A stretch of 64,000 nucleotides of DNA from Chitinophagaceae bacterium (GTDB lineage: Bacteria; Bacteroidota; Bacteroidia; Chitinophagales; Chitinophagaceae), in the NCBI GenBank assembly GCA_026415715.1, contig JAOAGO010000005.1, positions 1 to 64,000 on the forward strand, in the 5' to 3' direction. A program made the position numbers and the translations under genes. Below, piece after piece: positions 1-64,000 of this stretch. Under the pieces are notes generated by a model. It did not search any database. It was given only the letters and a program-made list of their open reading frames with translations, and was not told the origin of the DNA. Each line of letters starts with the position of its first letter. The stretch's first letter is position 1.

Positions 1-35
1 AACGTATTCTTTTTATCTTTACCCAAAACCTGCAC

Positions 36-953
36 ATGATTATTCCGGATTATCTGAAACCCGGCGATACCATCGGATTGGTTTGTCCTGCCGGATATAT
101 GGCGGCCGATAAAACCGAAGACTGTATTCGTACCCTTCGTGAATGGGGATATGAAGTTATAACCGGTAAAACCGTGGGTGGAGCATCGAAAAATTATTTT
201 TCGGGCACCGACGAGGAGCGCCTGTCCGACTTTCAACAAATGCTGGATGATGATACCATCAAAGCCATACTTTGTGCACGTGGCGGCTACGGAACAGGAA
301 GAATTATTGAGCGCATCCGTTTCAAACGCTTTAAAAAGAATCCCAAATGGATTATCGGCTACAGCGATATCACGGTGCTGCATTGTCATCTGCTGTCAAA
401 CTATAAAGTGGCTTCGCTTCATGCCCCCATGGCCGCAGCATTTCAAGACGGCGGACATCGTTCTCCCTACGTGCTTTCGCTGAAAGAAGCGCTGGAAGGA
501 AAACCGGCCGATTATGTGGCGGAAGCCCACCCCACGAACCGAAAGGGTAAAGCCAAAGGCAGGTTAGCGGGCGGAAATTTAGCGCTGCTGGCACATCTTA
601 CCGGCACTTCATCCGACATCAAAACCGAAGGAAGAATTCTGTTTCTGGAAGACGTGGGCGAATACTTATATAATATTGACCGGATGATGCATCAACTAAA
701 GCGTTCGGGAAAATTGGAAAATCTGGCCGGACTGATTTTCGGTATTTTCAGCGACAACAAAGACACCGACCGCCCCTTCGGTCAAACCGTTCAGGATATT
801 TTGTGGAATATTGTTAAAGAATATGACTATCCCGTTTGTTTTGAATTTCCCGTAAGCCATACCGAAAAAAACTATGCTCTGAAAATTGGTGTAGAATACG
901 AGCTGAATGTGGGCGATACAAACGTAAGGCTTCGTGAAGCCGTTAAGAAATGA
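36..953 (+). CDS. LD-carboxypeptidase (peptidase S66 / MccF-like family)
   Basis: 305-aa ORF; LKPGDTIGLVCPAGY N-terminus, ARGGYGTGRI and IGYSDIT motifs, GRLAGGNLALL and LFLEDVGEYLYNIDRMM typical of S66. Confidence 0.9.
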   Translation: MIIPDYLKPGDTIGLVCPAGYMAADKTEDCIRTLREWGYEVITGKTVGGASKNYFSGTDEERLSDFQQMLDDDTIKAILCARGGYGTGRIIERIRFKRFKKNPKWIIGYSDITVLHCHLLSNYKVASLHAPMAAAFQDGGHRSPYVLSLKEALEGKPADYVAEAHPTNRKGKAKGRLAGGNLALLAHLTGTSSDIKTEGRILFLEDVGEYLYNIDRMMHQLKRSGKLENLAGLIFGIFSDNKDTDRPFGQTVQDILWNIVKEYDYPVCFEFPVSHTEKNYALKIGVEYELNVGDTNVRLREAVKK

Positions 954-968
954 AAAGGCTCAGGCAGT

Positions 969-1757
969 TTAATACAATGCCATGGCAAAACGGCTGCGGT
1001 ACTTTTCCGTAAACGGATGATTATGCCCCCAGCGGTGAAACAGCGCTATGCACACTTTGCGGGCAATCTGGTCGTACGCATTTTTATTCAGCATGATACT
1101 TTGAATCAGCGCTTCTACGGCTTGTTCGGGATTTCCGTTTTTCAGGTGGTTGGCTGCCTCTGCCAGCAATCCGTCAACCGGCGTACCCTGCTGATAGGGA
1201 GTTGTCAAAAATTCAGATAAGTGCAACAAATCGGTAAGTATTTCGGTTTCACCCTGCTTTTTTATGAGGGCTTCGGTTTTTGATTTTATTTCTTCCGGAG
1301 CCGAAAATACTTTTCGTTGCAGAAGAGCCGGCAGCGCTTCGGGGTGTTCGGGATAACGGCTCAGAAAATCTTCCAGCTTTCCGATGGCTTCCTCGTCAGA
1401 CAGGTTGTTGAGTTCGGCCTGCAGCGTTTCCCATTCCTTTTTTTCCGGTGTGGGAAGGATATCGTTGAGCCAGCGTTTGAGCAGGTGTTTCGGTAAGGCA
1501 CCCACCTGTTCGCCGATAATTTTTCCTTCATAAAATAATTTCAGAGCCGGAATGCCCCGGATACCGTATTTATACATCAGTTCGGGTTGTTCGTCGGTGT
1601 TTACTTTAATCAACTTCCATTTTCCGTTGGCTTCGCGGTGCAGTTCTTCCAGCACCGGGCCAATCATGCGACAGGGGCCGCACCAGGGCGCCCAGAAATC
1701 AACCAATACCGGAGTTTGATAACTGGCTTCCAGAATATCTTTTTGTTCGTCTGTCAT
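969..1757 (-). CDS. Thioredoxin-domain protein with C-terminal TPR-like region (YbbN/CnoX-like)
   Basis: VDFWAPWCGPCRMIGPVLEEL active site followed by a helical repeat region; 262 aa. Confidence 0.88.
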   Translation of the reverse strand: MTDEQKDILEASYQTPVLVDFWAPWCGPCRMIGPVLEELHREANGKWKLIKVNTDEQPELMYKYGIRGIPALKLFYEGKIIGEQVGALPKHLLKRWLNDILPTPEKKEWETLQAELNNLSDEEAIGKLEDFLSRYPEHPEALPALLQRKVFSAPEEIKSKTEALIKKQGETEILTDLLHLSEFLTTPYQQGTPVDGLLAEAANHLKNGNPEQAVEALIQSIMLNKNAYDQIARKVCIALFHRWGHNHPFTEKYRSRFAMALY

Positions 1758-1889
1758 GCCTTTCTTTTTTTGCTGTGCAAAATTCGTTTTTTTCAGGGAA
1801 CGGAGATAGTGACTGCAATCACGAACTTACAGTGCCGATATTTTGGAAAAACGGGATGAAACGCATATAACATTAAAGAAAATATTTTT

Positions 1890-2699
1890 TCACGGCAGCA
1901 GAAGCAGCGAGTCTAATTTCCGGAGGGTTTCCGGAAACTGAAAAAGGTTGTTGTGTTTTCCGTTTGGGATGGTAATGAGTTCATCGCCCGGCTTAAACAG
2001 TTTCTGCAGCCGTTTGGCATTTCGGTAGGTTACAATCCGGTCGCGGGTGCCGTGAAAGATGGAGACCGGCGCCCGAACCTGACGAAGGTATTCGGCAGTA
2101 GGCAAGCGGTAATGCAGCATCAGGCGTACGGGATATATGGGAAGATAATGCTCTACCACGGAAGGAAAATCGTAATACGGGGTTTCCAGAATCAGCCGCT
2201 TGCAGTCGCGTACCGAAGCCAGATATGCAGCAATGCCGGTGCCCATGCTTTTACCGTAGATGATGATACTGTCGGCCGGTGTGGAAGCGAGGGCGAATTT
2301 GTAAGTGAGCAGCGCCCAATTGTAGAGTTTTTGCTCGGTTAGTTTTCCTCTGCTTTTTCCGTAGCCCGGATAGTCAATCATGATAACGCGGTAGCCGCGA
2401 CGGGTAAAGTAAGGTATAAATTTATGATACCAGGAAATGTTTTTTTTGTTTCCGTGAAAATAAAGCACCACGCCGCGCCGGGGGGGAGCGGCGGCTTCAA
2501 AGTCCACCACGTTCAGGGTGTCTTCGCCGTTGATGGGAATATCTATTTCCCTGTGTGGTTCCGGAAAATCATATAGTTGATTACGTTTCAGGGTTACAGG
2601 GTGAAACAACACGGCATCCTGAAAAATATAAAGCGCTGCTCCCCCAAGCACATAAGCCAGCGCCACATAACGGAAAATCCGGAGTATCTTTTTTTTCAT
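1890..2699 (-). CDS. Alpha/beta hydrolase (BEM46/FrsA-like)
   Basis: LYFHGNKKNISWYH, DYPGYGKSRGK, IYGKSMGTGIAAY nucleophile elbow, IFHGTRDRIV. Confidence 0.85.
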   Translation of the reverse strand: MKKKILRIFRYVALAYVLGGAALYIFQDAVLFHPVTLKRNQLYDFPEPHREIDIPINGEDTLNVVDFEAAAPPRRGVVLYFHGNKKNISWYHKFIPYFTRRGYRVIMIDYPGYGKSRGKLTEQKLYNWALLTYKFALASTPADSIIIYGKSMGTGIAAYLASVRDCKRLILETPYYDFPSVVEHYLPIYPVRLMLHYRLPTAEYLRQVRAPVSIFHGTRDRIVTYRNAKRLQKLFKPGDELITIPNGKHNNLFQFPETLRKLDSLLLLP

Positions 2700-2776
2700 T
2701 ATGCCGCAAAGATGATAAGAAAATGGCGGATGCCTGACAGCCGGAATGATTCTTTTTTTCGGATGAGAAGGCCGGT

Positions 2777-3586
2777 TTAATATTTAAGTATATCGCGGAT
2801 GAAATTGTGATATTCGTCGAATTGGGGGAGATTGTTGTGGCCGCCGCCGGGAATACGGATGAGGGTTATTTTTTCCGGATTGATACGGGCAAGTGCTTCG
2901 CTGTGGCGGATGGGGATGAGCCAGTCGCGGGTGCCGTGCAGGATGTAGGTGTGGCATTTTACGCCGGCCAGCCACTTGTCGGTGCGAAGATGATAGCGCA
3001 GCACAAAGCGCACAGGCAAAAAAGGAAGAAAGCGTTCCACCACTTTGCGAAAACTGTAGTAGGGTGCATCCAGAATCAGATATCTCGGATTGTTGTCTGA
3101 GGCCACTTTGGCGGCAAAACCGCTGCCCATACTGCGGCCGTACACAATGAGGTGTTCTTCACCGTATTTTTCTTTAAGTTTCTGATAAACATACTGCATG
3201 TCGCTGAGCATTTCTTTTTCGCTGCGCTTGCCTGTGCTTTTGCCGAAGCCGCGATAGTCAACAAGCACCACATCATAATGATAGCGGTAAAAATCACGGG
3301 CATATTTGGCCCAGCCTTTGATACTACGGGTATTTCCGTGAAAATAAAGAATGAGCCCTTTGGGCTGTTCGCGGTAAAAATGCAGGGCATTAATGCGTAC
3401 GCCGGGAGCGGCGTCAAAAAAGTATTCGCGGAAGGGAATATCGTACCGGAATTCAAAGTCGGGATTCAGTTTTTCGGGTTTAAAAATCAGTCGCTCCTGA
3501 ATAAAATAGGCTATGACCGATAAAACGGCTATGCCACCCAGTATATACCAAATCGCCTGCGGCATGAAATGAAGGCAGATGTGCAA
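2777..3586 (-). CDS. Alpha/beta hydrolase, tandem paralog of the adjacent gene
   Basis: LYFHGNTRSIKGW, DYRGFGKSTGKRSE, VYGRSMGSGFAAK, LHGTRDWLIPI; also 269 aa. Confidence 0.85.
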   Translation of the reverse strand: MHICLHFMPQAIWYILGGIAVLSVIAYFIQERLIFKPEKLNPDFEFRYDIPFREYFFDAAPGVRINALHFYREQPKGLILYFHGNTRSIKGWAKYARDFYRYHYDVVLVDYRGFGKSTGKRSEKEMLSDMQYVYQKLKEKYGEEHLIVYGRSMGSGFAAKVASDNNPRYLILDAPYYSFRKVVERFLPFLPVRFVLRYHLRTDKWLAGVKCHTYILHGTRDWLIPIRHSEALARINPEKITLIRIPGGGHNNLPQFDEYHNFIRDILKY

Positions 3587-3706
3587 AGCAAATTAATCAT
3601 CTTTTGCGGAAATATGTGCGATGTGCGTAGGGTGATGAAAGAAAAAAAAAGTAGGCAGAAGCTGTCAGAAGGCGATAATTGTCAGATAAAATCCGGAAGG
3701 GTATCT

Positions 3707-5686
3707 TTATTCTTCCATAACCCGCTTCAGTTTCAGGTTGGTGACGGGAGCCACGATGAGAGGGAATTTTTCGATGGTAACATTGGCGGCATCGAGACCA
3801 AATCCTTTTTCTTCGGAAAGGCTGTATTCTTTGAGCCAGAAATGAAATTTCATGATGAGGCGTTCAAAGAAGGGCAGTTCATTGTCCTGGCTGAGATATT
3901 TTTCCATTACCACAAACTGAAAATCACCTACGGTACCGTTGCTGGCCAGGCTTTCATAACGGCTCATGATGTTTACTTCCTTATTAGCCACCAGGTCTTC
4001 CACTACTTTGCGGAACATGAGGTTAATCCGCGGCTCGATACGGAAACCCAGGCGAAAATCAACCCGAATAATATCGTTGGGGATAATGTGTTCTACCCTG
4101 TATTCGCAGGTGTAGGGGTCGTCTTTGGTGTCTACATGCACGAACCAGTAAATGTCGGCCCGTTTGGGCTTTTTGTTCAGAATGGAATAAATGATTTTGT
4201 GTTCAATTTCTTTAGGGTTGTTTGCACTGGTGAGATAAACCAGATGAGTAGCATATTTGGGGACGGATTTATCGTTGCTCAGTTCCTGAATTTTGGGAAT
4301 ATAGTGTTCCAGCCGGACGAATTCCACATAACGGTTTTTGATTTTGCGTGCCCGGTACCAGGTGTACATAACCAGAAACATGACGGTTCCGATAATCAGC
4401 GTAATGTATCCGCCATGCGTGAACTTTTCCATGAGGGCTACAAGGTAGCCGGTTTCGACGGTGAGGTAAGTGCCGAGAAAAAGGTATATCCAAACGGGTT
4501 TGATGCGATGCATCACCAGATAGTTTGCAAATAATATGGTGGTAGCAATCATGGTGATGATGATGGCCAATCCGTAAGCAGCTTCCATATTGGATGATTT
4601 CCGGAAGATGAGGACGATGCCGGTACAGCCAATAAACATAATGAAGTTTATGGCCGGGATAAACAGTTGCCCTTTGGCTTCGGAGGGATAACGGATGCGC
4701 AGCTTGGGCCAGAGGTTGAGGCGCATAGCTTCGCTGATGAGGGTAAAAGCGCCGGATATCATGGCCTGACTGGCAATGATGGCGGCAGACGTAGCGATTA
4801 CAACGCCCGGGATGATAAACCATTGCGGCATCAGGTCGTAGAAGGCGTTCATGCTGAGTTTGCTTTTCACCTCGTCGGTAATCTGCAGTCCGCTGCGGTG
4901 AGAGAGCAGGTAAGCGCCCTGGCCGATATAATTCACCAGCAGGCAGGTTTTTACAAACATCCATGAAATGCGGATGTTTCCCCTTCCGCAATGCCCCAGG
5001 TCGCTGTACAAGGCTTCGGCACCGGTGGTACAGAGAAATACGGCGCCCAGAAGCCAGAAACCCTGCGGATAATTTTTCAGAAAGCTGACGGCATAATAAG
5101 GATTAAATGCCTTAAAAATAGAAGTATCATCAAAAATATGAACGAGGCCCAGCACCAGCAACATGGTAAACCAAACCAGCATAACCGGCCCGAAAAGGGA
5201 ACCGATATTGGCCGTACCAAATTGCTGCATAAAGAAAAAGACAGTAAGTATGCTGAGCACAATGATAACGACGGTATTACTTCCGTCTTCAATGCCCAGA
5301 GCCGGCAATTTTTTCAGCCCTTCCACGGCAGAAGTAATGGAAATGGGCGGGGTAATAATGCCGTCGGCCAGCAGGGAAGCGCCGCCGATCATGGCAGGAA
5401 TGACGAGCCATTTTTTCCGACGCCGTACCAGAGCATACAAGGCAAAAGTGCCGCCTTCGCCGCGGTTATCGGCACGCAGCACAAGCACAACATATTTTAA
5501 GGTGGTTTGAATGGTAAGCGTCCAGATAATGCAAGAAAGTGAGCCGATAATCAGTTCTTCACTGACAATACGGTTGCTGACGATGGAATTAAACACATAG
5601 AGAGGAGAGGTGCCGATATCTCCGTAAATGATGCCCAGGGCGATAATGAGACCGAGGGGAGTAACTTTATTCGTTGGCGCTTTCAC
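3707..5686 (-). CDS. kup: KUP family potassium uptake protein
   Basis: ALGIIYGDIGTSPLYVFNSI, multi-pass membrane protein, GAEALYSDLGHCGRGNIRISW; 659 aa. Confidence 0.95.
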   Translation of the reverse strand: MKAPTNKVTPLGLIIALGIIYGDIGTSPLYVFNSIVSNRIVSEELIIGSLSCIIWTLTIQTTLKYVVLVLRADNRGEGGTFALYALVRRRKKWLVIPAMIGGASLLADGIITPPISITSAVEGLKKLPALGIEDGSNTVVIIVLSILTVFFFMQQFGTANIGSLFGPVMLVWFTMLLVLGLVHIFDDTSIFKAFNPYYAVSFLKNYPQGFWLLGAVFLCTTGAEALYSDLGHCGRGNIRISWMFVKTCLLVNYIGQGAYLLSHRSGLQITDEVKSKLSMNAFYDLMPQWFIIPGVVIATSAAIIASQAMISGAFTLISEAMRLNLWPKLRIRYPSEAKGQLFIPAINFIMFIGCTGIVLIFRKSSNMEAAYGLAIIITMIATTILFANYLVMHRIKPVWIYLFLGTYLTVETGYLVALMEKFTHGGYITLIIGTVMFLVMYTWYRARKIKNRYVEFVRLEHYIPKIQELSNDKSVPKYATHLVYLTSANNPKEIEHKIIYSILNKKPKRADIYWFVHVDTKDDPYTCEYRVEHIIPNDIIRVDFRLGFRIEPRINLMFRKVVEDLVANKEVNIMSRYESLASNGTVGDFQFVVMEKYLSQDNELPFFERLIMKFHFWLKEYSLSEEKGFGLDAANVTIEKFPLIVAPVTNLKLKRVMEE

Positions 5687-5785
5687 GTTTCAACTCAAGC
5701 TTTAGGCATTGCCCGTATTACAAGCAATCATCGGCTTTAAGGAATTTTCGTCAGGTACGAACCGGGTGTCGAAGGCAATGGTCTG

Positions 5786-5818
5786 CAAAGGTATAAGTAA
5801 AATCCGTTATTCACCAAA
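5786..5818 (-). promoter_or_regulatory. Candidate Bacteroidota sigma-ABfr-type promoter for kup (TTTG-N21-TACCTTTG on the minus strand)
   Basis: Minus-strand TTTG (5815-5818) and TACCTTTG (5786-5793) match the -33/-7 consensus TTTG...TAnnTTTG; about 100 nt upstream of kup. Confidence 0.5.
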
Positions 5819-5931
5819 CTGAAAAAAAAACAAGTTTGTTCTTTTTTAAATATTCGTTAATGTATTTTGCCGGGCGAACAAACGTTCAAAAAAAAGTCCC
5901 GATTTTGTAATTTTATAAATTAATCTTTCTG

Positions 5932-7461
5932 ATGAAACGTTTTGTTTTGTTTCTACTGTTTACGGCTCCGGTCACGGTTTCTGTTTTTTCTCAGAAAATC
6001 GTGTATTCAGAATATGACCGCGATGACAGCCGGAGAATGAATTTTGAGATTGTAGGCAAAGTTTCAGGCCTTTTCATGATTTACAAAAATACCCGCAACC
6101 GGCATTGGATTGTTACCTATGACAATGACATGCGTCAGGTATCGAAAACCGAACAGAATTATCTGCCCCGCAACGAACGGTTAACAGGCATTGATTTTTT
6201 CCCGTATTCCGATCATGTATACGCAATTTATCAGTATCAGAAAAAAAATGTAGTGTACTGCATGATGGCCCGCATTGACGGAAACGGAAAAATAAAAGAA
6301 GCGCCTGTTGAGATAGATACCAGTTTTATCGGCTCTTCTGGAACCAGCCGCATATACACCGCCCTTGCCAGCGAAGACAAAAACAAAATCTGTGTATTCA
6401 AAATCAACAGCCGGAACAAAAGAATGTACGTGATGACGACTTTTTTATTTGACCAGCAGATGAAACTGATAAAAAGAAGCCGGCTGAACATTCCGATGGA
6501 TGACCGCAACGATCATCTGGGCGATTTCAGCCTGGATAACGACGGTCACCTGGTATTTACCCGCTTTACCAGAAACAGCAATGAAAACATAACGCAGGCA
6601 TCCATGTTGGTAAAATGGGCCATGGCCGATACGCTGACAGAACGCAAGCTCTCGCTGGAAAAAAATATGCTGGATGAAATTCATGTAAAGGTGGATAATG
6701 CAAACCGGCGTTATTTGCTTTTATCTTTTTATTACAAGGAAAAACGTGGAAATATTGACGGCTTGTATTTTTATATCTGGGATAAAGACTCGGCCAGGCT
6801 GTTGCTGGAAAAAACCTATGCCTTTGACGACGAGATACGGAGAGAGGCAAAAGGAGACGCTTCGTTAAAAATGGCATTTAATGATTATTTTATTCGCCAG
6901 ATTATTATACGGCGCGACGGCGGATTTATTCTCAGCGCCGAGGCTTTTTATACCACATCGCGGTTCAACAACTGGAACCGCTGGAATTTTCTTTACGGTA
7001 ATCCGTTTTTTCCGCCTTTCTGGGACGGATTTTATTATTCGCCCTTTTTTACCAATGCATTTTGGTTTAACCGCTTCAGCAATACGCAATCAGTGCGCTT
7101 TCATGCCGATAATATTGCCGTGTTTTCTTTCAATAAGCAAGCAGAACCCGAGTGGAAAACCGTACTCAGCAAAAGCCAGTTTCATGACGATTCAGACGAT
7201 TTAATTTCATTTCAATTGATGAACACCGGCGACCAGTTGCATTTTTTATTCAATCTGTATGAGCGCCGCAATAACCTACTCACCGATTACAGCGTTTCGC
7301 CTTCCGGCGAACTCACCCGAAATCCCACACTCAAAAATTTAGACCGGGGCTATGAGTTTATGCCCAAATACGCCAAGCAGGTTAGCGCCCGGCAAATGAT
7401 TATTCCTTGTTTGTACAGAGGTTACATTTGCTTTGCAAAAATTGATTACGGAACCAACTGA
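5932..7461 (+). CDS. Hypothetical secreted protein
   Basis: 509-aa ORF with N-terminal signal peptide (MKRFVLFLLFTAPVTVSVFSQ); no domain recognised. Confidence 0.75.
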   Translation: MKRFVLFLLFTAPVTVSVFSQKIVYSEYDRDDSRRMNFEIVGKVSGLFMIYKNTRNRHWIVTYDNDMRQVSKTEQNYLPRNERLTGIDFFPYSDHVYAIYQYQKKNVVYCMMARIDGNGKIKEAPVEIDTSFIGSSGTSRIYTALASEDKNKICVFKINSRNKRMYVMTTFLFDQQMKLIKRSRLNIPMDDRNDHLGDFSLDNDGHLVFTRFTRNSNENITQASMLVKWAMADTLTERKLSLEKNMLDEIHVKVDNANRRYLLLSFYYKEKRGNIDGLYFYIWDKDSARLLLEKTYAFDDEIRREAKGDASLKMAFNDYFIRQIIIRRDGGFILSAEAFYTTSRFNNWNRWNFLYGNPFFPPFWDGFYYSPFFTNAFWFNRFSNTQSVRFHADNIAVFSFNKQAEPEWKTVLSKSQFHDDSDDLISFQLMNTGDQLHFLFNLYERRNNLLTDYSVSPSGELTRNPTLKNLDRGYEFMPKYAKQVSARQMIIPCLYRGYICFAKIDYGTN

Positions 7462-7476
7462 CGAAATTTTTGATTT

Positions 7477-8466
7477 GTGTTAGCGCTGTTCAGACAAAAA
7501 AATCCCACGACACTGTTTCCGGTTTTTTTGCTGGGAGTATTAATAAAACTGCCGCTGTTTTTTCATCCGCCCGTTCTTTTGCACAAGCGTACAGACGGGC
7601 TTTTTTTTCAGTGGTTGGCAAAAAACCTTTCACTGGCCGGCGAGAAACCTTCATTTTTTAGCGCGGTGCTGAGTTTTCTGTTGTTGTTTTGGCAGGCCTT
7701 GCTTATAAACAGTTTTATTGTTCAGCAGAAAATGATGCCGCGTCTGAATTTCCTGCCGGCCATGGCTTATTTAATGATTACCTCGCTGGTTCCGGAGTGG
7801 AATTATTTTTCAGCAGCGATGATTTCCGTTTTTTTTATCATCCTAACATTCCGGTATTTGTTACAAACGAATCCTTCCGTGTTTTCTCCGGGTAAAATGT
7901 ACAATATGGGATTCATCATGGGCGTCGGTTCTTTTTTTTATTCTCCGCTGCTGCTTTGTATGCCATGGGTTTTCTTATCCCTGGCTTACCTGAGGCCTCT
8001 ACGTTTAAAGGAATGGCTGGTATGTTTGTCGGGATGGCTTACTCCGTACTATTTTACCTTGGTTTATCAGTTTGTTTTTGATTCGTGGGATGCAAAAAAG
8101 CTGATTCCTCCTTTTTTTCCGGGATTGCCTGAAATTCCGTCTTTGTTGTGGTTATCGGGCAGCACCATCCTGATTCTGATTCCATTATTGCTGGGCATCT
8201 ATTTTATTCAGGAGCAATTCAGAAAACTACTGGTACAGGTAAGGAAAAGCTGGATGGTAATGGGTTTGTTTCTGGTAAATATAATTCCGGTACCTTTTCT
8301 CATACCCGGCGACGGAATGAATGGTTGGCTGCTCTTTACCCTACCGGCGGCCGCTTTTCATGCCTGTTTTTATTATTATGCGCCACGCAGGCTGGCTTTG
8401 TTTTTTTTCTGGCTTATAGTAGCTTTTCTGATTTATGTTCAGCATTTTTTACACGAGGGCTGGTAG
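7477..8466 (+). CDS. Multi-pass membrane protein (DUF6427-like, tentative)
   Basis: 329 aa with many hydrophobic segments and an N-terminus resembling this Bacteroidota family; start at 7477 uncertain. Confidence 0.6.
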   Translation: MLALFRQKNPTTLFPVFLLGVLIKLPLFFHPPVLLHKRTDGLFFQWLAKNLSLAGEKPSFFSAVLSFLLLFWQALLINSFIVQQKMMPRLNFLPAMAYLMITSLVPEWNYFSAAMISVFFIILTFRYLLQTNPSVFSPGKMYNMGFIMGVGSFFYSPLLLCMPWVFLSLAYLRPLRLKEWLVCLSGWLTPYYFTLVYQFVFDSWDAKKLIPPFFPGLPEIPSLLWLSGSTILILIPLLLGIYFIQEQFRKLLVQVRKSWMVMGLFLVNIIPVPFLIPGDGMNGWLLFTLPAAAFHACFYYYAPRRLALFFFWLIVAFLIYVQHFLHEGW

Positions 8467-8496
8467 TGTAACAGGGTTTATATATGTTTAAGCCTG

Positions 8497-8504
8497 TATC
8501 TTTG
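8497..8504 (+). promoter_or_regulatory. Candidate -7 box (TATCTTTG) upstream of purQ
   Basis: Matches TAnnTTTG, 24 nt before the purQ ATG. Confidence 0.4.
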
Positions 8505-8527
8505 GCAACTGTATTAATGTTCACATC

Positions 8528-9199
8528 ATGAAATTCGGCATAGTTGTTTTTCCGGGCTCCAACTGCGACAGAGATGTTCACGATGCATTGAAATACGATT
8601 TGCAGCAGGAAGTGGTCATGCTCTGGCATAAGGACAAGGATTTAAGTATGTTTTCAAAAGACGATTGTATTATTCTGCCCGGCGGGTTTTCTTACGGCGA
8701 CTACCTGCGATGCGGCGCCATAGCCCGATTCAGTCCGATGATGCAAAGTGTGATAGCCTTTGCCAACGATGGCGGTAAGGTAATAGGTATATGCAACGGT
8801 TTTCAGATTTTATGCGAATCGCATCTTTTGCCCGGGGCCCTACTCCGAAACATGCATCAGAAATTCATTTGCATGAACGTATATATCACTAATCCCGAAG
8901 GCGAGGTGTTCAGGATTCCGATTGCACATGGCGAAGGACGCTATTATGCCGACGATGCCACGCTGGACGAACTGGAAGCCAATCGTCAGGTGTTGTTTTA
9001 CTACTGCGATGAAGAAGGGTGTATTACGCCGGAAACCAATCCTAATGGTTCGGTACGAAATATTGCCGGCATTTGCAATAAAAACCGCAATGTTTTCGGC
9101 ATGATGCCGCATCCCGAAAGAGCCTGCTCTGAGGTGCTCAGAAATACCGACGGAAGACGGGTATTTGAATATTTACTGAGTCCCGTAATTGCCCGGTGA
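8528..9199 (+). CDS. purQ: Phosphoribosylformylglycinamidine synthase subunit PurQ
   Basis: [59 protein letters not shown]. Confidence 0.96.
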
Positions 9200-9446
9200 A
9201 ATTGTTAATGCTTTATTATTTTTCGGACATACCGCCCTGCAAACATCAATTTGTGACTTCAGTTCCCCCGATTTGGTCATTTATCAATTAATTTTGCTAT
9301 CCGGGCCGGCCGGTACAGCATCCGGAAAAGGAGCTTATCATTAAGATTTTAATCGCTTGTCCGAGCATCAAAAATTGATTCAGAAATTTGTAAATAAAGA
9401 GAACAGAAAACCATACAACTCGAATACTGAAAGCAAACAAGGAATT

Positions 9447-9896
9447 ATGATGAAAAACATACTGTTGTTAATTTTTATTTTACCTATGGGTTTAATGGCG
9501 CAAATGGATCCCGTGCAATGGTCTTTCAGCGCCACAAAGGTTGGAGACAAAACTTACGAGGTAAAATTGGTAGCCACACTTCAGAAAAAATGGCATCTGT
9601 ATTCTCAAACCCAACCCAAAGATGCCATTATTCTGCCCACTACATTTCGTTTTAACCCCAATCCTTTGATTACGCTGGAGGGGAAAGTAAAAGAAATCGG
9701 CAAACTGGAAAAGTTTTACGACAAAACGGTAGGTGCATCGGCTTATCAGTATTCCAACAGCGTTACTTTTGTTCAACGCGTTAAAATCAAATCCAACGCC
9801 AAAACAAAATTAATCGGCAGCGTTCAATATCAAACCTGCGATGATGAAAGATGCCTGCCTCCCAAAACCGTCAGCTTTTCGGTGGAATTAAAATAA
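9447..9896 (+). CDS. Stand-alone DsbD N-terminal (alpha)-like domain protein, secreted
   Basis: The ORF opens at 9357, but a signal peptide starts at the internal ATG 9447 (MMKNILLLIFILPMGLMAQ); KWHLYSQTQPKDAIILPTTFRF and YQTCDDERCLPPKTVSF resemble the DsbD alpha domain. Confidence 0.8.
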   Translation: MMKNILLLIFILPMGLMAQMDPVQWSFSATKVGDKTYEVKLVATLQKKWHLYSQTQPKDAIILPTTFRFNPNPLITLEGKVKEIGKLEKFYDKTVGASAYQYSNSVTFVQRVKIKSNAKTKLIGSVQYQTCDDERCLPPKTVSFSVELK

Positions 9897-9914
9897 TTTT
9901 ATCTTCTGTTACGA

Positions 9915-11891
9915 ATGACTGCACATCATTCTGAGATGAAATCGTTGTTTGGAAAAAAATCTTTTTTTCTGTTTCTTTTTTCTTTGCCTCTGTACGCTTT
10001 ACTTTATTCTCAGTCGAATCAGAATGAGCCGTTATGGGTAGTGGAGAGCAAAAAGAAAGGGGAAGGGTATTACGAATTACAATTTCTCTGCAGCGATGCA
10101 AAAGGCTGGGAAATTTATACTCCGGAACAATCGCCGGGCGGGGTGCCTGCCGTTAGCATCGCCTTTGAAGATTCTTTGGTTCACGCAGAAATGCCGATAC
10201 GAATTAACGGGCAGATAAAAAAAATTAAAAACACAGCGCTGGACACTTTACTCAATGTATTTGATGGCCCTGCTGATTTTACCATCTCTGTAAGAATTAA
10301 AGGAATCGTACCGGAGCGCCTGACGGGATCATTGTTTTACACCTACGGCAAAAACGATGAGTACATCCCTTCGGCGGAATATGCTTTTTCGGTTCCGCTT
10401 GAAGGCGGTGTTTCGGGGGGTTGGCAGCCCAGAGTTTCTTCTCTCGACATTTCCAGACCTTTAAAAAACTGTGGCGATGATGAGGCGGTAAATAAAGGGC
10501 TGTTAACCGTTTTTCTTTTGGGAATTCTCGGAGGTTTTATAGCCTTGCTGACACCTTGTGTGTTTCCGATGATTCCGGTTACGGTTACGTTTTTTACCAA
10601 AAAATCCACAGACAGGAAAAAAGGGATCAGGAATGCCGTGCTGTACGGCTTTTTTATATTTCTGATTTATACCCTAATAACGGTTCCGTTTCATTTTGTG
10701 GAAAGTACAAGAAGCGAAATATTTAATAATATTTCCACAAATGCGTGGGTCAATTTAGTGTTCTTTGTCATTTTTGTGGTGTTTGCCTTATCCTTTTTCG
10801 GCCTTTTTGAACTTACTCTTCCTTCATCGCTGGCCAACTTAGCCGGAGCCCGTTCGGGTATTGCCGATCTTGGAGGAATTTTTTTTATGGCGCTTACGCT
10901 GGTCATTGTTTCGTTTTCCTGCACTGGCCCGATTTTAGGCACACTGCTGGTCGGACAATTGCGTGAAGGCCCCTGGCCGCTCACATTCGGGGCGGCCGGT
11001 TTTGGTTTGGCGTTGAGTCTTCCTTTTGCTTTGTTTGCCATGTTTCCCCGCTGGATGCAGTCTTTACCCCGTTCCGGAAGCTGGATGCAAACGTTAAAGG
11101 TTGTGCTGGGTTTTGTGGAACTGGGCCTTGCGGTTAAATTTTTTGCCAATGCTGACAATGTCAAGCAGTGGGGCATCATGAAAAGAGAAATATTCATAGG
11201 GGCCTGGATCATCATCAGCCTGCTGACTACCTTATACTTGTTTGGTTTTTTTGAAAAGAAAAATGAAAAAGTAATCCGACGGCTGTCGTTTATGAGCGTC
11301 TTTTTTGGGATACTGTTCGGGGCTTTTACGATTTATCTTATTCCGGGTCTGTTCAATTCAAAGTCAGCGAAGCTGAAATGGCTGAGCGGATTTCCACCTC
11401 CTTTTTCTTACAGCATCTATCCGCATCACGTTTTGCATGCCAAAGGGGTAAATCCGATCATGAACGATTTGGATGCCGCCATGGAGAAAGCAAAAAAAGA
11501 GAACAAACCGGTTTTGATAGATTTTACGGGATGGGCCTGCGTGAATTGCCGCCGGATGGAAGAAAAGGTTTGGACGGATTATGAAGCAGACTCTCTGATG
11601 CGGACTCAGTTTGTAGTGGTATCTCTTTATGTTGATGAACGAAGACTGCTGCCGCCTCACGAGCGGATTACTTATACCAATTCTTCGGGAAAGGAAGAGC
11701 GGATTCTGACGGTGGGAGATAAATGGACAGCTTTTCAGAAAGAAAATTTCGGGGCGGTCTCACAGCCTCAATATGCCATCATTACACCTGATTTCAGGGC
11801 CTTAACCAAAACCAAATTTTACACTCCCGATGCCGGAGAGTTTACTCGTTGGCTGACGTGCGGACTGGAGGCGTATCGTGCAATGAAGTAA
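9915..11891 (+). CDS. Thiol:disulfide interchange protein DsbD-like (alpha domain, 8-TM CcdA-like core, C-terminal thioredoxin)
   Basis: LTPCVFPMIPVTVTFF and SFSCTGPILGTLLVG in the membrane core; DFTGWACVNCRRMEEKVW thioredoxin CxxC; start may be ATG 9936. Confidence 0.92.
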   Translation: MTAHHSEMKSLFGKKSFFLFLFSLPLYALLYSQSNQNEPLWVVESKKKGEGYYELQFLCSDAKGWEIYTPEQSPGGVPAVSIAFEDSLVHAEMPIRINGQIKKIKNTALDTLLNVFDGPADFTISVRIKGIVPERLTGSLFYTYGKNDEYIPSAEYAFSVPLEGGVSGGWQPRVSSLDISRPLKNCGDDEAVNKGLLTVFLLGILGGFIALLTPCVFPMIPVTVTFFTKKSTDRKKGIRNAVLYGFFIFLIYTLITVPFHFVESTRSEIFNNISTNAWVNLVFFVIFVVFALSFFGLFELTLPSSLANLAGARSGIADLGGIFFMALTLVIVSFSCTGPILGTLLVGQLREGPWPLTFGAAGFGLALSLPFALFAMFPRWMQSLPRSGSWMQTLKVVLGFVELGLAVKFFANADNVKQWGIMKREIFIGAWIIISLLTTLYLFGFFEKKNEKVIRRLSFMSVFFGILFGAFTIYLIPGLFNSKSAKLKWLSGFPPPFSYSIYPHHVLHAKGVNPIMNDLDAAMEKAKKENKPVLIDFTGWACVNCRRMEEKVWTDYEADSLMRTQFVVVSLYVDERRLLPPHERITYTNSSGKEERILTVGDKWTAFQKENFGAVSQPQYAIITPDFRALTKTKFYTPDAGEFTRWLTCGLEAYRAMK

Positions 11892-11942
11892 AGAGGAACT
11901 TTGTTTTATTCAGCAAGAATTGCCATTATTAAAAAATTAAAA

Positions 11943-11978
11943 CCCTTTGAGGAGCAACATCCCCCAAAGGGCTTTATT
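11943..11978 (+). terminator. Candidate intrinsic terminator after dsbD-like gene
   Basis: CCCTTTG (11943-11949) pairs with CAAAGGG (11965-11971), then CTTTATT. Confidence 0.55.
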
Positions 11979-11981
11979 GGC

Positions 11982-12090
11982 GTCATTCTGTATCAGCATT
12001 TCTGAATATAGCCTCCGGCAAATTGATGATTGAATCGCAAGATTCAGGTTTTGGCGGCATTTTGAAATTCAGTCAGAGATACAGAATGAC
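11982..12090. repeat. Nested inverted-repeat element (REP/MITE-like candidate)
   Basis: Three nested perfect arm pairs: GTCATTCTGTATC 11982-11994 / GATACAGAATGAC 12078-12090; CTGAAT 12002-12007 / ATTCAG 12067-12072; TGAATC 12031-12036 / GATTCA 12041-12046. Confidence 0.65.
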
Positions 12091-12107
12091 AGTTCATTCA
12101 GCAGATT

Positions 12108-12740
12108 TTATAAGGCAATTTGTTTTTGGGTCATCATTTTGCGCAGATTGATAAGTCCGTAACGCATACGTCCCAGCGCCGTGTTTATGCTGCATTGGGT
12201 CAGTTCGGCAATTTCCTTAAAACTCAAATCGGCATAATGCCGGAGCACAATCACTTCCCGTTGATCTTCAGGTAACCGATCCAGCATATCCAGAATTTTG
12301 GAATGACTTTGTCTGCGCATCATTTTGGTTTCCGCACTTTCTTCGGTAAAACGCAGTACATCAAAAATATCCCGGTCATCTGAAGTTTTTATAGCCGGTG
12401 TTCGTTTTATTTTCCGGAAATAATCCACACAAAGATTATGAGCGATACGCATGGCCCAGGGAAGAAATTTTCCTTCTTCGGTATAACGTCCGTTTCGTAT
12501 GGTATCAATAATGCGGATAAAAACTTCCTGAAATATGTCTTCAGCAAGATATTTATCTTTTATTAGAAAATAAATCGAAGTGTACAGTTTATCCTTATGG
12601 CGAAGTATGAGTACTTCAAGCGCCTCCGAATGTCCGTTTTGAAATAAACGGATCAGTTCATTGTCTGTTTTTGTTTTTAAGGTAGTCATAGTTTCAGCAA
12701 TTGTTTTAATGAATCTTATGCAAAACGCATGCAGATTCAA
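12108..12740 (-). CDS. RNA polymerase sigma-70 family (ECF-type) sigma factor
   Basis: Region 2 (YLAEDIFQEVFIRIIDTI, FLPWAMRIAHNLCVDYFRK) and region 4 (LPEDQREVIVLRHYADLSFKEIAELTQCSINTALGRM). Confidence 0.93.
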   Translation of the reverse strand: MNLHAFCIRFIKTIAETMTTLKTKTDNELIRLFQNGHSEALEVLILRHKDKLYTSIYFLIKDKYLAEDIFQEVFIRIIDTIRNGRYTEEGKFLPWAMRIAHNLCVDYFRKIKRTPAIKTSDDRDIFDVLRFTEESAETKMMRRQSHSKILDMLDRLPEDQREVIVLRHYADLSFKEIAELTQCSINTALGRMRYGLINLRKMMTQKQIAL

Positions 12741-12940
12741 TGGATATTGGTTAAAAAATTGAAAATAAAAAACGGAGTAGAAGTGAGGCGATAACTGATA
12801 GTTTTAGTTGAATAATTGGTTTTTCCTTGTAAAAATAGAACTTTCTCTCATCCTGAGAAATTTTTTTCGTTTAAAATTTAAAACCGATTTCTAAAAAAAA
12901 TGTTAATCATGAGTTGCTTAATCAAAGAACGGCAATGCGT

Positions 12941-12948
12941 TACATTTG
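12941..12948 (+). promoter_or_regulatory. Candidate -7 box (TACATTTG) overlapping the predicted uvrA TTG start
   Basis: TAnnTTTG match at 12941-12948; the ORF-track TTG start is 12946-12948. Confidence 0.45.
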
Positions 12949-12990
12949 CATTTCCTGAAAATTTTAAAAAAAAGGAAAAGGAAAAAACCG

Positions 12991-15810
12991 GTGAATAAAA
13001 ACGTCGTAAAATCCGCAGATTCCATATTCGTTAAAGGAGCAAAGGTTCACAATCTTAAAAATATTGACGTAGAGATACCGGCGAATCAACTCGTCGTCAT
13101 AACCGGTGTATCCGGTTCCGGAAAATCTTCATTAACGATGGATACGTTGTACGCCGAAGGACAACGACGTTATGCCGAAAGCCTGAGCGCTTATGCCCGC
13201 CAGTTTCTGAGCCGTATGAACAAACCGGATGTAGAATATATCAAAGGACTAAGGCCGGCGATTGCCATAGAACAAAAAGTCATATCCAGAACACCCCGCA
13301 GTACGGTAGGTTCAATGACGGAAATTAATGACTATCTGCGCTTGCTTTTTGCCAAAATCGGTAAAACCTTTTCGCCTGTGTCGGGAAGAGAAGTGAAACG
13401 GGATGATACGGAAGACGTATTGGCCTGCCTGAAACGCTTTACTGCCGGAAGTAAAACTTATATTTTGGCTCCTTTCAAGAATCATGCTTCACGCAGTGTA
13501 AAAGAAGAACTGAATATTCTTTTGCAAAAGGGATTCAGCCGAGTGCTTTGTTTTTCTAAAAAAAAGAAAGATAAACCGGAAGCCTTGCTCATAGAAGAAC
13601 TACTCGATGTGGCAGCTGATAATTTACAGGAAAAAAATGTGGCTTATGTTTTAATTGATCGTTTGATAGTAAAGGAATTTAAGGAAGAAGAAATACATCG
13701 CATAACCGATTCGGTGAATACTGCCTTTTACGAAGGTGATGGCGAAATGGCATTGGCTGTGCAAACAACGGATGAGACCGGCTGGGAATTTTATCATTTC
13801 AATCATCGCTTCGAAAGAGACGGGATTCGATTTGAACCTCCCACGCCTGAACTTTTTTCATTTAATCATCCTGTTGGCGCATGTCCTACCTGCGAAGGAT
13901 TTTCCATGGTATTGGGTATTGACCCGGACCTTGTGATTCCGAATAAACAACTCAGCGTATATGAAGGTGCCGTTGCTCCCTGGCGGGGCGAGGTGATGGA
14001 CTGGTGGAGGAAACAATTTATTAAAGGGGCATCGCGCCTGAATTTTCCCATTCATAAGCCCGTAGCCGATTTGTCAGAAAAGCAGTACAACATTTTATGG
14101 GAAGGCGCAGATGGAGTTTATGGTATCCGTGATTTTTTTAATGATGTGGAGTCGCAGCTTTATAAAGTACAGTACCGGGTTCTGCTGAGCCGTTATCGCG
14201 GCAAAACCGTCTGTCCCGATTGTAACGGTTATCGGCTGCGGAAAGAGGCCTTATACGTAAAAATAGAGGGAAAGCATATCGGCGAGCTGTGTAAAATGCA
14301 GATTAAGGATTTGAAAAACTGGTTTGACAAACTTCCGGAAAAACTGAGTGAACACGAAAAACAAATCAGTCTGAGAATCTGCACGGAAATCCAAAACCGC
14401 CTGCAAACCTTGCTTCAGGTGGGGCTGGGTTATCTCACACCGGATCGTTTGGCTAACACGTTAAGCGGCGGCGAAAGTCAGCGTATACAGCTTACCCGTA
14501 GTTTGGGAAGTCATTTAACCGATTCCTTGTATATTCTGGATGAGCCTTCTATCGGTCTTCATCCGCGTGATACAGCCCGGTTGATAAAGGTGCTTAAAGC
14601 GCTTCGGGATTTGAATAACACCGTGGTAGTGGTAGAACACGATGAAATGATGATGCGTGAGGCGGATTACATTATAGATCTCGGACCGCTGGCCTCTTAT
14701 CAGGGAGGAGAAGTGGTTGCAGCCGGAACTTACCATGATATTCTGACACATCCGAAAAGCATTACAGGAAAATACCTTCGCAAAGAATACACCATTGAAC
14801 CACCGGCCAAAGTTAGAAGCTGGAAGAAGTCCATTATAGTCGAGGGCGCTCGTCAGCATAATCTGAAAAATATTACGGTTACATTCCCCCTTCAGGTATT
14901 CTGTGTAATATGCGGGGTAAGCGGTAGCGGAAAAACTACATTGGTAAAACAAATTCTTTATCCTGCTTTGAAAAGACTGAAGGGAGAGGCGGCTGACAAA
15001 CCGGGATTACATAAAAAAATTTCCGGCGATTGGGAATGGATTGACACCATTGAACTGGTTGACCAGAATCCTATCGGAAAATCAAGCCGAAGCAATCCGG
15101 TAACCTATATTAAAGCCTACGACAGCATCCGGGATTTATTTGCGCAGCAACCTTTGAGCAAAATTCGCGGATTTCAGTCCAGACATTTTTCGTTTAATAT
15201 AGATGGCGGACGATGCGATACCTGTAAAGGTGAGGGAGAGCAGATTATTGAAATGCAATTTCTGGCCGATGTGCACCTGACCTGCGAAGCCTGCAACGGA
15301 AAACGGTTTAAAGAAGAAGTTCTGGAAGTACATTATAAGGGAAAAAATATAGCCGAGGTTCTGGATATGAGTGTGGATGAAGCGTTGCAATTTTTTAAAG
15401 ACGAAAAACAAATTATTCGGTCATTACAACCGCTCAGCGATGTGGGATTAGGATATATTAAACTTGGGCAACCGGCCACAACACTTTCCGGGGGTGAAGC
15501 GCAGCGGGTTAAACTGGCTTCTTTTCTGGGAAAAGGAAAATCCGACCGCACATCTTTATTTATTTTTGATGAACCCACTACGGGACTGCATTTTCATGAT
15601 ATAAAAAAACTACTGGCATCTTTTCAGGCATTGATTGAAGCCGGCCATTCCATCATTGTCATAGAACATCATCCCGAAATTATACGAAGCGCCGATTGGG
15701 TAATTGAACTGGGGCCTGAAGCCGGTGACGAAGGAGGGTATGTGGTTTTTGAAGGTGTTCCCGCCCAATTAAAACAATGCAAAAAAAGCCCGACGGCACC
15801 CTTCATATAA
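12991..15810 (+). CDS. uvrA: Excinuclease ABC subunit UvrA (UvrA2-like paralog)
   Basis: GVSGSGKSSLTMDTLYAEGQRRYAES, two ABC signature motifs (TLSGGESQRIQL, TLSGGEAQRVKL), zinc-finger motifs CPTCEG, CPDCNG, CDTCKG/CEACNG. The ORF extends to TTG 12946; GTG 12991 is preferred because of the overlapping promoter box. Confidence 0.93.
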   Translation: MNKNVVKSADSIFVKGAKVHNLKNIDVEIPANQLVVITGVSGSGKSSLTMDTLYAEGQRRYAESLSAYARQFLSRMNKPDVEYIKGLRPAIAIEQKVISRTPRSTVGSMTEINDYLRLLFAKIGKTFSPVSGREVKRDDTEDVLACLKRFTAGSKTYILAPFKNHASRSVKEELNILLQKGFSRVLCFSKKKKDKPEALLIEELLDVAADNLQEKNVAYVLIDRLIVKEFKEEEIHRITDSVNTAFYEGDGEMALAVQTTDETGWEFYHFNHRFERDGIRFEPPTPELFSFNHPVGACPTCEGFSMVLGIDPDLVIPNKQLSVYEGAVAPWRGEVMDWWRKQFIKGASRLNFPIHKPVADLSEKQYNILWEGADGVYGIRDFFNDVESQLYKVQYRVLLSRYRGKTVCPDCNGYRLRKEALYVKIEGKHIGELCKMQIKDLKNWFDKLPEKLSEHEKQISLRICTEIQNRLQTLLQVGLGYLTPDRLANTLSGGESQRIQLTRSLGSHLTDSLYILDEPSIGLHPRDTARLIKVLKALRDLNNTVVVVEHDEMMMREADYIIDLGPLASYQGGEVVAAGTYHDILTHPKSITGKYLRKEYTIEPPAKVRSWKKSIIVEGARQHNLKNITVTFPLQVFCVICGVSGSGKTTLVKQILYPALKRLKGEAADKPGLHKKISGDWEWIDTIELVDQNPIGKSSRSNPVTYIKAYDSIRDLFAQQPLSKIRGFQSRHFSFNIDGGRCDTCKGEGEQIIEMQFLADVHLTCEACNGKRFKEEVLEVHYKGKNIAEVLDMSVDEALQFFKDEKQIIRSLQPLSDVGLGYIKLGQPATTLSGGEAQRVKLASFLGKGKSDRTSLFIFDEPTTGLHFHDIKKLLASFQALIEAGHSIIVIEHHPEIIRSADWVIELGPEAGDEGGYVVFEGVPAQLKQCKKSPTAPFI

Positions 15811-15830
15811 ATTTAATATCTCAACTTTTT

Positions 15831-16247
15831 TTATCGAAGTTTTTCCAGCGATTTCACCAAACGTTCATCTTTTCGGATATCGCGGAATGCCAGAACATAA
15901 CCTGCCAGGGCAAGAAATGGCAGTACGCTGAATAATGCCGGAGTACCCTGTATCAAAAGATTCATTTGCCGTATGAAAAGAAAGCCGATGACTGCGGAAA
16001 TCAAAATGCCTACAAGACAGAGTCGCATTTGCAGAGGCCTGTTTTTATATAGGAAAATGATGAAAATACTGAGTAATAGCGACAGGCCGTTGGTGATCAG
16101 CAAAATAAAATCGCTGTCGGCCTTAATCTGTTTAAAAGTTTCTCTTGCCTGAACCACCGCTTTACCGGAGGCAAAAGGAAAGAAAAAACTCAGAAATACG
16201 GAAACGGCGGTAAGCAGCAGCCATAAGGTTTGTCTTCGTTGTATCAT
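15831..16247 (-). CDS. DUF4293-like four-helix membrane protein
   Basis: MIQRRQTLWLLLTAVSVFLSFFFPF start and four hydrophobic segments, characteristic of this Bacteroidota family. Confidence 0.75.
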   Translation of the reverse strand: MIQRRQTLWLLLTAVSVFLSFFFPFASGKAVVQARETFKQIKADSDFILLITNGLSLLLSIFIIFLYKNRPLQMRLCLVGILISAVIGFLFIRQMNLLIQGTPALFSVLPFLALAGYVLAFRDIRKDERLVKSLEKLR

Positions 16248-16258
16248 TTTTGTCTGGA

Positions 16259-17542
16259 TTATTCATATGTTAATTCAGGATAAAGAGGAAAGCGGCTCAT
16301 AAGGTTCTGTACTTCTGTTTTTACAGACTCAACGGCCTGCGGATTATCAATATTATTGATTACGGTGTCTATCAGTTCTGCAATGGTTTCCATGTCTTCT
16401 TCTCTCATGCCCCGTGTCGTCACGGCGGGAACGCCCAGGCGCATACCCGAAGTGATAAAAGGTGATTTGTCATCAAAAGGAACGGCGTTTCGGTTCACGG
16501 TGATACCGGCTTTATCTAAAGTTTCCTGTGCTTTTTTACCCGTTAATCCTTTATTCCGAAGGTCTATCAGCATCAGATGATTGTCTGTGCCTCCGCTGAT
16601 TATCTGATATCCTCTTTTGGTAAGCGCACGGGCCATGGCCTGGGCGTTGGCTACAATCTGTTTGGCATACAGCATAAATTCATCAGAAAGAATTTCGCCA
16701 AAGGCAACGGCTTTTGCAGCAATTATATGCTCCAGGGGCCCGCCCTGTGTACCCGGAAAAACGGCCAGATCCAGCAGCTGGCTCATGGTGCGGATATTGC
16801 CTTTCGGGTCTTTGATTCCCCACTTATTTTCAAAATCATGCCTGAGCATGATGATGCCACCCCGTGGCCCGCGCAGGGTTTTATGCGTTGTGGAAGTTAC
16901 TATATGGCAATATTCAAAAGGGTCGTTTAAAAGGCCTTTGGCAATTAACCCTGCCGGATGCGCTATATCCGCAAGAACAATTGCTCCCACAGCATCAGCT
17001 ATTTCACGTATTCTTTTATAATCCCAGTCACGGCTGTAGGCTGAGGCGCCGCAAATGATCATTTTCGGTTTTTCGGTAAAAGCTTTTTCCTCAAGCTCTT
17101 TATAATTAATAATCCCATCCTGCGTTACACCGTAATGAATAGCCTGATAGATTTTTCCGCTGAAGTTGGCCGGACTGCCGTGAGTGAGGTGACCGCCCAT
17201 ACTTAAATCCAAACCCAGAAATTTATCGCCCGGTTTCATAACCGCCAGAAATACGGCCGCATTAGCCGAAGCGCCGCTGTGGGGTTGAACATTTGCCCAT
17301 GAACAGTTAAACACTTTTTTTAATCGTTCTATAGCCAGATTTTCCAGTTCATCAATCACTTCGCATCCGCCGTAATATCTTTTGGACGGATACCCTTCGG
17401 CATATTTGTTTGTCGGGACTGTGCCCATAGCCTGTAAAACCTGAAGAGAGGCGAAATTTTCAGAAGCGATTAATTCAATACCATTGCGCTGACGTTCCAG
17501 CTCCTTTTGGAGAAGAGAAAAAACAAGAGTATCTTTTTGCAT
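16259..17542 (-). CDS. glyA: Serine hydroxymethyltransferase
   Basis: [55 protein letters not shown]-lysine motif, [17 protein letters not shown]. Confidence 0.98.
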
Positions 17543-17546
17543 AATG

Positions 17547-17554
17547 CAAAGTTA
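17547..17554 (-). promoter_or_regulatory. Candidate -7 box (TAACTTTG) immediately upstream of glyA
   Basis: Minus strand reads TAACTTTG-CATT-ATG, only 4 nt between box and start codon. Confidence 0.45.
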
Positions 17555-17655
17555 AGTTACAGTACGGTAAGCGAGCAGTAAACAGAAATTTTTATTTAAA
17601 ACAAAAATCTTACTTTCGCTGGCTTTTCTGTCAGTTTAAAGCGATTTGTAACAGA

Positions 17656-18645
17656 ATGATTGCCGTTATTCCAGCAGCCGGTTCAGGCACCAAACTGCGT
17701 CCCCACAGTTATACACAACCTAAGGCGCTGATTCCTTTGGCCGGTAAAACCGTGCTCAGTATCATTGTTGACCAGCTCAAAGCTGCAGGAATTTCGGAAT
17801 TTGTGTTTATTGTAGGTTATCTGGGCGAAAAAATTCAGGATTACGTTCGTGAACATTATCCTGAGCTGAAATCTCATTTTGTTCATCAGGCTGATCGGCA
17901 GGGGGTTGGTCATGCTGTTAAACTCACAAAAGATATCGTTAACCGGCAACCGGTTTTTGTGGTATTGGGCGACACGATCTGCGAATACAATGTGAAGGAA
18001 GTAGCAGAAAGTCCCTGTTCCATGATCGGCGTAAAAAAAGTTGATGACCCCCGCGATTTTGGCGTTGCCGAAATAGATGAAAACGGAATCATAACCCACG
18101 TTGTGGAAAAACCTCAGATACCGAAATCGAATATGGCGCTCGTGGGGATATACAAAATACAGGAAACAGACTTATTATTTCAATGCCTGGAAAATAATAT
18201 TCGCAAAGGGCTGAGAAGTCACGGAGAGTATAGTCTTACCGATGCGCTGCAATGTATGGTAAACTTGGGTGTTACGTTCAAATCATTTAAAGTGGAAAAC
18301 TGGTTTGATTGCGGCAGGAAGGAAACGCTGCTGGAATCCAATGCAACGTTGCTGAAAAAATTTGCGCCCGTAACTCAACCCGCCGATTATGAAAATACGG
18401 TCATCATCCCGCCGGTGAGTATCGGTAAAGGATGCCGGATTAAAAATTCCATCATCGGCCCGCATGTTACCATCGGCGAACAAACCGTGCTTGAATATTC
18501 GATTGTGAAAGATTCCATTATCGGCTCTTACTCTCATCTTTATGATATTGTACTTAACGAATCCATCATCGGAAACGATACCAGTTTGCGCGGTGAAAGC
18601 CGAACATTAAACATCGGCGATAACACCAGCATTGATCTCGGATAG
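17656..18645 (+). CDS. Sugar-phosphate nucleotidyltransferase with left-handed beta-helix-like C-terminus
   Basis: AVIPAAGSGTKLRPHSYTQPKALIPLAGK, VLGDTI, FDCGRKETLLESN, hexapeptide-like C-terminal repeats. Confidence 0.88.
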   Translation: MIAVIPAAGSGTKLRPHSYTQPKALIPLAGKTVLSIIVDQLKAAGISEFVFIVGYLGEKIQDYVREHYPELKSHFVHQADRQGVGHAVKLTKDIVNRQPVFVVLGDTICEYNVKEVAESPCSMIGVKKVDDPRDFGVAEIDENGIITHVVEKPQIPKSNMALVGIYKIQETDLLFQCLENNIRKGLRSHGEYSLTDALQCMVNLGVTFKSFKVENWFDCGRKETLLESNATLLKKFAPVTQPADYENTVIIPPVSIGKGCRIKNSIIGPHVTIGEQTVLEYSIVKDSIIGSYSHLYDIVLNESIIGNDTSLRGESRTLNIGDNTSIDLG

Positions 18646-18674
18646 TAAATTATCCTGATTGAAAAAAATAAAAA

Positions 18675-19652
18675 ATGACAACCGGCGAAAATGCAAAACC
18701 TTTCAGTAACAGAATTACTCGATTATTCGGAATCAGGTATCCCATTATACAGGCCGGAATGATCTGGGCCAGCGGCTGGCGTCTGGCCAGTGCGGTAAGT
18801 AATGCAGGAGGGCTGGGACTGATTGGAAGCGGCTCCATGTATCCAGACATTTTAAGAGAACATATCAGAAAATGCAAAGCGGCCACCTCAAAACCTTTTG
18901 GTGTAAATGTGCCACTATTGTATCCCGACATTGATAAACACATGCAGATTATTCTGGAGGAAGGAGTAAAAATTGTATTTACCTCGGCAGGAAATCCGAA
19001 AATCTGGACATCCCTTCTTAAAGAAAAAGGAATAACGGTAGTGCATGTGGTAAGTTCCACAAAGTTTGCCAGAAAAGCGGAAGAAGCCGGTTGCGATGCG
19101 GTGGTAGCCGAAGGATTTGAAGCCGGCGGGCATAACGGACGGGAAGAAACCACCACCCTGGTTTTGGTGCCCGCCGTGGTACAGGCTGTGAATATTCCCG
19201 TAATTGCTGCCGGCGGAATTGTAAACGGAAGACAAATGCTGGCCGCCATGGTGCTGGGAGCCGAAGGAGTACAAATGGGAACCCGGTTTGTAGCCAGTGA
19301 AGAAGCATCCTCGCATCCCCATTTTAAAAAAGCCGTCGTAAACCTGGAAGAAGGCGGAACGATACTGACGTTAAAACGACTAACTCCCGTTCGGTTAATT
19401 AAAAATAAGTTTTATCAGCAGGTAGAAGAGGCTGAACAACGAGGCGCTACCCCGGAAGAATTGACAGCTTTGCTGGGCCGTTCCAGAGCCAAAAAAGGAA
19501 TGTTTGAAGGAGATCTTGATGAAGGCGAACTGGAAATCGGACAGGCAGCTTCTTTAGTGCGTGACATTTTACCCGCCGGTGAAATTGTAAAAAATATCTG
19601 GAATGAGTTTACCGATGCTTTACGGCATCCGCTTCGCGAAAACGAAGTGTAA
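18675..19652 (+). CDS. Nitronate monooxygenase / FabK-like FMN-dependent enzyme
   Basis: RYPIIQAGMIWASGWRLASAVSNAGGLGLIGSG, AEGFEAGGHNG, VIAAGGIVNGRQMLAAMVLGAEGVQMGTRFVAS. Confidence 0.9.
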   Translation: MTTGENAKPFSNRITRLFGIRYPIIQAGMIWASGWRLASAVSNAGGLGLIGSGSMYPDILREHIRKCKAATSKPFGVNVPLLYPDIDKHMQIILEEGVKIVFTSAGNPKIWTSLLKEKGITVVHVVSSTKFARKAEEAGCDAVVAEGFEAGGHNGREETTTLVLVPAVVQAVNIPVIAAGGIVNGRQMLAAMVLGAEGVQMGTRFVASEEASSHPHFKKAVVNLEEGGTILTLKRLTPVRLIKNKFYQQVEEAEQRGATPEELTALLGRSRAKKGMFEGDLDEGELEIGQAASLVRDILPAGEIVKNIWNEFTDALRHPLRENEV

Positions 19653-19808
19653 CGTAATTAAACCTGCGGGCAATTTTTTGAATACGGAAAATTGCGTTAT
19701 TCATCCACTCATTTCTATATAAAACGAACAGAACGATTTGTTCATCAACTTTCTGAGATTTTTAAATCACACTATTTTATTTTTTAAATTCTTTTGATTC
19801 AACTCCGG

Positions 19809-21089
19809 TTAATCATTCCGGAATGCCCACCGGAGCATTTCTTTCCACGTTACTTTTTTGCCATACATCAAAATTCCGGTACGGTAAATTTTAGCTGCAA
19901 TCCAGGTGGTAATAACAAAACAAGCTACTAAGGCTACCATACTGGCTATCAGTTGCCACCAGGGAACGGTACCGGGTACGCCATAAGGAATTCTGGCCAT
20001 CATAACTATGGGCGAACTGAACGGAATAATGCTGGCCCAGACAGCTAATGGGGAAGAAGGGTCATTTACGGCAGCTGTCATAACCAGAATGGATAATACC
20101 ACAAGCATGGTTACCGGAAAGCTGAGCGTCTGGGCTTCGCGGATATCTTCATTTATGGCGCTTCCGATAGCCCCGTATATGGAGGCATAAAAGAAAAAGC
20201 CCCCTATAAAATAAAACAGAAAACAAAAGAGGATAAGAGGTATGTTGATGCCTGAAAATACTTCCTGCACGCTTCCTACAATCTGCGTAACGGAACTGTC
20301 TGCCGATTTTCCGAAAACAGAGGATAGATTGTAGATCAAAAAAATAAAAACGATCCAAAGAATAAACTGTGTGAGGGCTACCAATCCGATTCCCAGTATT
20401 TTTCCCAACATCATTTCAAAAGGTTTCACGGATGACACAATCACTTCGGCAATGCGGTTGGTTTTTTCTTCCATAATGCCCATCATTACCATTGACCCGT
20501 AAACCAAAATGACGAGATACATGAGAAGTCCGGCAATTAAGCCGATGGCATTCGCAATGCGAGAATCCTGTTGCCTGTCGGTCTCATTCAGGGTTTTTAG
20601 CTGAATTTTGTTTCCGGCCAGAATGGAAATCAGGCCCGGGTCTATGCCATGTTTTATATTTTTAATTTCATCCCAGATGCTGTTGAGTTTGGCTTCAATC
20701 AGCTCCTGTGTGTTTATTCCGTACGATTTCCGGGTTTTCATGGTAAGAGGATTTTCAGTAACCCTTTCCCAATCTAATTTCGCTATATGAATAAACGCAT
20801 CGTAACCTTCGCGGGAATAATTGAATGTATCGGGACCGGCCACCCGTACCAATTTAAATGTGGACGAAGGGTCCAGCAGATTATAACGTTTAATAAGCGA
20901 GTCATTCAGCAATCCTGTTTCATCGGCAATGGCAACGGTGAGATGTGTTTTAGAGCGTTCTGCAATGAAACCGGCCCCGAAAACCAGCAAAAGATATAAA
21001 ACAGGGAAAAGCAACGTGCCGATAATGAATGTTTTTTTGCGTACCCGGCTTAAATATTCCCGTTGAATAATCAGTAATATTTTTTGCAT
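19809..21089 (-). CDS. ABC transporter permease (ABC-2 / NatB-like)
   Basis: N-terminal IIQREYLSRVRKKTFIIGTLLFP, GIMEEKTNRIAEVIVSSVKPFEMMLGKI, multi-pass; adjacent ATPase gene. Confidence 0.9.
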   Translation of the reverse strand: MQKILLIIQREYLSRVRKKTFIIGTLLFPVLYLLLVFGAGFIAERSKTHLTVAIADETGLLNDSLIKRYNLLDPSSTFKLVRVAGPDTFNYSREGYDAFIHIAKLDWERVTENPLTMKTRKSYGINTQELIEAKLNSIWDEIKNIKHGIDPGLISILAGNKIQLKTLNETDRQQDSRIANAIGLIAGLLMYLVILVYGSMVMMGIMEEKTNRIAEVIVSSVKPFEMMLGKILGIGLVALTQFILWIVFIFLIYNLSSVFGKSADSSVTQIVGSVQEVFSGINIPLILFCFLFYFIGGFFFYASIYGAIGSAINEDIREAQTLSFPVTMLVVLSILVMTAAVNDPSSPLAVWASIIPFSSPIVMMARIPYGVPGTVPWWQLIASMVALVACFVITTWIAAKIYRTGILMYGKKVTWKEMLRWAFRND

Positions 21090-21101
21090 CGTAATGCGGT
21101 T

Positions 21102-22034
21102 TTAATTCAATTGTTCAAAGGCACGGCTTGGTGAAGTACCTTCCACTAATTTTATGAAAATATCATTGAGCGAAGGAAGTAATTCCTGAAATGAATGGAT
21201 CTCAAATCCCCGCTGAATCAGATACTGCAACACATCGTTCGGCGTTTTTCCGTCGAGTATCTGAATCACCTGCTTTCCGTTTTTTTGTCCCATAATCCGG
21301 AAAGGCAAATAATCCGAGGCATCTGAAAAAGGCCTGTCAACACCGACACTGAAAAGATTTTCTTTAAATTGTTTTTTGATTTCCTGTACATTGCCGTCAA
21401 GAATTTTTTTTCCTTTATTAACCAGTATGATATGATCGCATATTTCTTCTACCTGCTCCATACGGTGTGTACTGAATATGACAGTAGCACCCTCATGGGC
21501 CAGCCGGAAAATTTCATCCTTAATTAAATTGGTATTGACAGGGTCTAATCCGCTGAACGGCTCATCCAGAATAATGAGTTTGGGCTCGTGCAACACCGTA
21601 GTTACAAATTGCAGTTTCTGGCTCATTCCTTTGGATAAATCTTCTACTTTTTTGTTCCACCAGCTTTGCATTTCAAATTTTTCAAACCATTTTTTCGTTT
21701 TATTGAGTGCTTCGCTTCGGCTAAGTCCTTTAAGCCTCGCCAGATACAACGCCTGCTCGCCGATTTTCATTTTTTTATATAAACCTCTCTCTTCCGGCAT
21801 GTAGCCAATCTTCTTCACATCTTCACGTACGTTAAATTTTCTGCCATCAAAAAAAATCCGGCCTTCATCAGGAAAAAAAATTCCGGTAATCATGCGAATC
21901 AAAGTCGTTTTTCCGGCCCCGTTAGGCCCTAATAAGCCAAAAATGCTCCCTTGATGTACCGATAAACTGATATCATCTACTGCTTTTTGGGATGTGAAAT
22001 ACTTCTTTACATTTTCAATGCGGAGAATTTCCAT
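21102..22034 (-). CDS. ABC transporter ATP-binding protein (NatA-like)
   Basis: Walker A GLLGPNGAGKTTLIRM, signature LSKGMSQKLQF, Walker B LIILDEPFSGLDPVN; C-terminal extension. Confidence 0.94.
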   Translation of the reverse strand: MEILRIENVKKYFTSQKAVDDISLSVHQGSIFGLLGPNGAGKTTLIRMITGIFFPDEGRIFFDGRKFNVREDVKKIGYMPEERGLYKKMKIGEQALYLARLKGLSRSEALNKTKKWFEKFEMQSWWNKKVEDLSKGMSQKLQFVTTVLHEPKLIILDEPFSGLDPVNTNLIKDEIFRLAHEGATVIFSTHRMEQVEEICDHIILVNKGKKILDGNVQEIKKQFKENLFSVGVDRPFSDASDYLPFRIMGQKNGKQVIQILDGKTPNDVLQYLIQRGFEIHSFQELLPSLNDIFIKLVEGTSPSRAFEQLN

Positions 22035-22301
22035 GGCCGGGTTTTAATCTTAAGTAAAATTATGTTTTCTGCTTAAAATTCATGCTAATAAGTTATTAAT
22101 TATTCCCTAATAGGAAATTTTGTTTTACAAAATTCAAACCTTTAAATTATGTTGAATTGGTATTAATAAGTATAAAAAAATCCTGATTTTTTTATACCGG
22201 AATAAAAAACGGGAAACTGCTGAACAAAGATAATTTTTCAATAAACAAAACGCATCTCACAAAATTCCATAGGCTGATAATAACATGAATAACATATTTA
22301 T

Positions 22302-23867
22302 TTAAAATTTACCCAAAACAACCGCAATTTGTTCGGCAATTTTTTCTCCGTCCATGGCTGCGCTTACAATACCTCCGGCATAACCGGCTCCTTCTCCGCA
22401 AGGATATAAATTACAAACCTGTGGGTGGTGGAGTCTTTTTTCATCCCGGGGAATTCTGACAGGCGAAGAAGTTCGGGATTCGGTTGCCACAATAATAGCT
22501 TCCCGCGTATAATAACCTTTCATTTTCTTTTCGGTTTGCCTTATGGCTTGCTTTAGAATGTTTGAGATATGGGAGGGAAATATTTCCTGAATGTTTGCAG
22601 GATTAATACCGGGTATGTAGGAGCAGTCAGGCAAAGAAGAAGAAAATCTGTTTTCACAAAAATCGATAATACGCTGAGCCGGAGCGACAAAATTTCCGCC
22701 GCCGGCTTCATAAGCCTTTTTTTCTACCGACTGCTGAAATAACATGCCGGCCAAGGGACCGGCGTTTTTAAAATCTTTCCAGTCTTTTTCAGAAATTTCA
22801 GTTACCAAACCACTGTTGGCGAATGGATTGTTTCTTTTGGACGGGCTCCAGCCGTTAACTACCAATTCACCAGGTGAGGTGGAAGCAGGCGCAATAATAC
22901 CCCCCGGGCACATGCAAAACGAAAATGCGCCTCTTCCGGATATCTGATGGGAAAAATTGTAATACGCCGGCGGGAGATAAGGCCCCCGCACAGCACAATG
23001 AAACTGGATGGAATCTATCAGGCTTTGCGGGTGTTCCACTCTTACTCCAAGGGCAAAGGGTTTCGCAAACAGAGAAATATTTTTCTGAAACAGGAGGGAA
23101 AAAATATCTCTGGCCGAATGCCCTGTGGCCAGAATCACTGCGTCAAATTCTTCAAAAACGCCATTGGAAGTATAAACTTTAGTTATACGGTTGTTTTTAA
23201 TTTCAAAGTCCACCGCCTTGTGTTCAAAATGAAATTCTCCGCCGTAAGCGCAAATCGTATTTCTGATTTCCGTAATAATTTGAGGCAGTTTATTTGTTCC
23301 AATGTGAGGACGGGATTCATATAAGATATTTTTTTCAGCACCGAAATGAACAAGCAGGTGGAGAATGCGATTTACATCGCCGCGCTTGACGCTTCGTGTA
23401 TAGAGTTTGCCGTCGCTGTAGGTTCCCGCCCCGCCTTCACCAAAGCAATAGTTGCTTTCCGGATTAAGTATGCCATGCTTGTTTAAGGCGGCCAGGTCTC
23501 TTCTTCGGCTTCTTACGTCTTTTCCTCTTTCCAGTATAACCGGTTTGATTCCGTTTTCCATCAGTTTCAAAGCGGCAAAAAGACCGGCCGGCCCTGCTCC
23601 GATGATGATTACCTTGCGTTTTGCTGCAGACACATGCTGAAACTGAAAAAATCTGGTCGGAAGTTCCTGATAGGGCTCATCAATAAAGGCGTTTACCTTA
23701 AATAAAAACCGCGGGATTTTTCCCCGTGCATCCAACGACTTTTTTATAATTTGAAAACCTGATATTTTTTCAGGTATTATGCCAGCTGCATCGGCAACTC
23801 GGTTTTTAATCAGGTGTTGAGAGGCCGCTTCTTCCGGCGTAAGCAAAAGGCTTAATTTTTTTTGCAT
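22302..23867 (-). CDS. FAD-dependent oxidoreductase (COG2509-like)
   Basis: VIIIGAGPAGLFAALKLMENGIKPVILERG, GEGGAGTYSDGKLYTR, YPCGEGAGYAGGIVSAAMDGEK. Confidence 0.9.
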   Translation of the reverse strand: MQKKLSLLLTPEEAASQHLIKNRVADAAGIIPEKISGFQIIKKSLDARGKIPRFLFKVNAFIDEPYQELPTRFFQFQHVSAAKRKVIIIGAGPAGLFAALKLMENGIKPVILERGKDVRSRRRDLAALNKHGILNPESNYCFGEGGAGTYSDGKLYTRSVKRGDVNRILHLLVHFGAEKNILYESRPHIGTNKLPQIITEIRNTICAYGGEFHFEHKAVDFEIKNNRITKVYTSNGVFEEFDAVILATGHSARDIFSLLFQKNISLFAKPFALGVRVEHPQSLIDSIQFHCAVRGPYLPPAYYNFSHQISGRGAFSFCMCPGGIIAPASTSPGELVVNGWSPSKRNNPFANSGLVTEISEKDWKDFKNAGPLAGMLFQQSVEKKAYEAGGGNFVAPAQRIIDFCENRFSSSLPDCSYIPGINPANIQEIFPSHISNILKQAIRQTEKKMKGYYTREAIIVATESRTSSPVRIPRDEKRLHHPQVCNLYPCGEGAGYAGGIVSAAMDGEKIAEQIAVVLGKF

Positions 23868-23975
23868 TGGTCAGGTATTTTTCCTGAAACATCGAAAAAC
23901 CATCGGGAAATGCTGACAAATATTTTTTGTTTTTTTATTTTGACCAAAATAAATTAATTTCCCTCTTGATCCGCC

Positions 23976-24755
23976 ATGAAAGATTTCCTCCTGAAAATAA
24001 GATGTTTTTTACTCTTGAGTCTGTTTTTTTTCTCCGCCTGCCGGACTCAGTATGTTTTACAATCGGTTCAATATAAAAATTACAGAATAAACCGTGAAGT
24101 ACCGGTTTCCGATACAACCCGTTTTTCATTTCTGAATCCTTATCGAGACAGTCTCGCCAACATCATGAATCAGATTATAGGCTATGCCGATATGACGCTT
24201 GAAAAGCAACAACCTGAAGGCACGCTGGGAAATTTTATGGCAGATGCTTATCTGACGATGGCAAAAGATAAATATCAAACTCATGTGGATGCCGCCTTTA
24301 TGAATTACGGAGGAATTCGCCTTACGCAACTCCCTGCAGGGCCGGTAACCCTCGGAAAAATTTACGAACTCATGCCATTTGACAATGTATTAATTCTTCA
24401 AAAGGTAAAAGGCGAAGTGTTGCAGCAGTTTCTGGATCTGATAGCTTCTCGTGGCGGATGGCCAGTTTCCGGCTTAACCATGCAAATACAGAAAGAAGAA
24501 CCCGGAAAATCTGATTACAAAGCCGTGAATGTGAAAATTCAGGGTAAACCTCTGAACCCGGATGCGGAATATATCATTGCCAATTCAGACTACATAGCCA
24601 ACGGAGGAGACAATGCAGAAATGCTGCGGTCTATTCCTCAGATCAGTAACGGATACCTGATGCGGGATGCTCTGGTGGATTATATAAAAAAATTAAAATC
24701 GGAAGGGAAAAACATACGTGTCACATTGGAAAACCGGGTAAGCTATGTTAAATAG
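23976..24755 (+). CDS. 5'-nucleotidase C-terminal-domain lipoprotein
   Basis: Lipobox-like LFFFSACR; EGTLGNFMADAY, AFMNYGGIR, PFDNVLILQKVKGEVL, YIIANSDYIANGGDNAEML. Confidence 0.88.
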   Translation: MKDFLLKIRCFLLLSLFFFSACRTQYVLQSVQYKNYRINREVPVSDTTRFSFLNPYRDSLANIMNQIIGYADMTLEKQQPEGTLGNFMADAYLTMAKDKYQTHVDAAFMNYGGIRLTQLPAGPVTLGKIYELMPFDNVLILQKVKGEVLQQFLDLIASRGGWPVSGLTMQIQKEEPGKSDYKAVNVKIQGKPLNPDAEYIIANSDYIANGGDNAEMLRSIPQISNGYLMRDALVDYIKKLKSEGKNIRVTLENRVSYVK

Positions 24756-25683
24756 AAGAACGTTTATCAAAGAATTATCCTTTGCCACAGGCGCCCTGTG
24801 CCTGCAGCATCATTTCCAGGAATTATATTCAGACTATTTGTCGGTTGAAAAACTGGTGATTTTACATACCAATGATACACACAGTCGTTTGGATCCTTTT
24901 CCGATGGACGGAGGCAGAAATCAGGGACTGGGAGGTGTAGCAGCCCGTGCGGCACTGATTGAAAAAATAAGAGCGGAAGAACCGAATGTGCTGCTGCTGG
25001 ATGCCGGCGATATATTTCAGGGTACTCCCTATTTCAACATTTATAAAGGAGAACCTGAATTAAAAGCCATGTCGGCCATGCAGTACGATGCCTGCACCCT
25101 GGGAAATCATGATTTTGACGGCGGCATTGATAATCTGGCTTATCAGCTATCAAAACATGCCCGTTTTTCTGTGCTGGTGGCCAATTATGATTTTTCCGGA
25201 ACCCCAATGGAATACAAAACAAGACCTTATCAGATTTTCAAAAAAGGAAAACTCAAAATCGGCATATTCGGAATCGGTATTGAACCCAAGGGATTAATTC
25301 CGGAAAATCTGTTTGGAAATACCCGCTATCTTGAACCGATTCAAATTTCCAACGAAATGGCCTACCGGTTGCGAAAAAAAGAAAATTGCGATCTCATTAT
25401 ATGCCTTTCTCATTTAGGATATCGTTATCAGGACAATAAAATATCAGATGAAGTTCTGGCAAGGGAAACGGAAAATATAGATGTCATTATCGGAGGGCAC
25501 ACGCATACGTTCATGGATGAACCGCAGAAACTGAAAAATAAAAAAGGTCAGGATGTAATTATCAATCAGGTAGGCTGGGCCGGTATCATTTTAGGGCGAA
25601 TGGATTTTGAATTCAACAAAATTTCAGGAAAAAAATTAGTGAAAAATCAGAATTTGAGTGTTTCACAAAAAACAGGTCTGTAA
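24745..25683 (+). CDS. 5'-nucleotidase N-terminal metallophosphoesterase, Tat-like signal
   Basis: NRRTFIK Tat-like motif; LHTNDTHSRLDPFP, LLDAGDIFQGTPYFN, TLGNHDFDGG, IIGGHTHTF; overlaps upstream gene by 11 nt. Confidence 0.92.
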   Translation: MLNRRTFIKELSFATGALCLQHHFQELYSDYLSVEKLVILHTNDTHSRLDPFPMDGGRNQGLGGVAARAALIEKIRAEEPNVLLLDAGDIFQGTPYFNIYKGEPELKAMSAMQYDACTLGNHDFDGGIDNLAYQLSKHARFSVLVANYDFSGTPMEYKTRPYQIFKKGKLKIGIFGIGIEPKGLIPENLFGNTRYLEPIQISNEMAYRLRKKENCDLIICLSHLGYRYQDNKISDEVLARETENIDVIIGGHTHTFMDEPQKLKNKKGQDVIINQVGWAGIILGRMDFEFNKISGKKLVKNQNLSVSQKTGL

Positions 25684-25724
25684 AAATTTTTTTTTAAAAA
25701 AGTTTTTTTGATATTCGCCCTCCT

Positions 25725-25767
25725 GTCCAAATTTTTTTTTTCATACACGCAAAAAAAAATTTTGGAC
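25725..25767. repeat. Long A/T-tract inverted repeat upstream of dnaA
   Basis: Arms GTCCAAATTTTTTTTTT (25725-25741) and AAAAAAAAATTTTGGAC (25751-25767), 16 of 17 paired, 9-nt loop. Confidence 0.7.
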
Positions 25768-25824
25768 AAAAATTTTTTGAGTTTACATTTTTATTTTGTA
25801 AACCTGAAAAAACTGCTGAGATAG

Positions 25825-27261
25825 ATGATGGATAAGAATGCCGAAAAAGTTTGGAACAACTGTTTAAAAATTATTAAAGATATAGTAGAGTGGCAACATT
25901 ATAAAACCTGGTTTGAACCAATAAAACCGGTTTCTCTAAAAAGTAATGTTTTGGTGATTCAGGTTCCCAGTCAGTTCTTCTATGAATATCTGGAAGAGCA
26001 TTATGTGAATCTTCTTGCGAAAACACTGAAAAGAGAGTTAGGAAAAAATGCAAGGCTGGAATACAGAATTATGGTGGACAGCGGCGACGGAAAAAACAAA
26101 CCGGTGACTATGGATGTCAGCGCTCAGGGGTTTAAAACTTTTCCGGCCAATGAAATGGATTTTCCCCTGATCATCAGCACACCTGTTAAAAATCCGTTTG
26201 TTATTCCCGGGCTGAAAAAAATGCATATTGATCCTCAGCTCAACCCCACCTATACTTTCGAAAATTTTGTGGAAGGGGAATGTAACAGAGTGGCCCGAAG
26301 AGCCGGTAAAACCGTAGCCGAAAAACCCGGGGTCAGTTCATTTAATCCGCTTGTAGTTTACGGTGGTGTGGGGCTTGGAAAAACGCATCTGGCGCAAGCC
26401 ATCGGCAACGAAGTGAAACGACTGCATCCCAATAAGCTGGTGCTTTATGTAAGTTCGGAAAAATTCATCAATCAGTTTATGGATCACAGCCGGAACAATG
26501 CCATTAACGATTTTATTCACTTTTATCAGCTTATTGATGTACTTATTCTGGACGACGTACAGTTTTTTGCCAAGGCCGAAAAATCGCAGGAAGCTTTTTT
26601 TGCCATATTCAATCACCTTCATCAATCTCAAAAACAGCTGGTATTAACTTCAGATAAGCCGCCTAAAGATCTGGAAGGAGTTCAGGAGCGATTGCTCAGC
26701 CGTTTTCGCTGGGGATTAAGTGCCGACCTGCAGGCGCCGGAGTATGAAACCCGAATCGAAATTCTGGAGCGTAAAATGAAAAAAGACGGACTCGAACTTC
26801 CTAAGGAAGTAGTAAAATATATCGCGTATAATATCAACAATAATGTACGAGAGCTGGAAGGCGCCTTAATCTCCCTTCTGGCTCAATCTTCACTGAATAA
26901 AAAACAAATTGATCTGGACCTGGCGAAAAAAGTGCTTCGGAACTTTATTCGTTCATCATCAAAGGAAATCACAATTGAAACCATCCAGAAAATGGTTTGT
27001 GAATATTTCCAGGTACCGTACGATAAATTATTACAAAAAACCCGTAAAAGGGAAATTGTACAGGCCCGACAGATTACCATGTATCTGGCTAAAAACTTTA
27101 CCAAAAACTCTCTGAAAACAATCGGAGAACATTTTGGCGGAAGAGATCATACCACGGTAATTCATTCCTGCCAAACCGTAAAAGACCTGATGGATACCGA
27201 CGGAAACTTCAGGGAAAGCGTGCTTGAACTGCAGCAAAAAATTCAACTGGCCAGTATGTAG
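25825..27261 (+). CDS. dnaA: Chromosomal replication initiator protein DnaA
   Basis: NPTYTFENFVEGECNRVARRAG, VYGGVGLGKTHLAQAIGNEV Walker A, LILDDVQFFA, C-terminal GGRDHTTVIHSCQTV DNA-binding signature. Confidence 0.98.
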   Translation: MMDKNAEKVWNNCLKIIKDIVEWQHYKTWFEPIKPVSLKSNVLVIQVPSQFFYEYLEEHYVNLLAKTLKRELGKNARLEYRIMVDSGDGKNKPVTMDVSAQGFKTFPANEMDFPLIISTPVKNPFVIPGLKKMHIDPQLNPTYTFENFVEGECNRVARRAGKTVAEKPGVSSFNPLVVYGGVGLGKTHLAQAIGNEVKRLHPNKLVLYVSSEKFINQFMDHSRNNAINDFIHFYQLIDVLILDDVQFFAKAEKSQEAFFAIFNHLHQSQKQLVLTSDKPPKDLEGVQERLLSRFRWGLSADLQAPEYETRIEILERKMKKDGLELPKEVVKYIAYNINNNVRELEGALISLLAQSSLNKKQIDLDLAKKVLRNFIRSSSKEITIETIQKMVCEYFQVPYDKLLQKTRKREIVQARQITMYLAKNFTKNSLKTIGEHFGGRDHTTVIHSCQTVKDLMDTDGNFRESVLELQQKIQLASM

Positions 27262-27358
27262 TATTTGTAATATTGCCAATTCAAAATCAAAAGCTTTGGA
27301 TTTGGGAAACTGTCCGTTTCAGATTATTTTTGCAATTCTCCAAACATTCTCAATCAGA

Positions 27359-27449
27359 GGTGAGGTGGATGAGTGGCTGAAATCAGCGGTTTGCTAAACC
27401 GCCGTACGACCTAAAAGTCGTACCGAGGGTTCGAATCCCTCCCTCACCG
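27359..27449 (+). tRNA. tRNA-Ser(GCU)
   Basis: Acceptor GGTGAGG/CCTCACC, anticodon stem GCGGT-TTGCTAA-ACCGC with anticodon GCT, long class II variable arm (GTACGACCTAAAAGTCGTAC), T-loop GGTTCGAATCC; no CCA encoded. Confidence 0.95.
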
Positions 27450-27468
27450 CATCTTTTAATTCCGGACT

Positions 27469-29007
27469 TTATATTTTAAATCCAAAAGTCAGCAAAGCCG
27501 TTCCGCCTCTTTCTCTGATTTGCGAAAACGTATTGGCCCTGGGTGCGTTTACACGGTAAGGAAAATGAACATCGCGGTTCATGCGGTGCTGGTAACTTAA
27601 GTCAATAAAAATTCCTTTATTCCGATAACCCAAACCTCCGCTTAGCAGAATCTGACGTGCCTTGAGTTCTTTATCTTTATAAGGGCTGCTCAAATAAGCA
27701 AAACCTGCTCGAACCATAAAGATTTTAAATTTCAGTTCCCCGCCCAACCGGAAATGAAATGCACCGCGGGCATAAGACCGGATGGCATCATTATAGGGAA
27801 TGAAATAATTTTCTGCTTCCGGCGTATTTTCCACCGACGGCCCAAATCGGTTCCACCGGTAATTCAGATATTCAATATCGGCAGTAATGAATCCTTTTTG
27901 CCTTGTTATATTCTCCACTTCACGAAATACATAGGATCCGCTGAGAATAATACGGGCAGGCGTATAAAAATTATACGACGACAAAACCTGTTCGCTTCCG
28001 GTAAAGCGAGAAGCAGAAACCGAGTCATAACCCCGTCCGGGGCCGAAAAGATTTTCTACATCAACGGCCATACCGGCGTTAAAAGTTTCATCTATCGTAA
28101 ATACGTGAGGCGAATGTACGGCAAGCCCGATGCGAACATATTCTCTGGGCCTGAAAATAACACCGCCGCGCAGATTCAGTCCGACACCTCTGAGCTGATA
28201 TCGTTCCACATAGTGCATGTAATTGAAATGATTATTGCTGTTGCCGGTGGCGTCTTGTTCAAAAAAGCGGGTATTTCGTATAAAACGCATGACAGGAATT
28301 CCCAGTGAAGCGCCGGCCATCCATTTTTTATTCAGCTCTCTGCCATAACCCAATGTTAATTCCGTAATGCCCCCCTGCATGTCGGATTGATGTTGCTGAT
28401 TAAGGAGAGAGGGAATCTCCGAGCGGGCAATCACTTTTTTAACCCCGTTAATGGTGGCCGTGTCCACAAGATAGGTGTATAAAGCCATTTTAGTGGTAAG
28501 GGAAATATCCTGACTGTTTAAAGCGCCGTTGGGTGTAAGTCCGGAAGCGGCAAATTCATCAGCCAACGGTTCGGCAAACGTGCTGTAATCATTTTGTCCG
28601 GAGTAGTTCAGTTTTTGATGAAAATGCGCAACTCTGTTTACCGATAACGAAAAACTGTTTTTACCTTCTCTGCCAAAACCTCCCAAAACAAAACCGGTAG
28701 GGCCAAATATGAAACTGTTTTTGTCGTTGTAATCCGAAAGGCTTTCTCTGAAATTATTCTTCATCCGCCCGAAACGAAAACCGGGGCTTATAACCACATC
28801 CGAGGTTTTATAAAATGCAAGGCCGGCCGGATTTGCAACAGCTGCCGTTAAATCTCCGCCAAGCGAACCCATTGCTCCGCCAATTGCCATATTCCGGGCA
28901 GTGCCTGTCTGAGGTTTCCACGACATAAAAATCGCATCTTCGGGCACTTGCGCATGCATCGTTATGCCGGTATAGAGCAATAGGATAGGTATAAGCCTTT
29001 TTTTCAT
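27469..29007 (-). CDS. Outer-membrane beta-barrel protein (OmpP1/FadL/PorV-like)
   Basis: Signal peptide, TARNMAIGGAMGSLGGDLTAAVANPAGLAFYKTSDVVISPGF N-terminal motif, aromatic-rich beta strands to the C-terminus. Confidence 0.8.
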   Translation of the reverse strand: MKKRLIPILLLYTGITMHAQVPEDAIFMSWKPQTGTARNMAIGGAMGSLGGDLTAAVANPAGLAFYKTSDVVISPGFRFGRMKNNFRESLSDYNDKNSFIFGPTGFVLGGFGREGKNSFSLSVNRVAHFHQKLNYSGQNDYSTFAEPLADEFAASGLTPNGALNSQDISLTTKMALYTYLVDTATINGVKKVIARSEIPSLLNQQHQSDMQGGITELTLGYGRELNKKWMAGASLGIPVMRFIRNTRFFEQDATGNSNNHFNYMHYVERYQLRGVGLNLRGGVIFRPREYVRIGLAVHSPHVFTIDETFNAGMAVDVENLFGPGRGYDSVSASRFTGSEQVLSSYNFYTPARIILSGSYVFREVENITRQKGFITADIEYLNYRWNRFGPSVENTPEAENYFIPYNDAIRSYARGAFHFRLGGELKFKIFMVRAGFAYLSSPYKDKELKARQILLSGGLGYRNKGIFIDLSYQHRMNRDVHFPYRVNAPRANTFSQIRERGGTALLTFGFKI

Positions 29008-29079
29008 AAAACGCTTTGTGATTTGTGTTGAATAAAATGAAATGAATATAAATCGTCGTCGCGGTTTTCAGGTATTCAA

Positions 29080-29817
29080 TTAATTATCACCGCGGGCCGG
29101 GCGGGAAATGCTACCGCCACCGCTGTTACTTTTACCGCTGCTTCCGGACGAGCCTGTATTTACTGCGATGGTTCCGGATTCGGATGGCAAATAAATCCGG
29201 GAGGGGCGGCTTTCCGTGTTATCGGAAGAAAAGATGGTTTTCAGTTTCTGGCTTAACCCTTTGTTTCCACCTTCGCTGCGGTTTTCTCCGGAAGTATTTT
29301 GCTGATTATAAGAGCCGCGGTTTGCCGTAATGGTTCTTGTTTTTATCCACTCAGCGCCCCCGGTATTGGCATTATTATATTGTGTATTTTGAAAAGCTAC
29401 GGCACTGAAATTTTTGCGTATAACAGGAGGCGCCGACGGAGCAGAAGGTGAAGGAATAAACACTATCGGGTTCACACAATGACAGTAAGGATTATAATAA
29501 TAATTCCAGGCATTATACGGATTATAGAAGCTGCCATAATAACAATTAAAGCCTATGCTGTAACGGTCGTACAAATACCAGTCATCCAGATCGCTCCACC
29601 GTTGGCGGTTTCTGACCTTCATACGGAGATAACGGTCATCATAATACTCATCGGTATATTCATAACGGCCTTCTTTTTCCCGCTTGTTTTCCGTGTATTC
29701 TTCCTGCGGACGTAGCGGAGAATAATACACATCATCAGGGGTTTGACCCGTTTTATAGGCTGTGCTGCAACTGCTCAGCATCAGAAGGAAAATCGAAAAA
29801 GTAAAAAACAGTTTCAT
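29080..29817 (-). CDS. Hypothetical lipoprotein, Y/N/S-rich, glycine/serine-rich tail
   Basis: Lipobox LLMLSSCST; low-complexity C-terminus (TGSSGSSGKSNSGGGSISRPARGDN). Confidence 0.7.
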   Translation of the reverse strand: MKLFFTFSIFLLMLSSCSTAYKTGQTPDDVYYSPLRPQEEYTENKREKEGRYEYTDEYYDDRYLRMKVRNRQRWSDLDDWYLYDRYSIGFNCYYGSFYNPYNAWNYYYNPYCHCVNPIVFIPSPSAPSAPPVIRKNFSAVAFQNTQYNNANTGGAEWIKTRTITANRGSYNQQNTSGENRSEGGNKGLSQKLKTIFSSDNTESRPSRIYLPSESGTIAVNTGSSGSSGKSNSGGGSISRPARGDN

Positions 29818-29851
29818 GTTTTTAGTTTTATGAGTTTAACATTGAAGTTAC

Positions 29852-29859
29852 TACTTTTG
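29852..29859 (+). promoter_or_regulatory. Candidate -7 box (TACTTTTG), about 140 nt upstream of proS
   Basis: TAnnTTTG match. Confidence 0.3.
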
Positions 29860-29998
29860 CGCAACACCCGAAAACCCTGGCCTCGTTTCGAGTATTGCAC
29901 TTGTAATACCACAGTACAAAATTTCGGCCAATTCGGAAATAAATGAACTTTTTTAATGTTAATGATTCGCTAAAACGTATCGGAAAATATAATAATAC

Positions 29999-31474
29999 AT
30001 GAGCAAAGAAATTACTCCCCGTTCTCAGGATTATTCTCAGTGGTATAATGATTTGGTTTTGAAAAGCGGGCTGGCTGACTATTCCGCCGTACGAGGATGC
30101 ATGGTAATAAAGCCCTATGGTTATGCATTATGGGAAAACATGAGAGATGCGCTGGACAAAATGTTTAAAGATACCGGTCATGTAAATGCCTATTTTCCGT
30201 TGTTTATTCCAAAAAGTTTTTTAAGTCGCGAAGCCGCTCATGTGGAAGGCTTTGCCAAAGAGTGTGCCGTGGTAACGCATTATCGCCTGAAAACGGATGA
30301 GAGCGGGAAAGAAGTTGTGGTTGATCCCGATGCGCGGCTGGAAGAAGAATTAATTGTGAGGCCTACTTCGGAAACCATCATCTGGAATACGTATAAAGAC
30401 TGGATACAAAGCCACCGCGATTTGCCTTTATTAATCAATCAATGGGCCAATGTGGTTCGTTGGGAAATGCGAACCCGATTGTTTTTGCGTACAGCCGAAT
30501 TTTTGTGGCAGGAAGGTCATACGGCGCATGCAACCCGCGAAGAAGCCCTGAAAGAAGCCGAGCTGATTTTGGATATTTATGCCCGTTTTGCTGAGGAATT
30601 TATGGCTTTGCCTGTTATAAAAGGCATTAAGACGCCAAATGAACGTTTTGCCGGTGCGGAAGAAACCTATTGTATTGAGGCTTTGATGCAGGATGGCAAG
30701 GCGCTGCAGGCCGGCACTTCTCATTTTCTGGGGCAAAATTTTGCCAAAGCATTTGATGTAAAATTTCTGAACAGGGAAAATAAACTGGAGTATGTATGGG
30801 CTACCAGTTGGGGCGTGAGTACCCGTTTGATAGGCGCTTTGGTGATGGCTCATGCCGACGATGACGGGCTGATACTTCCTCCGCGTCTGGCTCCGCTGCA
30901 GGTAGTCATTGTTCCGATATACAAGGGAGAAGAACAAAAAAATATGATAGATGAAAAAGCTGTTTCCATTTTGAATTCCTTAAAACAGGCCGGTATTCGT
31001 GCCAGATATGATGACAGCGACACAGCCAGACCGGGCTGGAAATTTGCCGAATACGAAATGAAAGGCGTACCGATACGTCTGGCTCTCGGAGCCAGAGATC
31101 TCCAGAATCAACTGATTGAACTTTCTAGAAGAGATACCCGTGAAAAATTTCAGATACCGATAGATAATATTGTTTCTGCAGTAAACGACTTTTTGGCTCA
31201 AATTCAACATTCTCTTTTTGAAAGAGCCAAAACGTTCAGAGACGGACATATTACCCCGGCCGATACCTGGGATGATTTTGAACGGATTCTGAACGAAAAA
31301 GGCGGATTTGTGTCGGCACATTGGGACGGAACAGCTGAAACGGAAGAGGCCATTAAGGAAAAAACAAAAGCAACCATACGGTGCATTCCGCTGAATCCTG
31401 TGGCGGAAAAAGGAAATTGCATACTTACCGGAAAACCATCAAATCAGCGGGTCTTATTTGCCAGAGCCTATTAA
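29999..31474 (+). CDS. proS: Proline--tRNA ligase (archaeal/eukaryotic-type ProS)
   Basis: [81 protein letters not shown]. Confidence 0.97.
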
Positions 31475-31541
31475 TTTTTCGGATATGATTTTTATTTTAT
31501 AAAAAAATGATATATTTTTCCTGAAAAATAAAATATTTGTC

Positions 31542-31970
31542 ATGGAACCCCAAACAGAACAAAATCTTTTTGATATTCATTTTAACGAAAGCAGCACCAA
31601 TTATATCAAATCCATCAGTAACTGGACAAGAGTGCTTGCTATCTCCATTCTTTCTATAGCCGGACTGGTTCTGTTGCTTTTTATCATTATGGGGAAGCAA
31701 GTCATTGAACTGATAAGGGTTCAGACATTCAATGAGCAATATGAGGCAGCCGGGTTCTTTATCGGGGTATTACTTGTTTTGATTCTGATTTTAGGGTTAT
31801 GGCTTTACTTTTTAATTAAAGCATCTGTGTCATTTAAAAAAAGCCTGAGCTCTTCAAGCAACCAGGATCTGGCAGAAGGATTCAAACATCTTCGGAACTT
31901 TTTTATTCTTAATGTTATTATAGGCGCTTTGAATCTGATTACAAATCTTTTAGAATTGATTAATTTGTAA
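31542..31970 (+). CDS. Small membrane protein (DUF5362-like)
   Basis: Three to four TM segments; similar architecture to the next gene. Confidence 0.6.
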   Translation: MEPQTEQNLFDIHFNESSTNYIKSISNWTRVLAISILSIAGLVLLLFIIMGKQVIELIRVQTFNEQYEAAGFFIGVLLVLILILGLWLYFLIKASVSFKKSLSSSSNQDLAEGFKHLRNFFILNVIIGALNLITNLLELINL

Positions 31971-31980
31971 AACACATTTT

Positions 31981-32394
31981 ATGGAAACAAACAACCCCGG
32001 CAACCCCAATTCATTATTTAATCTGTCATTGGATCAGCAGGTCAAATCGAAACTTCAGGAATCAGCCCGATGGGGTGGTATTTTTGCATGGTTAAGTCTG
32101 ATTTCCATAACTCTGGGATTATTATCCGGTATATTTTTATTAAATAAAGTTGAAGGTAGTGTACGATCTGTGAATATTATCACAATAATTATTACGTTTT
32201 TTATTTTTGTTGTACTCTTTTATTATTTGAGAAAGTTTTCCCATCATACGTCGAAAGGACTTTCCTCAAATGATATTGACCGGATCAACGTAGGCTTATC
32301 AGGGCTTTCCACTTATTTTAAAATTATCGGTATTTTATTCATTCTTGTTTTGGTCTTGTTTTTTCTGAGTTTTTTAACGCTTTTATTTCAATAG
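31981..32394 (+). CDS. Small membrane protein (DUF5362-like), tandem paralog
   Basis: SARWGGIFAWLSLISITLGLLSGIF, C-terminal STYFKIIGILFILVLVLFFLSFL. Confidence 0.6.
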   Translation: METNNPGNPNSLFNLSLDQQVKSKLQESARWGGIFAWLSLISITLGLLSGIFLLNKVEGSVRSVNIITIIITFFIFVVLFYYLRKFSHHTSKGLSSNDIDRINVGLSGLSTYFKIIGILFILVLVLFFLSFLTLLFQ

Positions 32395-32433
32395 AACAGT
32401 TTACACGGCAAATCAGTTAAAGGAAAAAAATTA

Positions 32434-33225
32434 TCAATTTACTGAAAGATAATTGTAGTCTTTCAGGAGTGTTTCTAAAAATTCAAGATTGTTCATGTCT
32501 GTTTCAATTTTTAAATGCGTTTTAATCTTCTGTGCGGCTCTTTCGGCCAGTTCATAATCTCTTTTTTTTGATGCCGTTTCCAGAATACTTTTAATGGCAT
32601 TCATGTCTTTATCGCTGAGTTGCATGATCTGAGGAAAGCGAGGAGTATAATTTTCTTCCACTTCCTGAAATACGGTTTCCTCAATTTTTTGTTTCGTATT
32701 TACCTTTATCAGAATCGTTTTGGCCAAAATATCGCCGATGCGCTGCGATTTTCTTGTAGTCAGCACCAGAATGACATCCGTAAATAAAAAAATAAGTGCA
32801 GATAACATGGCAAACAGGGCCTCATAATTTTCTGAGGCTTTATCGCTTACCAGATATAGGAACAGAATTACAATCCACATATCCGAAATTCTGAGCAGCC
32901 AGCGTATCAGAAACTGGCTCAGCGAAGGCTTACCTCCCATTTCATCTACTACCCGTATGCCTGTTATTTTTTTTCCGAAACTCTGGCCGTTCATTGTTAT
33001 TTCCAGTAAAACATGGTAAAGCATGACCGGCAGTAAAAGAAGCAGAAAGAACCCGCCCAACGGATCATCAAAGTCATCAAATAATTTAAAAATTTCTATG
33101 GCCAGCCGCAGGTAAAAATACTGTATGATTACATCCGTAATCCAGGATAAAAAACGCTGATAAAATTCCGGAATCTCAAATTCCAGTTCAATATTAAACT
33201 GTGTGGGTACCTTAACAATGCCCAT
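32434..33225 (-). CDS. RDD family membrane protein
   Basis: YQRFLSWITDVIIQYFYLRL, GQSFGKKITGIRVVDEMGGKPSLSQFLIRWLLRI. Confidence 0.88.
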   Translation of the reverse strand: MGIVKVPTQFNIELEFEIPEFYQRFLSWITDVIIQYFYLRLAIEIFKLFDDFDDPLGGFFLLLLLPVMLYHVLLEITMNGQSFGKKITGIRVVDEMGGKPSLSQFLIRWLLRISDMWIVILFLYLVSDKASENYEALFAMLSALIFLFTDVILVLTTRKSQRIGDILAKTILIKVNTKQKIEETVFQEVEENYTPRFPQIMQLSDKDMNAIKSILETASKKRDYELAERAAQKIKTHLKIETDMNNLEFLETLLKDYNYLSVN

Positions 33226-33314
33226 ATAACATGCTAAGGCTTAAAATTACATTTTTTCACATTCAGGTGCATATTTTGCCGGCAAAGTGATTAATTTTCC
33301 GAAAATTTCAGTTC

Positions 33315-34280
33315 ATGCGGGAAGCCCTGTTTATCAAAAAAAATAAAGATCGGTGGCTCAAGGTGCAACATATGCCTCCGGAAGATCCGGATGAAATGGC
33401 TTCCGAGTTTATTCAGCTGCTGGATGATTTGTCCTATGCCAAATCATATTACCCTTCCGGAAAAGTAAGGCGCTATATTAATGCGCAGGCTTCTAAAATA
33501 TTTTTAACGATTTATAAAAACCGGAAAGAAGAAACATCCCGTATTGTCTCCTTTCTGAAATATGATCTGCCGTTGACAATCGGAAAACACCATGGCGCTG
33601 TTTTATTCTCTTTTTGCCTCTTTGTTATATTTTTTATCATCGGATTTTTTACCGCTTCAAAAGATGAAGATCTAATACGGCAAATTCTGGGCGACGGGTA
33701 TGTTAATATGACGATTCAGAATATTTCGTCCGGAAATCCGTTTGGCGTTTATGAAAACGGCGAACCTTTCTTTAACTGGTTGGGTTTTATGATTCACAAT
33801 ACCCGAATAGACCTCGCCATTTTTACCTCCGGAGTATTGCTGGCCATACCTTCTGTTTTCATACTGGCCAAAAATGCCATTATGGTGGGTGTATTTGATC
33901 AACTGTTTTACCAGTACGGTTACGGGTTGGACTTCTGGCTGGTTGTTTTTGTTCACGGCACCCTGGAAATGACGGCGCTTATTTTATCCGCTGCAGCGGC
34001 TTTTGTTCTGGTCAGAAGCTTTCTGCTTCCCGGTACAATACGACGGATAGACTCCGTAAAAACAGGCGCCAAAGACGGAGTAAAAATCATTATCGGAATT
34101 ATTCCCGTATCCGCTATGGCAGCTTTATTTGAAGCATTTATTACCAGATTATATAATGATGTGCCGGTACTTACCACAATGGTTTTTATTTTATCGGTAC
34201 TTTTTGTTATCTGGTATTTTATCATCTATCCTTTCCGGATGTTCAGAAGATTTTCATTACAAAGCAGGGAGGAGAACTAA
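33315..34280 (+). CDS. Stage II sporulation protein M (SpoIIM)-like integral membrane protein
   Basis: MREALFIKKNKDRWLKVQ, NTRIDLAIFTSGVLLAIPSVFILAKNAIMVG, VHGTLEMTALILSAAA. Confidence 0.88.
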   Translation: MREALFIKKNKDRWLKVQHMPPEDPDEMASEFIQLLDDLSYAKSYYPSGKVRRYINAQASKIFLTIYKNRKEETSRIVSFLKYDLPLTIGKHHGAVLFSFCLFVIFFIIGFFTASKDEDLIRQILGDGYVNMTIQNISSGNPFGVYENGEPFFNWLGFMIHNTRIDLAIFTSGVLLAIPSVFILAKNAIMVGVFDQLFYQYGYGLDFWLVVFVHGTLEMTALILSAAAAFVLVRSFLLPGTIRRIDSVKTGAKDGVKIIIGIIPVSAMAALFEAFITRLYNDVPVLTTMVFILSVLFVIWYFIIYPFRMFRRFSLQSREEN

Positions 34281-35153
34281 GTGAGTACTCAATTTCAAAA
34301 TAAACCTGATATCCGTTTATCATTCAAACCGGCATTGTTCTTAGTGTGGTTGATTATTGTATTTCCCACTAACGCTAAAGCTCAGAACTACGACACAACA
34401 ACTTCCCCGGATACATTAAACCTCTACACAACCCCCTCAGCGGACTCACTGGCTTACGAGGAGGAAAATGTTATTTCTGAAGTGGAAGAAGCGCAAGCTC
34501 TTGTAGAAGTACCCAACTTATTTGATACATTAAAAACCAAAAATACTTTTCCTGAAAAGGGAAAAGCTTTGGAAGAGCGCTATAAAACCGGCCTTAAGCG
34601 TGATCCTGATTTCTGGTATGCAGATTCCGCGTTTCATAAAACAATAACAAAGGTTGATTTACAGCCTTATGAGCCAGCTGAGAAAAAAAAGTGGAAAAAG
34701 GATCTGCTCATGGCGATCATCATCGTTACCTTTTTTATTTTACTTTGGATTTATCTCAAAGAAACCCGCTCAGGCCTCTTTGCAAAGCCAAACCGCGAAT
34801 TAAAAAATGAGGCAACCGACGAGGAATGGGAAGAAAAAGATTTGTTCTCCATTCCGTATGAAAAGGTAATACATAAAGCGCTTAACGAAAAAAATTACAG
34901 GCTGGCCATTCGTTATCAGTTTCTCAAAGCGCTGAAAGGGATTTCTGAAGCCGGAGTAATAAAATTTCGCGCCGATAAAACCAATACTGCCTGTTTATTT
35001 GAATTAATCAATACAACATATTATGAACCCTTCGGGAAATTACTGCGTTATTACGAATATGTGTGGTACGGAAATCTGGACATATCCGAAGAAATATACC
35101 TTAAATTGGAAAATGCATTTAAACAGTTTTTTCAGATGCTGAACAGGGCATGA
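34281..35153 (+). CDS. DUF4129-like protein
   Basis: Single TM mid-protein; conserved gene position; C-terminal ALNEKNYRLAIRYQFLKALKGI. Confidence 0.65.
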   Translation: MSTQFQNKPDIRLSFKPALFLVWLIIVFPTNAKAQNYDTTTSPDTLNLYTTPSADSLAYEEENVISEVEEAQALVEVPNLFDTLKTKNTFPEKGKALEERYKTGLKRDPDFWYADSAFHKTITKVDLQPYEPAEKKKWKKDLLMAIIIVTFFILLWIYLKETRSGLFAKPNRELKNEATDEEWEEKDLFSIPYEKVIHKALNEKNYRLAIRYQFLKALKGISEAGVIKFRADKTNTACLFELINTTYYEPFGKLLRYYEYVWYGNLDISEEIYLKLENAFKQFFQMLNRA

Positions 35154-36373
35154 ATAAAATAACACCATATATTTCTTTGGGGATCATTCTGACCGGACTG
35201 GTTTTACTTGTGGCTTCAGAAAAAAAATCTTCAAAACTTTTTTTTGACAACAGGGTCACGTTAAACCGGAATCAGAAAATTCCTTACGGTACATGGGTGG
35301 CTTTTCATTCGCTGCCGCATTTATTTCCCGAAGCTACCCTGCAGATAAACCGAATGCAGTTAGAAAAATGTAAATGGCTGGATGAAGATTCTTCCGGACA
35401 GGTTTTCTTTATTCTGACGAAAAAATTTAATGCCGGTATTGATGAAATGAACCGACTGATAAATTGGGTAAGAAGGGGAAACGATGTGTTCATCAGCGCT
35501 TTTCACTTTTCGGAAGAAGCAAAAAAAATTTTTCGGATTGATGAGAAGTATTCATTCGGTGTTGTAGAGTTTCTTGACATACATAACCCGGAAGACAGTC
35601 TGACACTTTCGTTACAATACCCGGAAAAAAAGAAATATATATATCCCGGAAAAAAATTAGAAAATGTTTTTACCAAAACAGATGAGCTTATTTCCTCGGT
35701 ACTGGGGTATTCGTCTTCCGATATGCCAAATTTCATTTCTTTAAAAGCGGGTGCGGGTCATGTGTATGTGCACCTTAGCCCCATGGCTTTTACCAATTAC
35801 TTTATACTTCACAAAAAAAACCTGGAGTATTATGAAAAGATTATGTCATTGTTTCAGCCCGCTCCGCGAAAAATTATATGGGATGAGTATTTTCTGAATG
35901 CGCCCAAAGCCAATTCCCGCCGGCGTAACTCAGGATCATTAACGGTATTATTTCGGTTTCCGGGTTTAAAGGCAGCCTTTTTTTCCGCTCTGCTTGGGCT
36001 TTTACTATATCTTTTGATGGAGGCGCGAAGACGGCAGCGATATATTCCAGTTATACAAAAACCAAGAAATGACTCGCTGGAATTTGTAAAAACCATAGGA
36101 AGGCTTTACTTTGAACGAGGCGATCACAGAAATCTCGCTCACAAAATGATTACCTACTTTCTGGAACATGTGCGTAACCGTTATAAAATTTCTACCGGAC
36201 AGCTGGATGATGAATTTATAAAAAAACTGCATTTCAAATCGGGAGTCGGAGAAGAAGAAATCCGAAATATTGTTAATCAGATCAATGCGGTTTCTGATTC
36301 AACACAATTCACAGCCGATCATTTGTTTTCGCTTTATAAAAGCATACAGGAATTTTATAAAAAAACATTCTGA
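35150..36373 (+). CDS. DUF4350-like protein
   Basis: N-terminal TM, GNDVFISAFHFSEE, C-terminal TM then a helical domain; 4-nt overlap with upstream gene. Confidence 0.7.
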   Translation: MNKITPYISLGIILTGLVLLVASEKKSSKLFFDNRVTLNRNQKIPYGTWVAFHSLPHLFPEATLQINRMQLEKCKWLDEDSSGQVFFILTKKFNAGIDEMNRLINWVRRGNDVFISAFHFSEEAKKIFRIDEKYSFGVVEFLDIHNPEDSLTLSLQYPEKKKYIYPGKKLENVFTKTDELISSVLGYSSSDMPNFISLKAGAGHVYVHLSPMAFTNYFILHKKNLEYYEKIMSLFQPAPRKIIWDEYFLNAPKANSRRRNSGSLTVLFRFPGLKAAFFSALLGLLLYLLMEARRRQRYIPVIQKPRNDSLEFVKTIGRLYFERGDHRNLAHKMITYFLEHVRNRYKISTGQLDDEFIKKLHFKSGVGEEEIRNIVNQINAVSDSTQFTADHLFSLYKSIQEFYKKTF

Positions 36374-36395
36374 ATTCAGAGCCTAAAATAAAATT

Positions 36396-37373
36396 ATGGA
36401 AGAAACATTTTTTGAAAACCGAACCGATCTGACTGACCTTCATCAGGCCGTTCAGTCAATACAACAGGAAATCCGCAGAATTATTGTAGGCCAGGACGAG
36501 ATGATTCGGCTTATTATTACAGCGCTGCTGGCCGACGGTCATGTGTTGATAGAAGGCGTACCCGGGGTAGCTAAAACATTAACGGCGAAATTAGTGGCCC
36601 GTTGCGTTGACTCTCAGTTTTCCAGAATACAATTTACGCCCGACCTTATGCCGTCCGATGTGCTGGGCACTCCGGTATTTCATCCGAAAGAAGCCGTATT
36701 TGAATTTAAAAAAGGGCCGGTGTTTAGTAATATTGTATTGGTTGATGAAGTAAACCGTGCTCCTGCAAAAACCCAATCGGCGCTGCTTGAAGTTATGGAA
36801 GAACGACAGGCTACCATAGACGGAAAAACATACCCGATGCCCATGCCGTTTATGGTCATTGCCACGCAAAATCCGGTAGAACATGAAGGAACATATCGCT
36901 TGCCGGAAGCGCAGCTTGATCGCTTTCTCTTTAAAATCATGGTTCCGTACCCTTCAGAAGAGGAAGAGACCCAGATTTTATCACGATTTCATGAACTGGG
37001 AAATGAATCGCCGCTGGATGTCATCAAACCGGCTTTGACGGCCCAACAGATTATTTCGTTAAGACAAAAGATTAAAACGCTCATTATAGAAGAAAAGCTG
37101 ATTCAATTTATTGCCCGGCTCGTCCATCAAACCAGAAATCACAAATCGGTATATCTGGGAGCTTCGCCCAGAGCCTCTCTGGCACTGATGAATGCCGCAA
37201 AAGCCAACGCAGCACTTTCGGGAAGAGATTTTGTAACTCCGGATGATATTTTATTGGTAACTGCACCTGTTTTAAGACACCGGATTGTGCTTTCTCCGGA
37301 TAAGGAAATGGAAGGAGTTTCCGAAGATGATGTCATCAAACAAATACTTCAGGCTATGGAAGTTCCCCGTTAA
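36396..37373 (+). CDS. MoxR family AAA+ ATPase
   Basis: GVPGVAKTLTAKLVAR Walker A, FTPDLMPSDVLGT, LVDEVNRAPAKTQSALLEVMEERQ, FMVIATQNPVEHEGTYRLPEAQLDRF. Confidence 0.96.
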   Translation: MEETFFENRTDLTDLHQAVQSIQQEIRRIIVGQDEMIRLIITALLADGHVLIEGVPGVAKTLTAKLVARCVDSQFSRIQFTPDLMPSDVLGTPVFHPKEAVFEFKKGPVFSNIVLVDEVNRAPAKTQSALLEVMEERQATIDGKTYPMPMPFMVIATQNPVEHEGTYRLPEAQLDRFLFKIMVPYPSEEEETQILSRFHELGNESPLDVIKPALTAQQIISLRQKIKTLIIEEKLIQFIARLVHQTRNHKSVYLGASPRASLALMNAAKANAALSGRDFVTPDDILLVTAPVLRHRIVLSPDKEMEGVSEDDVIKQILQAMEVPR

Positions 37374-37468
37374 CAAAAAAATACGTTAAGGCAGGAAGAT
37401 TTTCAAAATTCATTTTTTATAGTTTTTAGTTAATTATTCTGGTCATTCGTCAGCATGTTAAATTACCC

Positions 37469-38797
37469 GTGATGATTTTAAGTTTCTTTCTGAATAAAAA
37501 AGTTTACTTTTTCATTACCGCTATTGTTCTGGTTTTTGTGGCAAGTTATTTTTACGAACCACTGTATTCTACGGGCTTTGTTCTTTGGGGTATGCTGGGT
37601 GTTGCCATTCTTATTGATATCGTTTCTTTGTATTCGGTAAAAAAAGGTTTCGGTGCACAACGAATCGTGGCAGAACGGTTTAGTCTGGGCGATGAAAATA
37701 AAGTAATTCTTGAACTGAAAAACAACTACCCGTTTGCAATTAAAGCCACTGTCATTGATGAAATTCCTTTTCAGTTTCAGTACAGAAACTGGAAACGAAA
37801 AATTAAAATTGATGGTACAGGCTCTTACAGCCTGATTTATATGCTTACTCCCAAAACAAGGGGACTTTATGTTTTTCATGACATCAATGTGTATTGTCAT
37901 GGTCCGTTAGGACTGGTGCAACGTCGGTACATTTTTCCGCAGAAACAAAATATCAAGGTATATCCTTCATTTATTCAAATGCGGAGATACCGCTTGCTGG
38001 CAGTAAGCAACCGCCTGCAGGAAGCCGGTATAAAAAAAATACGAAGGTTAGGCCATAGTATGGAATTTGAACAAATTAAAGATTATGTAAGAGGCGATGA
38101 CTACCGGACGGTTAACTGGAAGGCCACAGCCCGTAAAGGCTCTCTGATGGTGAATAATTATACGGATGAGAGAAGCCAGCAGATTTATTGCCTGATTAAT
38201 AAAGGACGTCTGATGAAGATGCCATTCGGAGGAATGACCCTGCTTGATTATGCCATCAATGCCAGTCTGGTATTGTTAAACGTAGCCCTCATTAAACAGG
38301 ATAAAGCCGGACTGATTACATTTGAAAAAAATGTTGATACTTTTCTGGCAGCAGACAAAAAACCGGCTCAGATAAATAAAATTCTCGAAGCCTTGTATCG
38401 TCAAAATACTGAATTTGCAGAGCCGGATTTTGAAAAATTATTTTCTCTGATCCGAAGCCGTATCACTCACCGTAGTTTGTTTGTATTATTTACCAACTTT
38501 GAATCGTTAGAAGGCTTGCAGCGTCATTTGCCTGCCTTACGAAAAATGGCGCAGTACCACTTATTAATGGTTGTATTTTTTGAAAATACGGAACTCCGGC
38601 AGCTTACAAACCAGAAAGTGAAATCGCTGGAAGATTTATATCTGAAAACCATTGCCGATAAGTTTGTGTACGAAAAAAAACGAATTGTAAAAGAGTTGCA
38701 CAAAAACGGAATTCCTGCCGTGCTTACCCCGCCGGAGTTGCTTACGGTCAATACCTTGAATAAATATCTTGAACTGAAAAACCGCTTATTTATTTAA
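37469..38797 (+). CDS. DUF58 domain protein
   Basis: N-terminal TM pair; EFEQIKDYVRGDDYRTVNWKATARKGSLMVNNYTDERSQQIY DUF58 signature. Confidence 0.93.
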   Translation: MMILSFFLNKKVYFFITAIVLVFVASYFYEPLYSTGFVLWGMLGVAILIDIVSLYSVKKGFGAQRIVAERFSLGDENKVILELKNNYPFAIKATVIDEIPFQFQYRNWKRKIKIDGTGSYSLIYMLTPKTRGLYVFHDINVYCHGPLGLVQRRYIFPQKQNIKVYPSFIQMRRYRLLAVSNRLQEAGIKKIRRLGHSMEFEQIKDYVRGDDYRTVNWKATARKGSLMVNNYTDERSQQIYCLINKGRLMKMPFGGMTLLDYAINASLVLLNVALIKQDKAGLITFEKNVDTFLAADKKPAQINKILEALYRQNTEFAEPDFEKLFSLIRSRITHRSLFVLFTNFESLEGLQRHLPALRKMAQYHLLMVVFFENTELRQLTNQKVKSLEDLYLKTIADKFVYEKKRIVKELHKNGIPAVLTPPELLTVNTLNKYLELKNRLFI

Positions 38798-38814
38798 AAA
38801 AAGCTTCGGTCAAT

Positions 38815-38822
38815 TAGCTTTG
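38815..38822 (+). promoter_or_regulatory. Candidate -7 box (TAGCTTTG) upstream of truB
   Basis: TAnnTTTG match 17 nt before the TTG start. Confidence 0.4.
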
Positions 38823-38838
38823 CCAAAAAATATTCGTT

Positions 38839-39534
38839 TTGAAGACTGAATTAAATAAGTGGGAAGCGGGCAGCATTTTGCTGATTGATAAGCCCTACGG
38901 CTGGACTTCTTTTGACATAATCCGAAAAATAAGGAAGCTCATCAATATACGCAAAGTGGGACATGCAGGAACACTTGACCCTTTGGCAACCGGCCTGCTC
39001 ATTGTGTGCACGGGAAAAATGACAAAACGAATTCAGGAATTTATGTCACTGGAAAAAGAATATCAGGGAATATTCACTCTGGGCGCCACCACGCCAACCT
39101 ACGATTTGGAAAGCAGTCCCGAAAACTTTACGCCAACGGATAACATAACAAGGGATTTTATTTTACAAACCGCTCAAACATTCATAGGTGATCAACTTCA
39201 GTTGCCGCCTGCACATTCCGCCGTAAAAGTTAAAGGAAAGCGTCTGTATGAGTTGGCCAGAGCCGGAATAGCCGTACAAGGCTCTCCGCGTAAAATACGG
39301 ATTGATGAATTTGACATCGGAAAAATTGAAATGCCCGAAGTGCACTTCAGGGTGGTTTGTTCTTCGGGAACCTATATCAGAAGCCTGGCTCACGATTTTG
39401 GAAAAGCGCTGGGCTGCGGAGCTTACCTGAGTGCACTGTGTCGTACCCGCATCGGCTCGTATCGGCTTGAAGATGCTTTTTCTCTTGATCAACTGGAAGA
39501 TGAGATTCGCAAAGATTACAACACAAAAGGATAG
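38839..39534 (+). CDS. truB: tRNA pseudouridine(55) synthase TruB
   Basis: LLIDKPYGWTSFDIIRKIR, KVGHAGTLDPLATGLLIVCTGK, PPAHSAVKVKGKRLYELAR; TTG start. Confidence 0.97.
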   Translation: MKTELNKWEAGSILLIDKPYGWTSFDIIRKIRKLINIRKVGHAGTLDPLATGLLIVCTGKMTKRIQEFMSLEKEYQGIFTLGATTPTYDLESSPENFTPTDNITRDFILQTAQTFIGDQLQLPPAHSAVKVKGKRLYELARAGIAVQGSPRKIRIDEFDIGKIEMPEVHFRVVCSSGTYIRSLAHDFGKALGCGAYLSALCRTRIGSYRLEDAFSLDQLEDEIRKDYNTKG

Positions 39535-41867
39535 CTGATGGCCAGCTGCAGCTGATCGGCGTCTCTCCAGCGCTTGTATCCAAACCAGCGATTTTGTACG
39601 GCGCTGTTATTCGGGGATGGACTGGGATCTTTTGCTTTAATGGAATAATCCAGCCTGATGACGAAAAATTTAAGATCAGCTCTCAACCCGGCGCCTACAC
39701 CTACCGCAATATCTTTTCCCAACCGGCTGAATTGAAATACTTCTTCCAACGGCCGGTTGGGTGCTTTTTTAACAAACCAGATATTTCCTATATCAGTAAA
39801 CAAAGCGCCTTCTACCGGAAAATCAAACAGCGTAAACATAGGGAAACGATATTCAATGTTGGCTTCCAGCTGAAGATCGCCGTAGCGGTCCGGCAGTCCG
39901 GTATTTCCAAAATCCCTGATATGCGACCCCGGCCCCAGTTTCCGAAGCGCCCAGGCACGCATACTGTTAGGCCCGCCGGCAAAATATTGTCTGAGAAGCG
40001 GAAGATTGTATCGCCTTCTTTCATTTACCGTAGATTCAAATTCATAGCCTACTCCGGTGAAAAAATGCAAAACCAGAGAAGATCTGGCGAATTGAATTTT
40101 CCGGGCAACCTCAACATCTATCTTGATAAAGCGAAACAGGTTGCTGTCTAAAAAAGGATTTCTGAAAAAGCCCGTGATGAGTCCGGAAGTTTCCAGACTG
40201 ACATTCGCCACATTCACGTGTTTGCCTTTACCTCCCGTAAAACGAAGTCCTGCAATGGCGGAAGTAATCAGCCCGTCGGCAAAAATATTTCGTAAAGCCG
40301 GGTTTTTGCCAAAGATGGAATCCAGCCGCGGCCGTGATTGAAAAGAAGTGTATTCAATGTTGGGTAAACGCAGATAGATGAGTTTTTTACCCAGCGGAAA
40401 TTCATAACCCCACGAAATATTGAAGTTGCTGAAGTTGTACAATAGCCTACGTTCTGTAATGGAACTGTTGAATGACAATATGCTGCGGAAACCCGTTCGG
40501 ACTTTTTCAGGAAGACGACTCATACGCGGCACAGGCCGGGGAAAGGAAATGCTGTGATTCAGCGTTAACTGCAGCGTTTGCAAAAAACGAACCAGGGTGG
40601 CCGTGTCCCTACCGGTTTCAATTCCGAAGCGCAGATTGGTTGAGGAAAGTCCTGAACTTTTGGCAAAATTCCGGTTCTGAAATCCCAGATTCAGCGCAAT
40701 ACCAAACAGGTTGCCCGAAATCACGGAATTGTTACGGCTTCCTTCCATATTGGCAGTAAACGAATATTTACGGGCTGGCGTAAGTTTGATATTAAAATCT
40801 GCCGTATCTGAATCGGGGCGGGGAAGGGCCTCAATATTTACAAGCCGCCAGGCGCCAATTGAATTGAGCCGGTTTATCGTACGGATATAATTTCGCTGAT
40901 CATAAACTTCACCCCTTTTGAGAAAAATGTTGTCAGGAAAAATTTTTGACTTGAAATTATTCTGATATGTTACGATTTTCAGATTTCTGAGATGCGTTTC
41001 TTTACGAGGGTTTTCGGTTGTATCGGCTGTGATGTCAGGATATACCGTGATATGGCCTATATGATATTGTATCAGCTTTGTGCTGTCGTATCCGGGTTTA
41101 AGGCGGATTTCCAGGTTGGCTGTCGGATTTTCTCTTCTTTTTCTCAATTCTTTCAGTAACTCCGCCTGTTCCAGCGGATCAAATGTGGGTCGCAAAAGTG
41201 AAATATTCAGCGTATCCCAAAGTCCGATCAGCTCTTCACGGCCAAAACGCATGTATCCGTGATTTCGCAAAAGCAAAACCAGTCGGTCTAATTCTTCTGA
41301 AACACTGCTTTTGGAAAATGCATCTCCTTTTTTGATGCGGGATTCCTGAAGGTGGTTCAACACCAGCTGCTGAACGGCGGGATGAAAAAACTGATATGAT
41401 AATGAATCTATCCGAACCGGCTTGCCGGGCTTAACCAGAAATGAAATTGTTGTGCGGTATTGATTTTGAGTAACTGTATCAACCTGTACGGTGTATGTTA
41501 TGGTATCCCGGAAATAGCCGAGAGATGTCAGTAATGCTTTCATGTATTGTACTGAACGATCAGCATATTCCGGAAGAAAAACCGGTGGCCGATTTAGCAC
41601 AGGACGATTGATTCCTTTATAAATGAATTTTCGCGTAGTCCTGACCCGTAAGCTGTCATCCAATTGTTTTTCTAATCGCGTTTCCAGTTCTTTTTTTTCC
41701 TGCCTGGTGAAATTTCCTTCTACGCTTACCGTATTTTTGAATACAAATGGTTTTTTTATAGGATAATTTCGGGGAACAACACCGCAGGACCATAAAGATA
41801 TACAAGCAATAACAATGAATAAAATGCATGCGGCATTGAACTGAAAATAACTTCGTCCCGATATCAT
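39516..41867 (-). CDS. BamA/TamA-family outer-membrane protein with N-terminal lipobox (TamL-like)
   Basis: Lipobox-like ISLWSCGVV; POTRA-like N-terminal repeats; C-terminal barrel with FAGGPNSMRAWALRKLGPG and LQLEANIEYRFPMF. Confidence 0.88.
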   Translation of the reverse strand: MISGRSYFQFNAACILFIVIACISLWSCGVVPRNYPIKKPFVFKNTVSVEGNFTRQEKKELETRLEKQLDDSLRVRTTRKFIYKGINRPVLNRPPVFLPEYADRSVQYMKALLTSLGYFRDTITYTVQVDTVTQNQYRTTISFLVKPGKPVRIDSLSYQFFHPAVQQLVLNHLQESRIKKGDAFSKSSVSEELDRLVLLLRNHGYMRFGREELIGLWDTLNISLLRPTFDPLEQAELLKELRKRRENPTANLEIRLKPGYDSTKLIQYHIGHITVYPDITADTTENPRKETHLRNLKIVTYQNNFKSKIFPDNIFLKRGEVYDQRNYIRTINRLNSIGAWRLVNIEALPRPDSDTADFNIKLTPARKYSFTANMEGSRNNSVISGNLFGIALNLGFQNRNFAKSSGLSSTNLRFGIETGRDTATLVRFLQTLQLTLNHSISFPRPVPRMSRLPEKVRTGFRSILSFNSSITERRLLYNFSNFNISWGYEFPLGKKLIYLRLPNIEYTSFQSRPRLDSIFGKNPALRNIFADGLITSAIAGLRFTGGKGKHVNVANVSLETSGLITGFFRNPFLDSNLFRFIKIDVEVARKIQFARSSLVLHFFTGVGYEFESTVNERRRYNLPLLRQYFAGGPNSMRAWALRKLGPGSHIRDFGNTGLPDRYGDLQLEANIEYRFPMFTLFDFPVEGALFTDIGNIWFVKKAPNRPLEEVFQFSRLGKDIAVGVGAGLRADLKFFVIRLDYSIKAKDPSPSPNNSAVQNRWFGYKRWRDADQLQLAISYPFVL

Positions 41868-41882
41868 AAATAAGTTTGCAGT

Positions 41883-42614
41883 ATGCTCAGTAAATCAAAA
41901 CTCAAATATATCCAAAGTTTAGGCCAGAAAAAATTTCGCGACAAAGAGAATGTTTTTGTAGCCGAAGGGCCTCGCATTATAGAGGAATGGATACAAAGCA
42001 TACCGCATCAGATAATGGAAATTTATGCTGTTAGCGATTGGCTGTCGGAGAACGAATCTTCTTTAAAAAATATTTTACATTATGAAGTTTCGGAAACCGA
42101 ATTAAAAAAAATTTCACAACTCACCACACCTCAGAAGGTGTTGGCATTGGTAAAAAAATTTTCATACCAAACCCCTTTACCTGCCGAAAAAAAAATTACA
42201 CTGGCGCTCGATACCGTGCAAGACCCCGGCAACCTGGGTACGATTATTCGTATTGCCGACTGGTTTGGTGTTCATCAAGTCGTTTGCAGTCAGGATACGG
42301 CAGATGTGTATAATCCGAAAACAATTCAGGCCAGCATGGGAAGTCTGTCCAGAGTGCCGGTTATTTACACTGAGCTTTCCGAATGGATTGCCCGCCAGCC
42401 GGCAAAAATTTTTTCTGCTACCTTAAATGGCGAAAATCTTTTTCAATTCAAAAAAATTTCTGAAGGCATAGTCATTATCGGCAATGAAGCACGGGGAGTG
42501 AGAGAGGAACTGCTGCAATTATCGCATCATCACATTACTATACCAAGGAAAGGAAAAGCCGAATCGCTCAATGCTGCCGTTGCTACAGGCATCATTCTTT
42601 CGCATTTCGTATAA
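41883..42614 (+). CDS. TrmH/SpoU family rRNA/tRNA methyltransferase
   Basis: LALDTVQDPGNLGTIIRIADWFGV, QASMGSLSRVPV, IVIIGNEARGVREELL, IPRKGKAESLNAAVATGIILSHF. Confidence 0.94.
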   Translation: MLSKSKLKYIQSLGQKKFRDKENVFVAEGPRIIEEWIQSIPHQIMEIYAVSDWLSENESSLKNILHYEVSETELKKISQLTTPQKVLALVKKFSYQTPLPAEKKITLALDTVQDPGNLGTIIRIADWFGVHQVVCSQDTADVYNPKTIQASMGSLSRVPVIYTELSEWIARQPAKIFSATLNGENLFQFKKISEGIVIIGNEARGVREELLQLSHHHITIPRKGKAESLNAAVATGIILSHFV

Positions 42615-42686
42615 AAGGTTTGCTTTTGAATTTACTGGCTAAAAAATGAAATCCCGAAAATCTTTACTTATTCCCGAAAAATCAGA

Positions 42687-43922
42687 TTACCGGAAATGTA
42701 TAGCCTGCACAGGTTGCACTTTTTTAACCAAAAGTGAAGGAATCAGCAAAACGCACATTGTAATAAAGAGTGCGCCAAAACAGATCAACGCTACCTGCCA
42801 GCCAATAATCTGTACTTCTACGGTACTGATGTAGTAGGCTTCTTCCTTTAAAGTCAGAAATCCGGTTTTCATTTGAGCCCATAACAGGACAAGTGCCAGA
42901 ATGGCGCCCAGCGAAATTCCCGTTGCCGATATAATTGCAGCGTGATGTAAGAAAATTTTTTGTACGGTAAAGTCGGTTGCACCCAACGACTTCAGTACGC
43001 CAATCATTCGAACTCGTTCCAACACCAGTATCAGAAAACAGGTTATTAGGTTTATGACGGCAACAACGGAAATGATAATCAGCAATACCATTGTATTTTT
43101 ATCCTGCAAGGCCAGCCAGTCAAAGATATTCGGCGAAATATCCCGGGCTGTCAGCGTATTCCAGGTTGGCGGAAAATCGGGTAGTTCATAGAGGGCAGAA
43201 GAAGCTGCTTCCATGTTACGGTAGTTATCAATAAAAATTTCATAACCGCTGATTTCATCTTCGTTCCATTCGTTGAGCCGTTGTATCAGTTTCATGTCGG
43301 CCAGGGCAAAGGTTTTATCATATTCTTCAATACCGGTTTTATAAATGCCCGCAATAGTGAGTTTATCGGGTCGCAACGAACCGTCCGGTCTGATAAAATA
43401 GATGAGTACTTTATCATTCAGTTTTAACTTCAGCCGTTCGGCAGTTACGGAGGAAAGGACAATTTCGCGACTGTAGGTTGAATCGTTATACCGGAGCGGT
43501 CTTCCTTGTTTGATAAAAGACAAAAGGTGCGAAAAATCTTCTTCGCTGCGCAGTCCTTTGACGATTACACCTTCCAGATCTTCCCTGGTTTTTAAAATAG
43601 CATATCGGTTGGCATAGGGGTGGATGCCCTTTATATAGGGTAACTTCCGGATTTTTTGCTCCAGTGTATCATTTTTTAAAATCGGCGTTTCTTCGGCAAT
43701 GATGGAACGGTCGGGTTCTTTTTCCACAATCCGGAGATGGCCGATAAAGCTGAAAACTTTCTGGCTGACTTTATTTTTGAAACCATTAGCTAAGGAAACG
43801 GCAATAATCATAATCATTACACTGATAGCCGTGGCGGCAATGGCCAGGCGAATGATAAAGCGGGAAAATGATTTTTGCCGGCTAAAAGCGATACGTTTTG
43901 CTATGAAACTTGCAACGTCCAA
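42687..43922 (-). CDS. ABC transporter permease, FtsX/LolC-LolE-like
   Basis: FIAKRIAFSRQKSFSRFIIRLAIAATAISVMIMIIAVSLANGF, MIGVLKSLGATDFTVQKIFL. Confidence 0.88.
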   Translation of the reverse strand: MDVASFIAKRIAFSRQKSFSRFIIRLAIAATAISVMIMIIAVSLANGFKNKVSQKVFSFIGHLRIVEKEPDRSIIAEETPILKNDTLEQKIRKLPYIKGIHPYANRYAILKTREDLEGVIVKGLRSEEDFSHLLSFIKQGRPLRYNDSTYSREIVLSSVTAERLKLKLNDKVLIYFIRPDGSLRPDKLTIAGIYKTGIEEYDKTFALADMKLIQRLNEWNEDEISGYEIFIDNYRNMEAASSALYELPDFPPTWNTLTARDISPNIFDWLALQDKNTMVLLIIISVVAVINLITCFLILVLERVRMIGVLKSLGATDFTVQKIFLHHAAIISATGISLGAILALVLLWAQMKTGFLTLKEEAYYISTVEVQIIGWQVALICFGALFITMCVLLIPSLLVKKVQPVQAIHFR

Positions 43923-44015
43923 ATGAAATTTCCGGTCTTTTGAGTATATTTTCAGGTAAAATTAGTTTTTCATCGGGAAATATCTTACATTGTCAAATCG
44001 AAATTCAGGCATGGA

Positions 44016-45308
44016 ATGAAGAATCTTCTCAATATTAATTATGTTTTGTTTTGTCTTTCGTTTCATTTTTCATTCATAACTCAGGCCCGGTCGCCAGACA
44101 GTATTTATTTTTCAAACATACGGTCAGTGAAGTTATATAAGTCAGGCGATTTGTATTCATATCCGGTCATCACTTTAAACGGGAACGATAAGCTGGAACT
44201 TCATTTTGATGATATGGACGGGGATGTCAAATTTTACTACTACAGTTTTCAGTTATGCGATGCCGACTGGCGACCGGCAAACGTGCAGGCTTTTGATTAC
44301 ATAAGAGGATTTCTCAGCAATCGTATTACGACATACAGGATGTCGTCTTTAATTTCTACACGCTATACACATTATATGGCTGTTATTCCGGAAAGGAATT
44401 CAGTCCCGTCCCGCGGTGGAAACTATTTACTGAAAGTATATCTGAACGATGATACCACTAAAATTGCTTTTACCCGAAGATTTCTGGTAGTGAATTCAAA
44501 AGTGCAGGTCAGCGGTTTCATTACTCAGCCTTATAATGCCCGTTGGTTTCGCACCCATCAGCGCATACAGGCTCAGGTGATTCCTATGCAGGGGAAAATT
44601 CAAATCATTTCTCCACAGGATTTAAAAATGGTAATCGTTCCGAATTACATCTGGAAGCAATCACAATATTTTGACCGTCCCACGTTTTTCAGGGGAAATT
44701 TTTTTGAATACAGTGATGAAGAAGCCGGCACATTTCCGGCCGGAAAAGAATGGCGTTGGGTGGATTTACGGAGCCTGCGCATACGCAGCGAGCGAATGCT
44801 GAAGATTATAGACAGCGACACTTCGAAAAGGATTGATGTGTACGTGAATCCCGATTCCGAGCGCAGCCATCAGTTATACGTTTATTTCAGAGATTATAAC
44901 GGGCTTTTTTCTATTGAAAACCGTGACCAGCCAAATGCTTTTTGGCAAAGCGAATATGCATGGGTTCATTTTACCTATGTGCCCAAAGGTAACAGAGCCT
45001 ATCCCGGAAAAAATGTTTACATTTTCGGCGAACTGACTCAATATGAATGCAACGAAAACTCAAGAATGACATTTAATGAGGAAAAAGGTGTTTATGAAAA
45101 AGCGCTCTACTTAAAGCAGGGATTTTATAATTATAACTATGTAACCGTGCCGGACAATCAAACCGGAAATATTTCTTACGAATTTACCGAAGGAAATTTT
45201 TGGGGCACTGAAAATGCATATATGCTACTGGTTTATTTCAGGCCTCCCGGCGCAAGAGCCGATGAGTTGGTGGGTTATGCCTTGCTAAATTCTTTTTTTC
45301 AGCAATAA
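44016..45308 (+). CDS. DUF5103 / type IX secretion system plug-protein-like
   Basis: FDDMDGDVKFYYYSFQLCDADWRPANVQAFDYIRGF, WVHFTYVPKGNRAYPGKNVYIFGELTQYECNENSRM. Confidence 0.82.
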   Translation: MKNLLNINYVLFCLSFHFSFITQARSPDSIYFSNIRSVKLYKSGDLYSYPVITLNGNDKLELHFDDMDGDVKFYYYSFQLCDADWRPANVQAFDYIRGFLSNRITTYRMSSLISTRYTHYMAVIPERNSVPSRGGNYLLKVYLNDDTTKIAFTRRFLVVNSKVQVSGFITQPYNARWFRTHQRIQAQVIPMQGKIQIISPQDLKMVIVPNYIWKQSQYFDRPTFFRGNFFEYSDEEAGTFPAGKEWRWVDLRSLRIRSERMLKIIDSDTSKRIDVYVNPDSERSHQLYVYFRDYNGLFSIENRDQPNAFWQSEYAWVHFTYVPKGNRAYPGKNVYIFGELTQYECNENSRMTFNEEKGVYEKALYLKQGFYNYNYVTVPDNQTGNISYEFTEGNFWGTENAYMLLVYFRPPGARADELVGYALLNSFFQQ

Positions 45309-45357
45309 CCAAGGTATAAATAAATGTACCTCCGGTTCATTTTCTTCTAAAAAAATA

Positions 45358-45365
45358 TATCTTTG
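45358..45365 (+). promoter_or_regulatory. Candidate -7 box (TATCTTTG) of SRP RNA
   Basis: TAnnTTTG match ending 4 nt before the RNA. Confidence 0.5.
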
Positions 45366-45369
45366 CGCT

Positions 45370-45463
45370 GGCAGGTCTTACACGACCAGCTCCCGCTGAA
45401 CCCTCCCAGGGCCGGAAGGCAGCAAGAGTAGGTGGTTGAGCGGTGCGATGTAATCAGCCTGCC
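45370..45463 (+). ncRNA. ffs: Small signal recognition particle RNA (4.5S-type)
   Basis: GGCAGG/CCTGCC closing helix, conserved domain IV core CCCAGGGCCGGAAGGCAGCAAGAGTAGG, followed by a T7 tail. Confidence 0.93.
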
Positions 45464-45548
45464 TTTTTTTAATTTACAATATCTTACAATCAGAAAAGAC
45501 CCACTTACTTGCTTGCCTCAAGGTGTAACTTTTTAAAATTAATTTCTC

Positions 45549-46202
45549 ATGAAATTTTTTATTGATACGGCAAATCTGGACCAGATACGCGAAGCCAACG
45601 AACTGGGAATTTTAGACGGCGTAACTACCAATCCTTCCCTGATGGCCAAAGAAGGCATTAAAGGAGAGCAAGCCATATTTCAACACTATAAAACGATTTG
45701 TGAACTGGTGGACGGTGATGTCAGCGCTGAAGTAATTTCTACGGATTATAAAGGAATTCTGGATGAAGCACAAAAGTTAGCCGATATTCACCCGAATATC
45801 GTTGTGAAGGTGCCAATGATAAAAGATGGGGTGAAAGCTATAAAATGGCTGAGCGAAAACGGAATTAAAACCAACTGTACTTTGGTTTTTTCGGCCGGCC
45901 AGGCCATACTGTGCGCAAAAGCCGGAGCTACCTATGTATCGCCCTTCATCGGTCGCATTGATGACAGCGGGTGGGATGGTGTACAGCTGATTGAGCAGGT
46001 AAAACACATATATACCGTACAGGGATTTGAAACTAAGGTGCTGGCTGCATCAATCCGTAATCCGAATCATATCATCCGTTGTGCCGAAGCCGGCGCCGAT
46101 GTCTGTACCTGTCCGCTTGATTCTATCATGGGACTTCTCAAACACCCTTTAACCGATATCGGGCTGGCTAAGTTTCTGGAAGACGCGAAAAAGACCGTTT
46201 GA
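45549..46202 (+). CDS. Fructose-6-phosphate aldolase / transaldolase-like (TalC/FsaA family)
   Basis: MKFFIDTANLDQIREANELGILDGVTTNPSLMAKEG, VVKVPMIKDGVKAIKWL, GATYVSPFIGRIDD. Confidence 0.95.
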   Translation: MKFFIDTANLDQIREANELGILDGVTTNPSLMAKEGIKGEQAIFQHYKTICELVDGDVSAEVISTDYKGILDEAQKLADIHPNIVVKVPMIKDGVKAIKWLSENGIKTNCTLVFSAGQAILCAKAGATYVSPFIGRIDDSGWDGVQLIEQVKHIYTVQGFETKVLAASIRNPNHIIRCAEAGADVCTCPLDSIMGLLKHPLTDIGLAKFLEDAKKTV

Positions 46203-46282
46203 GGTTCTGAATTTTTTCTACAAAATTTACGAATTCAGGTTTTAAAATTTTTTTTAATTTCGTAGGAGAAAAAATTCTTCCT

Positions 46283-49200
46283 ATGAATAAAAAATTTTTT
46301 TTATTAATTCCAATCTTAATTGCCTCCTACTTTCCAATTAATCAAAATGTTTATAAAGAAAAGAATGAAGTTGATAAAACTTTGAACAATCAGTTAAAAT
46401 CAGGTATTCCATTCAACGTTCCGTATCAGGGAATCGAAAAAGAATACAGATCCGACAAAATAAATTTCAAGCATTGGTTTTCAGAAATTCGGAATAATAT
46501 CCTGCAATCGGAATATTATATCCGCTGGCAGAAGGCTTACGGATGTTATTCCTCTCCAAACAGATTACAGAATTTGCGTTTTTTTTATTATGAAGACGGG
46601 TATGCAGTCTCGCCGAGAGCGATTAGAATTTTAACAGAAAAAAATAAATTATATAAGGGCGAAAAAGAAATACAATATAAAGATGAAGAAGATTGGCAAA
46701 TCAAATTTTTTATTGATAAAAAATGGCGGTCAGGAGGAAAATGGAGTATTGAAGGGAATAAAGCTGAATACATAATGCCACATATGACGATACAGTATCT
46801 GAATAATATGGAGGGAATGCGACAGAATTTTATTTTAAATCAAAAAATTTCCGGGAAAATTGAAATTAAAGTGTCATTAAAAACCTTACAGAAATATAAG
46901 GTTTTTTCTGATAAAATAGTATTCTTTCATCATAAAACTAATAGACCGATCCTGGAATACAGAGATCTGAAAGTATGGGATGCAGAACATAAATTGTTAA
47001 AGGGATATTTTAAAAAAATACACAGAGGATTCAAAATTGTTGTAGAAGCTGCTGATGCGGTTTTTCCAGTAACAATTGATCCGTTAAACACTACACCTTC
47101 TGCCATAATTGAAGGAAATCAGAATGATGCCGGTCTCGGAGTATCTGTTTCTTCAGCAGGAGATGTTAATGGAGACGGATACAGTGATATTATTGTTGGG
47201 GCTTATCAATACGATAACGGAAATACAGATGAAGGAGCAGCATTTATATTCCAGGGTTCATCTTCAGGTATTAATACTAGCCCCGCAGCTCAATTAGAGG
47301 TAAATCAGGATAATGCATGGTTTGGTGCTTCGGTTTCCTTAGCCGGAGATATAAACGGAGATGGTTATGGTGATGTTATTGTTGGAGCACCTCAATATGA
47401 TAATGGGAATACTGATGAGGGAGCTGCCTTTTTGTTTCATGGTTCTGCTACCGGAATTAATACCAGTTATTCAACATTATTAGATGGCAATCAAGATGGT
47501 GCAAATCTGGGCCCAGTGTCTACTGCCGGTGATGTGAATGGAGACGGATACAGTGATGTGATTGTGGGAGTTCCTTACTTTGATAACGGCAATTTAAACG
47601 AAGGCCAGGTAAGAGTTTATCATGGATCATCATCAGGATTAAACAGCACCCCAACCACAATACTGGAAAGCAACCAGGATGGCGCTGAGATGGGTTGGGA
47701 TGTTTCTGCGGCAGGAGACGTTAACGGCGACGGCTTTTCTGACATCATTATCGGTATCCCTAAATTTGATAATGGTCAAAACAACGAAGGGATTTGTCAA
47801 ATCTATCATGGCTCTAATACCGGATTAAATTCAACACCAGCAACTACGCTGGAAATGAATCAAAGTGATGCAGATTTCGGATTTTCTGTTTCCACAGCAG
47901 GAGATGTGAATGGAGATGGATATAGCGATATAGTTGTCGGAGCTCCCTTATATGACAATGGACAAACTGATGAAGGAACAGCGTTTGTTTATCATGGATC
48001 TTTCTCCGGAACAAACGCTACCCCGTCCTCAACTTTGGATATGAATCAAACAGATTCAAGATTTGGACATGCTGTTTCTGTAGCCGGTGATTTAAATGCA
48101 GACGGGTATAGCGATATTATCGTCGGCGCTGAATATTATGAAAATCCGGAACCTAATGAAGGCGCATTTTTTATATATACCGGAAGTTCGGGAGGGATAA
48201 CGAACAATCCTGCTGTATCGGTTGAAAGTAATGCTTCTAATACCTTCCTGGGGTTTGCGGTAGCCTCTGCAGGAGATGTAAATGGTGATGGAATGAGTGA
48301 TGTGGTTGTAGGCGGAGACGGTTTTACAAACGGTCAAACCGACGAAGGGGCCGCATTTGTATATCATGGAACCACCAGTGGAATTAATACACTGGAAGCT
48401 GATACATTGGAAAGTAATCAGTCAGAATCCTACTTTGGCATTTCAGTCAACACGGCAGGTGATGTGAATGGCGACGGGTACGACGATGTTATTGCAGGTG
48501 CATGGCTATATGATAACGGGGAAACGGATGAAGGAGCTGCCTTTATTTATCACGGAAGTATATCAGGAATAAACACGAGTCCGGCTCTTATGATTGAAAG
48601 CAATCAAGCCGGAGCTGGATTCGGATCTTCCGTTTCCTCAGCCGGCGATGTGAACGGAGACGGATACAGTGATATAATTGTTGGCGCTTTTTTATACAGT
48701 AACCCCGAAAATCAGGAAGGAAGAGTATATGTTTATCATGGTTCAGCCTCGGGCGTAAATAGTACACCCGCTGCCACTATGGAAAGCAATCAAAACGGCG
48801 CATGGTTTGGATTCGTTTCTTCAGCCGGCGATATAAACGGAGATGGATATAGCGATGTTATTGCTGGAGCTCCGTTATATGATTTCGATTTAACCGATGA
48901 AGGCGGTGCATTTCTGTATTATGGCAGTTCAACTGGAATTAATACAAATCCTGCAGTAAGCCTGGAAGGAAATCAAACCGATTCATATTTTGGTTTAAGT
49001 ATCTCTGCGGCCGGAGATGTAAACGGCGATGGATACGGGGACATCATTATTGGAGCACCATTACATGATAATGGTCAAACCGATGAGGGAAGGATATATA
49101 TATATCATGGATCTTCAACAGGGATTTCAAGCACGCCTTCTGCAACCAGGGAAAGCGATATAAACAGTGCTGGTTTTGGCAGATCCGTTTCCTCGGCCGG

Positions 49201-50644
49201 TGATGTAAATGGAGACGGATTCAGTGATGTAATTATAGGCGCCCCGGGTTATTCAAATAATGAAACAGAGGAAGGAGCTGCTTATTTATTTCATGGATCA
49301 AGTTCGGGCATAAGTACATCTGCAGATTTAATATTAGAAAGTAATCAAAATAATGCCAATTTTGGAATTTGTGTCTCTTCAGCAGGGGATGTTAATGGTG
49401 ACGGATATAATGATATTATAATCGGAGCTGAATATTATGACAACGGACAAAATAATGAGGGCAGGGCATTTATTTACCATGGCTCGCCATCAGGTATTAA
49501 TTCTGGCAATTTTTATTTTATAGAAAGTAATCAGAATGGAGCTTTGTTTGGGGTGTCTGTGTCTTCAGCCGGTGATGTGAACGCCGACGGATTTAGCGAT
49601 ATACTGGTAGGCGCTGACTACTACGATAAGCCTTTGACAGATGAAGGAATTGTTGTTGTGAATCATGGAAATTTAAAAGGGGATAATGTTATCCGGAATA
49701 ACATTAGGATTTATGATGATAATTTAACCACGCTGTACGGCAGCTCAAATTTTTCTGATAATCATTTTGGGATAGGACTATATGTAAAATCCTTTTTAGG
49801 CAGAGACAGCGGAAAGCTTGTTTGGGAAGTGCGGAAAAATTTTGATGCTTATAGCGGAAATCCGATTACGAATAGTGTTTCATACAGTGGTCAACAAACC
49901 ACATTTACCAACTTGGGTCTTGTCGGTACGGAACTGAAAAATGTTGTAACTAAAGCGAACGGTGCCTTATACACTAAAATGCGGGCACGAGTAAGATATC
50001 ACCTGGCAAAAGCAATTACAGGTCAGGTATACGGACCTTGGCGTACCTGGTCATTACGTAAATCCAATCATTTTCATTTAGGAGTAATTAAAACAGGAAT
50101 TTTATTACCCGTTGATTTGGTCAGTTTTAGGGTTTCCTGGCTTCAAAAGGGACAATCTGCACAAATTAGTTTTCACACTGTTAACGAAAACAGAGTAGAG
50201 GCATATGAAATAGAACGTAGCCGGGATGGAATTCATTTCACTAAAGTAGTGAAAATACCGGCACGAAATATTGGAGTTCAGCAAAGTTACCAGTATGCAG
50301 ATTATGAAGCACAAAGCCGGAAAGTTTACTATCGGTTGAAAATACTGGAATTATCAGGTTCATATCAGTACAGTAACATAGTAAAGTTGACGCATCAGGG
50401 AATAGAAGATATTTTAGTTTATCCAAATCCGGCACGGGAAAATATTCAGATAGGTTTAACCAAAGAATTCAGAAGCCTGGAGGTTGATGTATGGGATATA
50501 GGTGGACGTTTAGTAAAACAAATTACACTGAATCGTCCCGGCCGACAAGTTATGTTACCCACCGGGGATTTGCCAGCAGGAATTTATTGGCTGCATTTAA
50601 GAACAGAAAACAACAGGCAGACTGTTAAATTAGTAAAAGAGTAA
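46283..50644 (+). CDS. Secreted FG-GAP (integrin-alpha-like) beta-propeller protein with T9SS type A C-terminal sorting domain
   Basis: N-terminal signal-like segment; 14 copies of a GD[VIL]N[GA]DGxxD(I/V)(I/V)xG repeat; C-terminal VYPNPARENIQIGL...AGIYWLHLRTENNRQTVKLVKE. Confidence 0.93.
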   Translation: MNKKFFLLIPILIASYFPINQNVYKEKNEVDKTLNNQLKSGIPFNVPYQGIEKEYRSDKINFKHWFSEIRNNILQSEYYIRWQKAYGCYSSPNRLQNLRFFYYEDGYAVSPRAIRILTEKNKLYKGEKEIQYKDEEDWQIKFFIDKKWRSGGKWSIEGNKAEYIMPHMTIQYLNNMEGMRQNFILNQKISGKIEIKVSLKTLQKYKVFSDKIVFFHHKTNRPILEYRDLKVWDAEHKLLKGYFKKIHRGFKIVVEAADAVFPVTIDPLNTTPSAIIEGNQNDAGLGVSVSSAGDVNGDGYSDIIVGAYQYDNGNTDEGAAFIFQGSSSGINTSPAAQLEVNQDNAWFGASVSLAGDINGDGYGDVIVGAPQYDNGNTDEGAAFLFHGSATGINTSYSTLLDGNQDGANLGPVSTAGDVNGDGYSDVIVGVPYFDNGNLNEGQVRVYHGSSSGLNSTPTTILESNQDGAEMGWDVSAAGDVNGDGFSDIIIGIPKFDNGQNNEGICQIYHGSNTGLNSTPATTLEMNQSDADFGFSVSTAGDVNGDGYSDIVVGAPLYDNGQTDEGTAFVYHGSFSGTNATPSSTLDMNQTDSRFGHAVSVAGDLNADGYSDIIVGAEYYENPEPNEGAFFIYTGSSGGITNNPAVSVESNASNTFLGFAVASAGDVNGDGMSDVVVGGDGFTNGQTDEGAAFVYHGTTSGINTLEADTLESNQSESYFGISVNTAGDVNGDGYDDVIAGAWLYDNGETDEGAAFIYHGSISGINTSPALMIESNQAGAGFGSSVSSAGDVNGDGYSDIIVGAFLYSNPENQEGRVYVYHGSASGVNSTPAATMESNQNGAWFGFVSSAGDINGDGYSDVIAGAPLYDFDLTDEGGAFLYYGSSTGINTNPAVSLEGNQTDSYFGLSISAAGDVNGDGYGDIIIGAPLHDNGQTDEGRIYIYHGSSTGISSTPSATRESDINSAGFGRSVSSAGDVNGDGFSDVIIGAPGYSNNETEEGAAYLFHGSSSGISTSADLILESNQNNANFGICVSSAGDVNGDGYNDIIIGAEYYDNGQNNEGRAFIYHGSPSGINSGNFYFIESNQNGALFGVSVSSAGDVNADGFSDILVGADYYDKPLTDEGIVVVNHGNLKGDNVIRNNIRIYDDNLTTLYGSSNFSDNHFGIGLYVKSFLGRDSGKLVWEVRKNFDAYSGNPITNSVSYSGQQTTFTNLGLVGTELKNVVTKANGALYTKMRARVRYHLAKAITGQVYGPWRTWSLRKSNHFHLGVIKTGILLPVDLVSFRVSWLQKGQSAQISFHTVNENRVEAYEIERSRDGIHFTKVVKIPARNIGVQQSYQYADYEAQSRKVYYRLKILELSGSYQYSNIVKLTHQGIEDILVYPNPARENIQIGLTKEFRSLEVDVWDIGGRLVKQITLNRPGRQVMLPTGDLPAGIYWLHLRTENNRQTVKLVKE
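47088..49680 (+). repeat. 14-unit tandem FG-GAP coding repeat, 186-nt period
   Basis: First base of the GD(V/I/L)N motif at 47159, 47345, 47528, 47714, 47900, 48086, 48272, 48458, 48644, 48827, 49013, 49199, 49385, 49571. Confidence 0.93.
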
Positions 50645-50723
50645 AAAAGAAAAAACCTGAAAGTTTGGGAAAACTTAACTTAAAAAAAAATTATCCAACT
50701 GTAGGCTTTTATAGTATATAATT

Positions 50724-51950
50724 TTAGAGCTTATTTTTTAAGTTGTTTTCCAGAACTTCCAGAAATTCTTCGGTATAAAGGTAATGCTCTCCGTGATTCA
50801 CTTTATTTCCGTGAATGCAAACGGCAAGGTCTTTTGTCATCTTTCCGCTTTCCACGGTCTCAATACATACAGATTCTAACTTCTCGCAAAAATCTATAAG
50901 TTCGGCGTTGCCGTCCAACTTTCCGCGAAAGGCAAGGCCGCGGGTCCAGGCAAATATGCTGGCAATGGGATTGGTACTGGTAGGTTTACCGGCCTGGTAG
51001 TCGCGATAATGGCGAGTTACCGTTCCGTGTGCAGCTTCGGCTTCCATGATTTTCCCGTCCGGCGTAATCAGTACCGACGTCATTAATCCGAGTGAACCAA
51101 AACCCTGTGCAACGGCATCACTCTGTACATCGCCGTCGTAGTTTTTACAGGCCCATACAAAGCCACCATTCCATTTCAGGGCGCTGGCCACCATGTCATC
51201 AATTAAACGATGTTCGTAAGTTATTCCGGCCTCTTCAAAAGCTGATTTGAATTCGTTTTCATAGATTTCCTGAAAAATGTCTTTAAACCGGCCGTCATAT
51301 TTTTTAAGGATAGTGTTTTTGGTTGAAAGATAGAGAGGCCATTTTTTATTCAGAGCTATGTTAAAACAACTGCGGGCAAAACCTCTGATACTTTCATCAG
51401 TGTTATACATGCCGAGTGCTACGCCTCCGCCCTGAAAAGTAAATACTTCATGTTCAAACACACTACCGTCTTCGCCTTCAAATTTTAAGGTAAGTTTTCC
51501 TTTTCCGGGTATCAGAAAATCGGTAGCACGGTATTGATCACCGAAGGCATGACGCCCTACGATAATGGGCATTGTCCAGTTGCTGACTAACCGGGGAACA
51601 TTTTTTATAACAATCGGTTCTCTGAAAACCGTTCCATCCAGAATATTCCGGATAGTTCCGTTCGGGCTTTTCCACATTTGTTTCAGATTGAATTCTTTCA
51701 CACGGGCTTCATCCGGAGTGATGGTAGCACATTTTATACCCACGCCGTATTCTTTTATGGCTAAAGCCGCATCAACAGTAACCTGATCATTGGTATTATC
51801 TCTGTTTTCGATTCCGAGGTCAAAATATTTTATTTCAAGATCAAGATAGGGGAGGATTAAGCGTTCTTTGATGAACTTCCATATAATTCGGGTCATTTCA
51901 TCTCCATCCAGCTCAACTACGGGATTTAATACTTTAATTTTTTTTATCAT
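50724..51950 (-). CDS. icd: NADP-dependent isocitrate dehydrogenase (eukaryotic-like dimeric type)
   Basis: [83 protein letters not shown]. The ORF extends to 51971; the internal ATG at 51950 is favoured. Confidence 0.96.
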
Positions 51951-51968
51951 AAAGAAATATTTTGCGTG

Positions 51969-51976
51969 CAAACGTA
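51969..51976 (-). promoter_or_regulatory. Candidate -7 box (TACGTTTG) of icd
   Basis: Plus strand CAAACGTA, overlapping the ORF-track start at 51971. Confidence 0.4.
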
Positions 51977-52131
51977 CATTAAAAGATTGTATTTACCATC
52001 ACTAGAATCTAGAATAAAGACGTTTTGATGGTATAGATTTTAAAACAAATTGAAAAAATATTTAAGGTTTAAAAAAAATCAAAAAATGATGTAACTTTTC
52101 CTGAGAGAAAATTCAATCTCTTTTTCAATAT

Positions 52132-52726
52132 ATGGATAGATTTCGACTTTTTTTTAATTATTTGTCAAAATTTATTCCGATATCAAATCATGAGTTCAAT
52201 GAAGAGATTGTACCGTACATCCTCCTGCGCACATTTGATAAAAAAGAATTTCTTTTAAAGGAGGGGGAAATTGAAAATTATTTCAATTTTATTTTAAAAG
52301 GGCTGATTCGGAAATATTATTTATCTGAAAGGAAAACATGAGATAAATACACAAATCTCTTACGAAGGTCATATTATTCAAAGTCAGAAATCTTTTCACA
52401 GTCGTACACCATCTGAATATTTTATACAGGCCTTAGAGCCAAGTTCGGCCGTTTTAATTTCATATCAAAACCTTGAAAAGATTTTTGAAAAATCAAGAAA
52501 GATGGAATGGCTGGGACGAATTATTATTACTCCGACTATGGTTTTGAAAAACAGATGGCAAATGCAAATGATTAAATTAAGCCCTAGGGAAAGGTTTGTG
52601 CAAGCCTTGTCAAAGCATCCTGAATTGTTGCAAAGAGTACCTCAAAAATATTTAGCTAGTTATCTGAATATTAACCCGGAAACATTCAGTCGTTTCAAGC
52701 ATTTAATGAAAACAGTTAAAATGTAG
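52132..52726 (+). pseudogene. Crp/Fnr-family cyclic-nucleotide-binding-type regulator, frameshifted
   Basis: Frame 1 (52132-52341): cNMP-binding N-terminus (FLLKEGEIENYFNFILKGLIRKYYLSERK). Frame 2 resumes KHEINTQISYEGHIIQSQKSFHSRTPSEYFIQALEPSSAVLISYQNLEKIF... to LGRIIITPTMVLKNRWQMQMIKLSPRERFVQAL...INPETFSRFKHLMKTVKM stop at 52726. Confidence 0.85.
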
Positions 52727-52736
52727 AATAATTATT

Positions 52737-53561
52737 TTACCCTAATGCCACATCCAGACACATCATGACAATGAAACCTGCGATAAATCCGAGTACTGAC
52801 CGGTCGGTATACATATCTCTTTGTGTTTCGGGAATAACTTCTTCAACCACAACAAAAATCATGGCTCCGGCCGCAAATGCCAGTGCAAAGGGAAGAATGG
52901 GTTGAATGTACATAACAGCCAGAGCGCCGATGACTCCGGCTACGGGTTCAATAATGGCAGACAACTGCCCGTACCAGAAACATCGAAAGCGGGAAACACC
53001 ATGTCGCCTGAGAGGCATAGCTACGGCCACTCCTTCAGGAAAATTTTGTATTCCGATTCCGATAGCCAGCGCAATAGCGGAAGCAAAAGAAGCCTCTTCT
53101 ATACCTAAGGCCGCCGCGCCAAATAATACTCCCACGGCAAGGCCTTCCGGTAAATTATGCAGTGTGATTGCCAAAATCAGCAACGTGGTTCTGTGTAGCT
53201 TTGATTTCAGCCCCTCGCTTTCTTCAATACCGAAATTGATATGAAGATGGGGCATGAATTTATCTAAGGCATAGATAAAAAGACTTCCTGTTAAAAAACC
53301 AATAACGGCAGGCATCCAGCTCAGGCCGGGATATAATTTTTCTGACATTTCAATAGCAGGATTGAGTAACGACCAGAAACTGGCAGCAACCATAACTCCT
53401 CCGGTAAAACCCAGCATCGGGTCAAGTACTCCGCGGTTAAGGGTTTTGAAAAAAAAGACAAAAGAGGCTCCCAGGGCAGTCAAAAACCATGTGAATGTTG
53501 TAGCCAGTAAGGCCGACCATACCGGGCCGATTTTTACAAAAAACTGCTCTATGATTTCCAT
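52737..53561 (-). CDS. ZIP family metal transporter
   Basis: ITLHNLPEGLAVGVLFGAAA and GIGIQNFPEGVAVAMPLR metal-binding TM motifs, FAAGAMIFVVVEEVIPE. Confidence 0.93.
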   Translation of the reverse strand: MEIIEQFFVKIGPVWSALLATTFTWFLTALGASFVFFFKTLNRGVLDPMLGFTGGVMVAASFWSLLNPAIEMSEKLYPGLSWMPAVIGFLTGSLFIYALDKFMPHLHINFGIEESEGLKSKLHRTTLLILAITLHNLPEGLAVGVLFGAAALGIEEASFASAIALAIGIGIQNFPEGVAVAMPLRRHGVSRFRCFWYGQLSAIIEPVAGVIGALAVMYIQPILPFALAFAAGAMIFVVVEEVIPETQRDMYTDRSVLGFIAGFIVMMCLDVALG

Positions 53562-53572
53562 AGTTTCTGATT

Positions 53573-54232
53573 TTATGTCACAACAACAAATATTTGTTCC
53601 GCAATTGTTTTACTTAAGTTAATACTTCGTTGGCGGTTTATTCTTACATCAAGCGATTCGTCAAAAGCATTACGTTTTAAAATTTCAATCGGCGTTCCGA
53701 TTTTCATGTTTCGCTGGCGCAGCATTTCCAGCAGGGAAAAACTCTGGTTTGTCACCCGGCTGATAAGTGCAGAGGTATTTTCAGGCAGTTCTGTCAGACA
53801 GATAACATCTGCGGTTGCCAACTGTCCGTCTTTGTCTGGTATAGGATCGCCGTGCGGATCCAGTCGGGGAAAACCTAAAAAAGCATCCAGCCGGTCAATG
53901 AGTTTTTTGTGACGAACGTGTTCTAACTCTTCGGCCAGTTCATGCACTTCTTCCCAACTGAAACGTAATTTTTCTGCCAGGAAATATTCCCATAAACGGT
54001 GGCGTCGGATAATCCCTAATGCCGCTTTGTTGCCTTCCTGAGTTAAACGAAAGCCTCTGTAAGGCTGATAATGTAAAAGTTTTTTCGATTTTAATTTTTT
54101 TGTCATTTCCGTTACGGAAGCGGGTTTGGTTTTTAATGCTTTAGCCAAGGACGTTGTAGAGACCAGGCCCGACTGGTCCTGCAAGTGATATATGACTTTA
54201 AGGTAATTTTCTTCGCTGACAGAATATTTCAT
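53573..54232 (-). CDS. DtxR/MntR-family metal-dependent transcriptional regulator
   Basis: SEENYLKVIYHLQDQSGLVSTTSLAKALKTKPASVTEMTKKL, RRHRLWEYFLAEKLRFSWEEVHELAEELEHV, FPRLDPHGDPIP. Confidence 0.95.
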   Translation of the reverse strand: MKYSVSEENYLKVIYHLQDQSGLVSTTSLAKALKTKPASVTEMTKKLKSKKLLHYQPYRGFRLTQEGNKAALGIIRRHRLWEYFLAEKLRFSWEEVHELAEELEHVRHKKLIDRLDAFLGFPRLDPHGDPIPDKDGQLATADVICLTELPENTSALISRVTNQSFSLLEMLRQRNMKIGTPIEILKRNAFDESLDVRINRQRSINLSKTIAEQIFVVVT

Positions 54233-54342
54233 ATAACCTAAATAAAATTTTAGGCAAATCTAAAAATCAAACTTGATATTAAAAAAAATCCTTTGGTGAA
54301 AAATCAGAAATCTTATACATTCGTTTTCCTTTTATCGGAATC

Positions 54343-55335
54343 ATGTTTATAAAAAAAATATATTTTTTCTTCGCGTTGCTGTTTTTCTGTTCCTGTCGCG
54401 AAAAAAAAACGATATTGCTTTCCGGAGATGTAAAGGTTACCCGAAATGAATTTATAGAATTCTTTCCGGCAACCGAAATGCCTTTTATTTATTCGGATAC
54501 GCTTTTGGCTAAAAAGAAAAAGGAAAATGATTCATTATTGATCAGTTACAAAGTGTTTACCGATCATGTGCACGACTCAGTTATAACCGGACTGTACGGT
54601 AAAAACGCAAACCCCAAAATATATGCTTTGGGAAAAGCTACCGGACCTAACCAGGAAATTTTACTCTTTGTAAAAACAATTCATAAACAAAAGGATGCGC
54701 TCATCCTTTTCGGTTTTAATAAAGATAATTCCTTTTGTGCCGCTATGCCGGTATTATCCTCACTCAAAGATCCATCAACGTATAAAACGCTGGTGGTTGA
54801 CAAGCGACTCATCATCACGCTGACCACTTCAAAAAAAAATGCAGATGGATCGCTGAGTGAGGGAAAAGACGTGTATGCTTTTAATGCCGACAGTAAAATG
54901 TTTTATACCGTTATGACAGACCCGCTTGCCGATTTGCCGGAACAGTTCATTAATCCGATTGATACCTTTCCGGCCACACAAAAATGGACGGGGGACTACG
55001 GGCCCGATAAGAAAAATCTGATCTCAATACGAAACGGACGTAGCCGGGAAGAAATCACTTTTTTTATTCACCTGGAAAAAGACGACGGCCAATGCAACTC
55101 GGAATTAAAAGGCGAAGCTCGTTTTACATCAGCCAACACAGCCGAATATCATCGTGACGGCGATCCCTGTAAACTTCGTTTTCGTTTTACTTCCTCTTCC
55201 GTTCAATTGGAAGAAATGGAAGGATGCGGTTCCTATCGTCATTTACATTGTACGCTTAACGGTATTTATCCAAGGAAAAAAATTTCAAAACCGAATACCT
55301 CAAAACCTGTTGCACCCAAAACTTCAAAAAAGTAA
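54343..55335 (+). CDS. Hypothetical lipoprotein
   Basis: Lipobox ALLFFCSCREKK; 330 aa; no domain recognised. Confidence 0.7.
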   Translation: MFIKKIYFFFALLFFCSCREKKTILLSGDVKVTRNEFIEFFPATEMPFIYSDTLLAKKKKENDSLLISYKVFTDHVHDSVITGLYGKNANPKIYALGKATGPNQEILLFVKTIHKQKDALILFGFNKDNSFCAAMPVLSSLKDPSTYKTLVVDKRLIITLTTSKKNADGSLSEGKDVYAFNADSKMFYTVMTDPLADLPEQFINPIDTFPATQKWTGDYGPDKKNLISIRNGRSREEITFFIHLEKDDGQCNSELKGEARFTSANTAEYHRDGDPCKLRFRFTSSSVQLEEMEGCGSYRHLHCTLNGIYPRKKISKPNTSKPVAPKTSKK

Positions 55336-55436
55336 ACGTTTGTATGTAAAAATTTTTTGCTGCAGTTTCCAATCTTCAAATTCCGCTAAATCCGCTTTTT
55401 GCTTTTAATTTGCAAAATTTGTGTAAACCATACACT

Positions 55437-57110
55437 ATGAATTTTAAAAATTTTTCAGTTCCCTATCCGGTGCAGGAAAAGTATTCCCGTAAGGTAGCTT
55501 ATTTTTCCATGGAATTCGCCATTCATCAGCCCTTAAAAATTTACAGTGGCGGGTTAGGATTTCTGGCAGGATCTCATTTACGCAGCGCCTACGAACTGGG
55601 ACAAAATCTGATAGGTGTAGGCATTTTATGGAAATACGGATATTATGATCAGGAAAGAAATCATGATCAGACACTGGAAGTAACCTGGAATGAAAAATGG
55701 TACAGCTTTCTGGAAGATACCGGTATCACATTTCAGATTATCATACACGACCATCCTGTATGGGTTAAAGCATGGTATCTGAATCCTGAAACATTTAAGA
55801 CGGCTCCTCTCTTTCTTTTATCTACCGATGTGCCGGAAAACGATTATGTTTCACAAACCATTACCCACCGCTTGTATGATGCCAACGTGGCTACCAAGCT
55901 GGCACAGTTTATCCTTTTGGGGGTAGGTGGCGCTAAACTGATTGAAGAAATCGGTTTCTCGCCTGATATTTATCATCTGAACGAAGCGCATGGCATTTCG
56001 GCTGCTTTTTATTTGTATAAAAAATGGAATCAGCAGCTCAGCGAACTGAAAAAAAGATTAATATTTACCACACATACACCCGAAGAGGCCGGTAATGAAA
56101 AACATGATATTTATCTGTGCCATAAAATGAGTTATTTCTGCGGTCTGAGCGTAGAGGAAGTTAAAAAATTATACCAGCACGACAGCGACCAGTTTAATCA
56201 TTCGTTAGCGGCGCTTCGTTTTGCGGGCCTTGCGAACGGCGTTTCCCGTTTACACGGCGAAGTAGCCCGAAATATGTGGGGGAAATTCGAAAATATTTGT
56301 CCTATTATTTCCATTACCAACTCCCAAAACTGGAAATACTGGGCCGATAAAAAGCTCTACCAATATATGGAAACAGGCGACTACGCCGCCTTCGATGACA
56401 GAAAGCGATATCTGAAGAGCAGAACCTTTGAAATTGTGGCAGACCAGACCGGAAAATTGTTTGATCCTTCAGTTTTTACTATTGTCTGGGCCCGACGTTT
56501 TGCCGGATATAAAAGAGCTACTCTTTTAACTCAAAATGAAGAGCGGTTTGATGCCCTGTTGAACAATTCAAAATATCCGGTGCAAATCATCTGGGCCGGC
56601 AAACCCTATCCGGTTGATCATCCGGCCATCAGCGAATTTAACATGCTGGTACATCTGAGCAGAAAATACAAAAACATGGCCGTGCTGACGGGATATGAAC
56701 TTGCTTTATCAAAACGACTGAAAGAGGCAGCCGATTTATGGTTGAACACTCCCCGCGTACCTCGGGAGGCTTCAGGTACAAGCGGGATGACAGCCGCCAT
56801 GAACGGCGCTGTGAATTTTTCAACTTACGATGGCTGGATACCGGAATTTGTTCGTCACGGAGTGAATGGTTTTCGTGTGCCTCCGCCCGGAAACGGAAAA
56901 GAATATACCACCATGGCCGTTCACGAACAGGATGAATACGATTTGGAAAAAATTTATGACATCCTAGAAAAGGAAATTCTACCGTTGTATTATGAAAATT
57001 ACAATGCCTGGCGTGAAATTATCATAAACGGAATGAGGGATGTGCGCTTTCAATTTGACAGTAACAGAATGGCAGATGAATATTACTCACTGCTATATAA
57101 CCGGCTTTAG
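55437..57110 (+). CDS. Alpha-glucan phosphorylase family protein (GT35, short form)
   Basis: VAYFSMEFAIHQPLKIYSGGLGFLAGSHLRSAYELG, DIYHLNEAHGISAAFY, TTHTPEEAGNEKHD, RFAGYKRATLL, EASGTSGMTAAMNGAVNFSTYDGW; the ORF extends to TTG 55410, ATG 55437 preferred. Confidence 0.92.
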   Translation: MNFKNFSVPYPVQEKYSRKVAYFSMEFAIHQPLKIYSGGLGFLAGSHLRSAYELGQNLIGVGILWKYGYYDQERNHDQTLEVTWNEKWYSFLEDTGITFQIIIHDHPVWVKAWYLNPETFKTAPLFLLSTDVPENDYVSQTITHRLYDANVATKLAQFILLGVGGAKLIEEIGFSPDIYHLNEAHGISAAFYLYKKWNQQLSELKKRLIFTTHTPEEAGNEKHDIYLCHKMSYFCGLSVEEVKKLYQHDSDQFNHSLAALRFAGLANGVSRLHGEVARNMWGKFENICPIISITNSQNWKYWADKKLYQYMETGDYAAFDDRKRYLKSRTFEIVADQTGKLFDPSVFTIVWARRFAGYKRATLLTQNEERFDALLNNSKYPVQIIWAGKPYPVDHPAISEFNMLVHLSRKYKNMAVLTGYELALSKRLKEAADLWLNTPRVPREASGTSGMTAAMNGAVNFSTYDGWIPEFVRHGVNGFRVPPPGNGKEYTTMAVHEQDEYDLEKIYDILEKEILPLYYENYNAWREIIINGMRDVRFQFDSNRMADEYYSLLYNRL

Positions 57111-57128
57111 CGGGGCCCTGCATTATTT

Positions 57129-58349
57129 TCAGAGAAAAGATGGCAGCAATTCTTCGGTTTTCTTGTTTTCTGGAATCAGGCCAACGATTTTTTCTATCAC
57201 ACGTTCAACCAGCGCATCCGGACAGGAAGCCCCGCTGGTCATTAATACCTTTAGCGGCCGGCCGGGTGGCAGCCAGTTTTCCGAAACCACTTCTTTTTTT
57301 TGTGTCAAATCAAAATGACGGATGCTTTCCGGTGAAATGATACAATTCTCGTCACTGATGAAATAAGTAGGCAATTTATCCTTACACAGCGCTACCAGAT
57401 GTGAGGTATTGGATGAATTATATCCGCCGACTACAATGGCCAGATGAGCCGGAATATTCAGCATTTCCTGCACAGCTGTCTGATTGTCTAGCGTGGCATA
57501 ACATAAAGTGTCTCTTGTATCGGCAAAGCAATCTTCGGTTTTTTCGGGACGGAAAGTTTCCAGCATCACCTGTTTCAGATAATCGGCAATCGCCTGGGTG
57601 TCGCTGGCCAGCATGGTGGTTTGATTGACGACGCCGATTCTGCGCAGGTCTTTTTCCGGATCAAATCCCGGCGAATATCTTTCCTTGAACTCCTCATAAA
57701 ATAAGGAAAGCGGCTTTTCTTTTTTTATGTATGCAGCTAACATTAGGGCTTCGTTCATATCGCGAATCACAAGGCTGGGCGCAAAGGCTGAAGCGTGAGA
57801 AAATGTTGCCCTCGTCTCTTCATGATAAGGTTTTCCGTGAATAATGATGGTATAATTTTTTTGTGCAATGGACTGGCTGCGGTTCCACACTTTTTCCACA
57901 AAGGGACAAGTGGTATCGTATTTTTCAACAGCTATGCCCAGTTGTTTCAGCTTCTGTTCCGTTTCCAGTGTTGTGCCAAATGCGGGAATCATCACAATAT
58001 CATCTGCCGTAAGCTCATCAAACGGAATCAAAGGATGACCTGCGGTATCCTGTAAGAATCGTACGCCGTGACGTTTGAGATCCTCATTTACATGCGGATT
58101 ATGTATCATCTCGCTTAACAGAAAAATTCGTTTGCCGGGATTTTCAGAAACGGTTTTAAAGGCAATTTCAATGGCATTTTCTACTCCGTAACAAAATCCG
58201 AAATGACGGGCCAGATAAATCTGAATGTTTCCGAAATCCAGCCGTGTAGGCGTGAAATCCTTCTTCATCCGGTCAGCTTCTCTGCGTTTTTTTTTAATGG
58301 CCGAAATCAGAGGACTTCTGTAAATGATAGGAATATCAAAAGACTTCAT
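57129..58349 (-). CDS. ispH: 4-hydroxy-3-methylbut-2-enyl diphosphate reductase
   Basis: ARHFGFCYGVENAIEIA, LSEMIHNPHVNEDLKRHGVRFL, DTTCPFVEKVWNRS, VVGGYNSSNTSHLVALC, TSGASCPDALVERVI. Confidence 0.95.
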   Translation of the reverse strand: MKSFDIPIIYRSPLISAIKKKRREADRMKKDFTPTRLDFGNIQIYLARHFGFCYGVENAIEIAFKTVSENPGKRIFLLSEMIHNPHVNEDLKRHGVRFLQDTAGHPLIPFDELTADDIVMIPAFGTTLETEQKLKQLGIAVEKYDTTCPFVEKVWNRSQSIAQKNYTIIIHGKPYHEETRATFSHASAFAPSLVIRDMNEALMLAAYIKKEKPLSLFYEEFKERYSPGFDPEKDLRRIGVVNQTTMLASDTQAIADYLKQVMLETFRPEKTEDCFADTRDTLCYATLDNQTAVQEMLNIPAHLAIVVGGYNSSNTSHLVALCKDKLPTYFISDENCIISPESIRHFDLTQKKEVVSENWLPPGRPLKVLMTSGASCPDALVERVIEKIVGLIPENKKTEELLPSFL

Positions 58350-58455
58350 AATACAAAATTACAAACAAAGACACTGTCATTCCGGAAAAATCATAAGCCA
58401 TTTCCGTTCTCCGGACAGAGAGTTGTATATCTTTACCACGTAAAAAAAGCACCTC

Positions 58456-59853
58456 ATGCGTACACTTGGGATAATAACCGCTGTCTGCATGCTTTTGTTT
58501 TCCTGTAAACTCATGAAAAAAAACAATCCTGATAATTCCCGAACTATGACTCAGCAATTTGCCGGAAAAAAAACTCCGCTTTGGGTGTACTCTACAAATA
58601 TTTATGAAGTAAACGTTCGCCAATACACTCCCGAAGGTACATTTCAGGCTTTTGCAGCCGAATTACCGCGGCTGAAAGAGATGGGTGTGGAAACTCTGTG
58701 GTTTATGCCGATAACACCCATTGCACAAAAAAAGCGCAAAGGGGTACTAGGCAGTTATTATGCCTGTTCGGATTACACCGCCGTAAATCCCGAATTCGGC
58801 ACGTTGGATGATTTCAAAGCACTGGTCAGGAAAGCGCATGATTTGAAAATGAAAGTGATTCTGGACTGGGTAGCAAACCATACCGGCTGGGATCATCGCT
58901 GGACGGTTGAGCATCCCGATTATTACCTGAAAGACAGCTCTACAAATGATTTCAAAATTGCATCCGGAATGGATGACATTATTGAACTGGATTACGGAAA
59001 TCCTCAGCTTCGTCGGGCCATGATAGATGCCATGGCTTTCTGGGTTCGTGAATGCGATATTGACGGATTCCGATGTGATCTGGCCTTTTGGGTAGAGTTG
59101 GATTTCTGGAAACAAGCCAGAGCAGAATTGGATGCCCTGAAGCCATTATTCTGGTTTGGTGAATATGATGAGGCAAACCATCCTGAATATAACGAAGTGT
59201 TTGATGCATCTTATACATGGACCTGGATGCATGCTTCCAAAGATTTTTACCAGAAAAAACAAACGGTAGATTCTCTGTTGCCGATTTTGCAGAAATATCA
59301 GGAAAAACAACCGGGAGTGCTGAAAGTGTGGTTTACCACCAATCACGACGAAAACAGCTGGAATGGCACGGAATATGAAAAATACGGGGATATGGCCAGG
59401 GCTTTGGCCGTATTTACCTGTACCTGGAACGGGATACCTTTAATCTACTCAGGCCAGGAGCTTCCGAATACAAAAAGACTTCGGTTTTTTGAAAAAGATA
59501 CAATTCCGTGGACAGGCACTTATGCACTTCATGACTTTTATAAAACCTTACTGCAGCTCAGAAAAAATAACCCGGCCCTGTCCGCCTCCGAAAAGGATGA
59601 TGCTATTATGCTTTTGCAAACAACCGAGCCTTCACGCATTTTGGCATACCTTAGAAAAAAAGAGCAGCACGAAATTCTGGTTATATTGCATCTTTCTTCA
59701 CAAAAAAATCTGCGATTTGAGCTGAACGATGAGCGGATTCGGGGAAAGTTTAAAAATGTTTTTTCCAGGGCGCTGAATGATTTTGATGCGGGAAAATATT
59801 TCGAAATGCAACCCTGGGAATTTCTGGTTTATGAAAAGGAACTAAACCAGTAA
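58456..59853 (+). CDS. Alpha-amylase-family glycoside hydrolase (GH13), lipoprotein
   Basis: Lipobox MLLFSCKL; LWFMPITPI, VILDWVANHTGWDH, GFRCDLAFWVE, WFGEYDE, FTTNHDENSWNG. Confidence 0.93.
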   Translation: MRTLGIITAVCMLLFSCKLMKKNNPDNSRTMTQQFAGKKTPLWVYSTNIYEVNVRQYTPEGTFQAFAAELPRLKEMGVETLWFMPITPIAQKKRKGVLGSYYACSDYTAVNPEFGTLDDFKALVRKAHDLKMKVILDWVANHTGWDHRWTVEHPDYYLKDSSTNDFKIASGMDDIIELDYGNPQLRRAMIDAMAFWVRECDIDGFRCDLAFWVELDFWKQARAELDALKPLFWFGEYDEANHPEYNEVFDASYTWTWMHASKDFYQKKQTVDSLLPILQKYQEKQPGVLKVWFTTNHDENSWNGTEYEKYGDMARALAVFTCTWNGIPLIYSGQELPNTKRLRFFEKDTIPWTGTYALHDFYKTLLQLRKNNPALSASEKDDAIMLLQTTEPSRILAYLRKKEQHEILVILHLSSQKNLRFELNDERIRGKFKNVFSRALNDFDAGKYFEMQPWEFLVYEKELNQ

Positions 59854-59976
59854 TCTGCTGAAGAAATAAATTACAGCTCAGGTAAGTAAGTATTAAAATG
59901 AAGCCCCTTTATTTACCTGCTTTGTTTCTTTTGTTTGCAATGTTTTCAGGCTCTTGAGTAAGAGTCATTACCTAAA

Positions 59977-60003
59977 AAAAGCCGTCACAAAAGGACGGCT
60001 TTT
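59977..60003. terminator. Bidirectional intrinsic terminator between convergent genes
   Basis: AAAA-GCCGTC-ACAAAAG-GACGGC-TTTT (stems 59981-59986 / 59994-59999). Confidence 0.85.
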
Positions 60004-60033
60004 CTGCATATCTTTTATAACTAAAATGAGTTC

Positions 60034-61569
60034 TTACGGCTCGTCGTCTTCCAGAATCAGCGGATAGCGGTAAATGGCTCCCGGCGCTTCGGGATATATG
60101 CCTTCAAAATATACACTGCTAGGTCTGGCTTTTCTTATAGCTTCCGTTAGTTCTTCCACGCTGGAAATTTCATTGTCATTTACGCCGGTAATCACAAATC
60201 CTTCCTGCATTCTGGTTTTACTGAAAGCGCCTCCGGATTTAATTTTCTTAACCAGCACACCACCTTCAATACCATACTGCTGCGCTTTTTTCTTATCCAG
60301 CGTTTCCAGCTCGGCACCAAGAATTTCATTAATCGTATTTATAGCCAGTGCATATGTTTTTCCGGCAGATTCTTTTAACGTAACGGTGGTTGTATATTCT
60401 TTTTTATTGCGGATATAGGTGACGTTAACCTTATCGCCCGGTTTCAGACTGGCAATCTGAGCGCTCATTTCCAACCCGCTGCTTACGGGATTGCCGTTCA
60501 CCTTTGTAATTACATCTCCTTTTTTAATGCCGGCCTGAGCGGCTGCTCCGCCGGAAGGAACGGCCAGCACATATACGCCCAGCCCGTCAGTTACACCGGC
60601 CTGCTTTACGAGTTGTTCATTTTCATTTTCGTTGGAAGAATAGCTGATGCCGATAAATCCTCTTTTGACATCGCCGTACTGAATGAGGTCATTTACTATT
60701 TTTTTGACGATATTAACCGGAATGGCAAACGAATAGCCGGCATAGGTGCCCGTAGGAGCATATATGGCGGTGTTGATACCCACCAGTTCACCCTCGGTAT
60801 TAACAAGCGGTCCGCCGCTGTTTCCTTGGTTTACCGCTGCATCGGTTTGAATAAACGACTCTATGGGCGTACGGCTTTGGCGGGTATTGATGCCCAGGCT
60901 TCTGCCTTTGGCGCTTACAATTCCGGCCGTAACGGTGGTTTCCAGCGTAAGCGGATAGCCGATGGCCAACACCCATTGACCCAGTTTGAGGTTGTCAGAA
61001 TTACCATAAACCAGAAAAGGAAGATTGGAAGCGTCAATTTTCAACACGGCAAGGTCTGTACTCGGGTCTCTTCCTATTACTTTGGCTTTGTAGGTTTTTT
61101 TGTTATGAAGCGTTACGGTAATTTCATCGGCGACTCCCTCGCCACCATCTGATATCACGTGATTGTTGGTGATAATATATCCGTCTTCACTAATAATCAC
61201 CCCGCTGCCTGAAGCTCTTTGTTCGGGTTGAATACGGAAGTTGAAGAAGTCTTCTCCGAAGAAACGTTCAAACAAATCGTCAAATTGTTGAAACCGGTTC
61301 GGGCTGCTGATTCTTCGGGCCGGAATTTTGGTTTTTATATGAACCACTGCCGGCACGGCGGCGTTGGCCGCTTTGGTAAGGTCAACCGGACCGGGATAAT
61401 CGCTGCCACTATCAAAGAAACCGGCATAATTTACCGGAGCTTTTCCGTCAGATGTGGTTTGTAAAATAATATCTTTTTTGACAGGAAAGATTTGATGGTA
61501 AAGAAAAACACTGGCAACCGCCGTGGCGGCGCTGATACCCATGACAGAAAGAATTTGTTTTATTTTCAT
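60034..61569 (-). CDS. DegP/HtrA-like trypsin-like serine protease with PDZ domains
   Basis: IITNNHVISDG, DPSTDLAVLKID, QTDAAVNQGNSGGPLVNTEGELVGINTAIY catalytic motifs; two PDZ-like regions. Confidence 0.96.
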   Translation of the reverse strand: MKIKQILSVMGISAATAVASVFLYHQIFPVKKDIILQTTSDGKAPVNYAGFFDSGSDYPGPVDLTKAANAAVPAVVHIKTKIPARRISSPNRFQQFDDLFERFFGEDFFNFRIQPEQRASGSGVIISEDGYIITNNHVISDGGEGVADEITVTLHNKKTYKAKVIGRDPSTDLAVLKIDASNLPFLVYGNSDNLKLGQWVLAIGYPLTLETTVTAGIVSAKGRSLGINTRQSRTPIESFIQTDAAVNQGNSGGPLVNTEGELVGINTAIYAPTGTYAGYSFAIPVNIVKKIVNDLIQYGDVKRGFIGISYSSNENENEQLVKQAGVTDGLGVYVLAVPSGGAAAQAGIKKGDVITKVNGNPVSSGLEMSAQIASLKPGDKVNVTYIRNKKEYTTTVTLKESAGKTYALAINTINEILGAELETLDKKKAQQYGIEGGVLVKKIKSGGAFSKTRMQEGFVITGVNDNEISSVEELTEAIRKARPSSVYFEGIYPEAPGAIYRYPLILEDDEP

Positions 61570-61749
61570 ATCGATTTGAATTTATGGTCAATAATAGGAC
61601 GCAAAATATATGCCTTTCGTTTACAAAGTAACAAACTGTCAGTTAACCTTCGCCCGGGCGTAAAACAGTTTAACATTTCTTTACTAAAGTTTTCGTACTT
61701 TAAATTTTCTCTTTTTAATTGTTGAGAAATTAACAGAGTTTCAAGGTAA

Positions 61750-62751
61750 TTAATTTAAATTCAATAAAAACCGCATCGTATCCACTCCGTCAGGATAATC
61801 CGTTAGCGAGGGAGCTTGAGCTGTTCCGAACGGTAAATGATTTTTTCCGACCACACATTGCAGGTTTTCGTTTAGTTCTAAACGTTTTGTAAGCTCTTGT
61901 TCATTATGGTAATATTCATAATTCAGTTGAGCGACAGGAGAAAAATCAGATATATTTTCGGTAAGCAATACCATTCCGTTGGTGAGAAAAGGTTGCTTGT
62001 TTACCATGCGTATGGCCAGGTTGTAATCGTAATTGTTTTTATATTTCTGATGTTCCATCAGGCAAGCATATTTTTGAAATGCGGCAAACAACGATGAAAA
62101 ATCGTAGTGTTGCGGCACATAAATTTTTGTCACATTCCGGCAGCCGAGGCCGAAATAGAGGAAAACATCGTCAGCTAATTTTTCCAATTCTTCGGCCGTT
62201 TCCTTTCCCGTAAGTATGGCGGCTGAGGTTTTGTTTTTACGGATGATGTGAGGATATTTTCCGAAATAATATTCAAAATAGCGTGAGGAGTTGTTGCTTC
62301 CGGTGGCCATATAGGCATCGCAACCTTTCAGGAGTTCGGCATAAGTGGTAAGTGTGCCGGCTTGCGGGCTCCATTCGCTCAGTAAATCGGTCAGAAATCG
62401 AATCAGGATTTTGTCTTTTGAGGAAGTTTTTATCACTGCTTTGTGTCCGCTGACAAAAACACAGAGCCAGTCATGGAATCCTACCAGGGGAACATTTCCT
62501 GCCATTACGATGCCGATATGATAAGGCCGGGGCGCCTCATCGGGTATGGAATACCGGCCGGCCCATTCCCTCAACATTTCTTTTTGCAGAAACCGGGTTG
62601 TGAGATGGTGAACGGCGATGTCAATGAATTCGGGTATAAACCATGGATTTTCTTCCGAAGCCTTTTGTTTGGCCTGTTTCCAGGCCGGCGGATTTTGCTG
62701 AATATAACGTCCTAATTTTTCCAGTAATGATATGCGTTCTTCTAAAATCAT
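61750..62751 (-). CDS. Acyl-CoA reductase (LuxC-like)
   Basis: MAGNVPLVGFHDWLCVFVSGHKAVIKTSSKDK, FGLGCRNVTKIYVP, MATGSNNSSRYFEYYFG. Confidence 0.87.
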   Translation of the reverse strand: MILEERISLLEKLGRYIQQNPPAWKQAKQKASEENPWFIPEFIDIAVHHLTTRFLQKEMLREWAGRYSIPDEAPRPYHIGIVMAGNVPLVGFHDWLCVFVSGHKAVIKTSSKDKILIRFLTDLLSEWSPQAGTLTTYAELLKGCDAYMATGSNNSSRYFEYYFGKYPHIIRKNKTSAAILTGKETAEELEKLADDVFLYFGLGCRNVTKIYVPQHYDFSSLFAAFQKYACLMEHQKYKNNYDYNLAIRMVNKQPFLTNGMVLLTENISDFSPVAQLNYEYYHNEQELTKRLELNENLQCVVGKNHLPFGTAQAPSLTDYPDGVDTMRFLLNLN

Positions 62752-62879
62752 ATACTATATTTGTTGCCTGACGAAAACGTGATTGAGATTGCAAATTAGT
62801 TCTAAATACACAATTCATCTGAATTTAAACAGGATTGTTACTTTTTAAATCAATTGTTTATTTCTTTAAATAATGAATT

Positions 62880-63227
62880 ATGGCTATTAAAATTACCGAA
62901 GAATGTATTAACTGTGGTGCCTGTGAGCCGGAATGCCCGAATAATGCGATTTATGAGGGAGGCGTGGAATGGGCCATTGCCGACGGAACAACTGTTAGAG
63001 GGCCTTTCACTTTAATGGATGGAACGGTGATAGATGCAGAGCAGAAAAACCCGCCGTTGGCAACCGATATTTATTATATTGTGCCTAATAAATGTACTGA
63101 ATGTCAAGGCTTTCATGAGGAGCCACAGTGTGCTGCCGTTTGTCCGGTAGATTGTTGCGTGCCCGACGAAATGTATCGGGAAACCGTAGAAGAATTATTG
63201 GCAAAAAAGGAAAAATTGCACATCTGA
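62880..63227 (+). CDS. 2[4Fe-4S] dicluster ferredoxin
   Basis: CINCGACEPECPNNAIYEGG and CTECQGFHEEPQCAAVCPVDCC cluster motifs. Confidence 0.95.
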   Translation: MAIKITEECINCGACEPECPNNAIYEGGVEWAIADGTTVRGPFTLMDGTVIDAEQKNPPLATDIYYIVPNKCTECQGFHEEPQCAAVCPVDCCVPDEMYRETVEELLAKKEKLHI

Positions 63228-63374
63228 AAAAATGTGTAAAAAACAATTGCCGATTTTTTGTTTTTATTACGGAAATTCCTTTAATTTACAAAACCAATTT
63301 TAAACATACATTAACGCTGTCTGAAGCAGTGAAAACTGCTAGTGTTGTGGCGGGTGATATGTCCCGTCTGAATG

Positions 63375-63408
63375 AGGTGAAGGAAAGACTTCCTTCACCT
63401 TCTTTTTT
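63375..63408 (+). terminator. Intrinsic terminator after ferredoxin
   Basis: Perfect 11-bp stem AGGTGAAGGAA (63375-63385) / TTCCTTCACCT (63390-63400), 4-nt loop, then TCTTTTTT. Confidence 0.85.
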
Positions 63409-63555
63409 GACGCTCCTTTATTGCGGCCGGTTGTATGTGTGGGCCTTTTCCATCCCTTAAAAAAAATGTTAATGACAAAGAAAAGCGTCTTGTGTTATTT
63501 GTATGCATTATAATTTCATGAATATTTGCACTTCGGAAATGAATGTGAACAAATC

Positions 63556-64000
63556 ATGAAGAAAAACATTGCCTTGGTAACCGGAGGGTATTCCGACGAA
63601 GCCGTGATTTCATATAAAAGTGCAGAAACCATTTATCGTCATATAGACAGAGACCGCTATAACGTTTACTATATTGATATCTGTCATAAGGGTTGGTTTT
63701 ATAAAAAAAATGAAGAGGAATATTTTCCGGTAAATAAAAATGATTTTTCGGTAACCGTCGGAAAAGATAAAATTGTATTTGACGGTGTTTTTATCGGTAT
63801 GCACGGTACGCCGGGAGAAGACGGTAAACTACAGGGATATTTTGACATGCTCAATATACCTTATACCGGATGTGGCGCTGCTGTTTCTGCGCTCACTTTT
63901 AATAAACGCTACGCCGTTTGTGTGGCGGGTCAATCCGGTATTCCGGTGGCGGCATCCGTTCTTCTGCGGCGGGATAATGTGGCAGAAAAGCGGGAGTTAT
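63556..64000 (+). CDS. ddl: D-alanine--D-alanine ligase, N-terminal part (truncated by window end)
   Basis: Not in the ORF track because it is open-ended. Manual translation MKKNIALVTGGYSDEAVISYKSAETIYRHID...GVFIGMHGTPGEDGKLQGYFDMLNIPYTGCGAAVSALTFNKRYA. Confidence 0.92.
   Translation, partial: MKKNIALVTGGYSDEAVISYKSAETIYRHIDRDRYNVYYIDICHKGWFYKKNEEEYFPVNKNDFSVTVGKDKIVFDGVFIGMHGTPGEDGKLQGYFDMLNIPYTGCGAAVSALTFNKRYAVCVAGQSGIPVAASVLLRRDNVAEKREL

What the first reader, a model, noticed from the sequence alone, without database searches (positions are those of the whole stretch)
47088..49680. FG-GAP protein: 14 repeats at a near-perfect 186-nt period, with two matching single-codon deletions exactly seven repeats apart
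The motif positions are spaced 186 nt (62 aa) in 11 of 13 intervals. The two exceptions are 183 nt (repeats 2 to 3 and 9 to 10). Each lacks one residue in the same place (LGPVSTAGD and FGFVSSAGD versus FGxSVSSAGD). FG-GAP repeats form 7-bladed integrin-alpha-like propellers, and 14 = 2 x 7, so this looks like two stacked propellers from duplication of a 7-blade unit of 1299 bp. The pairwise similarity of repeat n to n+7 is not uniformly higher by eye, so the duplication may be old or the deletions convergent. DxNxDG Ca2+ loops are present in every repeat.
Basis: partly seen in the sequence, partly recalled or inferred. Interest (0 to 1): 0.6.

Follow-up and report, generated by a model that had tools for sequence, protein, structure and literature searches.

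The report
Secreted bacterial double integrin-like β-propeller
This gene encodes an exported bacterial protein whose 14 similar calcium-binding repeats most likely fold into two seven-bladed wheels like the head of human integrins; the kind is known, and the wheels were probably built blade by blade rather than by copying one whole wheel.

Summary
The ORF at 46283-50644 (1453 aa) carries 14 FG-GAP repeats spaced 62 aa, except 61 aa at 2->3 and 9->10, with a DxNxDG loop in all 14. Repeats 8-14 alone are predicted as a 7-bladed propeller (pLDDT 95, pTM 0.93, TM about 0.75 to integrin alpha). The whole model loses confidence at the 7/8 junction. In 66 non-redundant complete relatives from many phyla the repeat count is a multiple of seven in 60 (7, 14, 21). 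The evolutionary half is not supported. Similarity of n to n+7 is not raised (p=0.77 protein, 0.81 DNA). The repeat tree has no n/n+7 cherries, and forcing all seven pairs is rejected (AU p=0.0007); the one strong pair is adjacent (3+4). The same one-residue deletion appears in arbitrary blades of relatives, so two lying seven apart is weak (7/91=0.077). A faint period-7 signal appears only between proteins, strongest for the end blades (1~8, 7~14), and fits position in the propeller. The C-terminus is a T9SS sorting domain. Tandem 14-repeat FG-GAP propellers in bacteria were reported in 2011, so this is a new member of a known kind.

The parts
46283..50644 (+). FG-GAP double-propeller ORF, 1453 aa
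46283..46342 (+). probable signal peptide (MNKKFFLLIPILIASYFPIN), inferred from sequence
   Evidence: sequence; not tested with a predictor
46454..47092 (+). conserved N-terminal beta-rich domain, ending ..FPVTIDPL; shared with relatives of other phyla, no Pfam match
47105..48403 (+). repeats 1-7, inferred propeller 1
48404..49702 (+). repeats 8-14, propeller 2; modelled alone from 48374 as a 7-bladed propeller
47507..47524 (+). LGP-VST in repeat 3, one residue short of FGxSVSS
48806..48823 (+). FGF-VSS in repeat 10, one residue short
49703..49999 (+). post-repeat strand-rich domain conserved in relatives (..YHWRARxxY..), no Pfam match
50417..50635 (+). Por_Secre_tail, type A T9SS C-terminal sorting domain
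   Evidence: PF18962, 3.1e-11; TIGR04183

Best explanation
An exported Bacteroidota protein, probably held at or released from the cell surface by the type IX secretion system. Its 14 FG-GAP repeats fold into two adjacent seven-bladed integrin-alpha-like propellers, repeats 1-7 and 8-14. Each 62-aa unit supplies strand D of the preceding blade, then A, B and C. The D strand ahead of repeat 1 closes blade 7 and the D strand ahead of repeat 8 closes blade 14, so the second propeller starts without any linker and the 62-aa spacing runs through the junction. One Ca2+ per blade in the AB loop (DxNxDG) rigidifies the discs, which serve as a binding or adhesion scaffold. The repeat array arose by single-blade amplification and turnover, with selection for closed rings keeping the total at a multiple of seven. 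Shown: repeat anatomy, counts in relatives, rejection of full n/n+7 pairing, sorting domain. Predicted: the propeller fold. Inferred: the strand exchange at the junction, Ca2+ binding, adhesion and ligand, and the turnover-plus-closure history.
For: Repeats 8-14 modelled alone: pLDDT 95.3, pTM 0.93, 28 strands = 7 x 4 with a strand ahead of the first A strand; integrin alphaV/alpha5 propellers match at TM about 0.75 by either length. Full 1192-aa model: pLDDT 85.1, integrin propeller targets covered at TM 0.70-0.73, with a drop below 50 at model residues 637-642, the 7/8 junction. Phmmer hits integrin alpha-5 at 4e-25. Relatives: 60 of 66 non-redundant complete ORFs hold 7, 14 or 21 repeats, 44 of 46 in the 62-aa class, and the 7->8 spacing is 62 in 23 of 29. 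Between proteins, repeats at index offset 0 (z 11.9) and 7 (z 7.6) resemble each other and no other offset exceeds z 1.8; strongest cells 1~8 and 7~14; also 14 vs 21 (z 12.3) and 7 vs 14 (z 4.3). The last repeat lacks the segment that carries the next D strand. Lag-1 excess in 19/58 proteins (14/59 in DNA) against lag-7 in 5/58 (1/59). T9SS CTD and SprA in the same genome.
Against: No experiment. The pTM of the full model is 0.50, so the relative placement of domains is unknown, and coordinates could not be inspected to confirm which strands pair at the closure. A construct cut to seven repeats would tend to close as seven whatever the true partition. The z-scores rest on shuffles that ignore relatedness between the proteins. 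Ligand and adhesion function are untested.
Confidence: 0.85

Rival explanations
1. The 14 repeats came from a fairly recent duplication of a complete 7-blade unit of 1299 bp, and the two one-codon deletions are inherited copies of one event.
For: 14 = 2 x 7; deletions exactly seven apart; repeats 3 and 10 as sisters not rejected (AU p=0.10); weak between-protein offset-7 signal; one relative, L080, shows clear n/n+7 similarity in protein and DNA.
Against: Within this protein lag-7 identity 0.538 against mean 0.549, p=0.77; DNA p=0.81; synonymous codons p=0.22. Seven-pair constraint AU p=0.0007, and repeat 3 pairs with adjacent repeat 4 at 97%. Same column deleted in blades 1, 5, 11, 12 and 13 of relatives. 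Chance of spacing 7 is 7/91.
Confidence: 0.05
2. An ancient 7-blade duplication in the ancestor of the 14-repeat family, with the pairing since erased by blade turnover or gene conversion; the remaining offset-7 signal is its vestige, not a structural effect.
For: Offset-7 residual is positive for all seven pairs.
Against: Signal is strongest at the end blades 1~8 and 7~14, as closure would give, and the index-matched signal between proteins is itself faint, showing little long-lived blade identity.
Confidence: 0.25
3. The repeats fold into something other than 7+7, for example an open solenoid or rings of 6 and 8.
For: A WD40 array of 15 blades is modelled as 7+8 (PMC9218822); full-model pTM only 0.50.
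Against: Counts in relatives fall on 7, 14 and 21; repeats 8-14 are modelled alone as an integrin-like propeller with pTM 0.93.
Confidence: 0.05

Closest known systems
Integrin alpha-subunit beta-propeller (alpha-5, alpha-V; FG-GAP, PF01839)
   Same: FG-GAP motif, DxDxDG-type Ca2+ loop, 7 blades, predicted fold TM about 0.75
   Different: Two propellers, a Ca2+ loop in every blade, very regular 62-aa period, T9SS sorting domain; integrin thigh/calf domains not expected in bacteria and none seen in Pfam
Bacterial tandem FG-GAP proteins of Chouhan et al. 2011 (PMC3192720), e.g. four Rhodobacterales HTCC 2654 entries with 14 repeats
   Same: 14 repeats read as two tandem 7-bladed propellers, Ca2+ loop in each repeat
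   Different: Different phylum; here an N-terminal domain shared across phyla and a T9SS sorting domain are recorded; those sequences were not fetched and compared here
WRAP of Nostoc punctiforme, 14 near-identical WD40-like blades folding as 7+7 (as cited in PMC9218822)
   Same: 14 blades, two 7-bladed propellers, amplification of blades
   Different: Different propeller lineage (WD40), near-identical blades, part of a STAND ATPase

Membership tests
FG-GAP / integrin-alpha-like 7-bladed propeller | FG-GAP repeats over the Pfam cut-off | tested here: met
   PF01839 14 stretches, 368.6 bits
FG-GAP / integrin-alpha-like 7-bladed propeller | Ca2+-binding DxDxDG-type loop between strands A and B | tested here: met
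   D-x-N-x-D-G in 14/14, between the first two strands of each repeat; metal binding itself untested
FG-GAP / integrin-alpha-like 7-bladed propeller | Seven blades per closed ring | tested here: met
   Predicted only: repeats 8-14 alone; counts in relatives; repeats 1-7 only within the full model
T9SS type A cargo | C-terminal sorting domain over cut-off | tested here: met
   PF18962 43.9 bits vs 27; TIGR04183 37.4 vs 23
T9SS type A cargo | Genome encodes the translocon | tested here: met
   SprA_N match 5.2e-152; other components not searched
T9SS type A cargo | Export and CTD cleavage | not testable with these tools
   needs secretome of wild type and a T9SS mutant
Tandem propeller by 7-blade block duplication | n/n+7 repeats are nearest relatives | tested here: not met

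The most novel reading that the evidence does not exclude
Across phyla this FG-GAP family changes in single blades, yet almost only chains with a multiple of seven persist (7, 14, 21, probably 28), with no linker at the ring junction; blade number is thus quantised by ring closure and not by copying whole rings.
Probability: 0.5. Interest if true: 0.4.

Novelty: new member of a known kind. Interest (0 to 1): 0.27.

Why it matters
The protein itself is of a known kind. The family is a clean natural case for how repeat proteins count: repeat numbers fall on 7, 14 and 21 with few intermediates, although similarity patterns point to single-blade amplification. WD40 arrays are reported to peak at 7 and 14 with a continuum between (PMC9218822), so the near-absence of intermediates here is the notable part.

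Tried and rejected
7-block duplication as a recent origin. Deletions as shared markers. Other FG-GAP-type genes in the same genome as paralogues: the contig C40 pair are VCBS-like proteins of different layout. Pfam for the N-terminal and post-repeat domains of this protein gave nothing even at E=1. Plasmid and phage collections hold only distant relatives, below 60% identity. Searches were input errors of mine.

Full report
Observation. The ORF at 46283-50644 (+) encodes 1453 aa. A motif scan finds 14 FG-GAP repeats with spacings of 62 aa except 61 aa at 2->3 and 9->10. Repeats 3 and 10 each lack one residue at the same column. Pfam finds the same 14 FG-GAP stretches and a C-terminal Por_Secre_tail, and NCBIfam agrees on a T9SS type A sorting domain.

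Is n/n+7 similarity raised? No. With the repeats aligned, mean identity at lag 7 is 0.538 against 0.549 for all pairs (permutation p=0.77). BLOSUM score (p=0.70), DNA (p=0.81), third positions (p=0.89) and synonymous codons (p=0.22) agree. The maximum-likelihood repeat tree has no n/n+7 cherry. Its one strong cherry is 3+4 (97). Forcing all seven n/n+7 pairs costs 35 log units (AU p=0.0007), while forcing only 3+10 is not rejected (p=0.10). Two independent deletions would lie exactly seven apart in 7 of 91 cases. Among 42 proteins with 14 repeats (the window's included), the same one-residue gap (columns 14/15) occurs in blades 1, 5, 11, 12 and 13 of other proteins, so it looks like a recurrent, position-independent change.

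Relatives. A scan of genome contigs returned 72 loci from bins labelled Bacteroidetes, Acidobacteria, Hydrogenedentes, Myxococcota, Planctomycetota, Chloroflexi, WOR-3, two archaea and others. Many share an N-terminal domain and the 62-aa repeats. Counting repeats with a profile built here gives 7, 14 or 21 in 60 of 66 non-redundant complete ORFs without an internal gap, and 44 of 46 in the 62-aa class (earlier counts). The exceptions I could read: L088 has what looks like a degenerate 21st unit, L097 lacks its start, L151 is 10+4 split between two frames, L036 and L153 belong to a class with a period near 69 aa, and L107 appears to be a true six. L053, cut by both contig ends, shows 28. The relatives were chosen for similarity to a 14-repeat query, so their proportions are not a census.

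How the arrays evolve. Inside proteins, lag-1 similarity is raised at p<0.05 in 19 of 58 and lag-7 in 5 of 58. In DNA the figures are 14 and 1 of 59. This fits single-blade amplification, as described for propellers in general in PMC9218822. The window protein itself shows no significant lag-1 excess; its one local sign is the 3+4 pair. Between proteins, after removing row and column means, repeats at the same index (z 11.9) and at offset 7 (z 7.6) resemble each other and no other offset exceeds z 1.8. The strongest cells are 1~8 and 7~14. The excess at offset 0 modulo 7 also holds for 14- against 21-repeat proteins (z 12.3) and 7- against 14-repeat proteins (z 4.3). The effect is small, a few tenths of a percent identity, and the shuffles ignore relatedness. 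I read it as position within a ring, because the end blades dominate, but an ancient block duplication cannot be excluded.

Structure. AlphaFold2 on residues 62-1253 with 30 sequences gives pLDDT 85.1 and pTM 0.50, with a drop below 50 at model residues 637-642, the junction of repeats 7 and 8. Foldseek matches integrin alpha propellers at a target TM of 0.70-0.73. Repeats 8-14 alone, with the strand before repeat 8, give pLDDT 95.3, pTM 0.93 and 28 strands, and match integrin alphaV at TM 0.75/0.76. In every unit the D strand lies ahead of A-B-C. A D strand lies ahead of repeat 1, and the last repeat lacks the segment that would carry another. Fourteen D strands for fourteen A-B-C sets fit two rings, each closed by its first strand, and would explain why the 62-aa spacing runs through the junction (62 in 23 of 29 relatives).

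Function. The sorting domain and SprA in the same genome point to T9SS export. Surface binding or adhesion is inferred from the integrin-like fold and is the least certain step. The neighbours are housekeeping genes: a transaldolase family enzyme upstream, isocitrate dehydrogenase downstream on the other strand, and a T9SS plug-domain protein at 44016-45308. They add no functional hint beyond T9SS.

Known or new. Chouhan et al. 2011 (PMC3192720) reported bacterial FG-GAP proteins with seven repeats and with two tandem sets of seven, a Ca2+ loop in each. This protein is a new member of that kind.

Noticed in passing
46454-47092: N-terminal domain (..EYxIxWQ..APNRxQNLR..VTIDPL) conserved across phyla with FG-GAP arrays but without a Pfam match in this protein even at E=1.
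   Followed up: partly
L159 (G010:C655:7000-24000): A same-genus genome carries three tandem 14-repeat paralogues; the window carries one.
   Followed up: partly
L151: A 14-repeat gene split 10+4 between two frames, either a decaying gene or an assembly error.
   Followed up: no
L107: Apparently intact relative with six repeats, the one clear exception to multiples of seven in the 62-aa class; collapse in assembly possible.
   Followed up: partly
L080: The one relative with clear n/n+7 similarity in protein and DNA, a candidate true 7-blade block duplication.
   Followed up: no
Synechococcus phage B23, MN695335.1:64380-65744: Only phage record with FG-GAP-like repeats (33% identity), annotated as flagellar hook-length control protein.
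   Followed up: no
44016-45308: T9SS plug-domain protein gene (PF17116) two genes upstream.
   Followed up: no
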